A stretch of 64,000 nt of DNA from the NCBI GenBank assembly GCA_902570425.1, contig CACFYB010000003.1, forward strand, positions 18,134-82,133, written 5' to 3'. Both the position numbers and the translations under genes were made by a program. Below the pieces are notes generated by a model. It was not told the DNA's origin, made no database searches, and worked only from the letters and a program-made list of their open reading frames with translations. This stretch comes from an uncultured Pelagibacteraceae bacterium. GTDB taxonomy: Bacteria; Pseudomonadota; Alphaproteobacteria; Pelagibacterales; Pelagibacteraceae. This document shows, in pieces, positions 1 through 64,000 of the stretch; positions within the stretch are counted from its first letter, which is position 1; each line of letters starts with the position of its first letter.

Positions 1-131
1 GGGAAAAAAATCAAGTAAAACAGGTAAATAATGGTCAAGAATGTGGAATTACATTAAAAGACTATATGGATTTTCAGAAAAACGATACATTAGAAGCTTT
101 TAGTGTTACATCAAAAGAGAGAACAATTTAA
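1..131 (+). CDS. infB: Translation initiation factor IF-2, C-terminal end (partial)
   Basis: The frame whose codons start at base 3 is open from the window edge to TAA at 129-131. It encodes about 42 residues including QECGITLKDYMDF and DTLEAFSV, which match the end of IF-2 domain IV, the part that binds fMet-tRNA. The ORF track missed it because the start lies outside the window. The next gene, rbfA, starts one base after the stop, as expected for the alphaproteobacterial infB-rbfA order. The identification rests on a short tail plus synteny. Confidence 0.85.
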   Translation, partial: EKNQVKQVNNGQECGITLKDYMDFQKNDTLEAFSVTSKERTI

Positions 132-132
132 T

Positions 133-501
133 ATGGCAGATAGAATAGGTAAACCAGTTTCACAAAGGCAACTGAGGGTTGGAGAGATGATTAAGCAATC
201 TTTAAGTATGATTTTTATGAAAAATGAAGCTAAAGTTCCAGAAATTGAAACTAAGTTAATAACTGTTACTGAAGTTAGAATGAGTCAAGATTTAAAAATT
301 GCGAAAGCCTATGTTTTACCTTTAGGAGGTAAAAATGCAGATGAAATTATAGAAAAGCTAAAAAAAAATGCTTTTTTAATAAGAAAAATATTATCACAAA
401 AAGTGATTATAAAATTTTTACCAAAAATTCTTTTTAGAAAAGATGAGTCTTTCGAGTATGCGGAAAAAATTGAAAACTTAATTAAACAAACAAATAAATA
501 G
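133..501 (+). CDS. rbfA: Ribosome-binding factor A
   Basis: RbfA is a small KH-fold protein that binds the 30S subunit and helps mature the 5' end of 16S rRNA, especially in the cold. The N-terminus (RQLRVGEMIKQSL) and the ITVTEVRMSQDLKIAKAYV segment are typical of the family. I place the start at the ATG at 133, giving 122 residues. The track's GTG at 103 would add ten residues inside the infB reading frame. The gene follows infB by one base and precedes rpsO by five, so all three are probably co-transcribed. truB, often found between rbfA and rpsO in proteobacteria, is absent here. Confidence 0.93.
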   Translation: MADRIGKPVSQRQLRVGEMIKQSLSMIFMKNEAKVPEIETKLITVTEVRMSQDLKIAKAYVLPLGGKNADEIIEKLKKNAFLIRKILSQKVIIKFLPKILFRKDESFEYAEKIENLIKQTNK

Positions 502-506
502 GAAAA

Positions 507-761
507 ATGAATATGGATAAAAGAATAAAAGATTTAGGAATTCATGAAAAAGATACAGGTTCATCTGAAATTCAAATTGCTTTATTAACAGACAAGATAG
601 AGGTACTTTCAAAACATATTAAAAAGTTTAAAAAAGACAAGCACTCCTCTGTTGGATTACTTAAAGCTGTAAATAAAAGAAAAAAATTGTTAGATTATCT
701 TAAAAAAAATAAGATGGACTCTTACAAGAATGTACTGTCGAAATTGAATTTGAGAAAATAA
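507..761 (+). CDS. rpsO: 30S ribosomal protein S15
   Basis: S15 is a primary binding protein of the central domain of 16S rRNA and forms an intersubunit bridge. The motifs DTGSSEIQIALLT, HSSVGLLKAVNKRKKLLDYL and the basic C-terminus are diagnostic. The length of 82-84 residues is close to the usual 89. Two in-frame ATGs (507 and 513) are possible; the second gives MDKRIKDLGIHEKD. It lies between rbfA and pnp, the standard rpsO-pnp arrangement, where pnp is often expressed by read-through. Confidence 0.96.
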   Translation: MNMDKRIKDLGIHEKDTGSSEIQIALLTDKIEVLSKHIKKFKKDKHSSVGLLKAVNKRKKLLDYLKKNKMDSYKNVLSKLNLRK

Positions 762-777
762 AAATCAAGATAGATAG

Positions 778-818
778 AACGGTATGGAACGAAACGAACG
801 AAACGAAATGGAAATGAA
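778..818 (+). repeat. AACGAAACG short tandem repeat in the pnp leader
   Basis: The 57 bases between rpsO and pnp contain a purine-rich run of near-repeats built on GAACG/AAACG and then AAATGG/AAATG units, ending at the pnp ATG. I see no stem-loop in it. ATGs inside the run are out of frame with pnp or lead to early stops. In E. coli this interval holds the RNase III-processed hairpin used for PNPase autoregulation; here the repeat occupies that place. Any regulatory role is inference. Confidence 0.5.
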
Positions 819-2891
819 ATGTTTAAAGTATACAAGAAGGAAATTGAAGTAGCAGGAAAGAAGATAAGTTTAGAAACAGGCAAAGTGGCAAGACAGGCAG
901 ACGGAGCAATAATTGCAAAATGTGGAGAGACAGTCGTTTTAGCAACAGTGGTAGGAGCAAAAAAAGTAAATCCTGATGTGGATTACTTCCCATTATCTGT
1001 AAATTATCAAGAAAAATATTATGCAGCTGGAAAAATTCCAGGTGGATATTTTAAAAGAGAAGCAAGGCCAACTGAAAGTGAAACATTAATCTCTAGATTA
1101 ATTGATAGACCAATAAGACCATTGTTTCCTGATGAATTTAAAAATGAAGTTCAATTATTACCAACAGTAATTTCTTATGATAAAGAAAATGAAGCAGATA
1201 TTTTATCAATAACGGCCTCATCAGCAGCATTAGCAATATCAGGAATGCCATTTATGGGTCCTGTTGGAGCTTCTCGAGTTGGATATATTGATGGAAAATA
1301 TATTTTGAATCCATCAAAGGTTGAGCTTGAAAAATCAAAACTTGATTTAGTTGTAGCAGGTACAAAAGATGCTGTGCTTATGGTTGAGTCGGAGGCAAAT
1401 GGATTAACAGAGGAGGAAATGTTAAATGCAGTAAAATTTGGTCATGAAGGTTTTGTTCCTGTAATTCAAATGATAGAGGAACTTGCAAAAGAATGCAGAA
1501 AATCTGAGTGGATTACGGAAAAAAAAGATCTCTCTGAAGTTAAGAAAAAACTTGAGGAAACTTTTACAAAAGATCTTCAAAAAGCCTTTGCTACAAGAGA
1601 TAAACAAGATAGATCAAATCAAATTTCAGAAATAACTGATAAAGCTAAAAAACTTTATGAGGAAAATGAAAACTTTACAGATCTAGATGTAAATTCTGAG
1701 CTTAAAAAGATTGAAAAATTAATTGTAAGAACAGATATCTTAAAAAATAAAAGTAGAATTGATGGAAGAGGCTTATCTGATGTAAGACCTATTTCTTGTG
1801 AGGTTGGAATTTTACCTAGAACTCATGGTTCTGCTTTATTTACTAGGGGAGAAACACAAGCAATTGTAACAGCTACTTTAGGTACTTCTGATGATGAGCA
1901 AAGAATTGAGAGTTTAGATGGACTCCAAAGAGAGAGATTTATGCTTCATTATAATTTTCCACCATTTTCAGTTGGAGAAACAGGAAGAATTGGAACTGGT
2001 AGAAGAGAAATAGGACATGGAAAATTAGCGTGGAGAGCGATTCACTCTTCACTTCCATCAAAAGAGTCATTTCCTTATACTTTTAGAGTTGTTTCTGAAA
2101 TTACTGAGTCAAATGGTTCATCTTCAATGGCCACTGTTTGCGGAACATCACTTGCATTAATGGATGCAGGTGTTCCAATTAAGGAACCAGTTGCAGGGAT
2201 AGCAATGGGACTAATTAAAGAAGATGACGATTTTAGTGTTTTGTCGGATATCTTAGGTGATGAAGATCATTTAGGTGACATGGATTTTAAAGTTGCTGGA
2301 ACTAAAGATGGAATCACTTCTCTTCAAATGGATATTAAGATTACAGGAATTACATTTGAAATAATGGAACAGGCCTTAAGACAAGCCAAGGATGGAAGAA
2401 TTCACATATTAGGAGAAATGAACAAAGCATTATCAGCTTCAAGATCTGATGTTGGTAAACATACTCCAAAAATGGAACAAGTAAATGTTGATAAAAAAGA
2501 TATTGCTGCTGTTATTGGAAAAGGTGGCGCAACTATCAGAGAGATTGTTGAAAAATCAGGTGCAAAAGTAGATGTAAATGATGAAGGTGTAGTTACAGTT
2601 GCAGCTCCAGACGAAGAGTCCAGAAATATTGCAATGCAAATGATTAAAGATATCACAGCAAAAGCTGAATTAAATAAAATTTATTCAGGTAAAGTTATGA
2701 AAATTATGGAGTTTGGGGCATTTGTAAACTTCTTAGGAAAACAAGATGGGCTTGTTCATATTTCAGAACTTGCAGACAAAAGAGTAGCTAAAGTTACTGA
2801 TGTTGTAAAAGAAGGTGACGAAGTAAAAGTTAAAGTGATTGGTTTCGATAGAGGTAAGGTTAAACTTTCAATGAAACAAGCTGCTGAGTAA
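819..2891 (+). CDS. pnp: Polyribonucleotide nucleotidyltransferase (PNPase)
   Basis: PNPase degrades RNA 3' to 5' phosphorolytically and can also polymerise NDPs; it acts in the cytoplasm, often in the RNA degradosome. The 690 residues show two RNase PH cores (about 1-210 and 310-540), a KH domain around 550-610 ([14 protein letters not shown]) and a C-terminal S1 domain from about 620 ([21 protein letters not shown]). Signature stretches such as [14 protein letters not shown] and [13 protein letters not shown] are intact. It is slightly shorter than the 711-residue E. coli enzyme, mostly after the S1 domain. It probably shares a transcript with rpsO. Confidence 0.98.
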
Positions 2892-2915
2892 ATTTTAAGT
2901 GCATCCCGCAAAAAA

Positions 2916-2945
2916 ATTTCCTTCTTTTTACTAGGAAATATTTTT
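2916..2945. terminator. Probable bidirectional terminator between pnp and fabI
   Basis: ATTTCCT (2916-2922) pairs perfectly with AGGAAAT (2933-2939) across a 10-nt loop. A T5 run follows on the plus strand (2941-2945) and an A6 run precedes it, giving a T tract on the minus strand. It lies where pnp and fabI converge and includes the fabI stop codon. The 7-bp AT-rich stem is weak. Confidence 0.5.
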
Positions 2946-3716
2946 AGGATCTGGCATCCCAACTTTATTATAACCAGCATCTACATAGTGAATTTCCCCC
3001 GTAACACCGCTTGCAAGATCACTTAAAAGATATAATGCAGAATTCCCAACATCATGAATATCTACATTTCTCTTAAGGAAAGAATGGTCTTCATTCCATT
3101 TATATAAGAATTTTGCATCACCTATTGCAGACGCAGCTAATGTTTTGATGGGGCCTGCACTTATTGCATTTACTCTAATGCCTTTAGCACCCAAATCTCT
3201 GGCTAAATATTTAACACTAGCTTCTAAAGCTGATTTACAAACACCCATTACGTTATAATTTGGAATTGCTTTAGTTGACTCGTAAGTTAATGTTAGAAGA
3301 CTACCATTTTGTTTCATCACTTTTGAGGATTCTTTTGCTACTTCTGTAAATGAAAAACATGAAATTAACATACTTCTTAAAAAGTTTTCTCTAGTTGTGT
3401 TTAAATATTCACCTGATAATTCGGATTTATCCGAAAAAGCGACTGCATGAACAACAAAATCAATTTCACCCCATTGTGATTTTATATCTTGAAATAATTT
3501 TACAACTTCTTCTTTTTTTTCAACATCACAGCTGAAAGTAAATTTTGAATTTAATTTTTCAGCCAAAGGAACCACTCTTTTTTTTAAAGCATCACCAAGA
3601 TAAGTAAATGCAAGTTCAGCTCCAGCTTCAGCTAGTTTTTGTGAAATACCCCAAGCAATAGATCTTTCATTGGCAACACCCATGATTAATCCTTTTTTAT
3701 TCTTCATTAAACTCAT
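2931..3716 (-). CDS. fabI: Enoyl-[acyl-carrier-protein] reductase (NADH)
   Basis: FabI reduces trans-2-enoyl-ACP to acyl-ACP, the last step of each fatty-acid elongation cycle. The 261-residue SDR-type protein has the FabI cofactor loop GVANERSIAWGI near the N-terminus and the Y-x6-K catalytic pair in YNVMGVCK, followed by ALEASVKYLARDLG and VNAISAGPIKTLAAS. The start could be Met1 or Met4 (MKNKKG). It is the last gene of the fabA-fabB-fabI operon, two bases after fabB. Assignment is firm because FabI differs from FabG in the glycine loop and Tyr spacing. Confidence 0.96.
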   Translation of the reverse strand: MSLMKNKKGLIMGVANERSIAWGISQKLAEAGAELAFTYLGDALKKRVVPLAEKLNSKFTFSCDVEKKEEVVKLFQDIKSQWGEIDFVVHAVAFSDKSELSGEYLNTTRENFLRSMLISCFSFTEVAKESSKVMKQNGSLLTLTYESTKAIPNYNVMGVCKSALEASVKYLARDLGAKGIRVNAISAGPIKTLAASAIGDAKFLYKWNEDHSFLKRNVDIHDVGNSALYLLSDLASGVTGEIHYVDAGYNKVGMPDPKNIS

Positions 3717-3718
3717 AA

Positions 3719-4930
3719 TTAAACCTTTTCAAAAATTAAAGCTGCATTTGTTCCTCCAAAACCAAAACTATTGGACATTACTGTTTTTAAATTTACTCCA
3801 GTTTCTGTTTTAGAAACTATTGGAAACTTTTTAGCTTCTTCGTCCATTTCATTAATATTTGCTGAGCCAGCAATAAAATTATTTTTCATCATAATTAAAC
3901 AGTAAATTGCTTCATGAACAGAAGCTGCACCTAATGGATGACCAGATAAAGATTTAGTTGAACTTATTTTTGGAATATCATTTCCAAAAGTTTCTTTTAC
4001 AGCGTTTAACTCAGTAATATCTCCAACTGGTGTAGAGGTACCATGAGTATTTATATAGTCAATTTTATTTTTAGCTGTAACCATTGCCATTTTCATACAT
4101 CTTACTGCCCCTTCTCCTGATGGAGCTACCATGTCGTATCCATCTGAAGTTGCTCCATAACCAGTTAATTCAGCATATATTTTAGCTCCTCTTGCTTTAG
4201 CATGTTCATATTCTTCAAGGACTATTACTCCACCACCACCAGCAATTACAAAACCATCTCTAGTTTTGTCATACGCTCTTGAAGCTTTTTCTGGTGTATT
4301 ATTATATTTTGATGATAGTGCTGTCATGGCATCGAACATTGCCGTCATTGCCCAGTGAAGTTCTTCACTACCTCCTGCAAAAACAATATTTTGTTTTCCC
4401 ATTTGAATCAATTCCATAGAATTTCCAATACAGTGACCACTAGTTGCGCAAGCAGAACTCATTGTATAGTTTGTTCCTTTGATCTTGAAAGGAACCGCAA
4501 GCGTGGCAGATGCAGTGCTTGCCATTGTTCTTGGAACTATAAATGGCCCCATTAGTTTAGGTGTTTTAGCCCTTGTTTTGTCTGCTGCTAAAATTACATT
4601 TTCGATTGATGGACCACCAGAACCCATAACAATTCCAGTTTTAAAATTACTCACTTCGTTTTCTTCTAGGCCTGAATCTTTGATTGCTTCTTTCATAGCA
4701 ACATAATTATAAGCAGACCCTGAACCCATAAATCTTATTGTTTTTCTATCTATGTGATCTTCAAGTTTGATACTTGGTTTACCGTGAACATGGCTTTTAA
4801 GATTATGTTCTTTATATTCTTCAGAGAAGGATATACCTGATTTTGAATTTAATAAAGATTGATGAACTTCTTCTTGATTATTTCCTAAACAAGAAACAAT
4901 CCCCAATCCTGTGATTACTACTCTTCTCAT
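3719..4930 (-). CDS. fabB: 3-oxoacyl-[acyl-carrier-protein] synthase I
   Basis: FabB condenses malonyl-ACP with acyl-ACP and is the synthase needed to elongate the cis-3-decenoyl-ACP made by FabA. The 403 residues carry the full Cys-His-His triad: C161 in [11 protein letters not shown]296 in [11 protein letters not shown] and H331 in SGHPLGAAS. These fall within two residues of the E. coli positions. The start codon overlaps the fabA stop (TAATG), indicating translational coupling. Together with fabA this marks an anaerobic-type unsaturated fatty acid pathway. Confidence 0.97.
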
Positions 4931-5430
4931 TATCTAAACAACCCTACTTTTAAGTTATCAGCTGAATAAATTTTTTTATTGTCAGCTAAAACAACTCCAT
5001 TAGCTAGACCAACTGTTGTTCCACCTGGAGACATAATTTTTTTCATATCAATTTCGTATTTAACTAACTTTATATTTTGCAAAACTTCACCTGTAAATTT
5101 AACAGTTCCGACACCTAAAGCCCTCCCTTTACCAGGGTTTCCCAACCAACCTAAGTAAAAACCAACTAATTGCCACATAGCATCAAGTCCAAGACAACCT
5201 GGCATAACTGGATCCTCCTTAAAATGACATTCAAAAAACCAAAGGTTTTTTTTTATATCCAATTCAGCAATCAATGACCCTTTTTTAAAAGCTCCATTTT
5301 TATCATTAATTTCCGTGATTCTATCAAACATGAGCATGGGTGGAAGGGGTAATTTAGCATTTCCAGGCCCAAAAAGTCTTCCGTTGCCACATTTTATTAA
5401 ATCATCATAAGAGTAGGAGTTTTTTTTCAT
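4930..5430 (-). CDS. fabA: 3-hydroxydecanoyl-ACP dehydratase/isomerase
   Basis: FabA dehydrates 3-hydroxydecanoyl-ACP and isomerises the product to cis-3-decenoyl-ACP, opening the unsaturated fatty acid branch. The 166-residue hotdog protein has catalytic H69 in [15 protein letters not shown] and D83 in GLDAMWQL, plus the FabA-specific FYLGWLG and [12 protein letters not shown] segments. It is first in the fabA-fabB-fabI operon. Its start is 74 bp from the divergently transcribed irr gene, so the irr-side operator at 5482-5499 may also affect it. Confidence 0.97.
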
Positions 5431-5481
5431 AAAATTTGAACATCTTAATACTTGATTTTAGATCATTATAATATACATAAA

Positions 5482-5499
5482 GTTTAGAATTATTATAAT
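5482..5499 (+). promoter_or_regulatory. Predicted Irr operator overlapping the irr -10 box
   Basis: The sequence GTTTAGAATTATTATAAT ends with a perfect TATAAT at 5494-5499, only 5 nt before the irr ATG, which suggests a leaderless or nearly leaderless irr mRNA. It differs at one of 18 positions from a site upstream of rubrerythrin (reverse complement of 5963-5980). It also resembles the alphaproteobacterial Irr box (TTTAGAA-N3-TTCTAAA type) as I recall it. Autoregulation by Irr is inferred. Confidence 0.6.
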
Positions 5500-5504
5500 T
5501 AACA

Positions 5505-5933
5505 ATGTTAAAAAACAGCGAATTTATTGATAAATTAAGATCCTCAGGCCTCAGACCAACCAAGCAGAGACTTAAAATTTGTGAGGTTCTCTTTAATAGA
5601 GATAAAACATTCCATTTCACAATAAATGATCTTGCTAAAATCATCTCGGCAAAACTAAATGAAAAGATATCATTAGCAACAATCTATAACACAGTTCATG
5701 CCTTTAAAAATAAAGGCTATTTAAAAGAAATTTCAATAAATAGTGATAAAAGTTATTTTGATACCAATATAACAAATCATCATCATTTTTTTGATGAAGA
5801 CACTAATCAGTTAATCGATTGTAATAAGGGAGATATTGAGACAATAAATATAAAAAATAATATTACCGGAAAAAAAATTAATTCAGTTGAAGTTTTAATA
5901 AAAGTTGCGAGTGATAATCAAAATCAAAAATAA
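5505..5933 (+). CDS. irr: Fur-family iron response regulator, Irr-type
   Basis: Irr is a Fur-superfamily regulator that in alphaproteobacteria represses iron-using genes when iron and haem are scarce. The 142-residue protein has a Fur winged-helix N-terminus (GLRPTKQRLKICEVLF and SLATIYNTVHAFKNKGYLKEI) and a C-terminal dimerisation half containing NHHHFFDEDTNQLIDC. The HHH triplet at residues 92-94 is an Irr hallmark. Synteny with fabA-fabB-fabI also matches irr loci of Rhizobiales. The metal-binding tail is short and lacks the C-terminal CxxC pairs of classical Fur. A predicted operator covers its -10 region. Confidence 0.85.
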   Translation: MLKNSEFIDKLRSSGLRPTKQRLKICEVLFNRDKTFHFTINDLAKIISAKLNEKISLATIYNTVHAFKNKGYLKEISINSDKSYFDTNITNHHHFFDEDTNQLIDCNKGDIETINIKNNITGKKINSVEVLIKVASDNQNQK

Positions 5934-5962
5934 CTTAATAATTTCAATAACTTAAAACATAT

Positions 5963-6035
5963 ATTATAATTATTCTAAACTATTGACATATTGTTTAGAA
6001 TCATTATATCTTAATCATTAATCAAGGAGATCAAT
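5963..6035 (+). promoter_or_regulatory. Rubrerythrin promoter with two facing Irr-like sites and SD
   Basis: TTGACA at 5983-5988 and TATATC at 6005-6010 (16-nt spacer) form a good sigma-70 promoter. A perfect 9-bp inverted repeat, ATTCTAAAC (5972-5980) and GTTTAGAAT (5993-6001), brackets the -35 box. Each arm begins an 18-nt copy of the motif at the irr promoter: 5963-5980 on the minus strand (17 of 18 identical) and 5993-6010 on the plus strand (15 of 18), the latter containing the -10. An AAGGAGA Shine-Dalgarno lies at 6024-6030, 5 nt before the ATG. Regulation by Irr is inferred. Confidence 0.65.
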
Positions 6036-6452
6036 ATGTCATTAAAAGGAACAAAAACAGAAGAAAATCTTAAAGAAGCGTTTGCAGGTGAAAGTCAAGC
6101 AAATAGAAGATATTTATATTTTGCTCAAAAAGCCGATATAGAAGGTTACAATGATGTAGCTACAGTCTTTAGATCAACTGCAGAAGGTGAAACAGGACAC
6201 GCTCATGGACATCTAGAATATTTAGAACAAGTAGGTGACCCAGCCACTGGAAAACCGATTGGAGAGACTAAAGCTAATTTAGAGTCAGCTGTAGCTGGAG
6301 AAACACATGAATATACCGATATGTACCCAGGCATGGCTAAAACGGCTAGGGAAGAAGGCTTTGAAGAAATAGCTGATTGGTTTGAGACATTAGCAAAGGC
6401 TGAAAAATCACACGCTGGTAAATTCCAAAAAACTTTAGAATCTATTAGCTAA
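6036..6452 (+). CDS. Rubrerythrin (erythrin-type, no rubredoxin domain)
   Basis: This is a 138-residue ferritin-like di-iron protein. The four-helix bundle shows repeated Glu and ExxH ligands: [54 protein letters not shown] and [11 protein letters not shown]. The C-terminal rubredoxin CxxC pairs of classical rubrerythrin are absent, so electrons must come from elsewhere. Family members reduce peroxide or handle iron. It leads a probable operon with a CCG/Fe-S protein and a DUF3501 protein. Its promoter carries two Irr-like sites, and a hairpin follows its stop. The strong promoter and SD suggest high expression. Confidence 0.92.
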
Positions 6453-6462
6453 TCAAAATTAA

Positions 6463-6487
6463 TTAGTGGGCAATTTTTGCCCACTAA
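6463..6487 (+). promoter_or_regulatory. Intercistronic hairpin after rubrerythrin
   Basis: An 11-bp perfect stem, centred on AGTGGGCAA-TTT-TTGCCCACT, lies 10 nt after the rubrerythrin stop and ends 25 nt before the next ATG. No clean T tract follows (AAATTCTT). It looks more like an mRNA-stabilising or partial attenuation element that gives more rubrerythrin than downstream protein than like a full terminator. The track's TTG start for the next ORF lies inside this stem and is unlikely. Confidence 0.65.
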
Positions 6488-6512
6488 AATTCTTAATATT
6501 TTAATACCATAT

Positions 6513-7844
6513 ATGAGCAAAGAAGGTAGCACAGAAGCACCCATTAGGCATCCGATAGATTTTGAAAATCCAGATTTTATAAATCCTGAAAAACTAGATG
6601 CTGAAATGAGAAGAGTATTTGATATTTGTCATGGATGTAGAAGGTGCTTCAATCTTTGTGATTCTTTCCCAAAACTTTTTGATATGATTGATGAATCAAA
6701 AGATGAGGATGTAGAAAGTTTATCAAGTGAACAATTTGCTCCAGTTGTTGATGCATGTACTTTGTGTGATATGTGCTTTATGACTAAGTGTCCTTATGTT
6801 CCTCCACATGATTTTGACTTAGATTTTCCACACTTAATGTTAAGATATAGAACCGCACAAAAGAAATTAGGTAAATTGCCTTTAGTTCCAAGACAATTAG
6901 CTGAAATTGATAGAAATTCAAAATTTGGCGTTATGTTTTCTAAATTTATTAATTGGGCATCTAATCTTAGAAATAATTTTTTTAGAAAAATAATAGAACT
7001 TTTTACTGGAATAGATATTAGGGCACAATTACCAAAATACAATTCAGAAACTTTTTCAAATTTTTTTAAAAGAAATAGTCAAAAGATAAGCTTTGAAAAA
7101 AATAATAATGACAGAAAAGTTATTATTTATTCAACATGTTTTGTAAATTTTAATAAAAAAGATACAGGAATTGCAGCTTTAAAAGTTCTTAAAAAAAATG
7201 GAGTTGAGGTCCAAGAGACCTATCCTGGTTGCTGTGGTATGCCTTTTTTAGAACAAGCAGATTTACCAAGAGTAGTTCAACAGGCAAAAAAAGTTTCAAA
7301 CGACCTGTTAAAATGGATAGATAAAGGCTACAAAGTAGTAACTCTAACAGCTAGTTGTGGGTTAATGTTAAAATTTGAATGGCCTTTATTATTACCAAAA
7401 GATGAAAATATCAAAAAATTATCTGCTAATGTGATGGATATTGACGAGTATGTAGTTGATATTGCAAATAAAGAGGGATTAGTTGATGGTCTAAATGAAA
7501 TTGATGGCGGAGTAACAGTGCATCACGCATGTCATGCTAGAGCTCAAAATATGGGTATTAAAGCTCGGGACATGTTGAAGTTAATTCCAAATATAAAAAT
7601 AGACGTCGTAGAAAGATGCGCGGGTCATGGAGGAACATTTGGTGTAATGAAGGAAACCCATGACTTAGCTTTAAAAGTTGGCAGGCCTGCTGCAAGACAA
7701 ATTAAATCTAAGAATAACAAATATATGGCATCTGATTGTCCATTGGCTGGTAAACATTTGAATCAATTACAATCAGATACAAACATATCAAATGATGAGG
7801 CACTACACCCTATAGAATTATTGGCTAAAAGTTATAAACTATAA
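6513..7844 (+). CDS. Fe-S oxidoreductase with two 4Fe-4S motifs and two CCG domains (GlpC/HdrD-like)
   Basis: Starting at the ATG at 6513 (443 residues), the protein has two N-terminal 4Fe-4S motifs: C39-C42-C45-C49 (CHGCRRCFNLC) and C82-C85-C88-C93 (CTLCDMCFMTKC). Two CCG domains follow, with YPGCCGMPF and HHACHARAQ...ERCAGHGGTFG. This architecture is shared with GlpC, the glycolate oxidase Fe-S subunit and HdrD-type proteins, which pass electrons between quinone, flavin and thiol partners. No glycerol-phosphate or glycolate dehydrogenase gene lies nearby; the partners here are rubrerythrin and DUF3501. A role as electron donor to rubrerythrin is inference. No membrane segment is obvious. 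Confidence 0.85.
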   Translation: MSKEGSTEAPIRHPIDFENPDFINPEKLDAEMRRVFDICHGCRRCFNLCDSFPKLFDMIDESKDEDVESLSSEQFAPVVDACTLCDMCFMTKCPYVPPHDFDLDFPHLMLRYRTAQKKLGKLPLVPRQLAEIDRNSKFGVMFSKFINWASNLRNNFFRKIIELFTGIDIRAQLPKYNSETFSNFFKRNSQKISFEKNNNDRKVIIYSTCFVNFNKKDTGIAALKVLKKNGVEVQETYPGCCGMPFLEQADLPRVVQQAKKVSNDLLKWIDKGYKVVTLTASCGLMLKFEWPLLLPKDENIKKLSANVMDIDEYVVDIANKEGLVDGLNEIDGGVTVHHACHARAQNMGIKARDMLKLIPNIKIDVVERCAGHGGTFGVMKETHDLALKVGRPAARQIKSKNNKYMASDCPLAGKHLNQLQSDTNISNDEALHPIELLAKSYKL

Positions 7845-7846
7845 TT

Positions 7847-8443
7847 ATGTCAAAGGATAAAAGAAAAATAGAAAAAGAAGATATTTTGCCTTTAGACCTC
7901 TACACAAAAAAAAGAAAAGATTTAAGAAAAAATATAGTTGAATTCAAAAAAGACAGAAGAGTTCCCTTAGGACCATATGCAACTTTTTATTTTGAGAGTT
8001 TTGAAACAATGTTAGCTCAAGTACAAGAAATGCTTTACATTGAAAAAGGTGGAGATGAACAATTAAAAGATGAATTAATGGCTTATAACCCTTTAGTTCC
8101 TAATGGCTCAGAATTAACAGCAACTCTAATGTTTGAAATAGACAATCCAGTATCCAGAGCAACTTTTCTGGGTAAAGTAGGAGGTATAGAAGAAAAAGTT
8201 TATATGAAAGTTGATGGAGATCTAATTAAAGCAACACCTGAATTAGATGTGGATAGAACTTCCGCTGAGGGTAAAGCATCATCAGTCCAATTTATTCATT
8301 TTAACTTTAATAGTGACCAGATCAAAAATTTTAAAATGGCTTCCTCACAGGTAGAAATAGGTATTGATCATAAAGAATATTCTCACTCAACAAGATTGAG
8401 TGAAAATACTTTAAAATCTTTAGCATTAGATTTTAGTAAGTAA
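7847..8443 (+). CDS. DUF3501 family protein
   Basis: The 198-residue protein starts with KIEKEDILPLDLYTKKRKDLRKNI and continues with RRVPLGPYATFYFESFETMLAQVQEML, which I recognise as the DUF3501 pattern found next to rubrerythrin and CCG-type Fe-S genes in proteobacteria. There is no signal peptide, membrane helix or Cys cluster, so it is probably a cytosolic accessory protein. It starts two bases after the Fe-S gene stop and is almost certainly co-translated with it. Function is unknown; an iron or peroxide role is suggested only by its neighbours. Its last 11 bases overlap the convergent SH3 gene. Confidence 0.8.
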   Translation: MSKDKRKIEKEDILPLDLYTKKRKDLRKNIVEFKKDRRVPLGPYATFYFESFETMLAQVQEMLYIEKGGDEQLKDELMAYNPLVPNGSELTATLMFEIDNPVSRATFLGKVGGIEEKVYMKVDGDLIKATPELDVDRTSAEGKASSVQFIHFNFNSDQIKNFKMASSQVEIGIDHKEYSHSTRLSENTLKSLALDFSK

Positions 8444-8876
8444 GGCCCCACATATTTTTTGAGGTAACCCAACCACTAAATTTCTCAGTTTTAATTTTAC
8501 ACCAATTACCATTATTCTTTTTTAAGATTAAGATTTTTCCTCTTTCAACTTTAGCTAAAGGTATGGAAAAATTTGATGGTTTTTTAAATAATATTTTATC
8601 TTCTAAAGGTATAATTGAATTGGCCTTTTTGAGTTGTGACCAGTGTATCCATCCACTATTATTTTTTGAGTCTATTATTCTTCGCCAATTTTCTTTCTTA
8701 TCTATTTGTTTAATAGGTAAGTTTATTTTTTTATAAATAAATTTTATAGGAGAGTCAAAACTTGGTCCATATCTAACATTTACCTTATTTTTTTTTAATG
8801 ATAGAAAGATATTTTCTGCGTTTGCAATAGTAAAAAAAAATAAATAAAAAATAATAATTGTAACTTTTTTAATCAT
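8433..8876 (-). CDS. Exported bacterial SH3-domain protein
   Basis: The protein (147 residues) has a cleavable signal peptide (about 1-20, ending TIANA-E) and two SH3-like repeats. The first includes VNVRYGPSFDSPIKFIYKK and ENWRRIIDSKNNSGWIHWSQL; the second covers LAKVERGKILILKKNNGNWCKIKTEKFSGWVT. The GWV/GWI and NVR/GPS motifs are typical of periplasmic SH3_3/SH3_4 domains thought to bind cell-wall peptides. It is last in the minus-strand ubiE-to-dut gene run, overlapping the E1-like gene by 8 bp, and its 3' end overlaps DUF3501. The specific role is unknown. Confidence 0.8.
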   Translation of the reverse strand: MIKKVTIIIFYLFFFTIANAENIFLSLKKNKVNVRYGPSFDSPIKFIYKKINLPIKQIDKKENWRRIIDSKNNSGWIHWSQLKKANSIIPLEDKILFKKPSNFSIPLAKVERGKILILKKNNGNWCKIKTEKFSGWVTSKNMWGLTY

Positions 8877-9615
8877 TTTTTAACTTTTTTAATTTTACCT
8901 TTCTGAAGTTAAGATTTAATAAATCAATAATTAATATGTAGCCATTTAAATTTTTACCAATATCCAAAATTTTTTTTAAAATTTCGTTAGCTAACATAGT
9001 ACCAATTATACCTGCAACTGTTCCTAATATACCCTCAAATTCACAATTTAATACATCATCTGAAATTTCATCTTCTTGAAAAAAATTTCGAATACATGGA
9101 GTTATTTTGTTTTTAAAATCAAATAAAAAAATATGACCATCAAATTTGCTTATAGCCCCAGTTACTAGAATTTTTTTTGTTTTTTTACAAAAATCATTAA
9201 TTAAAAATTTTGTTTTAAAGTTATCTGTACCATCTATGATATAGTCATATTTATTGAAAATTTTACTACAATTTTTTTTACTTAATCTTTGTTTATAACA
9301 ATCAATTTTAATCTTTTGATTTATCTTTTTTAATTTTTCTCTAGCAACATATACTTTAGATTTTTTTAAATCTTCAATATTAAAAAGACTTTGACGATGA
9401 ATATTTGATAAATTTATAATATCTGGATCGATAATTCCTAAAGAACCAACACCTCCTCTAACTAAAAATTCTGCAGCTGGACATCCTAATCCCCCCATAC
9501 CAACAATTAGGACTTTGGATTGTATTATTTTTTTTTGACCTAAAGCACCGATATTTTTTAGAATGATTTGTCTTGAAAATCTCTCAATTTGATTTTTATT
9601 TAATTTAAAATTCAT
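8869..9615 (-). CDS. ThiF/MoeB/HesA-family E1-like adenylyltransferase
   Basis: The 248-residue Rossmann protein adenylates the C-terminus of a ubiquitin-like sulfur carrier (MoaD/ThiS type). It has the ATP loop VGMGGLGCPAAEFLVRGGVG, NLSNIHRQSLF, DGTDNFKTKFLIND and the NCEFEGILGTVAGIIGTM region with the conserved cysteine. Compared with MoeB, the structural zinc site looks lost: the usual CxxC reads CIRN, and the C-terminal CxxC is missing (the protein ends RKVKLKKLKND). Whether it serves thiamine, molybdopterin or tRNA thiolation cannot be told here. It overlaps dut by 4 bp. Confidence 0.85.
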   Translation of the reverse strand: MNFKLNKNQIERFSRQIILKNIGALGQKKIIQSKVLIVGMGGLGCPAAEFLVRGGVGSLGIIDPDIINLSNIHRQSLFNIEDLKKSKVYVAREKLKKINQKIKIDCYKQRLSKKNCSKIFNKYDYIIDGTDNFKTKFLINDFCKKTKKILVTGAISKFDGHIFLFDFKNKITPCIRNFFQEDEISDDVLNCEFEGILGTVAGIIGTMLANEILKKILDIGKNLNGYILIIDLLNLNFRKVKLKKLKND

Positions 9616-10049
9616 TTACCAGTAGATCCAAATCCTCCCTTTCCTCGTATAGTTTCGGGTAAATCATTTGTTTCTTCTAATTCAATTTTGATTATTGGAG
9701 TTAACATCATTTGAGCAATTCTATCTCCGTTTTTAATAATAAAATCATCACCACTATGATTGTAAATAATAACTTTGATTTCTCCCCTATAGTCACTATC
9801 TATTGTTCCAGGTGTATTTAAAATGCTTATACTTTTTTTCGCAGCTAACCCTGATCTAGGTCGAATTTGAATTTCATAGTCTTCAGAAAATGCTACAGAA
9901 ATACCTGTAGGAACTAAAAAAGATTTCTTTGCTTTTATAATAATTGGTTCTTTAGTAAAGGCCATTAAATCCATACCGGAAGCACCAATAGTTTTATATT
10001 CAGGCAATTGAACTGTCGGATCTAACTTTTTTATCAGTACTTTAACCAT
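9612..10049 (-). CDS. dut: Deoxyuridine 5'-triphosphate nucleotidohydrolase
   Basis: dUTPase hydrolyses dUTP to dUMP and PPi, keeping uracil out of DNA and supplying the dTMP precursor. All five motifs of the trimeric family are present: ASGMDLMA, RPRSGLAAKKSI, GTIDSDYRGEI, GDRIAQMM and the C-terminal RGKGGFGSTGK that closes over the substrate. Length (145) is normal. The ATG overlaps the coaBC stop (TAATG). The coaBC-dut pair is widespread in proteobacteria. Confidence 0.97.
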   Translation of the reverse strand: MVKVLIKKLDPTVQLPEYKTIGASGMDLMAFTKEPIIIKAKKSFLVPTGISVAFSEDYEIQIRPRSGLAAKKSISILNTPGTIDSDYRGEIKVIIYNHSGDDFIIKNGDRIAQMMLTPIIKIELEETNDLPETIRGKGGFGSTGK

Positions 10050-11254
10050 TAATGAATCTGCGCAATAATTCGATCTACAATTTCTTCTGATATTTCAGAT
10101 TTTTTTTTTAATAAAAGTTTTTCTTTATTAAGATGATTATTTTTATAGTAAATAGTTACTTCATTATAGTCACTATCAAATCCACTTTCTTTTTTTGAAA
10201 CGTCATTAGCAATAATCCAGTCACAATTTTTATTAATTAATTTATCAGTTGCATTTTTATCTAAGTTTGTTGTTTCAGCTGCAAAACCAATTACAAGTTT
10301 TGGTCTCATTGAATTATGATTAGAGATATAATTCAGAATATCGATATTTTTTTCAAAATTAATCATAAAATTTTCCTTTTTTTTAATTTTATCTTTTTGT
10401 TTTTTATCCACTTTATAATCAGCAACTGCTGCCGCAAATATAGCAATGTCAGTGGGCAAATGATCTTGGATTGCTCTAAACATATCTTCTGCAGTCTCGA
10501 CTTTAATTAGATTAATATTTTCACTAATATTTAGATTGGTAGGTCCAGATATAAGTGTGGTCTCAAAGCCCCTTTTATGTAAAGATTTTGCTATTTCATA
10601 ACCTTGTTTTCCACTGGATTTATTTGAAATAAATCTTACAGGATCAATATATTCATTTGTTGGTCCTGCAGTCACTAATGCTTTAATTTTTTTATTTTTT
10701 GTTTGATTAGATAAAAAACCATAAATTTGGTTATATATATGGAGAGGACTTGACATTTTACCTTCACCATATTCACCACATGCCATATCACCTACATCAG
10801 GACCGATTGTTTTATATCCATAACCTTTTAAAATTTTTAAGTTATCTTGGGTTGATGGATGTTCCCACATTCTGAAATTCATTGCGGGAGCCAAAAATAT
10901 TTGTTTATTTGAAGCAAGTAATACTGTTGAAGCTAAATCTTCAGATAAGCCTTTACTTAGTTTAGTAATAGTATTTGCCGTAGCTGGTGCCACAATAATA
11001 ACATCTGCCCATCTTGATAAAGAAATATGATCCATTTCTGTTTCATTTTCTACACTAAAGAGATCTTCATAAACTTTACCCTGAGATAAAGATGCAATAG
11101 ATAGTGGCGTTACAAACTCTTTGGCATTTTTAGTTATTATTGTTTTTATTTCAGCATTATTTTTTCTAAATAATCTTATTGTTTCAAGACTCTTATAAGC
11201 TGAAATGCCTCCACATATTATAAAAAGAATTTTTTTGTTTGTTAAATCGTTCAT
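10049..11254 (-). CDS. coaBC: Bifunctional phosphopantothenoylcysteine decarboxylase / phosphopantothenate-cysteine ligase
   Basis: CoaBC makes 4'-phosphopantetheine for coenzyme A in two steps. The N-terminal flavoprotein CoaC domain (about 1-180) contains CGGISAYKSLETIRLF, VAPATANTITKLSKGLSEDL, the PAMNFRMWEHP active-site loop and ACGEYGEGKM. The CoaB domain (about 190-401) has VTAGPTNEYIDPVRFISNKSSGKQG and FAAAVADYK, with KLVIGFAAET near its end. The 401-residue length is normal for the fusion. It lies between ubiB (8 bp upstream) and dut on the minus strand. Confidence 0.97.
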   Translation of the reverse strand: MNDLTNKKILFIICGGISAYKSLETIRLFRKNNAEIKTIITKNAKEFVTPLSIASLSQGKVYEDLFSVENETEMDHISLSRWADVIIVAPATANTITKLSKGLSEDLASTVLLASNKQIFLAPAMNFRMWEHPSTQDNLKILKGYGYKTIGPDVGDMACGEYGEGKMSSPLHIYNQIYGFLSNQTKNKKIKALVTAGPTNEYIDPVRFISNKSSGKQGYEIAKSLHKRGFETTLISGPTNLNISENINLIKVETAEDMFRAIQDHLPTDIAIFAAAVADYKVDKKQKDKIKKKENFMINFEKNIDILNYISNHNSMRPKLVIGFAAETTNLDKNATDKLINKNCDWIIANDVSKKESGFDSDYNEVTIYYKNNHLNKEKLLLKKKSEISEEIVDRIIAQIH

Positions 11255-11262
11255 CGGCTGAA

Positions 11263-12831
11263 TTAAAATATCAAAAGGCCAAAAATTACAAGTATTAATA
11301 AACCAATAATAGATTGATTTCTAAAAGCTGTCATTTCTGATTTTTGAGTATTTAAGGCTGTGTAAGAGTTTGAATTTTGAGGAATTTGTCCGCTAGCCAA
11401 GAATGTAAGAGCTTGATTGGCTTTATCCATAATTTCAGGAAATTCCGGCAGTCTTTTAATTACTTCTGATGTATTTTTAAGTGTTTCATCTAGTTTTGTC
11501 ATTGGATCTTTTGTTTCTTTTAGCCAACTCTCAAGAACAGGTTTTGATGTTGTCCAGATATTTGTGTTTGGATTTAATTTTCTCGCCACTCCTTCAACAA
11601 CTACCATAGTTTTTTGCAACATAAGTAGTTGAGGTTGAGTTTGCATATTAAATTTTTCGGTAACATCGAACAATTGTTTTAGCAGTTTTCCACCAGAAAT
11701 ATCTTTAACTGCCTGGCCAAAAATTGGTTCACCAATTGATCTTAATGCTTGCGCTAAATCATCTATAGGAACTTCCTTTGGAACTAGGCCAGCAATTAGG
11801 TGTACCTCAGCAACTTTTTTATAATCTCTTTGAATAAAACCAAATAAGATTTCTGCTAAAAATCTTTTACTCATTTTATCAAGCCTTCCCATTATACCAA
11901 AATCGATTGGCACAATTTGACCGTCATTATCTATAAAAATGTTACCTTGATGCATGTCTGCATGAAAAAACCCATCTCTAACAGCATGTCTCAAAAAATT
12001 TTGAATTATATCTTCAGCTATTTTTTCAGTATTAAAATTTTTATTCTTAAGTTCTTGTGTTTCTCTAATTGATACTCCATCTACCCAATCTAATGTCATT
12101 ACATTTTCACTAGTATAATTCCAATATATTTGAGGAACTCTAAATCCAACGTCATTTTTTGTATTTTCTGCATATTCATTAGCTGCTGCTGCTTCAAATC
12201 TTAAATCCATTTCTAGATTCGTAATTTCTTTTAGTAAAAAAACTACTTCAACTAATTTTAGTCTTTTAGTTTTTTTTATAAATGACTCAACTAAAAAAGC
12301 AAACAACATTATTGAGTCGATTTCTTCATTAAATATTTTTTTAATATCTGGTCTTAAAATTTTAATAGCAACATCTTTTATAGTTCCATTATCATTTATT
12401 TGTGCTTTATGCACTTGAGCAATAGATGCAGCTGCCACTGGTTCGCTTAGATTTATGATAGAATTATAAGTATCATCACCCAAATCATTTTTGATTATTT
12501 CTCTTGCTTTAAGTAATGAGAATGGTGGCAACTTATCTTGAAGATTTTCAAGTTTTTTTGAAAGTGTATCACCAATTATATCTGGTCTTGTAGCTAAAAA
12601 TTGTCCAAGTTTTATAAAAGTTGTACCCATAGATTCCAATGAGCTCGATAATCTTTCACCTTCATCTTGAATGAAATTTTCCGGTTTTTTTGGAGTGAAA
12701 GTGAAAGATAAAAGTTTAAATATAATTTTTATTGGAATAGGAGGTTTTACAAATTTTGAAACTATATTAAGTATATCCGATTTAGCTACTTTCCTTCCAA
12801 GTTTAAATAATATTATAAATTTTCTTATCAT
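11263..12831 (-). CDS. ubiB: Ubiquinone biosynthesis protein UbiB (ABC1/ADCK-family atypical kinase)
   Basis: UbiB is a membrane-anchored atypical kinase/ATPase needed for ubiquinone biosynthesis. The family KxGQ helix appears as FIKLGQFLATRPDI, followed by the Ala-rich loop PVAAASIAQVHKA, HADMHQGNIFI and VPIDFGIMGRLD. A hydrophobic C-terminal anchor ends the protein (IIGLLILVIFGLLIF). I prefer Met at 12831 (MIRKFIILFK, 522 residues), whose ATG overlaps the ubiE stop as TAATG; the track's Met at 12843 adds four residues. It is paired with ubiE, as is usual. Confidence 0.96.
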   Translation of the reverse strand: MIRKFIILFKLGRKVAKSDILNIVSKFVKPPIPIKIIFKLLSFTFTPKKPENFIQDEGERLSSSLESMGTTFIKLGQFLATRPDIIGDTLSKKLENLQDKLPPFSLLKAREIIKNDLGDDTYNSIINLSEPVAAASIAQVHKAQINDNGTIKDVAIKILRPDIKKIFNEEIDSIMLFAFLVESFIKKTKRLKLVEVVFLLKEITNLEMDLRFEAAAANEYAENTKNDVGFRVPQIYWNYTSENVMTLDWVDGVSIRETQELKNKNFNTEKIAEDIIQNFLRHAVRDGFFHADMHQGNIFIDNDGQIVPIDFGIMGRLDKMSKRFLAEILFGFIQRDYKKVAEVHLIAGLVPKEVPIDDLAQALRSIGEPIFGQAVKDISGGKLLKQLFDVTEKFNMQTQPQLLMLQKTMVVVEGVARKLNPNTNIWTTSKPVLESWLKETKDPMTKLDETLKNTSEVIKRLPEFPEIMDKANQALTFLASGQIPQNSNSYTALNTQKSEMTAFRNQSIIGLLILVIFGLLIF

Positions 12832-13535
12832 TAAACTTTCCAACCACTATGTATAGATACTATTCCACCCGATAAATTTCTGTAGCTACATTTTTTAAAA
12901 TTATTATCTAACATTAGATCTATTAATTCATCTTGAGTTACAAATTTTTCAATACTTTCAACTAAATATTCATATGGTTGTTTTTGACCAACAATAATCT
13001 CTCCAATAGTTGGAATTATTCGAGAATAATTTCTATAGATAATTTCCAAAGTTGTATTTTGTATTTTAGAAAATTCTAAACACAAAAAACGGCCACCAGG
13101 TTTCAAAACTCGATATGCCTCAGAGAGTGATTTATTTAAATCTTTTGTATTTCTTAAACCAAAACTTATTGTATAAAAATCAAATTTATTATTAGTGACT
13201 GGAAGCTTTTCTGCAGGTGCGATAATCCAATTTATATTATTAAATTCACTCAACTTTTCTTTACCTTTTTTAATCATTCCTTTGTTTGGATCAACGCAGG
13301 TTAGATGAGATGATTTACTTACATGTTTTAAAAAAAGCTTAGCTATATCACCGGTTCCACAGGCAACATCAATTAATTTCTGTTTATCTGATGGATTCAT
13401 GATATTTAAAAGACTTTTTTTCCACAACCTATGAATACCAAATGACATAAAGTCATTCATTAAATCATATTGATCATAAACTTGATCAAAAACATTTTGG
13501 ACTAGTCCTTTTTTATTTTGTAGATATTGTTGCAT
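12831..13535 (-). CDS. ubiE: Ubiquinone/menaquinone C-methyltransferase
   Basis: UbiE is the SAM-dependent methyltransferase of the ubiquinone ring. The 234 residues carry the family N-terminus VFDQVYDQYDLMNDFMSFGIHRLWK, the SAM-binding DVACGTGDIAKLFL, and the signature FGLRNTKDLNKSLSEAYRVLKPGG. It is the first gene of the minus-strand ubiE-ubiB-coaBC-dut run and is divergent from mutM with 31 bp between the starts, so both promoters must be compressed into that gap. Confidence 0.97.
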   Translation of the reverse strand: MQQYLQNKKGLVQNVFDQVYDQYDLMNDFMSFGIHRLWKKSLLNIMNPSDKQKLIDVACGTGDIAKLFLKHVSKSSHLTCVDPNKGMIKKGKEKLSEFNNINWIIAPAEKLPVTNNKFDFYTISFGLRNTKDLNKSLSEAYRVLKPGGRFLCLEFSKIQNTTLEIIYRNYSRIIPTIGEIIVGQKQPYEYLVESIEKFVTQDELIDLMLDNNFKKCSYRNLSGGIVSIHSGWKV

Positions 13536-13566
13536 AAAAAAAAATATATAATCAATATAATATTAA

Positions 13567-14430
13567 ATGCCAGAATTACCAGAAGTAGAAGTTGTAAGAC
13601 AGTCACTTTGTAAAAAAATCAGACATAAAAAGGTTAAAAAGGTAATAGTGAGAAATAGAAATTTAAGACTCAAAATCCCTTTAAATTTTGAGAAATTATT
13701 AATAAATCAAAAAATTATAAAAGTTGATAGATTTTCAAAATATCTAATTTTACACTTATCTAATAGCATTTATTGTTTAATACATCTCGGTATGTCAGGA
13801 ACTATTCATATAATTTATAATAAAAAAAAAAATTTTCTCACTAATGCTAGTTTTTATCACTCACCCACATTGCCAAAAAAACACAATCATGTTGAATTTA
13901 TTTTTGATGATTTGAAAATAGTTTATAATGATCCAAGACGTTTTGGTTTTTTTCAAATTATTGAAAATTTTTCATCTTTACAAAAAAAAATTTCTTTTTT
14001 TGGACCAGAGCCATTTCAATCAATTTTTGACTCAAAATATATTCACTCATTTTTTTATAAAAAAGAAAAAAATATAAAAAACTTTCTATTAGATCAAAAA
14101 TTTGTTTCAGGAATTGGTAATATTTATGCAAATGAAATTTTGTTCTTATGTAAAATTAATCCTTTTAGAAAGGCACGTTTGATTAATATTCAAGAGTGTA
14201 AAAAGATAGTAAAAAATTCAAGGAAAATTCTTTTGGATGCAATTAAAAAAGGTGGTTCAAGTATTCGTGATTTTAAAAATATTAAAGGTAAAAAAGGAAA
14301 TTTTCAAAAAAGTTTTAAAGTATACGAGAGAAATGGATTAAATTGTAAAAGATTAAATTGTAAAGGTTTAATAAAAAAAAAAAATATTTCTAATAGATCA
14401 ACTTTTTTTTGTGATATGTGCCAAAAATAA
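13567..14430 (+). CDS. mutM: Formamidopyrimidine-DNA glycosylase
   Basis: MutM/Fpg excises 8-oxoguanine and formamidopyrimidines. The mature N-terminus PELPEVEVV supplies the catalytic proline and Glu; LIHLGMSG, KHNHVEFIF, NDPRRFGF and QKFVSGIGNIYANEILF are all present. The C-terminal zinc finger has an altered first pair, C-x4-C (NCKRLNC), instead of the usual C-x2-C; the second pair (FCDMC) is normal. Length 287 is slightly long for the family. It sits in the alphaproteobacterial order with ubiE diverging upstream and rpsT-dnaA downstream. Confidence 0.96.
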   Translation: MPELPEVEVVRQSLCKKIRHKKVKKVIVRNRNLRLKIPLNFEKLLINQKIIKVDRFSKYLILHLSNSIYCLIHLGMSGTIHIIYNKKKNFLTNASFYHSPTLPKKHNHVEFIFDDLKIVYNDPRRFGFFQIIENFSSLQKKISFFGPEPFQSIFDSKYIHSFFYKKEKNIKNFLLDQKFVSGIGNIYANEILFLCKINPFRKARLINIQECKKIVKNSRKILLDAIKKGGSSIRDFKNIKGKKGNFQKSFKVYERNGLNCKRLNCKGLIKKKNISNRSTFFCDMCQK

Positions 14431-14480
14431 TTAATTATTTGATTGACCAAAATAAATTCTCAATATATACCCCTGCGCAT

Positions 14481-14741
14481 ATGGCCAATACAAAATCTGC
14501 AATTAAGAGAATAAGAAGAATATCAAAACAGACTTCTGTAAATAAAGCTAGGAAAAGTAGATATAAAAACGCTTTGAAAAAAATGAATTTGCTTATTCAG
14601 AGTAAAAAAAAATCGGATGCTCTTAAATTCTTACCTAAGTTGAATTCGGAATTAATGAAAATTGCTAAAACTGGAATAATAAAAAAACAAAATGCTTCTA
14701 GAAATGTTTCTAGAATAACCAAGAAAATATCAACACTTTAA
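14481..14741 (+). CDS. rpsT: 30S ribosomal protein S20
   Basis: S20 binds 16S rRNA helices in the 5' domain and 3' minor domain. The start is the ATG at 14481 (MANTKSAIKRIRRISKQT, 86 residues). The longer track ORF would run back into mutM. The RKSRYKNALKKM and NASRNVSRITKKI segments fit the family. A hairpin follows its stop, and dnaA lies downstream, the alphaproteobacterial rpsT-dnaA order. Confidence 0.95.
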   Translation: MANTKSAIKRIRRISKQTSVNKARKSRYKNALKKMNLLIQSKKKSDALKFLPKLNSELMKIAKTGIIKKQNASRNVSRITKKISTL

Positions 14742-14750
14742 AATTGTACT

Positions 14751-14782
14751 CTTAAGGTTGTTATATTCGATACAACCTTAGG
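14751..14782 (+). terminator. Hairpin downstream of rpsT, probable terminator
   Basis: CTTAAGGTTGT (14751-14761) pairs with ACAACCTTAGG (14772-14782): 11 bp with one G.U pair and a 10-nt loop. It begins 10 nt after the rpsT stop. No convincing T tract follows, so termination may be inefficient or the stem may protect the mRNA 3' end. Confidence 0.5.
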
Positions 14783-15000
14783 ATATACAAAATCTATTAT
14801 TTAAATTTTATTAGATACAATATTTAGATTTAGTAAATATTTAATTTTAATCTTTTCAATTATAAATTTTATTTATGAAAATTAAAAATAAAAATTACAA
14901 ATAAATTAAATCTAATTATCTTTCTAATTGAAAAAAAAACACAATCATAGATTTTATTTTTTTTCTAAATATATAAATTATTTGTTGCATTAATTTTATT
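14783..15000. other. AT-rich dnaA upstream region
   Basis: About 220 bp of extremely AT-rich sequence separates the rpsT hairpin from dnaA. It is a plausible promoter region for dnaA. I looked for canonical DnaA boxes (TTATNCACA on either strand) and found none, so I do not call an origin. No ORF of note was seen. Confidence 0.4.
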
Positions 15001-16446
15001 ATGGCTCTAACTGAACTCTCTCCACTAATTATGAGTAATTCAAATATAAATAAAAATTTAAAAAGTAATAATATATCATTTGATTGGAATTTACTTCAAG
15101 ATGAAATGAAAAATAAGCTAGGCCTAGAAATTTATGAGAGTTGGCTAAAAAAAATTGATTTTGTTGAAGAATTCAAAAATTATATTTTGTTATCAGTTCC
15201 AACAAGATTTATTCGTGACTGGATTACTTCAAGATACTTAGATCAAATATTACAAATTGTTAAAAACCATAAAAAAGATATTGTTAGGATTGAATTTAAA
15301 ATTATTGAGCAAAAAATTACGGAGATTAAAGGTCATAATAATTTTAAAACCTTAGAAATACCTGAAAATGTTTCATTTATTAAAGATTCGTATCTGCAAT
15401 ATAATAGAATAGATCCAAATAAAAAATTTGAAAATTTTATTATTGGATCAAGCAATAAACTTGCTTATGAGGCTTCTCTAAAAGTTACAGAAACTGTGTC
15501 TCATTATAATCCTTTATATATTTATGGTGGTGTAGGAATGGGGAAAACTCACTTATTAAATGCAATTGGTTTAGAACTGAAAAAAATTAACAAAGTAATG
15601 TTTATTTCTGCAGAGAGATTTATGTATCAATTCGTAAAATCTATTAAATCTAATGATATGGTAAGATTTAAAGAATACTTTAGAAATACAGATATTTTGT
15701 TAATTGATGATATCCAATTTATAAGTGGTAAAGAAGCAATGCAGGAAGAATTTTTTCATACATTTAACACATTACTTGATAAAGGTTCTCAAATAATAAT
15801 ATCTGCAGATAGAGCCCCAAGTAAGTTATCACGAATTCAAGAGAGAATAAAATCAAGATTTTCCGGTGGGTTGGTAGTTGATATTCAAAAACCAGATTTG
15901 GAACTTAGAAAAAAAATTATTGATAGTAAAACAGAAGAATTAGAAAGTTTGTATTCTGGTCAATTTAAAATTTCACAAGAGATAAAAGATTTTTTAAGTT
16001 TGGAGATAACTGGGAGTATTAGAGAACTAGTTGGTGCAGTAAACAGAATTATATCTTTTTCAAGAATTTATAACAAATCACCAAATTTATCAGAGGTGAA
16101 GGTAATTTTAAAAGATCTTTTGAATTTTGGAGAAAATAAAGTTACGATTGATTTGATTCAAACTTTAGTTTGTAAATTTTTTAAAATTAGTAAAAATGAA
16201 ATGTTGTCCTCACGTAGATCTAGATATCTAGTAAGACCAAGACAAACAGCAATATATTTAACAAAGATATTAACATCGAAATCTTTACCTGAAATTGGAA
16301 GAGAATTTTCTAACAGAGATCACACAACAATTATTCATTCTGTTAAAACTATTGAAAAATTGAAAGAAAATCAGCCTGATATGGTTGATAATATAAATAA
16401 ATTAAAAAATCAAATTTTATACCATAACAAAGATAATGAAATTTAG
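15001..16446 (+). CDS. dnaA: Chromosomal replication initiator DnaA
   Basis: DnaA binds oriC boxes and opens the duplex. It has the N-terminal DnaB-interaction domain (LGLEIYESWLKKIDFVEE), an AAA+ core with Walker A GGVGMGKTHLL, Walker B LLIDDIQFI and sensor regions, and the DNA-binding domain with the signature SNRDHTTIIHSVKTIEKL. The 481-residue length assumes the ATG at 15001; the in-frame ATG at 15031 (MSNSNINKN) is an equally plausible start. The 3' end overlaps dnaN by 11 bp, so the two are probably coupled. Confidence 0.97.
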   Translation: MALTELSPLIMSNSNINKNLKSNNISFDWNLLQDEMKNKLGLEIYESWLKKIDFVEEFKNYILLSVPTRFIRDWITSRYLDQILQIVKNHKKDIVRIEFKIIEQKITEIKGHNNFKTLEIPENVSFIKDSYLQYNRIDPNKKFENFIIGSSNKLAYEASLKVTETVSHYNPLYIYGGVGMGKTHLLNAIGLELKKINKVMFISAERFMYQFVKSIKSNDMVRFKEYFRNTDILLIDDIQFISGKEAMQEEFFHTFNTLLDKGSQIIISADRAPSKLSRIQERIKSRFSGGLVVDIQKPDLELRKKIIDSKTEELESLYSGQFKISQEIKDFLSLEITGSIRELVGAVNRIISFSRIYNKSPNLSEVKVILKDLLNFGENKVTIDLIQTLVCKFFKISKNEMLSSRRSRYLVRPRQTAIYLTKILTSKSLPEIGREFSNRDHTTIIHSVKTIEKLKENQPDMVDNINKLKNQILYHNKDNEI

Positions 16447-17548
16447 TGTAAATCAACAAGACCTACAACAAGCTTTAAGTTATTGTCAGGGAGTAATTGA
16501 AAAGAGAAGCACACTTCCAATTTTGTCAAATATTTTGTTGAATGTGCGTAACTCCAAATTAACGATAACAGCAACAGATTTAGATTTAATATTTATTCAC
16601 GAATTAAAAGATGTGGAGATTTTAGAAGAGGGAGATACCACCACGACATCTTCAATTATGTATGATATTGTAAGGAAATTTACATCTGGAAAAAAAATAA
16701 ATCTAACATTAAAAGATTTTAGCAAACTTCACTTGGAGTCTGAAAAATCTAATTTTAATTTAAATTGTATTAACGCTAATGAATTTCCTTTAACTGATGA
16801 AAATTTCAACCAAAATGAATTTTCAATTAATTCAAAACAACTTCTAAAACTACTTAACAAATGTAAATTTTCCATTTCAAATGATGAAACAAGGCATTAT
16901 TTAAGTGGAATCTATTTACATCAAAATGAAATCGAGGATAAGATATATTTAACAGCAGTTGCAACTGATAGCCATAGAATGTCAATTTCTAAAGTAAGGT
17001 TAGATAAAAAAATTGATTTTGATCCGATAATTTTACCAAAAAAAACAATTTTTCAGTTATGCTCATTATTAGATAATTTCGATGGTGAGGTGAAAGTTTC
17101 TAATATTAAGTCTAAAATCAAGTTTGAGCTTAGTAATAGTATTTTGATTTCTAAGCTGATTGATGGAAAATTTCCAAATTATATCCAAGTTATTCCAAAG
17201 AGTAATAAAAAAAAATTAGATATAGATTTAAAATTATTTTTGAATTCGGTAGATAGAGTTGCTTCAGTTTCACTAGATAAAAAAGATGGAGTAAAATTTA
17301 ATCTTACAAAAGATACATTAAATTTATCTGTAAATAATGCTAATAGCGGTGATGGAAAAGAAACTTTAAACGTGAAATTTGATCATGACCTAGAAATAAG
17401 TTTTAATTCAAGATATTTAATTGATGTAGCGGCCCAACTTGATGGAGAAAAAATTGAGCTTTTTTTTAATGATACTGGATCCCCTGCTTTAATTAAAGAT
17501 CCAGCTGATTTTGATAGTATTTATGTTGTGATGCCAATGAAAGGCTAA
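16436..17548 (+). CDS. dnaN: DNA polymerase III beta subunit (sliding clamp)
   Basis: DnaN is the ring-shaped processivity clamp loaded onto DNA. The 370 residues show the expected features: MKFSVNQQDLQQALSYCQGVIEKRSTLPILSNILL at the start, TATDLDLIF, TDSHRMSIS in the middle and the C-terminal YVVMPMK ending that shapes the client-binding pocket. Length matches the family (about 366-380). The ATG lies within the last codons of dnaA. Its last 4 bp overlap the convergent plsC gene. Confidence 0.97.
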   Translation: MKFSVNQQDLQQALSYCQGVIEKRSTLPILSNILLNVRNSKLTITATDLDLIFIHELKDVEILEEGDTTTTSSIMYDIVRKFTSGKKINLTLKDFSKLHLESEKSNFNLNCINANEFPLTDENFNQNEFSINSKQLLKLLNKCKFSISNDETRHYLSGIYLHQNEIEDKIYLTAVATDSHRMSISKVRLDKKIDFDPIILPKKTIFQLCSLLDNFDGEVKVSNIKSKIKFELSNSILISKLIDGKFPNYIQVIPKSNKKKLDIDLKLFLNSVDRVASVSLDKKDGVKFNLTKDTLNLSVNNANSGDGKETLNVKFDHDLEISFNSRYLIDVAAQLDGEKIELFFNDTGSPALIKDPADFDSIYVVMPMKG

Positions 17549-18246
17549 TTGATTAGATCAAGCTCTAAATAGATATTTTTTTCAAGTGTTTTAATAAATT
17601 CATCTTTATTTAAACCAGGACCTATTGGTTCTAAAATTGAAATAGTAATTTGCTTATTATAATTTTTTTTCCCACTTTTTGGCCAAACATTTCCTGAATT
17701 AATTGCTATAGGTAAACAAAAAATTTTAAGTTCCTCATAAATTCGAGCCGCTCCTTTTTTAAAGGGAGGTCTATCTAATGGGGATACTCTAGTTGCTTGT
17801 GGAAATATAATTAGAGGTCTATCAGTCTTTTCTATAACTCTGGAAATATCTTGAAAAAAATTTAGATTTTCTTTAGTAACCTTGTCTCTTGTAATTGAAA
17901 TAGATCCAATTTTCTTTAAGTACCAACCAAAAATAGGAATTAGCAAAAGCTCTTTTTTTAAAATAAAAACAGGTGAATTAAAAATTGTCTGAAGAAAAAA
18001 AGTCTCAAACATAGATTGGTGCGAACAAGCAATAAAAAATTTTTTATCTTTTATGATATTTTCCATTCCTTTGATTATTATTTTTGTAGATAAAAAAAAC
18101 TTAAGACAAAAACTTGACCAATACCCCATAAGTTTACCACCGAATAATACAATTTTTTGAGGTAATAAAAATGATGGAAGAAATAGTATTGATATAAAAA
18201 TTATTCCTAGAAAAAAAAAGAAGGAAAATAAAAAATTTCTAAGCAT
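17545..18246 (-). CDS. plsC: 1-acyl-sn-glycerol-3-phosphate acyltransferase (PlsC-like)
   Basis: This membrane acyltransferase (233 residues) is predicted to make phosphatidic acid from lysophosphatidate. The N-terminus is a long hydrophobic stretch (LFSFFFFLGIIFISILF). The acyltransferase block I reads SHQSMFET, an HX4E variant of the usual HX4D, and block III reads FPQATR in place of FPEGTR. FKKGAARI and PIAINSG follow. The same substitutions occur in other alphaproteobacterial relatives as I recall. It ends the argH-lptM-lysA-plsC run. Confidence 0.85.
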   Translation of the reverse strand: MLRNFLFSFFFFLGIIFISILFLPSFLLPQKIVLFGGKLMGYWSSFCLKFFLSTKIIIKGMENIIKDKKFFIACSHQSMFETFFLQTIFNSPVFILKKELLLIPIFGWYLKKIGSISITRDKVTKENLNFFQDISRVIEKTDRPLIIFPQATRVSPLDRPPFKKGAARIYEELKIFCLPIAINSGNVWPKSGKKNYNKQITISILEPIGPGLNKDEFIKTLEKNIYLELDLIN

Positions 18247-18258
18247 TAAATGTTAAAA

Positions 18259-19473
18259 TTACATTAATTCTTTTAAACTTTGTCTTTTGCTGATAATCTT
18301 TATTTGAGAGTTTTTTATTAATATCTCAGATGGTTTTGGTCTTAAATTATAATTTGAACTTAATGACATTCCATATGCTCCGACATCACAAATAATAACT
18401 AAATCTTTTTCTTTTAATTTTTGAAATTTTTTAACAGATAAAAATTTATCAGTACTTTCACATATTGGCCCAACAAACTCATGAGTTTTTTTAGATTTTT
18501 TTTTGTTTTTAGTAACAGGAATAATTTGATGTTTAGCATTATATAAAGCCGGTCTTATTAAATCATTCATTGCAGCATCTAAAATGATGAAATTTTTTTT
18601 TTCATTTTCTTTTATATAAGTTATTTTAGAAATTAAAAATCCAGTGTTACCAATTATTGACCTGCCTGGTTCAAAAATTATTCGAGAGTTATGTTTTTTC
18701 ATAAAACTTTTGATATTTTCTGCATATTTTTTTAGGTTTAATTTTTTCTTATTTTTTCCATAATTTATTCCCATTCCGCCACCTAGATCAATATATTCAA
18801 ATTTATATTTTGTTTTTTTTATAATCTTATCTAATATTTTAAGCATCTTTTGATAGGGTTTAATTTCTAGAATTTGACTCCCAATGTGAACACTTACACA
18901 TTTTAAATTTAAATTTTTAGATTTATTTACATATTTTACTAATTCTAAGAAAATTTTTTCTGATACACCGAACTTATTTTCTTTTTTGCCAGTTGATATT
19001 TGACTCAATGTTTTTGCGTCTGTATTTGGGTTTAATCTTATGCCAATATCAACTTTTTTATTTCTAGTTTTAGCGATTTTTTCTATTTCTAAGATTTCAC
19101 TTTTTGACTCGGCATTGATTAATAAAATTTTATTTTTTATAGCATAATCTATCTCTACATTGGTTTTACCGACGCCTGAGAATACTATTTTATTTGGTTT
19201 AATACCCGACTTGAGGGCTTTCATTAGTTCTCCCATTGAGACTACATCTGCACCTAAACCTAATTTTCTTAATTCTATCAACAATTTTTTATTGGAATTT
19301 GCTTTTACTGCAAAACAAATTAAAGGATTTATTGTATTAAAATCATTTTTAAAATTGACGACATTTTCTTTTATTTTTTTATAAGAATAACAATATAAGG
19401 GTGTTGAAAATTTTTTAGCTAAAAAAGAAGTTTTAATTCCATCAATAAAATAATTATTCGCTTTATATTTCAT
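18259..19473 (-). CDS. lysA: Diaminopimelate decarboxylase
   Basis: LysA decarboxylates meso-diaminopimelate to L-lysine using PLP. The 404 residues are an alanine racemase-like TIM barrel plus a beta domain: the PLP lysine lies in CFAVKANSNKKLL, HIGSQI and DLGGGMGINYG bind phosphate and cofactor, FEPGRSIIGNTG follows, and the partner-subunit motifs are GPICESTDKF and GAYGMSLSSNYNLRPKP. The gene begins 10 bp after the small lipoprotein gene lptM, the common argH-lptM-lysA arrangement. Confidence 0.96.
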   Translation of the reverse strand: MKYKANNYFIDGIKTSFLAKKFSTPLYCYSYKKIKENVVNFKNDFNTINPLICFAVKANSNKKLLIELRKLGLGADVVSMGELMKALKSGIKPNKIVFSGVGKTNVEIDYAIKNKILLINAESKSEILEIEKIAKTRNKKVDIGIRLNPNTDAKTLSQISTGKKENKFGVSEKIFLELVKYVNKSKNLNLKCVSVHIGSQILEIKPYQKMLKILDKIIKKTKYKFEYIDLGGGMGINYGKNKKKLNLKKYAENIKSFMKKHNSRIIFEPGRSIIGNTGFLISKITYIKENEKKNFIILDAAMNDLIRPALYNAKHQIIPVTKNKKKSKKTHEFVGPICESTDKFLSVKKFQKLKEKDLVIICDVGAYGMSLSSNYNLRPKPSEILIKNSQIKIISKRQSLKELM

Positions 19474-19483
19474 CTCATTATTT

Positions 19484-19615
19484 TTAGTTTGATATCACTT
19501 TAAGTTTGATATCTGTCTTTTTTGATTTTGGTTCCTCATAAATAGGATCACCTTTTTTTCCGCATGAAAGTACCAAAATATTTATCACAATTAATAAAAG
19601 TATTTTTTTAATCAT
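19484..19615 (-). CDS. lptM: Small LptM/YifL-like lipoprotein
   Basis: This 43-residue ORF was too short for the track. It starts MIKKILLLIVINILVLSCG: a lipoprotein signal with the lipobox LSC at residues 16-18, directly followed by GKKGDPIYEEP, the CGxKG signature of LptM (YifL). LptM helps the LPS translocon LptD mature in E. coli. Its place between argH and lysA is the conserved one in proteobacteria. The start overlaps the argH stop by 4 bp. The tail after residue 30 is short and charged. The symbol rests on motif plus synteny. Confidence 0.8.
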   Translation of the reverse strand: MIKKILLLIVINILVLSCGKKGDPIYEEPKSKKTDIKLKVISN

Positions 19616-21003
19616 AATTTTTTTTTATATTTTAATATCATTTTTTTAATATTATCAAAAGATGTTCCTCCATAAGACCTTTTTGATTTTACAGAGTTTT
19701 CAAGATTGAATACATTTAAAACATCAGAAGTTAATTCAGGAAAAATTTTTTTTAAATCACTGATATTTAAATCCTCTAATTTTATCTTTTTTCTTTCGGC
19801 AAAATTTACTATTAATGATGTTTTTTCATAAGCCTCTCTAAATGATATTGAATGATTTTTAACTAAATAATCTGCTAAATCTGTAGCTGTTATAAAGCCT
19901 GTATCTGCAAGTTCTAACATTCTTTTTTTATTTGGACTTAAGTTATTTAAAATTTCGTCTAATAATTTGAGACAATTAATTAAATTATCGTTAGAACTAA
20001 AAACATTTTCTTTATCATCTTGTAAATCTTTAAAATAAGATAAAGGCAGTCCTTTCAACAAAGAAAGCATAGAAAATAAATTTCCATAAAATGTTCCAGT
20101 TTTACCTCTTAAAAATTCTAAAATGTCTGGATTCTTTTTTTGAGGCATTATTGAAGATCCAGTTACAACCTTATCTGATAATTTAATCAAATCAAAAGCA
20201 TCTGAATTCCATATAATTAATTCTTCAGCAATTCTAGATATATGCATTGAGCAAACTGAGCAACTATAAAGATAGTCTAAAACAAAATCTCTATCTGAAA
20301 CAGTGTCTATTGAATTATTAGTAGGTTTTTTAAAACCTAATTTTTTAGCTGTATATTCTCTGTCTATATTAAAGGATGTTCCTGCCAAAGCAAGTACACC
20401 GAGAGGACTTTCATTTAAACTTTCAATGTTATCATTAAATCTTTTTTTATCTCTAGTAAACATTTCGACATAAGCCATAAGATAATGTGCAAAAGATATA
20501 GGCTGTGCATTTTTTAGATGTGTAAATCCTGGCATTATAGTTTTGATATTTTTCTCGGCAATCCTTAAAGTAGTTTTAATTATTTTATTAAGATGATTTA
20601 AAATTTCTTTATTCGATGATCTCATCCAAATTTTTAAATCTGTAATAACTTGATCATTTCTAGATCTAGCAGTATGAATATAACCAGCTTCCTCACCAAT
20701 TATTTCAAATAGTCTCTTTTCAATATTCATGTGAATATCTTCGTATTTTAAATTATACTCAAATTTGTTTTTAGATATTTCTTTTTCAATTTTACCAAGT
20801 CCATAAATAATTTTATTTTTTATTTTAAAAGAAATGATTTTTTGTTTAAAAAGCATTTCTACGTGAGCAATAGACCCCATTATATCTTGTTTAAATAGTC
20901 TTTTGTCAATATCTAAGGAACCCCCAACTTTTTGAAAAAAACTAGATGTATTTTTTTTTATACGATTTTTCCAAATTGCCTTATTGTTTTTATTTTTTGC
21001 CAT
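19612..21003 (-). CDS. argH: Argininosuccinate lyase
   Basis: ArgH cleaves argininosuccinate to arginine and fumarate, the last step of arginine synthesis. The 463 residues include IHTARSRNDQVITDLKIW, PGFTHLKNAQPISFAHYL and the superfamily signature GSSIMPQKKNPD with the catalytic-loop serines. Length is standard. It is the first gene of the minus-strand argH-lptM-lysA-plsC run and diverges from the TlpA-like gene with only 23 bp between starts. Confidence 0.97.
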   Translation of the reverse strand: MAKNKNNKAIWKNRIKKNTSSFFQKVGGSLDIDKRLFKQDIMGSIAHVEMLFKQKIISFKIKNKIIYGLGKIEKEISKNKFEYNLKYEDIHMNIEKRLFEIIGEEAGYIHTARSRNDQVITDLKIWMRSSNKEILNHLNKIIKTTLRIAEKNIKTIMPGFTHLKNAQPISFAHYLMAYVEMFTRDKKRFNDNIESLNESPLGVLALAGTSFNIDREYTAKKLGFKKPTNNSIDTVSDRDFVLDYLYSCSVCSMHISRIAEELIIWNSDAFDLIKLSDKVVTGSSIMPQKKNPDILEFLRGKTGTFYGNLFSMLSLLKGLPLSYFKDLQDDKENVFSSNDNLINCLKLLDEILNNLSPNKKRMLELADTGFITATDLADYLVKNHSISFREAYEKTSLIVNFAERKKIKLEDLNISDLKKIFPELTSDVLNVFNLENSVKSKRSYGGTSFDNIKKMILKYKKKL

Positions 21004-21026
21004 GATAATTATTTATACCTTTTAGC

Positions 21027-21536
21027 ATGAGATTTTTAATAATAATTATTTTTTTAATATCTAATTCATATGCAGAAGAATCTATTGATATAAAAAATCT
21101 TATTATCAATAAAGAGTTAAAAAACCACTCTGCTTTAACGTTTCTAGACGCTAAAAACAATCAATTAAATATAGGCGATTATAAAGGAAATTTGATTTTA
21201 TTGAATTTTTGGGCCACTTGGTGTGCTCCTTGTAAAGAAGAAATGCCCTCTTTAGATTTATTAAAAACGAATGAATCTTTAAATAATTTAAAAATATTTC
21301 CTATTAATGTTGGCCAGGATAACATTAAAAAATCATTAAAATTTTTTGAGGATTTAAATATTAAAAATTTGGATATTTATTTTGATACACCTGTAACTTT
21401 AGCAAAAAAATTTCAATTAAGGGGGATTCCAACTTCAATTTTGATTAATAAAGATGGTTTAGAGTTTGCTAGAATTATTGGATCAATAGATTTTCAGGAT
21501 AAAAAGTTTATAGACTGGCTAAGTAATTTTAATTAA
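21027..21536 (+). CDS. TlpA/ResA-like periplasmic thioredoxin
   Basis: The 169-residue protein has a signal peptide (about 1-16, ending NSYA-E) and a thioredoxin fold with LLNFWATWCAPCKEEMP (C66, C69) and the cis-proline loop RGIPTSILINKDG. TlpA-like proteins reduce periplasmic thiols, for example for cytochrome c or oxidase maturation. No cytochrome gene is adjacent, so the client is unknown. It is divergent from argH and its 3' end overlaps the convergent HIG1 gene by 4 bp. Confidence 0.9.
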   Translation: MRFLIIIIFLISNSYAEESIDIKNLIINKELKNHSALTFLDAKNNQLNIGDYKGNLILLNFWATWCAPCKEEMPSLDLLKTNESLNNLKIFPINVGQDNIKKSLKFFEDLNIKNLDIYFDTPVTLAKKFQLRGIPTSILINKDGLEFARIIGSIDFQDKKFIDWLSNFN

Positions 21537-21736
21537 TTCTTAAAAAAATAAGCAAAACTTACCAACAATATAATTGCTACAAATTGTAGTAAAACTCTCA
21601 ATTGCATCAACTTGTTTGAATACTTTTTGCTAGATTCGCCACCTTTAAATAAAGTCCCTATTCCCAGAATTAAAACAATAGCAACTCCAATTAGTAGAGC
21701 TATAGATAAAAATTTGACTAATATTCCAGAAATCAT
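21533..21736 (-). CDS. HIG1-domain twin-transmembrane protein
   Basis: Starting at Met26 of the track ORF (21736) gives 67 residues. This avoids overlap with the divergent esterase gene whose start is at 21786. Two hydrophobic helices (about residues 6-24 and 46-64) flank the loop GGESSKKYSNKLMQLRVLLQ, which matches the hypoxia-induced HIG1 domain seen in small alphaproteobacterial membrane proteins and in mitochondrial Rcf1. Rcf1 supports cytochrome oxidase assembly and supercomplexes; a similar role here is inference. Confidence 0.8.
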   Translation of the reverse strand: MISGILVKFLSIALLIGVAIVLILGIGTLFKGGESSKKYSNKLMQLRVLLQFVAIILLVSFAYFFKN

Positions 21737-21785
21737 AAATGTATTGTAGGGTGTTTTCAAAATAAAAAAACCTAAATTATTAAGT

Positions 21786-22445
21786 ATGACATTTTGTCTA
21801 GATACAACCATTATTAAGCCAGAGAATAATGCAGATATTAAAAATGCGATTGTCTTACTTCACGGATATGGAGGAGATGGCAAAGATATAAGCATGTTGT
21901 CTTTAAATTGGAAAAGACATTTACCCAACACAATTTTTATTTGTCCAAATGGCCATGAACCTTGCCCAATAAATCCAAATGGTTTCCAGTGGTTTGATTT
22001 GACTAAAGATGATCCAGAATATATTTTGGAAGAGTCAATTAAGGCAGAAAAAGTTTTATATAAATTTATTGATGAAATTAAAAAAAGATACAAATTAGAT
22101 AATGAAAAAATTATTCTTTCAGGATTTAGTCAAGGTTGCATGATGTCCATAAATTTAGGTTTGACATCAAGTGAAAAATATAATTGTATCATTGGTTTTT
22201 CGGGTAAAATAATAAATCAAAAAGATTTAAAGTTAAGAAAAAAAGTTTCAACAGATATTTTATTAATTCATGGTGATGCAGATCAAGTTGTTTCACCCAA
22301 TTTTTTGTTAGAAGCAAAAGATTTTTTTCTAAGAAATGATATTGAAATTGAAACTCATTTAATAAAAAATTGTGATCACCATATACCTATTGCCGCATCT
22401 AGTATAGCATTAAATTACATTTTAAAAAAAATTAATGATTGCTAA
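21786..22445 (+). CDS. Phospholipase/carboxylesterase-type alpha/beta hydrolase
   Basis: This 219-residue serine hydrolase resembles the carboxylesterase/acyl-protein thioesterase family. It has the oxyanion segment LLHGYGGDGKD, the nucleophile motif SGFSQGCMMS, the acid region HGDADQVVSP and the catalytic histidine in NCDHHIP. There is no signal peptide, so it is cytosolic. The substrate cannot be read from sequence. The neighbouring HIG1 gene diverges from it. Confidence 0.87.
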   Translation: MTFCLDTTIIKPENNADIKNAIVLLHGYGGDGKDISMLSLNWKRHLPNTIFICPNGHEPCPINPNGFQWFDLTKDDPEYILEESIKAEKVLYKFIDEIKKRYKLDNEKIILSGFSQGCMMSINLGLTSSEKYNCIIGFSGKIINQKDLKLRKKVSTDILLIHGDADQVVSPNFLLEAKDFFLRNDIEIETHLIKNCDHHIPIAASSIALNYILKKINDC

Positions 22446-22483
22446 ATCTTGAAATAATTTTTTTTTTAAGTTAGAATTTCAAT

Positions 22484-23053
22484 ATGAATAGCTTTGTCGA
22501 ACATGATGTATCTTTAGAAAAATGTCCAGCTTTGGTGTTAAATGCAGATTATAGACCCTTAAGTTATTATCCTTTATCATTGTGGTCATGGCAAGATACA
22601 GTTAAATCAGTATTTTTGGATCGAGTAATTATAGTTAGTAATTATGATAGAGTTGTTAGAAGCCCCTCTTTTAATATGAAATTACCAAGTGTTATAGCTT
22701 TGAAAGATTATATTGTTCCACAATCTAAACCAAGTTTTACGAGATTTAATGTTTTTCTTAGAGATAAATTTTCATGTCAATATTGTGGGAGCAATGATGA
22801 ATTAACATTTGATCATTTATTACCAAGATCAAAGGGTGGAGAAACTAATTGGAACAATGTTGTTACTGCCTGTTCAGCTTGTAATGTAAAAAAAGGCGGC
22901 AAACTATTGAAGTCATCTGGGATGAAACTTTTTCAGTATCCTTATCAACCTTCAACAGAGGATCTTCATCGTAACGGTAAAAATTTTCCTCCGAATTATT
23001 TACATAAAAGTTGGATGGATTATCTATACTGGGATGTAGAGTTACAGCCGTAA
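22484..23053 (+). CDS. HNH endonuclease-domain protein
   Basis: The 189 residues include a C-terminal HNH domain with two zinc CxxC pairs: CQYCGSNDELTFDHLLPRSKGG and NVVTACSACNVKKG, with the HNH residues in FDHLLPR, WNN and NVKK. The N-terminal half (LVLNADYRPLSYYPLSLWSWQD) is typical of a stand-alone HNH family common in alphaproteobacteria. There is no restriction, phage or mobile-element context, so a housekeeping DNA repair or processing role is more likely than defence. Function is not established. Confidence 0.88.
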   Translation: MNSFVEHDVSLEKCPALVLNADYRPLSYYPLSLWSWQDTVKSVFLDRVIIVSNYDRVVRSPSFNMKLPSVIALKDYIVPQSKPSFTRFNVFLRDKFSCQYCGSNDELTFDHLLPRSKGGETNWNNVVTACSACNVKKGGKLLKSSGMKLFQYPYQPSTEDLHRNGKNFPPNYLHKSWMDYLYWDVELQP

Positions 23054-23055
23054 GG

Positions 23056-23586
23056 TTAAATTTTTTCAGATATACTGATAGCTATTTTAGAACCAGTTTT
23101 TATTATTCTATCCATTATTGAATATAAGCCTTTTTTAGTTGCCCCTTTCTCATAAGCTATATCCTTATGATGTAATTCATCTTCTCTAAATTTAATAATT
23201 TTTCTTTTAAGTTCTTTTTCATTAGAGCCTAGTTGATTTATTTGATTTAGATAATGTTCGTCAATTACTTCTTCAACCGAAGCAGTGCAAAGCATTGCAG
23301 CTTTTTTTCCTAATATTGTTGACCCAAAACCTAGTCCTACACCTAGCAGATCCCATAATGGTAAAAATTTGGTTGGCTTTATTTTTCTTTTTTTTATTTC
23401 ATTCTCAAAGAAATCACAGTGTTCTTTTTCATGAATTCTCATTTCCTCTATAGTCTTTTTTAACCTTTCATCTTTTATAAATGTACTTAATGCTAATAAT
23501 TGACCTTCGTAAATTTTAACAGCACCTCTTTCACCTGCATGATCAACTCTAATAAATTCTTCAACTTTATTTTCTGTATTTTTCAT
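23056..23586 (-). CDS. coq7: Demethoxyubiquinone hydroxylase (Coq7)
   Basis: Coq7 is a di-iron monooxygenase that hydroxylates the ubiquinone ring. The 176 residues show the ferritin-like ligands: VDHAGERGAVKIYEGQ, the ExxH in RIHEKEHCDFFE, EEVIDEHYLNQI and FREDELHHKD. It is a single-domain bacterial Coq7. The start overlaps dsbB by 20 bp. Together with ubiE and ubiB, this gives three ubiquinone-pathway genes in the window. Confidence 0.95.
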   Translation of the reverse strand: MKNTENKVEEFIRVDHAGERGAVKIYEGQLLALSTFIKDERLKKTIEEMRIHEKEHCDFFENEIKKRKIKPTKFLPLWDLLGVGLGFGSTILGKKAAMLCTASVEEVIDEHYLNQINQLGSNEKELKRKIIKFREDELHHKDIAYEKGATKKGLYSIMDRIIKTGSKIAISISEKI

Positions 23587-24055
23587 AATTTTTTAAAATT
23601 TTAATCAAAGTTATAAATATTACTAAACTTATTATCATATTAATGGTTGTTAGAGAAAATCCAAAAATTCTAAATGTCACATCCTTACAACTTATGACCT
23701 TAATTTGTAATTGTTTCAATAATTCTTCTTTAGAATCAAATTCTGTTATATTATTAATCACACAAACACCTGACTCTTCAAATAGATTTTGTTCAATCCC
23801 AAAATGATAAAATGAGATTAAAAATGAAAATACAAAAACCATAATCAAGAGTAGAATAATAAATTTTTCATCTTTTTTAAAAAAGTTATTTGAAATAACC
23901 AAAATTATAGCAAGTCCATAAGGGATCCTTTCAATCAAGCATAAATTACAAGGCTGATGTCCAAGAACATTTTCAATAAAATATGCAGTAATTAATGAAA
24001 TAAAACTTATTATAAGAATTATTTTTAAAATGGTATTTTTTTTAAAATTATTCAT
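23567..24055 (-). CDS. dsbB: DsbB-like disulfide bond formation protein
   Basis: DsbB reoxidises DsbA by passing electrons to quinone. The 162 residues have four hydrophobic helices, the first periplasmic redox pair C36-x2-C39 in HQPCNLCLIERIPYG, and a second pair of cysteines in the later loop (SGVCVINN and VISCKDVTF). It overlaps yqaA by 8 bp and coq7 by 20 bp. No dsbA is in the window. Confidence 0.9.
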   Translation of the reverse strand: MNNFKKNTILKIILIISFISLITAYFIENVLGHQPCNLCLIERIPYGLAIILVISNNFFKKDEKFIILLLIMVFVFSFLISFYHFGIEQNLFEESGVCVINNITEFDSKEELLKQLQIKVISCKDVTFRIFGFSLTTINMIISLVIFITLIKILKNYEKYRK

Positions 24056-24653
24056 AAAATTTGGATATCAAATAGATTATAATTCCAATTATAACAATTA
24101 ATATTCCAATTATTGTAAACCATTTAGATCCGTGTTCATTCATAAATTTGGTAAATAGATCCCCAAATTTATAGGTCAAATAAGATACTATAAAAAAACG
24201 TAAACCTCTCGAGATTAGACTAATGAATATAAATACCAAAATATTAAAACCAATTAAACCGCTTGCAATAGTAAAAACTTTATAAGGAAGAGGAGTAAAG
24301 CCAGCTAAAAACAGAATCCCAAGCCATGCATAAAAACTTTCACTATTAATTAGATTACTTTTAATATTGGATAATTTTTCTTCGTATCCATAAAAAGTCA
24401 TTATTTGCATTCCAATATCAAAAAAAACTGCCCCTATGAAGTATCCTAAGATTCCACCTAAAACAGAAAATATTGTGGTAATTAGAAAAATTTTGAAAAA
24501 GTCATATTTTTTTGCAATAACCATGGGTATTATCATCACATCTGGTGGAATAGGAAAAAAAGAACTTTCAATAAATGATATAAAAGCAAGATAATATTTG
24601 GAACTTTTATGAGCTGCTAAATCTAAACATTTTTTGTAAAGAGAAGTAAACAT
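24048..24653 (-). CDS. YqaA/DedA-like membrane protein (VTT/SNARE-associated domain)
   Basis: This 201-residue multispanning protein has the YqaA/DedA core: FISFIESSFFPIPPDVMIIPMVI, GGILGYFIGAVFFDIG and GFTPLPYKVFTIASGLIG. DedA-superfamily proteins are lipid scramblases or flippases. The gene lies upstream of dsbB and diverges from tRNA-Leu, with 59 bp between the two starts. Confidence 0.85.
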   Translation of the reverse strand: MFTSLYKKCLDLAAHKSSKYYLAFISFIESSFFPIPPDVMIIPMVIAKKYDFFKIFLITTIFSVLGGILGYFIGAVFFDIGMQIMTFYGYEEKLSNIKSNLINSESFYAWLGILFLAGFTPLPYKVFTIASGLIGFNILVFIFISLISRGLRFFIVSYLTYKFGDLFTKFMNEHGSKWFTIIGILIVIIGIIIYLISKFYE

Positions 24654-24712
24654 TTTTTGGTTTTAATATAATTTTAGTTCTTATACTATTTAATAAATTA
24701 TTAAACAACCAA

Positions 24713-24797
24713 GGGCGAATGGCGGAACTGGTAGACGCGCACGACTCAAAATCGTGTTTCGCAAGAAGTGAGAGTTCGATTCTCTCTTCGCCCACCA
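24713..24797 (+). tRNA. tRNA-Leu (anticodon CAA)
   Basis: An 85-nt gene with acceptor GGGCGAA/TTCGCCC, discriminator A and an encoded CCA. The anticodon stem CACGA/TCGTG holds the loop CTCAAAA, giving anticodon CAA (reads UUG). The long variable arm between TCGTG and the T arm (GAGAG/CTCTC with GTTCGATT) fits a class II leucine tRNA. Confidence 0.95.
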
Positions 24798-24801
24798 GAT
24801 T

Positions 24802-26502
24802 ATGGAATTGAATAATATAAATAGTTTAGTGGAGCTTTTTTTTAAAAAGCACGAAGAAAAAAAAACTCAGATTAATCAACCATTTTTATACTCTTTAAAA
24901 GATCAGGATAAGAATTTTTTAACCTGGGATAAAGTGGAGCAAAATATTCAAATTTTATCTGAATACTTAAATAAAATTTTATTTCCAGGTGATAGATGTG
25001 TTTTATTATCAGAAAATCGACCAGAGTGGTTAATTGCGGATATAGCGATTATGAACTCTGGAGGTGTAACTGTTCCATTATTTACCACATATTCTGAAAG
25101 AGATTATGAGTATATTATAAAAGATTGTAAACCAAAAATATGTATTGTTTCAAATAATGTTCAATATAAAAAAATTGAAAAGTTTATCTCTAAAGAGACT
25201 AAAATTTTATCAATAGAAAATTTTAACGAAAGAATTGAAAGTATTCAAATCATTTTAGAGAAAAAAATTGATAAAAATAATAAGTATATTTCTAAAGGCT
25301 ATAATAGCGGAATTAAAAGAAAAGATCTTGCTTGTATAATTTATACTTCAGGAACAACAGGAAGTCCTAAAGGAGTGATGCTAAGTCATGGAGGCATCTT
25401 ATCTAATTGCGAGGGTGCACAAGATATTTTAAAATTGTTAATTAAAAATGATATTCCAGTTTTTTTAACTTGGCTTCCCCTATCACATTCATATGAACAT
25501 ACAATACAATATGTGCAAATTTCACTTGGTGCAAAAGTCTATTATGCAGAAAGTTTAGAAAAATTATTATCAAACATGGCCATTGCTAAGCCAACCATTA
25601 TGACAGCAGTGCCTAGATTTTATCAAAATTTGTATAGTAAAATTTCGATAAATTTTTTAAAACAAAAAGGCCTAAAAAAAAGATTAGTAGAAAATACAAT
25701 TTTACTTGGAACAAAAATCTTGAATAAAGAAAGACTTAATTTCAAGGAAAGGATAATTAATTTCTTATGTGAAAAGCTTGTGAGAAAAAAAATCAAAAAC
25801 CAGTTTGGTGGAAAATTGAAGGCTTTTGTTTCTGGAGGGGGTGCTTTAGATAAGAAAATTGGTGAGTTTTTAAATTCCGTAGGTTTGCCAACTTTACAAG
25901 GTTATGGATTAACCGAAACTTCACCAGTAGTGAGTTGCAATGTTCCAGGAAAAGTCAAAATTGAAACTGTGGGTCCTCCTTTTAGAACAAACCAGGTTAA
26001 GATAGCTAATGATGGTGAAATTTTAGTAAAGGGAGAAAATGTTATGCTAGGTTATTGGAACAAGAAAAAGGAGACAGAAGATATTATTAAAGATGGCTGG
26101 TTACATACAGGAGATATTGGAGAGATTACCAAAGAAGGGAATTTAAAAATAACTGATAGAAAAAAAGAAATTATAGTTAGTCTAGGCGGTGATAATATTT
26201 CCCCATCCAAAATTGAAAATTTATTATGTCTTAATGAAAAAATTAAGCAAAGTTTTGTTTATGGAGATAAAAAAACTTATTTAGTCGCATTGATTGTGAG
26301 TGAAACAGATATGAACTTTAAAGAAATTGAAATTTATTTAGAAAATTTAAATAAAAGTTTGTCTTCGGTTGAAAAAGTTAAAAAATTTAAATTAATAAAT
26401 GAGGAGTTTACAATTGAAAATGGAATGTTAACACCAACTTTAAAACTAAAAAGAAAAAAAATTTTAAATAAATATAAAGAAGATTTAGAAAAACTTTATT
26501 AA
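24802..26502 (+). CDS. Long-chain acyl-CoA synthetase (AMP-forming, FAA1-type)
   Basis: The 566-residue ANL-family enzyme activates fatty acids to acyl-CoA through an acyl-AMP. Motifs: P-loop YTSGTTGSPKGVMLSHGG, TWLPLSHSYEH, the A5 region GYGLTETSPVVS, A7 WLHTGDIGEI and A8 KITDRKKEIIVSLGGDNISP. The last matches the eukaryotic-type FAA1 family rather than FadD. It starts 4 nt after tRNA-Leu, so it may be read from the tRNA promoter. The substrate chain length is not known. Confidence 0.9.
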   Translation: MELNNINSLVELFFKKHEEKKTQINQPFLYSLKDQDKNFLTWDKVEQNIQILSEYLNKILFPGDRCVLLSENRPEWLIADIAIMNSGGVTVPLFTTYSERDYEYIIKDCKPKICIVSNNVQYKKIEKFISKETKILSIENFNERIESIQIILEKKIDKNNKYISKGYNSGIKRKDLACIIYTSGTTGSPKGVMLSHGGILSNCEGAQDILKLLIKNDIPVFLTWLPLSHSYEHTIQYVQISLGAKVYYAESLEKLLSNMAIAKPTIMTAVPRFYQNLYSKISINFLKQKGLKKRLVENTILLGTKILNKERLNFKERIINFLCEKLVRKKIKNQFGGKLKAFVSGGGALDKKIGEFLNSVGLPTLQGYGLTETSPVVSCNVPGKVKIETVGPPFRTNQVKIANDGEILVKGENVMLGYWNKKKETEDIIKDGWLHTGDIGEITKEGNLKITDRKKEIIVSLGGDNISPSKIENLLCLNEKIKQSFVYGDKKTYLVALIVSETDMNFKEIEIYLENLNKSLSSVEKVKKFKLINEEFTIENGMLTPTLKLKRKKILNKYKEDLEKLY

Positions 26503-26620
26503 AATAAATTAATTATTTGATTATAAAGCGCATAAACATTAACTTTTTTACACTTTAAAATTATTAAAATTTTATTTCATTTACAATTTAATTTAAAAAA
26601 TTTTAACTTTAATTAAAGAA

Positions 26621-26700
26621 TTGACATAACGGTTATAAAAAAATAAAAATAACGTAATAGCGAATCATTTTGATTCGTATAACAAAAAAGGGAGCTAAAG
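26621..26700 (+). promoter_or_regulatory. Promoter-like element, perfect hairpin and SD upstream of the basic-peptide gene
   Basis: TTGACA at 26621-26626 is a perfect -35; a weak AT-rich -10 (TAAAAA) sits 17 nt downstream. A perfect CGAATCA-TTT-TGATTCG hairpin spans 26661-26677, followed 12 nt later by the Shine-Dalgarno GGGAG (26690-26694), 6 nt before the ATG. The upstream 120 bp (from 26503) is featureless AT-rich DNA. Confidence 0.55.
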
Positions 26701-26775
26701 ATGCCTAAGAGAAGAAAAAAAGCAAAGAAAGCTAAGAAAGCTAAGAAAAAAGCAAAAAAAAGAAGAAGAAGATAA
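26701..26775 (+). CDS. 24-residue highly basic Lys/Arg/Ala peptide
   Basis: This ORF is too short for the track. The product has 12 Lys, 6 Arg and 4 Ala among 24 residues (MPKRRKKAKKAKKAKK..., ending RRRR), with no acidic residue. The gene is flanked by its own promoter-like TTGACA, a 5'-UTR hairpin, a good SD and a strong intrinsic terminator, which argues for a real independently expressed gene. The sequence resembles Lys/Ala-rich histone H1-like tails and tiny rRNA-binding peptides such as L41e or Thx only in composition. Function is unknown; nucleic-acid binding is an inference from charge. Confidence 0.7.
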   Translation: MPKRRKKAKKAKKAKKKAKKRRRR

Positions 26776-26797
26776 AAACTTAGTATTCTTTATTAAA

Positions 26798-26837
26798 AAC
26801 GCTTCTCATAACGCTATGTGTGAGAGGCGTTTTTTTT
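26798..26837. terminator. Intrinsic terminator, probably bidirectional
   Basis: AACGCTTCTCA (26798-26808) pairs with TGAGAGGCGTT (26821-26831) with one G.U pair, followed by T8 (26830-26837). On the minus strand the same stem is followed by a T5 run, so it can also end the carD transcript. The carD stop codon sits in the T tract. This is one of the two clearest terminators in the window. Confidence 0.85.
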
Positions 26838-27699
26838 ATTCTTCTACATTTTCGTCTGGCTCTGAAATTGTTTCTTCCTCTTCCACAGCACTTGATGGCT
26901 TATTTGATTGGACTTGGGTTTTTTGTTGCGTATCTAAATTTCTTTTTAAAGCTTTATCTAATTTTTTTTGAGTATCTTCTGCAGAAGAATTAAGAATTAT
27001 TATAAATTCAGATAGAATTCTTTCGTAAGCTTTCTCAAATAATTGTCTTTCACTATAAGATTGATCTACCATTAGATCATCCCCTTTATTTAAATCTCTT
27101 ACAACTTCGGCTAATTCATAAATTTTTCCTGATGAAATTTTAGCCTCATATTCTTGAGCTCTTCTACTCCACATTGATCTTTTAATTTTTGGTTTGCTTT
27201 TTAATATAGAAATACATTTATTAACTTGGTTAATTGTTGCTAAAGGTCTTAAATGTGATTGTTTATTTACGGGGACCATTCCGTTAGCTTTATCTTTTTC
27301 AAATTTTATTATGTAAGTTTCTACATCTATACCACCAATATTAATTTTTTTGAATTCAGTAATTTGACCAACGCCATGTTTCGGATAAACAACATAATCT
27401 TTTATTTTATATTCTCGTTTTTCTGTTTCTTGTTTTTTTACTTTTTTAATTTCTGGTTTTAATTCATTACTTTTGGAAATTCTTAAGCCTTCATTTTTGG
27501 CTTCACTCTTTTCATTTTGTTTTTTAGATTGAACTTTCTTTTTTATTTTTCTTAATTTTTTTATTTTAGGGATAACTTTTTTTTTTATTTTTTTGTTTAA
27601 GACCTTTTTAGTTTTTTTAACTTTAGGTTTGATGGTTTTTTTTTTATTTTTTTTGCTAAATGTTTTCTTTAAAATATTTTTCAAATTTATTTTGTTCAT
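26836..27699 (-). CDS. carD: CarD-family transcriptional regulator with Lys-rich N-terminal extension
   Basis: CarD binds RNA polymerase beta through its Tudor-like domain and stabilises open promoter complexes. The CarD core spans about residues 97-250: [46 protein letters not shown] and LAEVVRDL. Residues 1-95 form an unusual extension of mostly Lys with few hydrophobics; the tail after about 255 is acidic ([15 protein letters not shown]). The only upstream ATG gives a 44-bp overlap with fdxA, so the true start could be a later non-ATG codon. The fdxA-carD order is common in alphaproteobacteria. Confidence 0.88.
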
Positions 27700-27982
27700 C
27701 TTTAAACTTTTCGTGATCCGAAGGTGGATCTTTTTTTCCAGTAATATTTGGCCAAATTTCTGAATACTTTTTATTGATTTCTAGCCACTTTTCACTGCCA
27801 GGCTCTGTATCAGCTTTAATAGCATCAACAGGACATTCTGGTTCACAAACGCCACAATCTATACACTCATCAGGTTTAATTACAAGCATATTTTTTCCCT
27901 CGTAGAAACAATCTACAGGACAAACCTCAACACAATCGGTTAGTTTACATTTAATACACTTATCATTTACTAAATACGTCAT
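27656..27982 (-). CDS. fdxA: 7Fe/8Fe ferredoxin FdxA
   Basis: The 108-residue ferredoxin has an N-terminal cluster motif, [18 protein letters not shown], with the extra cysteine spacing of 3Fe-4S/4Fe-4S FdxA proteins, and a second motif, [15 protein letters not shown]. The C-terminal [17 protein letters not shown] extension is also FdxA-like. It supplies low-potential electrons; the partner is not evident. It overlaps the TerB-like gene by 20 bp and carD by 44 bp. Confidence 0.93.
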
Positions 27983-28391
27983 TATATTTTTTCTTAATTT
28001 TTTCTTTAATATCGCCCATTACTTTACTGTCAATATATAGCAATCCCGTAAGTCGTCTCATTAAACTAGTTTCATATATATCTGCCTCATTATTGGAGTA
28101 GATAATTTCCCATAATGCCTCAATAATTTTAATTTTTTTGTCTTCATTCATATTTTTTACTTCTTTTGTGAAATCTAAAATTTGAATAGAATTTTCCTCA
28201 ATTTTTTTTGCATTTATAATTATTTCCTTTAAATCATCTTTATTTGTACCAATTTTTAATAATGCTTGTTTAATTATATTTTCCTCTTGTTGAGAATAAT
28301 TTTCATCAATTTTTGCGGCGTGTATTAATAATGCAGTAACTTTAGTTATATCCTCATTTTCATTATTTTTTTTATCTTTTTTAAAAAACAT
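27963..28391 (-). CDS. TerB-like (tellurite-resistance TerB fold) protein
   Basis: The 142-residue helical protein contains [25 protein letters not shown] and the repeated acidic-helix pattern [33 protein letters not shown], typical of single-domain TerB-like proteins thought to bind metal and/or associate with membranes. No other ter genes are present, so tellurite resistance is not implied. It sits where many alphaproteobacteria have an S4-domain gene, between the Suv3-like helicase (2 bp upstream) and fdxA. Confidence 0.75.
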
Positions 28392-28393
28392 AG

Positions 28394-30877
28394 TTATTTA
28401 CTTAAATTTAAATTTTTCAGTATCTTAAATGGATTTTCTTTTGAATTTCTATTGCTAAAATTTTTTTTGGTTTTTTTTGGTGGAAAATATTTAAAGAATA
28501 TATCGTTGTCTTTTATATTAATTTTGTAACCCATATTTTTAAGAAGTTTCTTAAAATCCTCTTTATTACATCCAAGAAGATTTAACATTTCAGGAATTAA
28601 TTTTATTTCTTTTTTATCCTCTGTATTTGTATTGATAATTTGTACAAATAACCTTTCTAAAATATCAATTCTCACAAAGAAATTTTCAAATTTTTCGAAA
28701 CCACAAAGTAACATGAAATTTTTGCTTCTAGCATTTTTGTTGCTTAAAAAATTTAATCCAAATTTAGGAGGGCTTAAATCAAAATATTTTTGGTGATAGT
28801 TTTTCCAAAGTAAGGTCCTTAAAGACACTGCTTCAGGTTTTATTAGTCTATGTAAATAAACATGATATCTTCCGAACTTTACACCAAGATCTCTTAAGAT
28901 TTTCCTATCATTTTGATCTAGATCTTTAAGATAATTCGAAACCTGTTCCCTTTTGAGAACACCATTATTTTCATAGAGTTGAAATGCTAAAGCTTTAATA
29001 GAAGAATTTTTTTCTTTTATATTTTTTAAGTCAACAAGACTTTTTAAAATTGTATCAATCTTATTTTTCAACCACTTATCAATAAAGATAATCAATTTTT
29101 TTTTCTGATTTGACTCTAAAATATCATCTATAATTAACTCAAAAGTTGGGTTTAAGTAATCCCTACCTGGTATTAGCTTTGCAATTGGTGATTTGTTCCA
29201 ATAAATCTTAAAGTCATTATGCAGATCAATTAAACCAGTCTCAATAATCATGTGCATTCTTTTTTCAAGTTCGGGGCCAATTGTTTGTCTTGCAGCTTTT
29301 TTCAGAGACTTAATGTCAGTCTCAAGTGCTCCCTTTTTAAGATCTAACTCTAATTTTAAACCATTAATTTTACCTATAAATTGATCATCAATCATAACAT
29401 CATTATTTTCTAAAATCTTAGTATTAAATTCCATATCTTGTTTTAATCCTCTAGCCAGAACACTTGCTCGTTTATCAATAAATGTTTTTGTAAGTTCTTC
29501 ATGAAGTCTATCTGAAAGTTTATCTTCTAACAGTTTTGTTTTTTGTATCCAATAGTCATGATTTTCTGTCCAATTATTTTTATTTGCAACATAAGACCAA
29601 GTTCTTACATTTGCAATTCTATTTGACAAAGAATCTACATTTCCCTCTAATTTATCTAATTTCATAAGCTGAAGATGCATAAAATCGTCAGTAATTTTGC
29701 CTTTTTGAGTATTTAAGAATTTAAAAACATTTTCAATTACCTCGTAGTGATTACCATAAGTTTTTTTGACAAAATCAGGTATTTGACAACATTCCCACAA
29801 AAGTTTTAATTTTTCATTTTCTAGTTTAGTATCTTTTAAATTTTTTTCTCTTGTAAAAAATTTAAGAGCTTTTTCATCTTCACATTCATATATTTTTCTT
29901 TGCCAGTCTTTGTTGGGTTTTTCATCTAAAGATTTTAAAAGTGTTGTTGGATTATTAAAGTTCAAATTGGAATTTCTCCAATACAATGTTCGAAGATCCT
30001 CAAATTTATGATTTTCAAGCAAATCAACCTCTTCAGCATTAATTTCTTTACATTGACCTGTAATACCAAAACTACCATTATTCAGATATCTTCCTGCGCG
30101 ACCTGCAATTTGACCAATTTCTGATAAATTCAATCTTCTTAATTTTTTTCCATCGTATTTTTTTAGATTAGAAAAATACACATGGTTTAAATCCATGTTG
30201 ATGCCCATACCAATAGCATCTGTTGCTACTAAAAAATCTACGTCACCTGATTGATACAATTCTACTTGAGCGTTTCTTGTTTTTGGACTTAAAGATCCCA
30301 TTACAATTGCTGCCCCACCTTTTTGTCTTCTTATTAACTCTGCTATAGCGTAAACTTCCTCAGCAGAAAATGCTATTATTGCAGTCTTTCTATCAATTCT
30401 AGAAATCTTTTTATGACCCGAGTAAGAAAGTTTAGATAACCTGTCTCTTTTAATAAACTCTATGTCATCATCTAATTTTGAAATAATATTTTTTATTGTG
30501 TTAGAACCCATTAACATTGTTAGTTTATTTCCCCTCATATTTAATAATCTATCAGTGAAAATATGCCCACGTTCGTGATCCGAACACATTTGTATTTCAT
30601 CTACAGCAATAAAATCTAATTCTTTGTCTATGGGCATGGACTCAACAGTGCAGAGAAAATACTTGGCATTGGTTGGTATAATTTTTTCCTCTCCAGTTAT
30701 TAATGCAACTTGATCTAAATTTGTTATTTTAACTATTCTGTCATACACTTCACGAGCTAAAAGTCTCAATGGAAAACCGATCATTCCACTTTTGAAAGAC
30801 AACATTGTTTCAATAGCTAGATGAGTTTTGCCTGTATTAGTAGGTCCAAGAACTGCAGTTATTTTATTTTTAAGCAT
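28394..30877 (-). CDS. Suv3-like DEAD/H-box RNA helicase
   Basis: The 827 residues start with a SUPV3L1-type helicase core: Walker A GPTNTGKTHLAIE, GFPLRLLAREVYDR, TGEE, motif II VDEIQMCSDHERGH, and motif VI QIAGRAGRYLNNGSFG, with AIGMGINMDL between. The C-terminal half is long and poorly conserved, with the VSLRTLLWKNYH patch seen in alphaproteobacterial members. Mitochondrial Suv3 works with PNPase in RNA decay; a similar role with the pnp product here is inference. It is the first gene of the helicase-TerB-fdxA-carD operon. Confidence 0.88.
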   Translation of the reverse strand: MLKNKITAVLGPTNTGKTHLAIETMLSFKSGMIGFPLRLLAREVYDRIVKITNLDQVALITGEEKIIPTNAKYFLCTVESMPIDKELDFIAVDEIQMCSDHERGHIFTDRLLNMRGNKLTMLMGSNTIKNIISKLDDDIEFIKRDRLSKLSYSGHKKISRIDRKTAIIAFSAEEVYAIAELIRRQKGGAAIVMGSLSPKTRNAQVELYQSGDVDFLVATDAIGMGINMDLNHVYFSNLKKYDGKKLRRLNLSEIGQIAGRAGRYLNNGSFGITGQCKEINAEEVDLLENHKFEDLRTLYWRNSNLNFNNPTTLLKSLDEKPNKDWQRKIYECEDEKALKFFTREKNLKDTKLENEKLKLLWECCQIPDFVKKTYGNHYEVIENVFKFLNTQKGKITDDFMHLQLMKLDKLEGNVDSLSNRIANVRTWSYVANKNNWTENHDYWIQKTKLLEDKLSDRLHEELTKTFIDKRASVLARGLKQDMEFNTKILENNDVMIDDQFIGKINGLKLELDLKKGALETDIKSLKKAARQTIGPELEKRMHMIIETGLIDLHNDFKIYWNKSPIAKLIPGRDYLNPTFELIIDDILESNQKKKLIIFIDKWLKNKIDTILKSLVDLKNIKEKNSSIKALAFQLYENNGVLKREQVSNYLKDLDQNDRKILRDLGVKFGRYHVYLHRLIKPEAVSLRTLLWKNYHQKYFDLSPPKFGLNFLSNKNARSKNFMLLCGFEKFENFFVRIDILERLFVQIINTNTEDKKEIKLIPEMLNLLGCNKEDFKKLLKNMGYKINIKDNDIFFKYFPPKKTKKNFSNRNSKENPFKILKNLNLSK

Positions 30878-30950
30878 TTCTATCTTTGGTGTGTATTTAT
30901 TTTTACCTACCAGATATAGTTGGCGTCAAAGAACAAAAATAGACTAAAAC

Positions 30951-31031
30951 ATGACCGAATCGGAAGGTAAAAAGTTCTCATTTTCAAAATTAATTAATAA
31001 TATTTTAGCACAATTAACCAAATTTTTATAA
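30951..31031 (+). CDS. Possible 26-residue ORF upstream of the aminotransferase
   Basis: An ATG-to-TAA frame encodes MTESEGKKFSFSKLINNILAQLTKFL, with an amphipathic C-terminal half. It lies in the 184-bp gap between the helicase and aminotransferase starts. There is no clear SD. It could be a chance ORF in AT-rich DNA; I record it only because it fills most of an otherwise empty gap. Confidence 0.2.
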   Translation: MTESEGKKFSFSKLINNILAQLTKFL

Positions 31032-31061
31032 CAATATAAATTTGAAAAAATTAAAATATTA

Positions 31062-32288
31062 ATGTTAAAAGATTTAGTAAAAAACTTAGAACCCTCGTCG
31101 ACTTTAAGAATAAATGAAATTTCAAAAGTACTAGAAGAAAAAGGTAAGAATATTTTTAAATTTGGGTTTGGTCAATCTCCATTTGAAGTACCTGAAAGTA
31201 TTGTTAGGGAGCTACAAAATAATGCACATCAAAATAAATATTTACCAATGCAAGGACTCAAAAGTTTAAGAGAGTCAGTTGCTAAATATACTTCAAATAA
31301 GAAAAATTTTGATTATAAATCTGCTAATGTAATTATAGGTCCTGGCTCTAAAGAACTTATGTTTTTACTGCATGTAATTTTTGATGGAGAGATAATTCTT
31401 CCAGCTCCTAGTTGGGTTTCTTATGCTCCTCAGGCGATACTTGGTAGAAATAAATCAAGAATTATACAAACAAAAAGGGAAAATAATTGGTTTCCCACAG
31501 CAGATGATTTGGAAAAAATTATTTTGAAAGACAAGAAAAAAAATTACCTGTTGTTTTTAAATTCACCAAATAATCCATCAGGACAAATTTGTGAAAATCT
31601 TGAAGAAATAAGTGAAATTACAAAAAAATATAATTTGATAATTTTATCTGATGAAATCTATTCCGAACTTGCTTTTAATAATGATTATAAATCGATCTCA
31701 AATTATTGCCCAGAAAAAACAATTATAAGTACTGGACTGAGTAAGTGGTGTGGAGCTGGAGGTTGGAGATTAGGATATTTTATTGTACCTAATGAATTAG
31801 AGATGATTAAAGAAAAAATAAATGTTCTTGCTAGTGAAACTTTCTCTGCCGTTAGTGCCCCAATTCAATATGCAGCTATTAAAGCTTATGATGAAGATCA
31901 TAGCATTTATATAAATTTATCAAGAAATATTTTAAAAAATATAGGAAATTATGTTTATGAAAATCTTAAATCGAACAAAGTATTGATTAACGAACCACAA
32001 GGTGGATTTTACTTAATGCCAGAATTTATTAGTAAAAAATTTAAGTCTTCATCTGAAATATGTAAAGAAATTTTACAACAAACAGGGGTTGCATTGTTAC
32101 CAGGATCCGATTTTGGTTTTGATGAAAAAAGACTAATTGTGAGATTAAGTTTTACAGATTTTGATGGTAAAAAATTAATGGATGAATTTAAAAAAAATCC
32201 TATTTTAACTAAAAGTACCATGAATAAACTCGCTCCCAAAATAGTTGCAGGTGTAAATAAACTTAGAAAATGGTCTGAGTTAATATAA
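31062..32288 (+). CDS. PLP-dependent class I/II aminotransferase (aspartate aminotransferase-like)
   Basis: The 408-residue fold-type I aminotransferase has the N-terminal FGFGQSPFEVPESIV, GPGSKELMFLLH, the NSPNNPSGQICE loop, LSDEIYSELAF (PLP-ring Asp) and the Schiff-base lysine in STGLSKWCGAGGWRLGYF, ending with an Arg-containing VRLSFTDFDG. This is the aspartate/aromatic aminotransferase subgroup; the exact amino acid is not determinable. It stands alone upstream of the TAXI-TRAP genes. Confidence 0.87.
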   Translation: MLKDLVKNLEPSSTLRINEISKVLEEKGKNIFKFGFGQSPFEVPESIVRELQNNAHQNKYLPMQGLKSLRESVAKYTSNKKNFDYKSANVIIGPGSKELMFLLHVIFDGEIILPAPSWVSYAPQAILGRNKSRIIQTKRENNWFPTADDLEKIILKDKKKNYLLFLNSPNNPSGQICENLEEISEITKKYNLIILSDEIYSELAFNNDYKSISNYCPEKTIISTGLSKWCGAGGWRLGYFIVPNELEMIKEKINVLASETFSAVSAPIQYAAIKAYDEDHSIYINLSRNILKNIGNYVYENLKSNKVLINEPQGGFYLMPEFISKKFKSSSEICKEILQQTGVALLPGSDFGFDEKRLIVRLSFTDFDGKKLMDEFKKNPILTKSTMNKLAPKIVAGVNKLRKWSELI

Positions 32289-32358
32289 AAACGCTCTATA
32301 CAAAGACCTTAAATTACTGTTAGTATTAGAATATAAATAATTAAACAGAGGGGAAAAT

Positions 32359-33363
32359 ATGAGAAAAATAATGTTATCTCTATCTAGTGCCCTGCTTATT
32401 TTCTTTGCATCATTATCTTTTACAAGTATTGCAAAATCTGCAGAGTTCTTCACGATAGGAACGGGAGGTCCAACTGGGGTATATTTCCAAACAGGAAATG
32501 CTATATGTAAGATGTTACATAAATCAGCAATTAGTGCTGAGCATGGAAGAAAAAAAGGAACAGCTAAAGCTTATAGATGTACCGCTCCTTCAACAGGTGG
32601 ATCAAATTATAATATTGGTCAAATAGCGGCTGGAGAATTTCAATTTGGTGTTGCCCAGTCTGACTGGCAGTTTCATGCTGTTAATGGATCCAGTAAATGG
32701 GAAGGAAAACAATTTAGTGATTTGAGAGCTGTATTTTCAGTTCATAATGAGCCTTTTCAAATTTGGGCTAGAAAAAAAGCAAAAATAAAAGACTTTAATG
32801 GCCTAAAAGGAAAAGTTGTAAACATTGGTAATCCAGGTTCGGGACAAAGAGGAACTATGGAAGAACTTATGAAAGCAATGGGAGTTGATAATAGTTTTTT
32901 TAAATCAACAACTGAACTTACTTCTTCAGAGCAAGTAAAAGCTTTGTGTGATGGTAAAATTGATGCTTTTGGTTATTCTGTAGGTTTTCCAAATGGAGCA
33001 ATGGAGCAAGCAGCAACTTGTGCAGCAAAAGCTTCACCAATTAATTTAACAGGTTCTGAAGTTCAAGGTTTAATTAGTGGTGCTGATTATTATGCAAAGG
33101 CCGTTATTCCAAAAGGAACTTATACAGGTCAAAAAAAAGATGCTACTACTTTTGGTGTAAAAGCTACAGTGGTTACAAGCGCTTCAGTTTCTGAGGAGTT
33201 AGTGTATTTAGTGACAAAAGCTGTGATGGAAAATTTTGATGATTTTAAAAAACAACATCCTGCTTTTGGATTTTTGGAAAAGAAAAACATGATTAAAGAT
33301 GGTTTATCTGCTCCATTACATCCTGGTGCAATTAAATACTACAAAGAAGCTGGATTAATGTAA
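32359..33363 (+). CDS. TAXI-family TRAP transporter solute-binding protein
   Basis: The 334-residue periplasmic protein has a signal peptide (about 1-27, ending AKSA-E) and the TAXI hallmark FFTIGTGGPTGVYFQTGNAICKML, followed by FGVAQSDWQFHAVNG and VNIGNPGSGQRGTMEELM. TAXI receptors deliver solutes such as dicarboxylates or amino acids to a TRAP permease. An AGAGGGG SD precedes the ATG. The fused permease lies downstream after an intrinsic terminator, which suggests more binding protein than permease. The ligand is unknown. Confidence 0.93.
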   Translation: MRKIMLSLSSALLIFFASLSFTSIAKSAEFFTIGTGGPTGVYFQTGNAICKMLHKSAISAEHGRKKGTAKAYRCTAPSTGGSNYNIGQIAAGEFQFGVAQSDWQFHAVNGSSKWEGKQFSDLRAVFSVHNEPFQIWARKKAKIKDFNGLKGKVVNIGNPGSGQRGTMEELMKAMGVDNSFFKSTTELTSSEQVKALCDGKIDAFGYSVGFPNGAMEQAATCAAKASPINLTGSEVQGLISGADYYAKAVIPKGTYTGQKKDATTFGVKATVVTSASVSEELVYLVTKAVMENFDDFKKQHPAFGFLEKKNMIKDGLSAPLHPGAIKYYKEAGLM

Positions 33364-33385
33364 TCTAGAAATAAGATGAAATTAA

Positions 33386-33417
33386 AAGGCCTGGTATTTT
33401 TACCGGGCCTTTTTTTT
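33386..33417 (+). terminator. Intrinsic terminator/attenuator between TAXI receptor and TRAP permease
   Basis: AAGGCCTGGTA (33386-33396) and TACCGGGCCTT (33401-33411) form an 11-bp stem with one G.U pair and a TTTT loop, followed by T8 (33410-33417). The GC-rich core is the strongest in the window. The permease ATG is 18 nt later, so read-through is probably partial. Confidence 0.85.
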
Positions 33418-33434
33418 ATGATAAGATATTATTA

Positions 33435-35777
33435 ATGAGTCAGTCCTTTAGTGAAAAAGTAAAAACTAAAATAAATGAAGATTTATCACCAACAAGAAAT
33501 TTAACAGGTTTTCATTTAAAAGTAGTTGCCGCGATTGCAATTATTTGGTCTTTATTTCAGCTTTGGTACGCTTCTCCATTTCCTTTTTTATTTAATTTTG
33601 GAATGTTTAAAGGATTGCCAGCAAGAGCTATACATTTAGGATTTGCTTTATGCTTAGCTTTTTTAATATATCCTATTTCAAAAGGAAAAAAAATTTCTAT
33701 AATAGACATATTCATTAGTTTTGCAGGGGCATTTTCTTGTTTATACATTTATTTTTTTTATGACCAACTTGTTGAAAGAGGTGGAGTTTTATTAACTTTA
33801 AAGATCAGTGAAAATTTTGATTTACCTGTAGAATTAATAATAGGAAGTTGTGGAATTTTAATTCTTTTAGAAGCAACAAGAAGAGCTATTGGATTACCAT
33901 TAGTAATTATTGCAATTTGTTTTTTATTATTTTCATATTTTGGAAGATATGCACCTGATATAATATCTCATGGTGGTCTATCTTTAAATAGACTGGTTGG
34001 TTTTCAATGGTTAGATCAAGAAGCGATATTTGGGATACCTATTGGGGTGTCAGTTGATTTTATTTTTTTATTTGTACTTTTCGGAGCTTTATTAGAGACC
34101 GCAGGTGGAGGTAAATATTTTTTAGATTTAGCATTTGCAATGGTTGGAAAAATGAGAGGTGGTCCAGCTAAAGCCGCTATTCTTGGATCAGGTATGACAG
34201 GCCTTATCTCTGGATCGTCTATTGCAAATACAGTTACAACTGGAACTTTTACAATACCAATTATGAAAAAAACTGGTTTCTCTCAAGAAAAAGCTGGTGC
34301 AATTGAAGTATCATCATCAGTTAATGGTCAAATAATGCCTCCTGTAATGGGAGCGGCTGCATTTGTAATGGCAAGTTTTATTGGAGTAACATACTTCGAA
34401 GTTGTTAAACATGCATTTTTACCAGCAATTATTTCATACATAGCTTTGTTTTATATATCTCATTTAGAAGCATTAAAATTAAACTTAAAAGGAATGGAAG
34501 ATTCTGATGTACCTAATCTAAGAAAAACTTTTTTATCTGGATTGCATTTTTTAGTCCCTATTTTTGTGTTAATTTATATGTTGGTTTATTTAAGATTTAC
34601 CGCTTCTTATTCAATTTTTTATGCAACTATATCCTTAATATTTGTAAACCTTATAAACAAAATAATTATAGTTGAAGATTATAAAGAAGGTTTAAAAGTT
34701 TGGTTTAATCAAACAGTAGTTGGATTTGAAAAAGGTGCTTTAAATATGGTTGGTGTAGGTATTGCCATTGCTACTGCTGGTATAATTGTAGGCGCTGTTG
34801 GATCAACAGGATTAAGTACAAATCTGATAATAGTTATAGAGTCTATTGCAAAGGATAATGTAATTATTTTATTATTCCTTACAATTGTATTATGTCTTTT
34901 ACTTGGAATGGGTTTGCCAACTACTGCAAATTATGTAGTGGTAGCATCATTAATGGCAACAGTTTTAGTTGATGTTGGTAATGCATCAGGTTTCATATTT
35001 CCTTTAATAGCAGTCCATTTGTTTGTTTTTTATTTTGGATTAATGGCAGATGTAACACCACCAGTCGGGCTTGCATCTTATGCAGCAGCAGCTATTTCTG
35101 GTGGAGATCCTTTAAGAACAGGTGTTCAAGCATTTTGGTATAGTTTAAGAACAGGAATTTTACCAATAGTTTTTCTTTTTAATCATGAACTTCTTTTAAT
35201 TGGTATAGAAAATGTTTGGCATGCTCTTTTGGTAATAATTACATCTCTTACTGGAATTTTAGTATTTACATCTGCTACACAAGGTTGGTTTATTAATAGA
35301 CTCAAATGGTATGAAATAATGATTTTTTTATTTATATCAATTTCTCTACTAGCACCAGAATTTGTATTAAATAAATTTTATCCTAAATATGATTATATTG
35401 ATGTAAGTAAAGTAAATGATATGAAATTAAACCCCGAAAAAGAAGCTCGTATTAAAGTCACTAGAATAACTGAATATGGAGAGAGATATAAATTATTTGT
35501 GATTGATAAAGACACTTTTGAAGAAGAATATAGTATAGAAAATTTTGGAATGAATTTAATTAAAAAAGATAATAACCATGTCGTAGATACAATTAAATGG
35601 AATGGAGAGGCAAAAAAAAGTGGAATTGAAATGGGTGACTATATAAGTGAGATCAAAATTGAAAATGCTGATAGACCATCAAAAAGTATTATATATCCAA
35701 TTGCAATTTTATTACTTTTTATATTTGGTTATTTTAATTCAAGAAGAGAAAATTCATCCACCGGGACCCAAATCTGA
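33435..35777 (+). CDS. TRAP transporter fused 4TM/12TM permease (DctQM-type)
   Basis: The 780-residue inner-membrane protein combines the small and large TRAP permease parts, as is usual with TAXI receptors. The large-subunit signatures GSGMTGLISGSSIANTVTTG, SSSVNGQIMPPVMGAAAFVM, LCLLLGMGLPTTANYVV and DVTPPVGLASYAAAAI are clear. After the membrane core, a soluble segment (about 640-750) has a PDZ-like stretch, AKKSGIEMGDYISEI, then a final helix; this resembles the DUF3394 tail of such permeases. The last 24 bp overlap the convergent thioesterase gene. Confidence 0.92.
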   Translation: MSQSFSEKVKTKINEDLSPTRNLTGFHLKVVAAIAIIWSLFQLWYASPFPFLFNFGMFKGLPARAIHLGFALCLAFLIYPISKGKKISIIDIFISFAGAFSCLYIYFFYDQLVERGGVLLTLKISENFDLPVELIIGSCGILILLEATRRAIGLPLVIIAICFLLFSYFGRYAPDIISHGGLSLNRLVGFQWLDQEAIFGIPIGVSVDFIFLFVLFGALLETAGGGKYFLDLAFAMVGKMRGGPAKAAILGSGMTGLISGSSIANTVTTGTFTIPIMKKTGFSQEKAGAIEVSSSVNGQIMPPVMGAAAFVMASFIGVTYFEVVKHAFLPAIISYIALFYISHLEALKLNLKGMEDSDVPNLRKTFLSGLHFLVPIFVLIYMLVYLRFTASYSIFYATISLIFVNLINKIIIVEDYKEGLKVWFNQTVVGFEKGALNMVGVGIAIATAGIIVGAVGSTGLSTNLIIVIESIAKDNVIILLFLTIVLCLLLGMGLPTTANYVVVASLMATVLVDVGNASGFIFPLIAVHLFVFYFGLMADVTPPVGLASYAAAAISGGDPLRTGVQAFWYSLRTGILPIVFLFNHELLLIGIENVWHALLVIITSLTGILVFTSATQGWFINRLKWYEIMIFLFISISLLAPEFVLNKFYPKYDYIDVSKVNDMKLNPEKEARIKVTRITEYGERYKLFVIDKDTFEEEYSIENFGMNLIKKDNNHVVDTIKWNGEAKKSGIEMGDYISEIKIENADRPSKSIIYPIAILLLFIFGYFNSRRENSSTGTQI

Positions 35778-36179
35778 GGGTTTTATTTTCAAAATTTTCC
35801 AAACGCCAGAAGCAGAGGTAATAATTTTATTATTACATTGTAATTCACAGAATAAAAAAACCAAAGTTTTTGTTTTTTTTAAAATTTTAACTTTACCAAT
35901 AATTTCATCTCCTATTTTCGATGCTCCAATAAACTTAATATCAAGAGAAATAGTTACGCAAGGAGCATTTTCTGCTGAACGATGTGCAGCTGTTCCAGCA
36001 CCAGCATCAATTAAAGCTGACAGGTATCCTCCATGAGTAATACCAGAAGCATTTAAATGATTTTCATTTATGGTAGTTTTAAATTCAAATTCGGTATCAG
36101 AAATGTTTTTAAACATAACACCACCATTATGTTTCATAAAGCCAGGCTTTAAACTAATTTGTTCAAATTTATTGGACAT
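35754..36179 (-). CDS. PaaI/YdiI-type hotdog thioesterase
   Basis: The 141-residue hotdog-fold protein has NHLNASGITHGGYLSALIDAGAGTAAHRS, the HGG(Y) and Asp/Glu motif of PaaI-like acyl-CoA thioesterases, then VTISLDIKFIGASKIGDEI. It hydrolyses an unspecified acyl-CoA. The gene is convergent with the TRAP permease. A possible tiny membrane ORF follows upstream on the same strand. Confidence 0.87.
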   Translation of the reverse strand: MSNKFEQISLKPGFMKHNGGVMFKNISDTEFEFKTTINENHLNASGITHGGYLSALIDAGAGTAAHRSAENAPCVTISLDIKFIGASKIGDEIIGKVKILKKTKTLVFLFCELQCNNKIITSASGVWKILKIKPSDLGPGG

Positions 36180-36185
36180 AATTTT

Positions 36186-36269
36186 TTATAGTACAAAAGT
36201 TAAAATTAATAAAATTATAAAAATGACTAGAAAGAAATAAATCACTGACTTTTGTAAAGAAACTTTCAT
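36186..36269 (-). CDS. Possible 27-residue single-transmembrane peptide
   Basis: The frame MKVSLQKSVIYFFLVIFIILL... ends in TAA at 36186. One hydrophobic helix follows a short basic N-terminus. An in-frame GTG at 36284 (MFKWLMKVSL) lies a few bases after an AAAGGGG run that could act as SD, which favours the longer 32-residue form. It fills the gap between tRNA-Arg and the thioesterase gene. Single-helix ORFs arise easily in AT-rich DNA, so this is tentative. Confidence 0.3.
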   Translation of the reverse strand: MKVSLQKSVIYFFLVIFIILLILTFVL

Positions 36270-36300
36270 TAACCATTTAAACACATTAGCCCCTTTTTAA

Positions 36301-36377
36301 TGGTGCGCCTGCTAGGAGTCGAACCCAGAACCTCCTGGTCCGTAGCCAAGCGCTCTATCCAGTTGAGCTACAGGCGC
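36301..36377 (-). tRNA. tRNA-Arg (anticodon ACG)
   Basis: A 77-nt cloverleaf on the minus strand: acceptor GCGCCTG/CAGGCGC, discriminator A and encoded CCA. The D arm is GCTC...GAGC. The anticodon arm CTTGG-CTACGGA-CCAGG gives ACG (read as ICG for CGU/CGC/CGA), and the T loop is GGTTCGACTC. Confidence 0.96.
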
Positions 36378-36449
36378 ATTTATAATTTTATTTAATTATA
36401 GTATATTAATTTTTAGTGTATTTTAATGATAAGACAAATTTAAAATTTT

Positions 36450-37625
36450 ATGGGCAATAAATCAAATGAAGTTGTTATTATAAGTGCAATTAGAACACCA
36501 ATTGGCACTTATAAGGGTTCATTAAAAAAAATGAGATCTGATCAACTTGGATCCATAGTAATAAAAGAAATATTAAAACAGTCAAAATTTAGTAAAGATG
36601 AAATTGATGAAGTAATATTGGGTCAAGTATTAACTGCTGGCGCAGGACAAAACCCAGCTAGACAAGCTGCAATAAATGCTGGTATACCTATTACAAAACC
36701 AGCTTATATAGTAAATCAAGTTTGTGGTTCTGGCCTTAGAGCAGTCATATCAGGTTATCAATCAATTAAATTAGGAGAGTCCATGACAATAATTTCTGGA
36801 GGTCAAGAGAATATGTCAATAGCTCCACATTCAATATTTTATAGAGATGATAAAAAAATTTCAGAGAATGAACTTTTAGATACAATGGTTAATGATGGGT
36901 TAATTGATGCATTTAACAATTATCATATGGGAGTAACAGCAGAAAATGTTGCAAAAAAATTTAATATATCAAGACAAGAACAAGATGAATTTGCTTTGAA
37001 TTCGCAAAAAAAAACAGAGAAAGCTTTTAAAGATAATAGATTTAGTGATGAGTTAGTCAGAATAAATCACAATGGAAATATTTTAGATAAAGATGAACAT
37101 CCAAGAAATAATTTAAAGATGTCTGATTTAGAAAAATTAAGAACTGTATTTCAAGATAATGGAACTGTTACACCGGGTAATTCTTCAGGAATAAATGATG
37201 GCGCAGCAGCTTTATTGCTAACATCTCTAGAGCAAGCAAAAAAAAAATCTATTAAACCACTTGCAAAAATAGTTTCTTGGGCTTCTGTTGGAGTTGATCC
37301 TTCTTTAATGGGCTTAGGGCCCATAGATGCAGTTCGTGAAGCGACCAAAAAAGCAAAATGGAGATTAGATGAAATTGATTTATTTGAAATTAATGAAGCT
37401 TTTGCTGCTCAAAGTATTGCAGTAATTCGTGAATTAGGTATTAGTCAAAATAAGGTAAATGTTAATGGTGGGGCCATTGCCCTTGGTCATCCTATTGGTG
37501 CTTCAGGTGCAAGAATACTTGTAACTTTAATACACGAAATGAAAAGACAAAAAAAAAATAAAGGTTGTGCAACACTATGCATAGGTGGAGGGATGGGTAT
37601 AGCTTTGTGTATTGAGGGAATTTAG
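36450..37625 (+). CDS. Acetyl-CoA C-acetyltransferase (thiolase)
   Basis: The 391-residue thiolase has nucleophile C92 in NQVCGSGLRAV, the NVNGGAIALGHPIGASGARIL histidine loop and the second active-site cysteine in CIGGGMGIALCIEG. The length and GSGLRAV form fit the biosynthetic AtoB/PhaA group that joins two acetyl-CoA; a degradative role is also possible. There is no adjacent phaB or fad partner. Its stop codon overlaps the end of a possible small convergent ORF. Confidence 0.93.
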   Translation: MGNKSNEVVIISAIRTPIGTYKGSLKKMRSDQLGSIVIKEILKQSKFSKDEIDEVILGQVLTAGAGQNPARQAAINAGIPITKPAYIVNQVCGSGLRAVISGYQSIKLGESMTIISGGQENMSIAPHSIFYRDDKKISENELLDTMVNDGLIDAFNNYHMGVTAENVAKKFNISRQEQDEFALNSQKKTEKAFKDNRFSDELVRINHNGNILDKDEHPRNNLKMSDLEKLRTVFQDNGTVTPGNSSGINDGAAALLLTSLEQAKKKSIKPLAKIVSWASVGVDPSLMGLGPIDAVREATKKAKWRLDEIDLFEINEAFAAQSIAVIRELGISQNKVNVNGGAIALGHPIGASGARILVTLIHEMKRQKKNKGCATLCIGGGMGIALCIEGI

Positions 37626-37738
37626 GAATTTATCTTTCCGTATTTTTCCTCTAATAAAATTTTTTGTATCCAGATTTTAGCATCTATATAAGCACTAACT
37701 TTTGGTTGAAAAAGTGTTTTTAAGAACTTTTTAATCAT
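37622..37738 (-). CDS. Possible 38-residue conserved-looking small protein
   Basis: On the minus strand, ATG at 37738 opens MIKKFLKTLFQPKVSAYIDAK..., ending EEKYGKINS just over the thiolase stop (a 3-4 nt convergent overlap of the kind common in this genome). The frame is open upstream to a TTG at about 37798. The composition is more mixed than random AT-rich ORFs (Tyr, Trp, Gln, Glu). There is no SD. I do not recognise it. Confidence 0.35.
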   Translation of the reverse strand: MIKKFLKTLFQPKVSAYIDAKIWIQKILLEEKYGKINS

Positions 37739-37834
37739 TTTTGAAGCATGCACATAAAGAGTGTCAAAAAATTGAGCAGAATGTGTTAAGATTTGCAATT
37801 ATCTACATTTTTATAGTGTATAAAACATTTAAAT

Positions 37835-40800
37835 ATGACTGAAAAATTATTAGTTCCTGACATTGGTGATTTTGAAAATGTTGAGGTAATTGAATTACTT
37901 GTCAAAGAAGGACAAGAAATAAAAAAAAATGACCCAGTAGTCACTATTGAAAGCGATAAATCAAGCGTTGAAATACCATCGACTTTTTCAGGAAAAGTTG
38001 ACTCTATTGAAATAAAAGTTGGAGATAAAGTTTCAAAAGGCGACTTAATTCTAAATATATCAAATTCTAATGAATCATCGTCCTTATCTAAAGATGTTCC
38101 AAAAAATACTGAAAATTTAATTCAAGAGGCTGAAAATTCATTGAAAAAAAATCAAAAACAATACGCATCAACACAAATAATTACAAAAGAAAAGCCTAAG
38201 ATAATTCAAACTGTAAATGAAGGAGACATTGATCCACTAGAGACAAGTGAATGGCTTGAGTCACTTTCTGATGTTATAAAAAAAGATGGTAATCATAGAG
38301 CACATTATTTGATTAAAGAACTAATTAATAAAGCATATATGGAAGGAGCCAATATTCCATACACGCAAAACACTCCTTATATAAACACGATTCCTGTAAG
38401 TGAAGAGAAAAAATCTAATGGTGATCAGAATATTGAAAGAAGAATAAGATCTTTAATAAGATGGAATGCCGCTGCAATGGTAGTAAGAGCAAATAAAAAA
38501 TTTCCTGAACTTGGTGGTCATATTGGAACTTTTGCATCAGCAGCAACTCTTTATGATGTTGGTATGAATCATTTTTGGAGAGCTAAAAATAACAAATTTG
38601 GAGGTGATTTAGTTTATTTTCAAGGCCATAGTGCTCCAGGCATGTATGCAAGAGCATTTCTTGAAGGTAGATTAAATGAAAAACAATTAGATAGTTTTAG
38701 ACAAGAAGTAAATCCTGGTGGTTTATCGTCTTATCCACATCCATGGTTGATGCCAAATTTTTGGCAATTTCCAACTGTATCAATGGGATTAGGACCGATG
38801 TTAGCAATCTATCAAGCTAGATATATGAAGTATTTAATAAACCGAGGATTAATAAAAGATGAAGGAAGAAAAGTTTGGACGTTTTTGGGTGATGGAGAGA
38901 TGGATGAGCCAGAATCTTTAGGTGCTATTGGATTAGCAGCAAGAGAGAAATTAGATAACTTAATATTTGTAGTTAATTGTAATCTTCAAAGACTAGACGG
39001 ACCAGTACGAGGTAATGGAAAAATAATACAGGAACTAGAGGGAATATTTAGAGGGGCAGGCTGGAATGTTATTAAAGTAATATGGGGTTCTTATTGGGAT
39101 CAATTATTAGCAAACGATAAAACAGGCCATTTAGTGAAAACTATGAACGAGACTGTTGATGGAGAATATCAAGCTATGAAAGCTCGAAACGGCGCGTATG
39201 TTAGAGAAAAATTTTTTGGGAAATATAAAGAAACTCAAGAATTAGTTTCAAGTCTTTCAGATAAAGATATCTGGAGATTAAACAGAGGTGGACATGATCC
39301 ACATAAAGTTTTTGCTGCATACGATAAAGCATCAAAAAATATTGGAAGCCCCACAGTAGTGATAGCAAAAACTATAAAAGGTTACGGTATGGGTAAAAGT
39401 GGAGAAAGTGTTAATACGACACATCAAACTAAAAAATTAGATATAGATGACTTAATGTATTATAGAGATAGATTTGATGTTCCTTTGACAGATCAACAAG
39501 TCAAAAATATTGAGTATTATAAGCCTGATCAAAGTTCCCCGGAGATTAAATACATCAAGGAAAGAAGACTTCAATTAGGTGGATTTATTCCAGAAAGAAC
39601 TACTTTTGCTAAACCAATTAAGGCTCCCCCTAAAAATATTTTTGATAACATGAAAGAGTCCACGGGAAAAAAAGAAATGTCTACTACGATGGCATTAGTA
39701 AGAATGTTAACAAATCTTCTTAGGGACAAAAATGTTGCACCACGTTTGGTGCCCATTATTCCTGATGAAGCAAGAACATTCGGAATGGAAGGTTTTTTTC
39801 AAAAAGTTGGTATCTATGCTCATGAGGGACAAAAATATGAACCTGAGGATTCTGCACAATTGAGTTCATATAGGGAGGAAAAAAGCGGACAAGTTTTGGA
39901 GGAAGGAATTACGGAAGCTGGAGCGATGTCATCTTGGATTGCTGCTGGAACTTCTTACACAAATCATGACATTGAGATGATACCTATCTATCTTTTTTAC
40001 TCAATGTTTGGATTTCAAAGAATAGGAGATTTTGCATGGGCTGGTGCAGATAGTCAGTCTAGAGGTTTTTTGATCGGTGCTACTGCTGGAAGAACCACTT
40101 TAGCAGGCGAAGGTTTACAACATCAAGATGGACATAGTCATCTCATGGCATCAACAATTCCCAACTGCGTGTCATATGATCCTACTTTTCACTATGAATT
40201 AGCAGTAATTTTTAGGGATGGATTAAAAAGAATGCATGAAAAAAAGGAAAATATTTTCTACTACATTACAACCATGAATGAAAACTATTCTCATCCTGCG
40301 ATGCCAAAAGATAAATCTTGTGAGGAAGGAATTTTAAAAGGAATGTATAAGATTAAAGAATTTAACAAGTATAAAAAAACTAAAATTCAATTTTTAGGAT
40401 CTGGCACTATTTTAAGAGAGATGATAGCAGGTGCAGAAATACTTCAAAAAGAATATCAAATAGATAGTGAAATTTGGAGCGTAACAAGCTTTAATCAGTT
40501 AAGAAAAGATGGTTTAGAAGTAGAAAGATATAATCTTTTAAATTCTGACAAGGAACCAAAAAAATCTTATGTTGAAAAATGTCTTGGTAAAACGGAAGGC
40601 CCAATTTTAGCTGCTTCCGATTATATGAGAATGAATTCAGATCAAATTAGACCTTACATAAATAAAAGTTTTTATTCATTAGGAACAGATGGATTTGGAC
40701 GAAGTGATACAAGAAAAAATTTAAGAAATTTTTTTGAAGTTGACAAAGAACATATTGTTACTTACGGATTGAGCGTACTAGCAAAAGAACAACTTGTTGC

Positions 40801-40873
40801 CTCTAAGTATGCAAAAGAGGCAATCAAAAAATATAAAATTGATGTCAATAAACCAATGCCAACAAAATTATAA
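37835..40873 (+). CDS. aceE: Pyruvate dehydrogenase E1, homodimeric type, with N-terminal lipoyl domain
   Basis: E1 decarboxylates pyruvate with thiamine diphosphate and acetylates lipoyl groups. Residues 1-76 are a lipoyl domain (TIESDKSSVEIPS, lipoylated K42 expected), followed by a linker to about 135. The AceE body starts near DPLETSEWLESL and carries HIGTFASAATLYDVG, QGHSAPGMYARAF, the ThDP motif FLGDGEMDEPES, and AGRTTLAGEGLQHQDGHSH. Total 1012 residues, against 887 for E. coli AceE, which has no lipoyl domain. Most alphaproteobacteria use the PdhA/PdhB heterodimer instead. The gene is coupled to aceF by TAATG. Confidence 0.95.
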   Translation: MTEKLLVPDIGDFENVEVIELLVKEGQEIKKNDPVVTIESDKSSVEIPSTFSGKVDSIEIKVGDKVSKGDLILNISNSNESSSLSKDVPKNTENLIQEAENSLKKNQKQYASTQIITKEKPKIIQTVNEGDIDPLETSEWLESLSDVIKKDGNHRAHYLIKELINKAYMEGANIPYTQNTPYINTIPVSEEKKSNGDQNIERRIRSLIRWNAAAMVVRANKKFPELGGHIGTFASAATLYDVGMNHFWRAKNNKFGGDLVYFQGHSAPGMYARAFLEGRLNEKQLDSFRQEVNPGGLSSYPHPWLMPNFWQFPTVSMGLGPMLAIYQARYMKYLINRGLIKDEGRKVWTFLGDGEMDEPESLGAIGLAAREKLDNLIFVVNCNLQRLDGPVRGNGKIIQELEGIFRGAGWNVIKVIWGSYWDQLLANDKTGHLVKTMNETVDGEYQAMKARNGAYVREKFFGKYKETQELVSSLSDKDIWRLNRGGHDPHKVFAAYDKASKNIGSPTVVIAKTIKGYGMGKSGESVNTTHQTKKLDIDDLMYYRDRFDVPLTDQQVKNIEYYKPDQSSPEIKYIKERRLQLGGFIPERTTFAKPIKAPPKNIFDNMKESTGKKEMSTTMALVRMLTNLLRDKNVAPRLVPIIPDEARTFGMEGFFQKVGIYAHEGQKYEPEDSAQLSSYREEKSGQVLEEGITEAGAMSSWIAAGTSYTNHDIEMIPIYLFYSMFGFQRIGDFAWAGADSQSRGFLIGATAGRTTLAGEGLQHQDGHSHLMASTIPNCVSYDPTFHYELAVIFRDGLKRMHEKKENIFYYITTMNENYSHPAMPKDKSCEEGILKGMYKIKEFNKYKKTKIQFLGSGTILREMIAGAEILQKEYQIDSEIWSVTSFNQLRKDGLEVERYNLLNSDKEPKKSYVEKCLGKTEGPILAASDYMRMNSDQIRPYINKSFYSLGTDGFGRSDTRKNLRNFFEVDKEHIVTYGLSVLAKEQLVASKYAKEAIKKYKIDVNKPMPTKL

Positions 40874-42132
40874 TGTCTGAAATAGAGATAAAAGTTCCCA
40901 ATATTGGAGAATTCAAAGATGTTGAGGTAATAGAAGTTTTAGTTTCTGTAGGTCAATCAATAAAAAAAAACGATGCTTTAATAACAATTGAGAGTGATAA
41001 ATCTAGTGTAGAAATTCCATCAAATTTTGATGGCAAAATAAAATCTTTAAAAATAAAGGTAGGAGATAAAGTTTCAGAGGGAGACTTAATATTAATTTTA
41101 GACAGCGTTAATGAAGCAAAGATAAAGGCACAAAAAAAGCCAGCAATTGAAAAAGAGATTAAAAAAAGCCAGGAAAAAAAACCAGAAATTCAAAAGATTT
41201 CAACTAATCAAAATAAAGTTTTTGATATATCGTCAGCAAGTCCAAAAGTACGAAAATTTGCGAGAGAACTTGGAGTAGATATTAAACAAGTTACAGGCAG
41301 TGAACGAAAAGGTAGAGTTGTTGAAAGTGATGTAAAGTTATTTGTAGCCTCTAAATCCAATAATTTAGTTAATAATGAATATAAAAATAACGAAAAGATA
41401 ATACAAGAATACTCTCACTCGGAGTTTGGAGAGATAGAAATAAAAAAGATACCAAGAGTAAAAAAATTATCTTCAAAATATTTAATGAATTCTTGGAGAA
41501 ACATTCCTCATGTAACAAATCATGATGAAGCAGATATAACTGAACTAGAGGAGTTCAGAACATCTTTAACTGATATATATACAGGAGAAAGAAAAAAGAT
41601 CACTCCTTTAGCTTTCATTGTAAAAGCTTTAACTGCATCACTAAAAAAATTTCAAAATTTCAATAGTTCTATTGATGATATTGATAATGGAAAAATGACT
41701 TTAAAAAAATATTATCATATTGGTATAGCTGTGGATACCCCGCATGGTTTAATGGTTCCAAAACTTAGAAATGCAGATAATAAAAATATTAATTTAATAA
41801 GTTCTGAACTCAAAAAAATCAGTGATCAGTGTAGAAATCTTAAAATTGATAAAAAAGAATTGTTTGGAGGATCTATGACAATAACAAGTTTAGGTGGAAT
41901 TGGAGGGTCGTTTTTTACACCAATTATAAATTATCCTGAAGTTGCGATTTTAGGTGTTGGAAAATCTCAAAAAAAACAAGTTTTTTTGGATGGTAAATTT
42001 ATAACAAGAACGATGTTGCCTTTGTCATTATCTTATGACCATAGAATTATTGATGGAGCAGAGGCAGCTCGTTTTAACAATGACTTAAAAGAAAACTTAG
42101 GTAAAAATTTTGCTTATAAACTAGCAGTCTAA
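40873..42132 (+). CDS. aceF: Pyruvate dehydrogenase E2, dihydrolipoamide acetyltransferase
   Basis: The 419-residue E2 has one N-terminal lipoyl domain (TIESDKSSVEIPS, K43), a charged linker, a peripheral-subunit-binding domain (SASPKVRKFARELGVDIKQVTGSERKGRVVESDV, about 115-150) and the catalytic core with SYDHRIIDGAEAARF near the end. The lipoyl segment closely matches that of the upstream AceE, sharing DVEVIE/NVEVIE and the GQ-IKKND stretch. E. coli AceF has three lipoyl domains; here one on E2 plus one on E1. No E3 (lpd) gene is adjacent. Confidence 0.95.
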   Translation: MSEIEIKVPNIGEFKDVEVIEVLVSVGQSIKKNDALITIESDKSSVEIPSNFDGKIKSLKIKVGDKVSEGDLILILDSVNEAKIKAQKKPAIEKEIKKSQEKKPEIQKISTNQNKVFDISSASPKVRKFARELGVDIKQVTGSERKGRVVESDVKLFVASKSNNLVNNEYKNNEKIIQEYSHSEFGEIEIKKIPRVKKLSSKYLMNSWRNIPHVTNHDEADITELEEFRTSLTDIYTGERKKITPLAFIVKALTASLKKFQNFNSSIDDIDNGKMTLKKYYHIGIAVDTPHGLMVPKLRNADNKNINLISSELKKISDQCRNLKIDKKELFGGSMTITSLGGIGGSFFTPIINYPEVAILGVGKSQKKQVFLDGKFITRTMLPLSLSYDHRIIDGAEAARFNNDLKENLGKNFAYKLAV

Positions 42133-42137
42133 GAAGT

Positions 42138-43028
42138 ATGTCAAAAACTGTCTCATTATTTAGCGCATTATTGTGCACATTCATTTGGGGAACTACTTTT
42201 ATCGCACAAGATACAGGTATGGATAATATAGGCCCATTCACATTTAATGCTGTTAGATTTTTTGTAGGTTTTTTAGCAATTATTCCTCTTGCTTTTTTAT
42301 TTGAAGTAAAAAAATTTAAATCAGAGTTTGAGTTAGATTTTAAAACGTTTCTTATTCTCTCTTTTTTAATAGGTTTGTCTCTTTTTCTGGGCTCTGCTTT
42401 ACAACAGGTTGCTCTTCTTTATACAGACGTTGCGAATGCAGCATTTTTTACGATTTTCTATGTTCCAATGGTACCAATTATAATTTACTTATTTAAAAAA
42501 AAATCAATACATTGGAGTGTATGGCCTTCAGTTATTCTTTGTCTTATTGGTGGCTATCTCCTCACAAACTTTTATAATGCCACAGTAAGGCTAGGAGATA
42601 CTCTTGTTATATTAGGAGCTTTGTTTTGGAGCACACATATCATTTTTACTGGGATAATAGTAACTAAATATAATTTGCCTTTAACTTTAGGTGCTATCCA
42701 AACTTTATTGGTAGCTGTATTTTCTTTTGTGATTGGTTTGATTTATGAAGAATTTATAATCGAAAATATTTTTAGTGAAATAGATTCAATTTTGTACGCA
42801 GGAGTCCTTTCAGGTGGTTTCGCTTTTGTATTACAAATTTATGCTCAAAAAAATATAACACCTGCTCCAGCAGCAATAATTTTTTCATTGGAAGGTGTTT
42901 TTGCAACAATTGCTGCTTGGTTTTTATTAAATCAAATATTGGGTATCAATAATTTATTAGGATGTTTTTTTATATTATGCGGCGTTTTATTATCTCAATT
43001 ATTACCTCTTGTAAAAAGATCATTTTAA
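42138..43028 (+). CDS. EamA/DMT-family transporter
   Basis: The 296-residue membrane protein has about ten helices in two EamA halves: CTFIWGTTFIAQDTG...FTFNAVRFFVG in the first and ILGALFWSTHIIFTGI...GVLSGGFAFVLQIYAQKNITPAPAAIIFSLEGVFATIAAW in the second. Members export amino acids and other metabolites. It begins 5 nt after aceF, so it may be the last gene of the pyruvate dehydrogenase operon. The substrate is unknown. Confidence 0.9.
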   Translation: MSKTVSLFSALLCTFIWGTTFIAQDTGMDNIGPFTFNAVRFFVGFLAIIPLAFLFEVKKFKSEFELDFKTFLILSFLIGLSLFLGSALQQVALLYTDVANAAFFTIFYVPMVPIIIYLFKKKSIHWSVWPSVILCLIGGYLLTNFYNATVRLGDTLVILGALFWSTHIIFTGIIVTKYNLPLTLGAIQTLLVAVFSFVIGLIYEEFIIENIFSEIDSILYAGVLSGGFAFVLQIYAQKNITPAPAAIIFSLEGVFATIAAWFLLNQILGINNLLGCFFILCGVLLSQLLPLVKRSF

Positions 43029-43792
43029 AAATAAATTACCGATAGCAAAATTAAAGCAATTATGAGTCTATAAATTATAAAAATATTTAAAGAAAATTTA
43101 TTGAGGTATCTTAAAAAAAATTTTATTGTTACATAAGAAAATAAAAAAGAGATAATTACGGCAAAAATTATCAATATATTCATTTCTAAAGGCTCATTCT
43201 GAATATCTTTTAATCCAAGAAAGCTGGCTCCTGCTAAAGCAGGTATAGAAAGTAAAAATGAAATTTTACCCGAGTCTACCCTATTAAACTTTAAAAATCT
43301 TGCAGCAGTCATAGTAATACCCGCTCTGCTCACACCAGGTATTAATGCAAGTATTTGAAATAAACCAATAAATATAATAGATCTTGTGTTTAGGTTTGAA
43401 GAAATGTTTTGATCTATTTCCCTCTGATCAGCAAAGTATAAAATAATTCCAAAAAATAATGTTGTCCATGCTATTAACTTTATATTTCTTAAAAGATGAA
43501 TTAATTCAGTCGTATGAAGCAAGTATCCAAAAACAATAAGTGGCAAAGAACCAATTACGATTAGTTTTAATAGTTTTCGATTATATTTAAGGTCAAATAA
43601 ATCTTTTCTAAAAAAAAATATTATGGCCAGTAAAGAACCTAAATGTAAACTTATGTCAATTAATAGTGAACTCGCTTTTAGCTCATATAAGCTAGAAACT
43701 ATAATTAAATGTGCGGATGAGCTTATCGGCAAAAATTCTGAAATTCCTTGAATCGCAGCTAAAATGAAAATTTCTATAAAATCTTGGAGCAT
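43025..43792 (-). CDS. uppP: Undecaprenyl-diphosphate phosphatase
   Basis: UppP (BacA) dephosphorylates undecaprenyl pyrophosphate to recycle the lipid carrier for peptidoglycan and polysaccharide. The 255-residue multispanning protein has the two family motifs: QGISEFLPISSSAHLI near the N-terminus, and PGVSRAGITMTAARFL. It is slightly shorter than the 273-residue E. coli protein. It is convergent with the EamA gene and divergent from gltD. Confidence 0.95.
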   Translation of the reverse strand: MLQDFIEIFILAAIQGISEFLPISSSAHLIIVSSLYELKASSLLIDISLHLGSLLAIIFFFRKDLFDLKYNRKLLKLIVIGSLPLIVFGYLLHTTELIHLLRNIKLIAWTTLFFGIILYFADQREIDQNISSNLNTRSIIFIGLFQILALIPGVSRAGITMTAARFLKFNRVDSGKISFLLSIPALAGASFLGLKDIQNEPLEMNILIIFAVIISFLFSYVTIKFFLRYLNKFSLNIFIIYRLIIALILLSVIYF

Positions 43793-43898
43793 ATAAGTGT
43801 CGTAACTTAAAAAATATCCTTTTAAAACAATTCGATTTAATCATATTAGGTATGCAAAAATTAAAAATTCATTATTTTAAGCATATTTTAAATAAATA

Positions 43899-43919
43899 TA
43901 GGTCATATATGTTGACCTA
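43899..43919. promoter_or_regulatory. Perfect inverted repeat upstream of gltD (candidate operator)
   Basis: TAGGTCA-N7-TGACCTA spans 43899-43919, 57 nt before the gltD ATG and 106 nt from the uppP start. The 7-bp arms are perfect and the 14-bp centre-to-centre spacing suits a dimeric regulator. The surrounding 184 bp is otherwise AT-rich without another ordered element. The regulator is unknown. Confidence 0.5.
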
Positions 43920-43976
43920 AATATTTCTTTTACTATAAAAAACAATGTATATTTTGCCTTGATTCTTAAAACTAAT

Positions 43977-45416
43977 ATGACTGATAAAATGTTAAAATTT
44001 GTAAAAATAGGTCAACAGTCTCCACCTAAAAGAGAAGTGAAAAATCGGAAGGAAGACTTTAATGAAATTTATGACGATTTTATTAAACAAAAAGCTGAAG
44101 AACAGTCAAGTAGGTGTTCTCAATGTGGAGTTCCATTTTGCCAAGTTCACTGCCCTCTTAGTAACAATATCCCAGATTGGTTAAAATTAACCGCAGAGGG
44201 AAGGTTAAAAGAAGCTTACGAATTATCTCAAAGCACTAATAATATGCCCGAGGTCTGTGGAAGAATATGCCCACAAGATCGTCTTTGCGAAGGGAATTGT
44301 GTAATTGAACAATCAGGACATGGAACAGTAACTATTGGATCGATGGAAAAATATATAACAGATAATGCTTGGGATAAAGGTTGGGTTAAACCAATTAAGG
44401 TTAAATATGAGAAGGATCAAAGTGTTGGTATTATTGGTGCAGGACCAGCGGGATTAGCGGCAGCTGAACAATTAAGAAAGAGTGGATATAAAATCACTAT
44501 TTATGATCGTTATGATCGTGCAGGAGGTTTATTAATTTATGGTATTCCTAATTTTAAATTAGAAAAACATGTAGTCCAAAGACGAACCGAACTTCTTAAA
44601 GAGGGTGGTATTGAATTTGTACAAAACTTCGAAGTCGGTAAGGATGCTAACTTAGAGCAATTAAGAAAAAAGCATGATGCGATTTTAATCGCTACTGGGG
44701 TATACAAACCTAGGGAAATTAACTTACCAGGAAATGATTTGGAAAATATTTTTCCAGCTATGGAATTTCTAACAGCTTCAAATAAAAAAGGTTTAGGTGA
44801 TAAAGTTGAATTATTTGATAAAGGCATTTTAAATGCTGAGGGTAAGGATGTTGTTGTTATTGGAGGTGGAGATACCGCAATGGATTGTGTTAGAACTTCG
44901 GTAAGACAAAAAGCTAAATCAGTCAAATGCCTTTATAGAAGAGACAAAGAAAATATGCCAGGCTCAGCAAGAGAAGTTGCAAATGCTGAAGAGGAAGGTG
45001 TTGAGTTTGTTTGGTTATCAAGTCCAAAAGAATTTAAAGGTACAAATAAAATAGAAAAATTAATTGTTGACCAAATTCAATTAGGTGAACCAGATGACTC
45101 AGGTAGACGAAGACCTAAAGTAAAAGAAGGTTCAGAATTTGAAATTAAAGTAGATATGGTTATTAAAGCTTTAGGATTTGATCCTGAAGATTTACCATAT
45201 TTGTTTGATTCAAAAGAATTACAAATAACAAGATGGGGAACTTTAAAAACAAAATTTGATACTATGGAAACTAACTTAAAAGGTGTATTTGCAGCAGGAG
45301 ACATAATAAGGGGCGCTTCACTTGTTGTCTGGGCAATAAAGGATGGTAGAGATGCTGCGAAGGCCATAAAGAATTACTTAGAGAATAGTGAGCTAAAAAA
45401 AATAAAAGTAGCTTAA
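43977..45416 (+). CDS. gltD: Glutamate synthase (NADPH) small subunit
   Basis: GltD passes electrons from NADPH through FAD and 4Fe-4S clusters to GltB. The preferred start is the ATG at 43977 (MTDKMLKFVKIGQQSPPKRE, 479 residues); the track used an upstream TTG. The N-terminal Fe-S cysteines lie in CSQCGVPFCQVHCPLSNNIPDW and CGRICPQDRLCEGNC. The FAD motif is GIIGAGPAGLAAAEQL, the NADPH motif VVIGGGDTAMDC, and the GVFAAGDIIRGASLVVWA loop closes the C-terminus. gltB follows with a TAATG overlap, the reverse of the E. coli order. Confidence 0.96.
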   Translation: MTDKMLKFVKIGQQSPPKREVKNRKEDFNEIYDDFIKQKAEEQSSRCSQCGVPFCQVHCPLSNNIPDWLKLTAEGRLKEAYELSQSTNNMPEVCGRICPQDRLCEGNCVIEQSGHGTVTIGSMEKYITDNAWDKGWVKPIKVKYEKDQSVGIIGAGPAGLAAAEQLRKSGYKITIYDRYDRAGGLLIYGIPNFKLEKHVVQRRTELLKEGGIEFVQNFEVGKDANLEQLRKKHDAILIATGVYKPREINLPGNDLENIFPAMEFLTASNKKGLGDKVELFDKGILNAEGKDVVVIGGGDTAMDCVRTSVRQKAKSVKCLYRRDKENMPGSAREVANAEEEGVEFVWLSSPKEFKGTNKIEKLIVDQIQLGEPDDSGRRRPKVKEGSEFEIKVDMVIKALGFDPEDLPYLFDSKELQITRWGTLKTKFDTMETNLKGVFAAGDIIRGASLVVWAIKDGRDAAKAIKNYLENSELKKIKVA

Positions 45417-48400
45417 TGGAAATATATAAAAAAAATTTAAAACTTCTTAATGAAAATCATGTGTATTCAAAAAACATGGAACACGATTCCTGTGGAGTTG
45501 GTGTAATTGTTTCAACTGAAGGAAAAAAATCAAGAAAAATTGTTGAATACGGTATCGAGGCTTTAAAAGCAGTTTGGCATCGAGGAGCTGTTGATGCTGA
45601 CGGAAAAACAGGTGATGGTGCAGGCATACATGTTGAAATTCCAAAAGACTTTTTTATAGAAAAAATTGAAGTAACAGGACATGACTATGATAATTCAGAA
45701 ATCTGTGTTGGTATGATTTTTCTACCCAGAAATGATTACTCTGCTCAAGAGAGTTGTAAAACTATTGTAGAGAGCGAGTTAACGAAAAATAATTTTAGCA
45801 TTTATGGATGGAGACAGGTACCTGTAAATCCAAAAATATTAGGTGAAAAAGCATTCCAAACTATGCCAGAAATTATTCAGGTATTATTTAAGCCTAATGA
45901 GTCAAATTTAATCGATAAAAACTTAGAAAGAAAAATTTATGAAATAAGAAAAAAAATTGAAAATAAAGCAGTTGAGATATCATTGAATAATTTTTATATT
46001 TGCTCAATTAGCTCAAAATCGATTATTTACAAAGGACTATATTTAGCTGAGGCGATTTCCGACTTTTATTTAGATTTGAGGGATAAAAGATTTATTTCAC
46101 GATATGCTATATTCCATCAAAGATTTTCAACAAATACTGCACCTAGCTGGAGCTTAGCTCAGCCATTCAGAGCAATTGCTCATAATGGAGAAATTAATAC
46201 TTACAAGGGAAACAAAAATTGGATGCGAGTTCATGAACAAGAAATGAGTAGTCCACTTTTTGATGATATAGAAAATTTAAAACCTGTGATCCAAAAAGGT
46301 GTTTCTGACTCTGCAGCATTAGATAATGTATTTGAGTTACTAAATAAATCAGGCCAGCCAGCACCTTTAGCTAAATTAATGTTAGTCCCAGATGCTTGGT
46401 CAAAAAAAAATAAAACTCTTCCTAAAAATCATCAACAACTATTTAATTTTTTAAACAGCACAATGGAACCCTGGGATGGACCTGCAGCTATTGCTGCTAC
46501 AGACAACGAATGGGTTATTGCTGCTAATGATAGAAATGGACTAAGACCTCTTAGATACGCAATCACTAAAGATAAGATGCTTTTTGCAGGATCAGAAACA
46601 GGAATGATAGAATTAAATGAAAAAAAAATTTTATCTAAAGGAAGACTAGGTCCAGGGGAAATTATTGGAGTTAGAATTGAAAAAGGTAAAATATTTTCAA
46701 ATAACCAAATAAAAGATTATTTAGCTAAGGAGTTTAAGCATTTCAATTCTCAAATTATTGACTTAGATGAGAAATTACCTATTTCCAATGAGCAAAATAA
46801 CTTTGAAGGGGAAAATTTAAGAAGAAGACAATATGCTTTTGGAATAAGTTTAGAGGACTTAGAGCTAATTTTACACCCAATGGCAGAGGATGCAAAAGAA
46901 GCAACTGGCTCAATGGGAGATGATACACCTTTAGCTGTTTTATCTGATAGATATAGACCTTTATATCATTTTTTCAGGCAAAATTTTAGCCAAGTTACCA
47001 ATCCTCCTATAGATTCATTAAGAGAGAATAAAGTTATGAGTTTAAAAACAAGATTTGGAAATTTAGGAAATATTTTAGATTTTGATACTTTAACAAAAGA
47101 AAATATTTATGTACTAAATAGTCCAATTTTATCTAACTCACAATTTAATAAATTTATAAATTTTTTTGGTAAAAATTCCATAAATATAGATTGCACATTT
47201 GTACAAGGTGAGAATTTAGATAATGCTATTAAAAGAATTCAAAAAGAAGCTGAAATTGCTGTCAGACAAGGTGTTACGCAGCTTATTTTAAGTGATAAAG
47301 ATCTTTCTTCCCAAAAACTACCCATGCCAATGTTATTATGCGTGGGTGCCATAAATACTTTTTTAATAAAAAAAAAATTAAGAGGATATGTCTCTATAAA
47401 TGTTCAATCAGGAGAAGCTTTAGATACACATTCTTTTGCAACAATAATAGGTGTTGGTGCTACCACAGTTAATCCATATTTAGCTTTTGATAGTTTGTAT
47501 CAAAGACATTCAAAAAAACTTTTTGGTCAGTTCAGTTTTGATGAATGTGTTCAAAGGTATATTAAATCTGTAAATGCAGGACTTTTGAAGATAATGTCAA
47601 AAATGGGAATTTCAGTTTTAAGTTCATACAGAGGTGGATGTAATTTTGAAACTGTTGGCCTTAGTAGAACTATTGTTGACGATTATTTCCCAGGAGTGAC
47701 ATCAAAAATATCAGGAATTGGTTTGACTGGGATTGAAAAGAAAATAAGAGCAATTCATAAAGAGGCATTTGAAAGCACAGAAACTGTATTACCAATTGGT
47801 GGTATTTATAGATATAGAAAAAATGGAGAAACTCATCAATACCAAGGAAAGCTTATACACTTATTACAGAGTGCAGTGGCATCAAAATCTTATGATGCTT
47901 ATAAGAAATATGCAGAGGGTATTTATAATTTGCCACCAATAAATCTTAGAGATTTAGTAGATTTTAGGAAAAAGAAATTAGGACCATCAATAAAATTATC
48001 AGAAGTAGAACCAATAGAAAAAATTCTAAAAAGATTTGGAAGCGGAAGTATGTCTCATGGAGCATTATCTAAAGAAGCACATGAAACACTAGCTATAGGA
48101 ATGAATAGGATTAAAGGAGCATCTTGTAGTGGCGAGGGTGGTGAAGACGAAAAAAGATTTAAAGTTATGGATGATGGAGATAGTGCTAATTCAAGGGTAA
48201 AACAGATAGCCTCAGCAAGGTTTGGAGTAACAATAAATTATTTAAATAATTGTAATGAAATTGAGATAAAGATTGCTCAAGGAGCTAAGCCTGGTGAAGG
48301 TGGTCAATTACCTGGATTTAAGGTAACAAATGAAATAGCTAGATTGAGACATTCAACTCCAGGAGTTACTTTAATTTCTCCCCCACCGCATCATGATATA

Positions 48401-49921
48401 TATTCAATTGAGGACCTAGCTCAGTTAATTTATGATTTGAAGCAAATTAACCCAAAAGCTAGAATTGGAGTGAAATTGGTAGCCTCTTCAGGTGTAGGAA
48501 CAATAGCTGCAGGAGTGGCAAAAGCAAAAGCAGACATAATTCTTATTTCAGGGCACAATGGTGGAACTGGAGCAACTCCGCAAACAAGTGTAAAGTATGT
48601 TGGTATACCTTGGGAAATGGGCCTGACAGAAGCTAATCAGGTTCTAACATTGAATAATTTAAGACACAAAGTTACCTTAAGAACAGATGGCGGTATTAAA
48701 ACTGGAAGGGATGTAGTTATTGCAGCCATGATGGGAGCAGAAGAGTATGGGGTTGCCACAACTGCTTTAGTTGCAATGGGATGTATTATGGTAAGGCAAT
48801 GTCATTCAAATACTTGCCCCGTTGGCGTTTGTACACAAAATGAGCAATTAAGAGAGAAATTTACTGGTACACCAGATAAGGTAGTAAATTTATTTACATT
48901 TATAGCGTCTGAAGTAAGAGAAATATTGGCTGAGTTAGGTTTCAAATCTTTAAATGATATTATCGGGAGAACAGATTTACTGATGCAAGTGAATAAAGCT
49001 TCACCAAATTTAGATGATTTGGATTTGAATCCTTTATTTGTTCAAGCAGACCCGGGAAACAATAGAAGATATTGTGACTCCACAGAGATAAATGAAGTTC
49101 CAAAAACTTTAGATCAAGAAATTTGGCCTGAGATAGAGAAATTATTAGACAATTCAGAAAAAGTTGAAAAAGAGTATATCATTAAAAATACAAACAGAGC
49201 AGTTGGAACAAGAATTTCTCATCACCTTTATAAGAAATTTGGTTATGAAAAATTAGAAGATAATTTTCTCACTTTAAATTTTAAAGGTTCTGCAGGACAA
49301 TCCTTTGGAGCTTTTTCAGTAAAAGGTTTAAAATTAAATTTAAAAGGAGATGCTAATGATTATGTTGGTAAAGGATTATCAGGAGCATCAATAGTAATTA
49401 AACTGCCAGATGAAAGCAATTTAATATCAAACGAAAATACAATTATTGGAAACACAGTCCTTTATGGAGCTACATCTGGAAAACTTTTTGCTGCAGGTCA
49501 GGCAGGTGATCGATTTGCAGTCAGGAATTCAGGTGCTATAACTGTTGTTGAAGGTTGCGATTCAAATGGCTGTGAATATATGACTGGTGGAACAGCCGTA
49601 ATTTTAGGCACAGTTGGAGATAATTTTGCAGCTGGAATGACCGGTGGAATGGCTTTTATTTATGATGTATCTAAAGAATTTGAAAAGAAAGTAAATTCTG
49701 AGACTGTTGTTTGGCAAAATATTGAGACTGATTATTGGAAAAATTATTTACAAAAATTAGTTTTAGAACATTCGAAAGAGACAAATTCGGAGTTATCTAA
49801 AAAAATCATTTATAACTTTGAGACAGAAGTTGAGAATTTTATTCAGGTATGTCCAAAAGAAATGATTAATAAACTTGATCATCCACTTACATTAAATCAA
49901 AAAATAAAAGAAGTTAGTTAA
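45416..49921 (+). CDS. gltB: Glutamate synthase (NADPH) large subunit
   Basis: GltB transfers the glutamine amide to 2-oxoglutarate, giving two glutamates. The catalytic cysteine of the class II amidotransferase domain is C26 (MEHDSCGVG), so a 25-residue propeptide must be removed. Downstream are QRFSTNTAPSW, the FMN-binding synthase domain (EGGEDEKRFK, LISGHNGGTGATPQTSVKYVG, RTDGGIKTGRDV), the 3Fe-4S cysteines in MVRQCHSNTCPVGVC, and the GXGXG beta-helix with VVEGCDSNGCEYMTGGTAVILG. The 1501 residues are full length. The end overlaps a convergent hydrolase by 8 bp. Confidence 0.97.
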   Translation: MEIYKKNLKLLNENHVYSKNMEHDSCGVGVIVSTEGKKSRKIVEYGIEALKAVWHRGAVDADGKTGDGAGIHVEIPKDFFIEKIEVTGHDYDNSEICVGMIFLPRNDYSAQESCKTIVESELTKNNFSIYGWRQVPVNPKILGEKAFQTMPEIIQVLFKPNESNLIDKNLERKIYEIRKKIENKAVEISLNNFYICSISSKSIIYKGLYLAEAISDFYLDLRDKRFISRYAIFHQRFSTNTAPSWSLAQPFRAIAHNGEINTYKGNKNWMRVHEQEMSSPLFDDIENLKPVIQKGVSDSAALDNVFELLNKSGQPAPLAKLMLVPDAWSKKNKTLPKNHQQLFNFLNSTMEPWDGPAAIAATDNEWVIAANDRNGLRPLRYAITKDKMLFAGSETGMIELNEKKILSKGRLGPGEIIGVRIEKGKIFSNNQIKDYLAKEFKHFNSQIIDLDEKLPISNEQNNFEGENLRRRQYAFGISLEDLELILHPMAEDAKEATGSMGDDTPLAVLSDRYRPLYHFFRQNFSQVTNPPIDSLRENKVMSLKTRFGNLGNILDFDTLTKENIYVLNSPILSNSQFNKFINFFGKNSINIDCTFVQGENLDNAIKRIQKEAEIAVRQGVTQLILSDKDLSSQKLPMPMLLCVGAINTFLIKKKLRGYVSINVQSGEALDTHSFATIIGVGATTVNPYLAFDSLYQRHSKKLFGQFSFDECVQRYIKSVNAGLLKIMSKMGISVLSSYRGGCNFETVGLSRTIVDDYFPGVTSKISGIGLTGIEKKIRAIHKEAFESTETVLPIGGIYRYRKNGETHQYQGKLIHLLQSAVASKSYDAYKKYAEGIYNLPPINLRDLVDFRKKKLGPSIKLSEVEPIEKILKRFGSGSMSHGALSKEAHETLAIGMNRIKGASCSGEGGEDEKRFKVMDDGDSANSRVKQIASARFGVTINYLNNCNEIEIKIAQGAKPGEGGQLPGFKVTNEIARLRHSTPGVTLISPPPHHDIYSIEDLAQLIYDLKQINPKARIGVKLVASSGVGTIAAGVAKAKADIILISGHNGGTGATPQTSVKYVGIPWEMGLTEANQVLTLNNLRHKVTLRTDGGIKTGRDVVIAAMMGAEEYGVATTALVAMGCIMVRQCHSNTCPVGVCTQNEQLREKFTGTPDKVVNLFTFIASEVREILAELGFKSLNDIIGRTDLLMQVNKASPNLDDLDLNPLFVQADPGNNRRYCDSTEINEVPKTLDQEIWPEIEKLLDNSEKVEKEYIIKNTNRAVGTRISHHLYKKFGYEKLEDNFLTLNFKGSAGQSFGAFSVKGLKLNLKGDANDYVGKGLSGASIVIKLPDESNLISNENTIIGNTVLYGATSGKLFAAGQAGDRFAVRNSGAITVVEGCDSNGCEYMTGGTAVILGTVGDNFAAGMTGGMAFIYDVSKEFEKKVNSETVVWQNIETDYWKNYLQKLVLEHSKETNSELSKKIIYNFETEVENFIQVCPKEMINKLDHPLTLNQKIKEVS

Positions 49922-50660
49922 CAATAAAACTTAATTCTCTTTCTAAGATCTTCAGCCATTTTGGTGAAGAAAGACTATGATCACCATTTTTAATTATTAA
50001 TAATTTTTTTTCACTTGTTTTAAAAATTTTCAAAATTCTCTTTGAATAATTGACAGGAACTGAGCTATCTTTGGCTCCATGTATTAGAACAACTTTTAAA
50101 TTTTGATATATTTTTTTGTTTAGAACTTTATTATTTCTTCCATCTTTAATAAGCTGATATGTAATTGGATATTCATAATCCCCGTGTTTTAGATTAATTA
50201 TTCCTTTTTTTTTAATTTCTTTCTTAATTTTATTTGAAAATTTTTTCCACATTAGATTTTCTAAAAATTCTGGTGCAGAACCTATGCCCATGAATCCTTT
50301 AATTTGCTCTTTAAATTTTAAAATTTGATTAATAGCAATCCAAGAACCCATGCTAGATCCAATAAGTATGATATTGTTTTTTTTTACAACTTTTTTTATC
50401 AAGCTTGATGTTTCTCTAGACCATTTAGAAATATTTCCATCAGTAAATTTTCCTGAAGATTTACCATGTCCAGAATATTCAAGTGCCAAAAAACCTAGTT
50501 TTTTTCTTTTTGAAAAATTTAGAAAGGATTTAGGTTTCTTACCTTCAAGATCAGACATGAATCCATGTAAGAAAACAATATAAGTGCCTTTTTTTTTAAA
50601 AATCTTTAAAAATCGAATTTTTTTACTTTTTGTTATTCTAAAATAGTTAAAATTATTCAT
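49914..50660 (-). CDS. Alpha/beta-hydrolase family protein
   Basis: The 248-residue hydrolase has the oxyanion segment VFLHGFMSDLEGKK, YSGHGKSSGKF, the nucleophile elbow IGSSMGSWIA, the acid region LIHGAKDSSVPV and the catalytic histidine in KNGDHSL. It resembles the mitochondrial-type ABHD10/BD-FAE group of small hydrolases. There is no signal peptide. It is divergent from the glycosyltransferase gene with 42 bp between starts. Substrate unknown. Confidence 0.85.
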   Translation of the reverse strand: MNNFNYFRITKSKKIRFLKIFKKKGTYIVFLHGFMSDLEGKKPKSFLNFSKRKKLGFLALEYSGHGKSSGKFTDGNISKWSRETSSLIKKVVKKNNIILIGSSMGSWIAINQILKFKEQIKGFMGIGSAPEFLENLMWKKFSNKIKKEIKKKGIINLKHGDYEYPITYQLIKDGRNNKVLNKKIYQNLKVVLIHGAKDSSVPVNYSKRILKIFKTSEKKLLIIKNGDHSLSSPKWLKILERELSFIVN

Positions 50661-50702
50661 AAAAGTTTATAAGTTTTATTGATTATTATATAAGCATATC
50701 AA

Positions 50703-51857
50703 ATGTCATTTAATTTTAAAGTTTTACAAGTTATTCCAAAACTAGGTTATGGAGGTGCTGAAACTGGTTGTTATGATATAGCACATTACCTACCCGAAAA
50801 TAATTGTGGTTCATTTGTGGTTACAAGTGGTGGTGATTTAATTAAATTTATAGATAAAAAAAAAGTAAAATTGATTCGCCTTCCTGTACATACTAAAAAT
50901 CCTATTTTAATGTTTATCAATGCAATTATCTTAATTGGAATTATTTTATATTATGATATTTCAATTGTTCACGCTAGAAGTCGTGCACCAGCATGGTCAT
51001 GTTTAATTGCAACAAAACTGACTAAAAGGAAATTTGTTACAACTTTTCATGGAACATATAATTTTAAAGGAAGATTAAAAAAATTTTATAATTCTGTAAT
51101 GGTAAGGTCTGACCTAATTATAGCTGGCTCAAATTTTATTTTTTCGCATATTAAAGATAATTATTTTAATTTAATTGATGCTAAGAAAAAATTCTTAGTT
51201 ATTTTTAGAGGTATTAATGTTGACTATTTTGACCCGACTACAATAATAGAAGATGAGGAAAAAAAACTTTTAAATAAATGGCAAATTTCAGATAAAAAGA
51301 AAATTATATTGATGCCTGGAAGGCTCACAGCCTGGAAGGGGCACGAATTATTTATTGAGGCAATTAATCTAGTAAATGTTGAGCTTGGCTATGAGGCATT
51401 TTATGCAGTAATTCTTGGTAGTGATCAAGGAAGAAAATTATATAAAAAAAAATTGAATAGATTATGTGAACAATATCGTATTTTTAAACAAGTAAAATTT
51501 GTAGACCATTGTGAAAATATGGCATTAGCATATAAAGCATCAGATATAATTGTGTCAGCATCAATTGAACCAGAAGCTTTTGGAAGAGTTTCCGTAGAAG
51601 CTCAATCAATGAAGAAAATGATAATAGCAAGTAATATTGGGGGATCTAATGAGACAATTATTGATGAAAAAACTGGCCTTCTTTTTCAAGCTGGAGATGT
51701 AAAATCTTTAAGTGAAAAAATTATAAAAGCTCTAACAATGGATGAAAGTTCATTGAAAACTATATGCAATGAAGGTAGAAAAAACATTGTTAAAAGATTT
51801 AATGTTGAAAAAATGTGCTATTCTACTTATTCAGAGTATAAAAGACTACTTAAATAA
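50703..51857 (+). CDS. Family 4 glycosyltransferase
   Basis: The 384-residue GT-B enzyme starts VLQVIPKLGYGGAETGCYDIA, typical of GT4. The donor-binding C-terminal half has LMPGRLTAWKGHELFIEAI, KFVDHCENMALAYKASDIIVSAS and the EPEAFGRVSVEAQSMKKMIIASNIGG loop with the conserved EX7E. It is likely to act in LPS core or other surface glycan synthesis. It ends at the base before the thrS ATG, an unusual neighbour for the thrS-infC translation operon. Confidence 0.9.
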   Translation: MSFNFKVLQVIPKLGYGGAETGCYDIAHYLPENNCGSFVVTSGGDLIKFIDKKKVKLIRLPVHTKNPILMFINAIILIGIILYYDISIVHARSRAPAWSCLIATKLTKRKFVTTFHGTYNFKGRLKKFYNSVMVRSDLIIAGSNFIFSHIKDNYFNLIDAKKKFLVIFRGINVDYFDPTTIIEDEEKKLLNKWQISDKKKIILMPGRLTAWKGHELFIEAINLVNVELGYEAFYAVILGSDQGRKLYKKKLNRLCEQYRIFKQVKFVDHCENMALAYKASDIIVSASIEPEAFGRVSVEAQSMKKMIIASNIGGSNETIIDEKTGLLFQAGDVKSLSEKIIKALTMDESSLKTICNEGRKNIVKRFNVEKMCYSTYSEYKRLLK

Positions 51858-53774
51858 ATGTTTACAATAGAATTACCAGACGGAAACAATATAAAATTTT
51901 CTAAAAAAGTTACAGGTTTAGAAATTGCAGAAAAAATTAGTAAATCTTTAGCAAAACAAGCTATAGTTATAAGTGTTGACAATGAATTGAAAGATCTCAA
52001 TTTTTTAATTGATAAAGATTGTAAAGTTAAAGTTTTTACAGCAAAAAATGAAGAGGGGCTTGATACAATTAGACATGATACTGCACACATATTAGCAATG
52101 GCTGTTCAAGAACTGTTTCCTAAGACACAAGTAACGATTGGTCCAGTAATTGAAAATGGTTTTTATTATGATTTTGCAAGAAAAGAACCTTTTACAGAGG
52201 ATGATTTAAGAAAAATTGAGGAAAAAATGAGAGAAATTGTGGATAGAGATGAAATTACTAAAAGAGAGATTTGGGATAGAGATAAAGCTATTAAACATTT
52301 TAAAAAGAAAGGTGAATTTTATAAAGCTGAACTTATAGAAAGTATTCCTAAAAATGAAGAAGTTTCAATTTATTTTCACGGAAAATGGCATGATTTATGT
52401 AAAGGTCCACATTTACCATCAACAGGAAAAATAGGTAAATTTTTTAAATTAACAAAAGTTTCAGGAGCTTATTGGAGAGGTGACTCTAAAAATGAAATGC
52501 TTCAAAGAATATACGGCACAAGCTGGGCTTCACAAAAAGATTTAGATGAACATTTAAAAAGAATTGAGGAGGCAGAAAAAAGAGATCATAGAAAATTAGG
52601 TAAAGAAATGAATTTGTTCCATTTTAGAGAAGAGAGCCCAGGGTCAGTTTTTTGGCATGAAAAAGGCTGGGCATTATTTCAAAAGTTAATAAACTATATG
52701 CGAATGAAACAGGATATTGCTGGTTATAAGGAAATAAATACTCCAGAAGTTTTAGATAGAAGTTTATGGGAAAAATCTGGTCATTGGGAAAAATTTGGAG
52801 CAAATATGTATACATCAACCACTCCAGATGAAAAAATATTTGCAATTAAACCCATGAATTGCCCTGGATGTGTAGAAGTTTTTAAACAAGGTCTTAAAAG
52901 CTATAAAGATTTACCTTTAAAAATGTCTGAATTTGGCAAAGTTCATCGTTATGAACCATCGGGGGCGCTTCATGGTCTTTTAAGAGTAAGAGCATTTACG
53001 CAAGATGATGCACATATATTTTGTACAGAAGATCAAATAACTCAAGAATGTTTAACTGTAACTAATCTTATTTTGGAAATTTACAAAGATCTTGGGTTTG
53101 AAAATGTTATTTTGAAATATTCTGATAGACCAGATTTAAGAGTTGGAGATGATAATGTTTGGGATAAAGCTGAAGCTGCATTATTAGAGGCTGTAAAGGC
53201 TACAAAATTAAAATATACTATTAACAAAGGTGAAGGGGCATTTTATGGACCTAAGATTGAATTTGTTCTTAGAGATGCAATTGGAAGAGACTGGCAATGT
53301 GGAACCTTGCAAGTTGATTTTAATTTACCTGGAAGATTAGGTGCATCTTATATTGATAAAGATGGTACAAAAAAAGTTCCTGTAATGTTGCATAGAGCAT
53401 TATTTGGTTCATTAGAAAGATTTATTGGAATATTAATTGAAAATTATGCTGGCAAACTTCCGTTTTGGATTTCTCCATTACAAACAGTTGTTATACCAAT
53501 TTCAGAAGATTTTGGTCACTATGCAATTGAAGTATGTAAAAAACTAAAAAGTGATGGAATAAGTTCAATCGTTGATTTAAAAAATCACAATTTAAATTAT
53601 AAAATTAGAGAACATTCATTAGCAAAAGTGCCACTTTTATTGATTTGTGGTAAAAAAGAAGTTGACAGTAATAGTGTAACTATTAGAAGATTGGATTCTA
53701 ATAAACAAGAAAATATGAAATTAGATCTATTTTTAAAAAAATATTCTGCTCAAAACAAAGCATCTTCAAATTAA
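51858..53774 (+). CDS. thrS: Threonyl-tRNA synthetase
   Basis: The 638-residue class II synthetase has an N-terminal TGS domain (FTIELPDGNNIKFSKKVTG), an editing domain with the HDTAHILAMAV and DLCKGPHLPSTGKIG motifs, the catalytic core with GSVFWHEKGWALFQKL, KPMNCPGC (zinc cysteine), RYEPSGALHGLLRVRAFTQDDAHIF and HRALFGSLERF, and an anticodon domain. It begins immediately after the glycosyltransferase stop and abuts infC, the classical thrS-infC-rpmI-rplT-pheST order. Confidence 0.97.
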   Translation: MFTIELPDGNNIKFSKKVTGLEIAEKISKSLAKQAIVISVDNELKDLNFLIDKDCKVKVFTAKNEEGLDTIRHDTAHILAMAVQELFPKTQVTIGPVIENGFYYDFARKEPFTEDDLRKIEEKMREIVDRDEITKREIWDRDKAIKHFKKKGEFYKAELIESIPKNEEVSIYFHGKWHDLCKGPHLPSTGKIGKFFKLTKVSGAYWRGDSKNEMLQRIYGTSWASQKDLDEHLKRIEEAEKRDHRKLGKEMNLFHFREESPGSVFWHEKGWALFQKLINYMRMKQDIAGYKEINTPEVLDRSLWEKSGHWEKFGANMYTSTTPDEKIFAIKPMNCPGCVEVFKQGLKSYKDLPLKMSEFGKVHRYEPSGALHGLLRVRAFTQDDAHIFCTEDQITQECLTVTNLILEIYKDLGFENVILKYSDRPDLRVGDDNVWDKAEAALLEAVKATKLKYTINKGEGAFYGPKIEFVLRDAIGRDWQCGTLQVDFNLPGRLGASYIDKDGTKKVPVMLHRALFGSLERFIGILIENYAGKLPFWISPLQTVVIPISEDFGHYAIEVCKKLKSDGISSIVDLKNHNLNYKIREHSLAKVPLLLICGKKEVDSNSVTIRRLDSNKQENMKLDLFLKKYSAQNKASSN

Positions 53775-54320
53775 GTGGCGGAATTCAAACAAAATTATTT
53801 TCAGAGAAGAACAAAAGATCGAGGTCCAAGATCAAACAATCGAATTTCATCACCCGAAGTTCAAGTAATAGCAACTGATGGAAAAAATTTGGGAATCTTA
53901 AGTACTAACGAAGCTATATCAATGGCAAAAAAAGAAGGACTTGATTTAATCGAAATAGCCCCAAATGCAAATCCGCCAGTTTGCAAAATTATGGATATGG
54001 GCAAATTTAAATATGATGCTCAAAAAAAAGCTAATTTAGCAAAAAAAAAACAAAAAATCATTTCTTTAAAAGAAATAAAAATGAGACCTGTGACAGAAAC
54101 TCATGATTATGAGTTCAAGGTAAAAAATGCTAAAAAATTTATTGCTAAAGGAGATAAGGTAAAATTTACAATCAGATTTAAAGGAAGAGAACTTCAACAC
54201 TCACATCTTGGCAATAAGCTTATGACTAAAATAAAAGAGGATATGAAGGAAATCGGCAAAGTTGAATTAGATCCAAAATTTGATGGCAAACAAATGATAA
54301 TGGTAATTCAGCCTTTATAA
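53775..54320 (+). CDS. infC: Translation initiation factor IF-3
   Basis: IF-3 binds the 30S subunit and checks start-codon pairing. The 181 residues include NNRISSPEVQVIATDGKNLG, LIEIAPNANPPVCKIMDMGKFKYD, VKFTIRFKGRE and the C-domain KVELDPKFDGKQMIMVI. The start is GTG (53775), directly adjacent to the thrS stop with no visible SD, so it may depend on thrS translation. In E. coli infC starts with AUU and IF-3 represses it; GTG is a weaker form of that peculiarity. Confidence 0.95.
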   Translation: MAEFKQNYFQRRTKDRGPRSNNRISSPEVQVIATDGKNLGILSTNEAISMAKKEGLDLIEIAPNANPPVCKIMDMGKFKYDAQKKANLAKKKQKIISLKEIKMRPVTETHDYEFKVKNAKKFIAKGDKVKFTIRFKGRELQHSHLGNKLMTKIKEDMKEIGKVELDPKFDGKQMIMVIQPL

Positions 54321-54377
54321 ATTTGAGTAGATATTAGTTGTAAATTTTTAACATTCTATGTATAACCTCGCACAATT

Positions 54378-54584
54378 ATGCCTAAATTAAAAACAAAAAG
54401 CTCAGCAAAAAAAAGGTTTAAAATATCTGCAAGAGGAAAAGTAATTAGCGCTCAAGCAGGTAAGAGACATGGTATGATTAAAAGAACAAATTCACAAATA
54501 AGAAAATTAAGAGGCACTACAACATTGTCAAAGCAGGATGGAAAAATTGTTAAATCGTATATGCCTTATAGTTTAAGAGGTTAA
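54378..54584 (+). CDS. rpmI: 50S ribosomal protein L35
   Basis: L35 is a small late-assembling 50S protein. The 68 residues include [29 protein letters not shown] and the basic C-terminus, standard for the family. It lies 57 bp after infC and one base before rplT. The gap before it shows no strong stem-loop that I could identify, although L20 autoregulates this mRNA in other bacteria. Confidence 0.96.
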
Positions 54585-54585
54585 A

Positions 54586-54942
54586 ATGGCTAGAGTAAAA
54601 AGAGGCGTCACAAGTAGAGCAAAGCATAAAAAAGTTCTAAAAGCCGTTAAAGGTCAATGGGGTAGAAGAAAAAATACAATTAGAGTAGCTAAGCAAGCAA
54701 TGGAAAAAGCGATGCAGTATGCTTACAGAGATCGTAGAAATAAAAAAAGAGATTTCAAATCTTTATGGATACAAAGAATTAATGCTGGTGTTAGAGCCGA
54801 GGGTTTAACATATTCAAAATTTATTAATGGATTAAATAAGTGTGGCATCAAAATTGATCGAAAAATACTTGCCGAGATAGCTTATGATAGTCCAGAAGCC
54901 TTTAAAACGATTGTTCAAAAAGCACAATCTGCACTAAATTAA
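54586..54942 (+). CDS. rplT: 50S ribosomal protein L20
   Basis: L20 is an early 23S rRNA-binding assembly protein. The 118 residues include [46 protein letters not shown] and the C-terminal [17 protein letters not shown]. Length is standard. It follows rpmI by one base and precedes pheS by 43 bp. Confidence 0.97.
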
Positions 54943-54985
54943 TCTTCTCTATTGTTTTATTTTTCTGAAGAAATAATCTGTAAAA

Positions 54986-56053
54986 ATGTCAGATCTAAAA
55001 AAAATAAAAGATAAATTTTTATTAAAATTAAAAAACCAATTAAATCTTTCTGAAATAAATCAAATCAAATCAGACCTATTTGGCAAAAATGGAATAGTTA
55101 CATTACAATTTAAAAAAATTAGATCTATACCTGAAACTGAGAGGAAAAAATTTGCCTCAGATTTAAATATTATCAAGGATCAGTTACAAGATTTAATTAA
55201 CTTAAAGATAAATAAAATTGAAAATACAGAAATTAATAAAAAACTTAAAAAAGAAAAAATTGATATCACTTTACCCGAAAGACCATTTACAAAAGGTAAA
55301 ATTCATCCTGTATCACAAACAATTGACGAGATATCCTCTATCTTTTCAGAGATAGGTTTCAGTGTGGAGGAAGGTCCAGATGTCGAAAATGAATATAATA
55401 ATTTTACAGCACTAAATACCCCAGATAATCATCCTGCAAGAGACATGCATGACACATTTTATCTTGATGAAAAAAAAGAAAAATTATTACGTACTCATAC
55501 TTCACCCGTTCAAATAAGGACTATGTTGAAAGACAAACCACCTTTTAAGATTATAGCACCTGGAAGGACTTATAGATCTGATAGTGATCAAACACACTCA
55601 CCAATGTTTCATCAAGTTGAAGGTCTACATATTGATAAAGATATTAATATGGGTCATTTGAAAGGTTGTTTAAATTATTTTATCAAAGAATTTTTTGAAG
55701 TAGATAGTATAAAAATGAGATTTAGACCAAGTCACTTTCCTTTTACTGAACCTTCTGCAGAAGTCGATATAGGATATAAAATAAAAGACGGAAAAATTAT
55801 AATAGGTGAAGGTGATAAGTGGCTTGAGATTTTAGGATGTGGAATGGTTCATCCAAATGTATTAAAAAATGTAAAAGTTGATCCATCGAAATTTCAGGGA
55901 TACGCTTTTGGCATCGGTATTGATAGATTGGCTATGCTGAAATATGGCATTAATGATCTAAGATCTTTTTTTGATTGTGATTATAGATGGTTAAATCATT
56001 TTGGTTTTGACCCATTAGATGTGCCAACAAATTATAGAGGTTTGAGTAGATGA
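54986..56053 (+). CDS. pheS: Phenylalanyl-tRNA synthetase alpha subunit
   Basis: PheS carries the catalytic class II core of the (alpha-beta)2 enzyme. The 355 residues have an N-terminal coiled coil and then [62 protein letters not shown] and the motif 3 region [18 protein letters not shown]. The stop overlaps the pheT ATG by 4 bp. Full length. Confidence 0.97.
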
Positions 56054-58458
56054 AAATCACATTTGATTGGCTGCGAGATCATTTGAAAACAAATTCAAAA
56101 GAAAAAGTTCTTTTAGAACAGCTTACGAATATTGGATTAGAAGTAGAAAGTGTAGAAAATTTATCTGCTGACAACAAATTATTTAAAGTAGCAAAAATAA
56201 TTAAAACTGAGAAACATCCCAACGCAGATCGATTAAAAGTTTGTTATGTCAATGTTGGAGAAAAGGGATTTAAAAAAGTTGTCTGTGGTGCAGCAAATGC
56301 GAAAGAAGGATTAATTACTATATATGCTCCTCCAGGTGTTATAATTCCTAAAACAAAAACAAAATTAGTAGTGGCGAAGATTAGAGGCGTTACCTCCTAC
56401 GGAATGCTTTGTTCAGAATCTGAATTAAATCTATCAGATGCAAGTGATGGGATTGCAGAATTATCAAAATCAAAATACGAGAAAAAAATTGGTATGAATT
56501 ATTTTTCAAAATCAAAATCAAATCTTATTGATTTATCAATTACCCCAAATAGGCCAGATTGTCTGGGTGTTAAAGGAATTGCCAGAGATCTTGCTGCTTC
56601 TGGTTTTGGTAAATTAAGAGATATAAAAGAAAAAAAAATTAATTCTAAAACAAAACAATCTTTAACTATTAAAATTAATAAAGATAAAGTTCAAGGCTGT
56701 AGCACTTTTGGAAGTTGTTTAATTACCAATCTAAAAAATACTGAAAGCCCTCAATGGCTGAAAGACAAACTAATTTCTGTTGGTCAAAAGCCAATTTCTG
56801 CAATAGTTGATATAACCAATTATGTAATGCTCGACTTAAATCGACCGCTACATGCATATGACGCTGATAAAATTGAAAAAGGGATAATAGTACGAAACTC
56901 TAAATTTGGAGAAGAATTCACAGCTCTAGATAATAGAAAATATAAATTAGAGAATGGCATGTGTGTTATAAGTGATAGAAAAGGTATACTAGGATTAGGT
57001 GGAATTATAGGCGGAACACGATCAGCTACTGAACTATATACAAAAAATATATTATTAGAATCAGCATATTTTAATCCAAAAATAATAAGAAAAACTGCAA
57101 AAAAATTAAATATCGATACAGATGCAAAGTTTAGATTTGAGAGAGGTATTGATCCATTGTCAATTGAGGAAGGTTTGAATAAAGCAGCATTATTAATTAC
57201 AGAAATATGTGGAGGTGAAGTTAGCAAGATAGATATTCAAAAAACTGAAAATTTTAAAACCAAAATTATTAAATTTGATCCTCAATTGTTTGAGAAGGTA
57301 TCAGGTTTTAAAATCTCTAGTAAAAAAATGTTAAAAATTTTACAGGATCTGGGTTTTAGATATAAGAAAGAAAAAAAATTTTATAAACTAACAATTCCAT
57401 CATGGAGACCAGATATTTCTCAAAATGTTGATATTGTAGAAGAATTAGTTAGGATATGTGGTTATGATAAGATTAAAACTTTAGATCCAATTAAAGAAAG
57501 AACGAAATCCACATTAACTCAATCTCAAAAATTATTTCATTTTTTACAACGATCAATAGCATCAAAAGGTTATTTAGAAGCAATTACTTGGTCGTTTACC
57601 GACTCAAATTACAATGATTATTTTAAGGATATAAATAAAGAAATTAAGATTGTGAATCCTATTAGTTCCGAATTAGATGTTTTAAGAAATTCTATATTTT
57701 CAAATTTAATTATGTTCATGAGCAAAAATCTTGACCGAGGATTTAAAGATTTATCAATTTTTGAAATAGGACCTGTTTTTACTGGACCAAATCCAGGTGA
57801 ACAAAATACTATAGTTTGTGGATTGTCAGCAGGTAAAAAATCTAGACTTTCTTGGATTGAAAAAGAGAGAAATATTGATGTATTTGATGCCAAAAGAGAT
57901 GTAATTCAAACTTTAGTTGAAGCAGGGTACAATGCTAGTAAGTTTTTTGTAGACAGTGAAACTCCAAATTATTATCACCCTGGCAAATCTGGAAGATTAT
58001 TCTTAAATAAAGAAAAAAACAATGTAGCCGCTTATTTTGGTGAGATTCACCCAAATATTTTAAAGAAGATTGATATTAAAACAGAATCGTTAGTAGGTTT
58101 CGAAATTTTTCTCGATAATTTAGAATTATCAAAAAAAAAGTTAAATGATCAAAAAACAAATTTTGTCATTTCAGACTTCCAAAAATCTGAAAGAGATTTT
58201 GCATTTGTAATAAATAAAGATGTAAACGCTCAAGATTTGATAGATGCTGTCTATAAAGTAGATCAATCCTTGATAAGTAATGTTAAAATTTTTGATGTTT
58301 ATGAGGGTGATAATATTCCTGAAAATCAAAAATCAATTGCGCTAAATGTTACAATACAATCATTAGAAAGAACATTAAATGATAGCGATTTAGAAAAAAT
58401 TAATAAATCCATTATTAAAACAGTAGAAAATAAAACTGGTGCAAAAATCCGATCTTAA
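56050..58458 (+). CDS. pheT: Phenylalanyl-tRNA synthetase beta subunit
   Basis: The 802-residue beta subunit contains an N-terminal tRNA-binding EMAP-like domain ([17 protein letters not shown]...[13 protein letters not shown]), the B3/B4 editing domain, the B5 domain, a class II-like core ([23 protein letters not shown]) and the C-terminal ferredoxin-fold anticodon-binding domain ([13 protein letters not shown]). The architecture and length are normal. It is followed by lepA after 5 bp. Confidence 0.97.
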
Positions 58459-58463
58459 AATAA

Positions 58464-60272
58464 ATGAGCACTATAGATAATATAAGAAATTTTGCGATTA
58501 TTGCACACATTGATCATGGGAAATCTACAATTGCAGATAGGATAATTCACAAATGTGGTGGTCTTACCGAAAGAGAAATGAAAGCTCAAGTATTAGACTC
58601 TATGGATATAGAGAGGGAAAGAGGTATTACTATTAAAGCACAAACAGTAAAGTTGAATTATAAATCAAAAAATGGAAAAAATTATATTCTTAATATAATT
58701 GACACACCCGGACATGTGGATTTCAGTTATGAAGTAAGCAGATCACTCTATGCGTGTGAAGGCTCCATATTAATCGTTGATAGTACACAAGGTGTAGAAG
58801 CACAAACATTGGCTAATGTTTATCAAGCTTTAGATATTAATCATGAAATTATTCCTGTCCTTAATAAGATTGATTTACCAGCATCTGATTTAGAAAGAAC
58901 AAAAAAACAAATTGAAGATGTAATTGGTATTGATACTGAAAATGCTATTCCTTGCTCAGGAAAAACTGGAGAGGGAATAGATCAAATATTGGAACAGATA
59001 GTAAATAAACTACCGGGACCTAAAGGTAATTTAAATCGGGATTTAAAATGTTTATTAGTTGATAGCTGGTATGACACGTATTTGGGAGTAGTAATATTAG
59101 TCAGAGTTATAAATGGTAAAATTACAAAAAATATGAAAATAAAAATGCTTTCAACTAATCAGGACTATGTTGTTGAAAAAGTAGGATTATTTACTCCAAA
59201 ACCAAAAGATGTAAATGAACTAAATTCTGGAGAAATAGGATTTATAACAACAGGTATTAAAGTTTTATCTGATACAAAAGTTGGAGATACAATTTGTGAT
59301 GCATCAAAACCACAAGTTGATGCTTTACCTGGCTTTAAGCCAAGTAAACCAGTAGTTTTCTGTGGTTTGTTTCCAGTTGATAGCTCTGAATACCAAAAAT
59401 TAAAGGATGGATTAGCTAAATTACAGCTTAACGATGCTAGCTTTTCTTATGAGGCTGAGTCTTCATCAGCCTTGGGTTTGGGTTTTAGGTGTGGTTTTTT
59501 AGGATTGTTACATCTTGAAATAATAACTGAAAGACTAGAAAGAGAGTTCGATGTTAACCTATTAACAACTACCCCAGGTGTTGTTTACAAAATAGAATTA
59601 AATAATGGTGAAATAAGAGATTTACAGAATCCATCTAGTTTACCAGATCTAACATTTGTAAAGTCAATTGAAGAACCATGGATAAAAGCAACAATAATAA
59701 CACCAGATAACTATTTAGGTTCAATAATAAAATTATGTCAAGATAAACGAGGTATACAAACTAATCTGACTTATTCAGGAAACAGAGCTGTCATATCATA
59801 TGAACTTCCATTAAATGAGGTTGTTTTTGATTTTAACGACAGAATTAAATCAATGACAAGTGGCTATGCTAGTTTTGATTATGAAATAATTGAACATAGA
59901 GAAGGTGATTTAGTTAAACTTGGTATTTTAGTTAATGGCGAACCAGTTGATGCACTTGCAATGATGATACATAAAGATTTCGCACAAAAAACGGGAAGAG
60001 AAGTTTGTGAAAAATTAAAAAATTTAATACCTAGACACAATTTTATGATACCAATCCAAGCAGCAATTGGAGGAAAAATTATAGCTAGAGAAACAATCAA
60101 AGGTTTTAAAAAGGATGTACTGACAAAAATTCATGGTGGTGGAGCAACTGATCGAAAAAGAAAACTTTTGGAAAAACAAAAAAAAGGAAAAGCCCGATCT
60201 AAACAATTTGGAAAAGTAGAAATTCCACAAGAAGCTTTTATTGGTGTTTTAAAAATAAATAAAGAAACTTAA
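58464..60272 (+). CDS. lepA: Elongation factor 4 (LepA) GTPase
   Basis: LepA is a ribosomal GTPase involved in translation fidelity and initiation or subunit biogenesis. The 602 residues show the G motifs [26 protein letters not shown] and NKIDLPASD, the EF-G-like domains, and the LepA-only C-terminal domain ending in [39 protein letters not shown]. It is the last core gene before the surface-glycan genes begin 10 bp downstream. Confidence 0.98.
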
Positions 60273-60282
60273 GAAACTATTA

Positions 60283-61524
60283 ATGCAAATTAATAAAAAG
60301 ATTATTCTTTTTGAAGGTGAACTAAAAGGTGGAAAAGGTCACCATTATGATCATTTAGTTGAAAATTCATTTTATTATCAAAATCGAGGTGAAATTATAT
60401 GGGTAGTCAATAAAAAATTCAGAAAGGAGAATTTATTTATACCTAAATTTGTAAAAGTTTTAAATATTATAGATAGTGCTGATAGAAAAATAATTCAGAA
60501 AAATTTTAAATTTAATATTGAAATTATTTATCTTGCTATTAAAAATTTTTTCAAAAGTTATTTTTTTTTATTATTTAGAATAAAGTTAAATTCAAAATTT
60601 TTAATTTTTATTTTAAAAAATTTTTTCTCTTTTCCAAAATATTTTAGCTCCTTTTATGAAATTTATGAGATTTTAAATCTCAATAAAGATGATAAAATAC
60701 TTTTTCAAACATCAAGAATTAATGATTTTGAATTAGCATATGCTCTAACATTACTAAATTGCAAACCACAAATTCATTTAAGAATTATTCAATTACATAA
60801 AAAAAGAAAATTAAAAAATTTTAATAATATTTTAAAAAAATTAAATGATGATAAAAAATTATTTAATGATGTATTCGTTTATACAGAGACAGATTTTCAA
60901 AAACAGGAAATAAAAAGATACACAAATATTGATGTTGATCTATTTTTTAATAATTTATCATTCTCAGAAAAAAACGAAAAAAAATCAAGATTTACAATTG
61001 GTATTCTTGGAGAGTCTAGATATGATAAAGGTTTTTATAAAACTCCTGAGTTAATAAGAATTTTAAATAATAAAGTTCCAAATAAAATAAATTTTATAAT
61101 ACAAATAAACAATTGTCCCTCAAATTTGATTAAAACAAAAGAAGAGCTACAGGAATTAGCTAGAGAATTTAATAACATTAAATTAATAAATGGTTACATT
61201 AATTTTTTTGAATACAGAGAGATATTAAAGACAATAGATATAATTCCATTATTACATGAATTAGATCAATTAAAAAATTGTGGGTCAGGTATAGTTTTTT
61301 CTTCCATGGTCAATGAAATTCCAATGGTTATACCTAAAAATGCAATATTTGTGAGCAGTTTTTTTAAATATGAGTCATTTTTAGAGGCAAAAAATATTAA
61401 TGATTATTCTCAAAGTATTGAAAAAATTATTGAAAATTATCCAAAATTTCTTGAAAAGGCAAAAAAACAATCCAAATTATATTTGAATAAATTAAATCAA
61501 GACTTTTTAAATAATAGAATTTAA
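60283..61524 (+). CDS. Putative GT-B glycosyltransferase, poorly conserved
   Basis: The 413-residue protein has no strong N-terminal signature; it begins KKIILFEGELKGGKGHHYDHL. The C-terminal half fits a GT4/GT-B donor domain: FTIGILGESRYDKGFYKTPELI, KLINGYINFFEYREILKTIDIIPLLHE and LKNCGSGIVFSSMVNEIPMVIP. There is no membrane helix. It is extremely AT-rich and starts the surface-polysaccharide region directly after lepA. The sugar donor and acceptor are unknown; assignment rests on the C-terminal half. Confidence 0.6.
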   Translation: MQINKKIILFEGELKGGKGHHYDHLVENSFYYQNRGEIIWVVNKKFRKENLFIPKFVKVLNIIDSADRKIIQKNFKFNIEIIYLAIKNFFKSYFFLLFRIKLNSKFLIFILKNFFSFPKYFSSFYEIYEILNLNKDDKILFQTSRINDFELAYALTLLNCKPQIHLRIIQLHKKRKLKNFNNILKKLNDDKKLFNDVFVYTETDFQKQEIKRYTNIDVDLFFNNLSFSEKNEKKSRFTIGILGESRYDKGFYKTPELIRILNNKVPNKINFIIQINNCPSNLIKTKEELQELAREFNNIKLINGYINFFEYREILKTIDIIPLLHELDQLKNCGSGIVFSSMVNEIPMVIPKNAIFVSSFFKYESFLEAKNINDYSQSIEKIIENYPKFLEKAKKQSKLYLNKLNQDFLNNRI

Positions 61525-61542
61525 CTTATTAAATTTGAATAT

Positions 61543-62469
61543 ATGTCAGAAGAAAATAAAAATTGTACTGTTGTCATAACAACTTTTTTTTCAGGTGAAA
61601 AACTTGAGACTTGTATTAAAAATATTCCTGAAACTTTTAAGATATTGATAATAGATAATGGTGGTGAAAAAGATAAAAAAAAATATTTTGAAAAAAAATT
61701 TGATAATTTAAGTTATTACGTATCAAATGAAAATTTAGGTGTTCCAAAATCTTATAGTCTTGCAAACAAGTTGGTTAAAACAAAATACATGTTTAATACA
61801 CAACCTGATGTCATTATTAAAAAAAATTGTATTGAAAATTTATTAAAAAAAACAAAACTTTATCCAAATTTTGCTATAATGAGCCCAACGATATTCCATA
61901 ACAAATCTTACCTTGTTGAGGGAGATTATAAAGTTTTAAAGATTCAAAATAAAAAATATAAGGAAACAAAAAAACAAGAATGTCATAGAGCTTATAAAAA
62001 ACCACCTGAAGGAGATATATCAGTTGATGGTGTAACAGGAACGGCAATGTTAATTGATAGGGAAAAACTCAAGCTAATAGACGATTGGGATAAAAACATT
62101 TTTAACTATTTTGAAGATATGGATTTATGTCTGCGCTTTAGATTAAAAGGGTTTGAAATTATTAAAATATGTGATGCAGAGGTGGATCACGATGCGTTTG
62201 CTTCTCACGATGGTATACATTTAAAAGAAATGGATTTTTCGAGAAATTGGCATTATTCTTGGTCAAGAATTTATTTTCTTAAAAAACACACATCACAATC
62301 TCAAGCTTTATTATATGGCTTCTCTTTAATGATATCTTCATCTCTAAAATTTTTATTTTATTTTGCTTTTAAAAGATCTAAATCAATCACACATTTTGCA
62401 AAAGCATATGGAGCATTTTTTTCAATATTAAATTTAAAACCAAATTATAGGCCGAAGATAAAATTATGA
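61543..62469 (+). CDS. Family 2 glycosyltransferase (rhamnosyltransferase-like)
   Basis: The 308-residue GT-A enzyme begins CTVVITTFFSGEKLETCIKNIP, has NENLGVPKSYSLANKLVKTKYMFNTQPDV (donor-site DXD-like region with Pro-Asp) and the late motif GVTGTAMLIDREKL...FNYFEDMDLCLRFRLKGF, the ED-x-D block of the WcaE/RfbF-like subgroup. A hydrophobic patch (GFSLMISSSLKFLFYFAF) may associate with the membrane. It probably adds a sugar to a surface polysaccharide. It overlaps the next gene by 4 bp. Confidence 0.88.
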   Translation: MSEENKNCTVVITTFFSGEKLETCIKNIPETFKILIIDNGGEKDKKKYFEKKFDNLSYYVSNENLGVPKSYSLANKLVKTKYMFNTQPDVIIKKNCIENLLKKTKLYPNFAIMSPTIFHNKSYLVEGDYKVLKIQNKKYKETKKQECHRAYKKPPEGDISVDGVTGTAMLIDREKLKLIDDWDKNIFNYFEDMDLCLRFRLKGFEIIKICDAEVDHDAFASHDGIHLKEMDFSRNWHYSWSRIYFLKKHTSQSQALLYGFSLMISSSLKFLFYFAFKRSKSITHFAKAYGAFFSILNLKPNYRPKIKL

Positions 62470-63488
62470 ATATAATAATTACAGGTGGATGTGGTTTTAT
62501 AGGAAATGCTCTTAGTTTATTTTTGAAAAAAAATCTTAGAAATTCAAAAATTTTAAGTGTGGATAATTTAAGTAAAAGTTATTCAAAATTTAATCAAAAA
62601 CTTTTGATCAAAAATAAAATTAAAAATAAAAAGATTGACTTAGGAAAATTCAATTCTCTGATTAATCTAAAGTTTAAAGCAGACATTATAATTGATTGTT
62701 CAGCTGAACCGGCAGTTGAAATATCAAGAAAAAAAATCAATAAAGTTATTAAAAGTAATTTTTTAAGTACATTAAACGTTTTAGAGAAGGCTAAAAAAGA
62801 TAAATCAAAAATAATATTTATTTCCAGTAGTAGAGTTTATCCGATTAAAAGTTCATATGAGAAATTTAAAATTTTTAAAAAATTAAAAAAACATCAAACA
62901 TTTAATGAAAATTCTAATTTGACTGGACAAAAAACTATTTATGGATTGACAAAATTTGCATCTGAAAATTTAATTGAAGAGTATAATTACTCAAAAAATT
63001 TGGATTATATTATCAATCGTTGTGGATTAATTTCGGGCCCTGGTCAATATGGAAAAGTTGAACAAGGATTGATAAGTCTTTGGATGTGGAGTCATATGAA
63101 TAAACTTAATCTTTCATATATAGGTTATAAAGGTACAGGTGAACAAATAAGAGATGTATTATTTGTTGATGATTTTTGTAAATTGGTACTCATACAAATT
63201 AACAATTTTAATAGATTTAAGAATAATTTATTTTGTATAGGTGGTGGTTCTAAAAATGCTATCAAATTAAAAAAACTAACTGATATGTGTGAAATAATAA
63301 CTGGTAATAGGTTAAAGATTTCCAAAAAAATGAAAACATCAATTTATGATATTCCATATTACGTAACATCACTTAATAAAATAAATAAATTCTCAAATTG
63401 GATGCCTGAAACAAATTTAGAAAAAGGCTTAAAAGAAATCTATAAATGGATGAAAATAAATCAAAATAAAATAAGGAATTTTTTTTGA
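62466..63488 (+). CDS. Extended SDR sugar-nucleotide epimerase, CDP-paratose 2-epimerase-like
   Basis: The 340-residue SDR has IIITGGCGFIGNAL (NAD+ loop), ISSSRVYP (catalytic Ser region) and the YxxxK pair in YGLTKFASENLI. The C-terminal half (GEQIRDVLFVDDFCKLV, FCIGGGSKNAIKLKKL and a final KINKFSNWMPETNLEKGLKEIYKWM) matches CDP-paratose/tyvelose 2-epimerase layouts better than RmlB or GalE. It overlaps both neighbours by 4 bp. The exact sugar nucleotide is inferred from similarity only. Confidence 0.75.
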   Translation: MNIIITGGCGFIGNALSLFLKKNLRNSKILSVDNLSKSYSKFNQKLLIKNKIKNKKIDLGKFNSLINLKFKADIIIDCSAEPAVEISRKKINKVIKSNFLSTLNVLEKAKKDKSKIIFISSSRVYPIKSSYEKFKIFKKLKKHQTFNENSNLTGQKTIYGLTKFASENLIEEYNYSKNLDYIINRCGLISGPGQYGKVEQGLISLWMWSHMNKLNLSYIGYKGTGEQIRDVLFVDDFCKLVLIQINNFNRFKNNLFCIGGGSKNAIKLKKLTDMCEIITGNRLKISKKMKTSIYDIPYYVTSLNKINKFSNWMPETNLEKGLKEIYKWMKINQNKIRNFF

Positions 63489-64000
63489 CGAAATATGTAA
63501 TAATTACCGGATCTTCAGGATTAGTAGGTTCAGAAACCTCAGTTTTTTTTGGGAATAAGAATTTTAAGGTGCTTGGAATAGACAATGATAGTAGATCATA
63601 TTTTTTTGGAAAATCAGCAAGCACAAAAAAGATGACAAAAAATTTAGAAAACAATATAAAAAATTTTAAAAGTTATAATATTGATATAAGAAACATAAAA
63701 AAACTAGAGAACATCTTTAAAAAATATAAAAATAAGATTAAGTGTATAATTCATTGCGCAGCCCAACCTTCTCATGACTGGGCGTCGAAGGAACCTTTAA
63801 CAGATTTTTCTATAAATGCTAACGGAACATTAAATCTTTTATATTTGACCAACAAATATTGTAAAAAAAGTGTTTTTATATACGTGTCAACAAATAAAGT
63901 TTACGGAGATTTGCCAAATTTTTTGCCTTTAAAAGAAAAAAAGAAGCGATTTGAGATTAAGAGGCGTCATAAATTTTATAAAGGTGTTAATGAAGAAATG
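63485..64000 (+). CDS. CDP-paratose 2-epimerase-like SDR, N-terminal part (cut by window end)
   Basis: Translation from TTG at 63485 (overlapping the previous stop by 4 bp) is open to the window end, 172 codons. It reads VIITGSSGLVGSETSVFF (NAD+ loop), LGIDNDSRSYFFG, IIHCAAQPSHDWASKEP, NANGTLNLL and STNKVYGDLPNFLPL. The STNKVYGD-P motif is characteristic of CDP-paratose/tyvelose 2-epimerases (RfbE). It is a second SDR of the same group directly after the first. The ORF track lacks it because there is no stop in the window. Confidence 0.8.
   Translation, partial: MTKYVIITGSSGLVGSETSVFFGNKNFKVLGIDNDSRSYFFGKSASTKKMTKNLENNIKNFKSYNIDIRNIKKLENIFKKYKNKIKCIIHCAAQPSHDWASKEPLTDFSINANGTLNLLYLTNKYCKKSVFIYVSTNKVYGDLPNFLPLKEKKKRFEIKRRHKFYKGVNEEM

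Follow-up and report, generated by a model that had tools for sequence, protein, structure and literature searches.

An Irr-box operator before an exchangeable peroxidase gene in SAR11 bacteria: a candidate peroxide switch

In an uncultured Pelagibacteraceae bacterium, copies of one motif, GTTTAGAATnATTATAAT, stand before irr, the gene of a Fur-family regulator, and again before the rubrerythrin gene rbr that follows it. The locus raises the question of which protein reads this motif, and in response to which signal. The original prediction, made from the window (the whole stretch of 64,000 nucleotides analysed here), was that the motif is an Irr operator covering the -10 elements of both promoters, and that the locus forms a compact iron regulon with irr autoregulation and iron-dependent control of the rubrerythrin operon. 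Similarity to the Irr box was scored against the rhizobial ICE consensus, TTTAGAA-N3-TTCTAAA, which has 14 fixed positions and is independent of the present data; a box was called at ≥12/14. The features of the locus are as follows.

4930..5430, minus strand: fabA (NCBIfam fabA, above cut-off), divergent from irr, the left-hand anchor of the locus
5456-5472, plus strand: weak partial copy TTTTAGATCATTATAAT, 9/14 to ICE, in the upstream region shared by fabA and irr
5482..5499, plus strand: Irr box of irr, GTTTAGAATTATTATAAT; the 17-mer 5483-5499 is 12/14 to ICE
5494..5499, plus strand: putative irr -10, TATAAT, identical with the second half-site of the box, from position and conserved spacing
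5505..5933, plus strand: irr, Fur family, Irr clade, 142 aa (Pfam FUR; best NCBIfam IrrA)
5963..5980, minus strand: upstream inverted Irr box of the rbr promoter, ATTATAATTATTCTAAA on the plus strand, 12/14 to ICE
5983-5988, plus strand: -35 of the rbr promoter, TTGACA, between the two boxes
5993..6010, plus strand: downstream Irr box of the rbr promoter, GTTTAGAATCATTATATC, spanning the spacer and the -10
6005..6010, plus strand: -10 of rbr, TATATC, 16 bp from TTGACA, inside the box
6036..6452, plus strand: rbr, rubrerythrin, 138 aa (Pfam Rubrerythrin, 107 bits), without a C-terminal rubredoxin domain
6513..7844, plus strand: GlpC-like Fe-S/CCG-domain protein, second gene of the rbr cassette
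7847..8443, plus strand: DUF3501 protein, third gene of the rbr cassette

The three motif copies lie where they had been described, at 5482-5499 (plus), 5963-5980 (minus) and 5993-6010 (plus), and the identities given for the second and third to the first, 17/18 and 15/18, are correct. Against the degenerate 18-mer they show 0, 0 and 2 mismatches, respectively. The partial copy at 5456-5472 is additional to these three. Perfect matches to GTTTAGAATnATTATAAT occur exactly twice in the 922-kb genome, both at the irr-rbr locus. When up to three mismatches are allowed, the window holds 10 matches against 2.8 expected, a number reached in 0/100 shuffles. Over the whole genome at the same tolerance the motif matches 53 times and its reversed control 62 times, and the weaker genomic matches are therefore taken as background. 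A wide regulon was rejected, considering that these counts equal the reversed control and that the five next-best sites examined are intragenic.

By its sequence the motif is an Irr box in a SAR11 version, TTAGAAT-N-ATTATAA, a 7-1-7 Fur-family site whose second half now serves as the -10 hexamer. One half-site is that of the canonical ICE; remodelling of the other from TTCTAAA to TTATAAA/T lets it double as the -10, and the TTATAAA/T form is found where the box covers a -10. Per-column information is near maximum within the box and low in its flanks. At rbr the overlap of motif positions 13-18 with the -10 (TATATC, 6005-6010) holds as predicted, and the promoter reading is a good one because TTGACA lies 16 bp upstream of TATATC; among relatives, TTGAC is likewise 15-17 bp from the box hexamer. 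The corresponding claim for irr (TATAAT, 5494-5499) holds in part: a recognisable -35 was sought at the proper distance and none was found, so that the irr promoter is assigned from its -10 alone. The final base of the irr box is 5 nt upstream of the irr ATG, and the distance is 4-6 nt in 42/64 relatives having that box. The position of the putative -10 would make the irr mRNA leaderless or near-leaderless. A second TATAAT (5467-5472), common to the upstream regions of irr and the divergent fabA, was considered as an alternative irr promoter and lacks a good -35. It is also noted that the fabA/irr divergent region (window 5430-5500) contains, between the irr box and fabA, an element strongly conserved in relatives, TACTTGATTTnnnnnnnTATAATATA, which is probably the fabA promoter or leader.

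The two boxes before rbr, at 5963 and 5994, form an inverted pair 31 bp apart, centre to centre, with the -35 enclosed. The upstream one lies directly 5' of the rbr -35 and is kept in rbr and many katG promoters; TTGAC between or near the boxes is kept in rbr and most katG promoters. For paired boxes the commonest centre-to-centre spacing is 31-32 bp, about three helical turns.

Conservation upstream of orthologous irr and rbr genes was found in relatives of the same genus, as the original prediction implied. Boxes of ≥12/14 precede rbr in 16/16 genomes (0.13 expected from dinucleotide shuffles; one of the 16 copies is phage-like), katG in 26/28 (0.44 expected) and irr in 21/25 (0.10 expected), and the assignment of the motif to the Irr box/ICE type is borne out by this excess before all three genes. 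It should be mentioned that the shuffle expectations ignore shared ancestry, which leaves the counts from genomes of one genus non-independent; the weight of the argument lies in the recurrence of the box in other families and before unrelated genes (rbr, katG, Prx5, Prx). Among 23 further alphaproteobacterial families, most of them GC-rich, 11 have a box in the irr-rbr gap against 0.01 expected, and the irr-rbr operator is thus considered old. Perfect 14/14 boxes were found in five loci (L027, L037, L038, L076 and L084). In a sister family within the order the rbr boxes are perfect or nearly so (TTTAGAATGATTCTAAA in L037/L038), and a box of irr's own is absent in 4/4 loci tested. Autoregulation of irr is thus likely in the genus, as predicted, but it was not ancestral; it looks like a later addition, because the sister family has the rbr box without the irr box. 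In the irr-rbr gap of the same two loci, L037 and L038 (family f2), a Fur-like palindrome, TTGATAATAGTTATCAA, is located 23 bp upstream (start to start) of the perfect Irr box, an arrangement which suggests dual control of this rbr by Fur and Irr.

A second locus set, independent of the 61 genus genomes, comprised 78 named SAR11 loci and the window. The closest named relatives belong to the Pelagibacteraceae (SAR11) and are represented by single-cell and metagenome assemblies; one of them is a strain of P. ubique. For P. ubique the locus inspected was that of strain AAA795-D22 (L223). The irr box is present in 64 of these loci and missing from about 15, and 77/79 rbr or katG promoters carry the box of the downstream gene.

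The protein encoded between the sites is a genuine Irr, as predicted. In a tree of 58 rows, including 30 accepted alphaproteobacterial Irr and 12 Fur paralogs, the SAR11 proteins form one clade and group with accepted Irr against the Fur paralogs with 100/100 support. The window product scores 131 bits with IrrA, the best of all families yet short of the cut-off of 150, and 121 bits with Irr, short of 170, these NCBIfam cut-offs being curation thresholds and not biochemical criteria. When aligned to B. subtilis PerR (2fe3), the PerR-type ligands H37, D86, H92, H94 and D105, the counterparts of PerR H37, D85, H91, H93 and D104, are present in 79/79 SAR11 Irr proteins. Of the HHH histidine cluster, H92 and H94 are kept in 79/79 and H93 in 78/79. 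In a sequence-profile search of the PDB, B. subtilis PerR was among the two best hits, ahead of every protein named Fur. The N-terminal haem-regulatory Cys-Pro motif is a B. japonicum-type feature that is not common to all Irr proteins, and no CP dipeptide was found in any SAR11 Irr scanned; nor was a CxxC structural zinc site. SAR11 Irr may therefore work like PerR but is no PerR, being an Irr by its tree and having no CxxC. The five H2O2-sensing ligands of PerR have been noted as conserved in B. japonicum Irr as well (PMC4700492).

What stands behind the operator varies from species to species. The order fabA-irr is syntenic in SAR11 and in other alphaproteobacteria, and different genes can replace one another behind the constant operator: rbr with glpC and DUF3501, katG, or a peroxiredoxin of the Prx5 type. 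The window rubrerythrin matches its NCBIfam profile only up to position 145 of 194. Of the 61 genus genomes 16 carry rbr and 28 carry katG, and none has both (random-overlap P about 1e-5, uncorrected for phylogeny). All 28 katG genes and 15/15 chromosomal rbr genes of the genus lie directly behind irr. The second locus set has 52 katG and 26 rbr genes behind fabA/irr, the latter with glpC and DUF3501 where the contig is long enough; a 27th rbr is from Sneathiella, outside SAR11. In L242 (AG-333-B23) the slot holds a redoxin-family (Prx5-type) peroxidase, preceded by paired boxes with TTGACA between them. The glpC-like and DUF3501 genes probably serve rubrerythrin, perhaps by supplying electrons, since in relatives they follow rbr and are lacking where katG has taken its place. 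A fabA+fabB tree puts at least 3 changes of the rbr/katG state on well-supported branches; parsimony counts 8, and recombination may inflate these numbers.

The sixteenth rbr of the genus (L134, 1489-1938, minus strand, on contig C70 of G194) is 85% identical to the window rubrerythrin and lies among phage-like genes (a clamp loader and, by eye, a GroES-like gene). It was not counted as an exception to the slot because its contig is phage-like, not chromosomal. Pelagibacter phage Mosig EXVC030M encodes a rubrerythrin with 80% identity; a host-type peroxidase gene is thus carried by SAR11 phages. One complete relative without irr, G147, has its katG elsewhere, with a promoter lacking the box (n=1). 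Loss of irr in five further genomes (G010, G011, G013, G018 and G027) was considered and rejected: in most of them fabA too is largely or wholly missing, and the missing irr is therefore ascribed to assembly incompleteness. As a separate observation, L034/L289 (G038:C6) carries an irr-katG pair of the genus-g1 type without adjoining fabA, where its family mates mostly have irr-rbr; this cassette looks like one transferred as a unit.

Outside the locus, a strict pattern gave 62 matches in 41 genus genomes against 28 for the control, about two thirds of them at the irr locus. The sole recurrent off-locus context linked to a peroxidase is a 1-Cys peroxiredoxin/ETHE1-like one (L106, L052). Where 1-Cys peroxiredoxin genes occur elsewhere in the genome, a box about 21 nt upstream of the ATG was found in 9/28, and it is absent in most species having that gene. 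In two species (L109 and L111) a match, TTTAGAACAATTCTAAT, occupies the same intergenic place before a solute-binding-protein gene, possibly a further Irr target.

The part of the original prediction that concerned the signal is not supported in the form in which it was made. The conserved targets are peroxidases (rbr, katG, Prx5 and some 1-Cys Prx), and an H2O2 signal is suggested since all of them are; the protein lacks the haem-regulatory motif and has the PerR-type H2O2-sensing site. Classical Irr is a repressor when iron is depleted (PMC3413700). The opposite was reported for rbr of P. ubique, whose mRNA rises 1.57-fold, a small change, upon iron limitation, with irr being iron-unresponsive (PMC2864753). 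Such a rise is expected of a PerR-like repressor, which needs its metal; either H2O2 or a lack of iron/manganese derepresses the genes under PerR control (PMC3953959). Peroxide also acts within established Irr systems: B. japonicum Irr is degraded upon exposure to H2O2 (PMC4902296), and in R. sphaeroides H2O2 strongly induces mbfA, which has an Irr box (PMC3413700). The conserved targets and the sensing site agree better with a peroxide-responsive regulon, which may sense iron as well, than with an iron regulon.

Considering the position of the boxes over the -35/-10 or the start point, repression is predicted, with Irr as the very probable binding protein of the SAR11 boxes and H2O2 as the likely signal. 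We propose the following model, which we regard as probable overall, in which the Irr box/-10 operator, PerR-like release of Irr and an interchangeable peroxidase are combined. An Irr dimer would bind the single site at the irr start, and dimers would occupy the two sites, spaced by about three helical turns, at the -35/-10 of the peroxidase gene. Bound Irr would block RNA polymerase. It would be released when H2O2 oxidises the PerR-type site (H37, D86, H92, H94, D105), or when iron loss empties it, and a rise in peroxide would then lead to synthesis of the peroxidase and of Irr itself. Against the model count the NCBIfam scores short of their cut-offs, the small size of the P. ubique response, the SAR11 loci without an irr box, the many 1-Cys peroxiredoxin genes without a box, an irr promoter that shows no clear -35, and the fact that G147 is the one irr-less genome available for comparison. 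The stronger statement, that SAR11 Irr has given up iron regulation and now acts as a PerR-like peroxide switch at one locus, a fixed slot where lineages repeatedly exchange peroxidases, is put forward tentatively, as somewhat short of an even chance.

Other readings have to be weighed against this model. Under classical iron control of the Bradyrhizobium kind, Irr would repress rbr and itself at low iron and be removed by haem when iron is plentiful. Membership of the Irr clade and the ICE consensus agree with it, as does the behaviour of B. japonicum Irr, which represses mbfA and bfr and degrades in iron-replete cells (PMC4902296). However, the response of P. ubique rbr to iron limitation is in the wrong direction and its irr does not respond (PMC2864753), all SAR11 Irr proteins scanned lack Cys-Pro, and the conserved targets are peroxidases and not iron storage or haem genes; we consider this reading unlikely. 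The PerR-like local repressor is favoured over it on account of the kept ligands, the peroxidase-only regulon and the rise of rbr at low iron.

A different ligand for the same motif was also considered. SAR11 genomes encode a second Fur paralog, and Fur-family sites have the 7-1-7 form in common, so that Fur or Mur might bind the motif, the proximity of irr being incidental. The Fur-like sites seen in relatives, TTGAGAATnATTCTCAA / TTGATAATnnTTATCAA, are nevertheless distinct from the ICE, and some of them adjoin an ICE box; moreover, the box goes with irr: katG of G147, a genome that keeps Fur but has no irr, is without it. Binding by such a second protein is accordingly given very little weight. 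(A similar Fur-like site, TTGAGAATCATTCTCAT, was observed in G147 before an FTR1-like gene, L288.) That there is no operator at all, the repeats being mere AT-rich -10 elements in a genome of 28.7% GC, would account for the TATAAT in the second half and for weak matches occurring genome-wide at the control rate. It would not account for the G of TTTAGAA, the most informative column of the box in a genome with about 14% G, for boxes far above shuffles, for an inverted upstream box that is not at a -10, or for the same ICE in GC-rich alphaproteobacteria, and we regard it as highly improbable.

SAR11 are among the most abundant marine cells, and a standing question of their ecology is whether they clear H2O2 on their own or depend on neighbouring cells ('Black Queen'). 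With katG, rubrerythrin or a peroxiredoxin in one slot, this question becomes readable at a single locus in any genome or metagenome; if the stronger statement above is true, one locus with a conserved promoter decides whether a species can destroy H2O2 from its environment. The arrangement also suggests how a regulator of iron may turn into one of peroxide, and how a streamlined genome can merge an operator half-site with a -10 hexamer. Irr, the ICE, rubrerythrin-like Irr targets and katG as an offshore SAR11 gene are already known, the presence or absence of katG among Pelagibacteraceae having been reported as that of a habitat gene of offshore genera in a paper that makes no mention of rubrerythrin or Irr (PMC12636525). 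Our literature search, in which the main comparative Irr study (Rodionov et al. 2006) was not included, found no paper joining SAR11, katG and Irr, and none on rbr/katG exchange at one Irr-controlled locus; an earlier prediction of SAR11 irr/rbr boxes, for example in that study, is possible. What appears to be new is the exchange of peroxidases behind one constant Irr operator, the half-site/-10 merger and the PerR-like reading of SAR11 Irr.

We have compared the SAR11 arrangement with two known systems. With the ICE of Bradyrhizobium and Rhodobacter (mbfA, bfr, ccpA) it shares the half-site TTTAGAA, the regulator clade and a box at or near the transcription start, and the rubrerythrin-like MbfA is among the targets there; the 5' end of R. 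sphaeroides mbfA mRNA maps inside the Irr box (PMC3413700). It differs in that one half-site has been remodelled into the -10, the boxes often come in pairs about 31 bp apart, the regulon that can be detected comprises little beyond irr and the adjoining peroxidase, and Irr is without Cys-Pro. The Bacillus PerR box, TTATAATnATTATAA (PMC3953959), is in the same 7-1-7 register as the SAR11 core, TTAGAATnATTATAA, and differs from it at one position. The PerR regulon (katA, ahpC, perR) is likewise matched in SAR11 by a catalase-peroxidase, rubrerythrin, peroxiredoxins and the regulator itself; the five H2O2-sensing ligands of PerR are also in SAR11 Irr, and derepression at low iron fits too. Unlike PerR, however, the SAR11 regulator is an Irr by phylogeny, without the CxxC zinc site, and its half-site TTAGAAT is of the Irr type.
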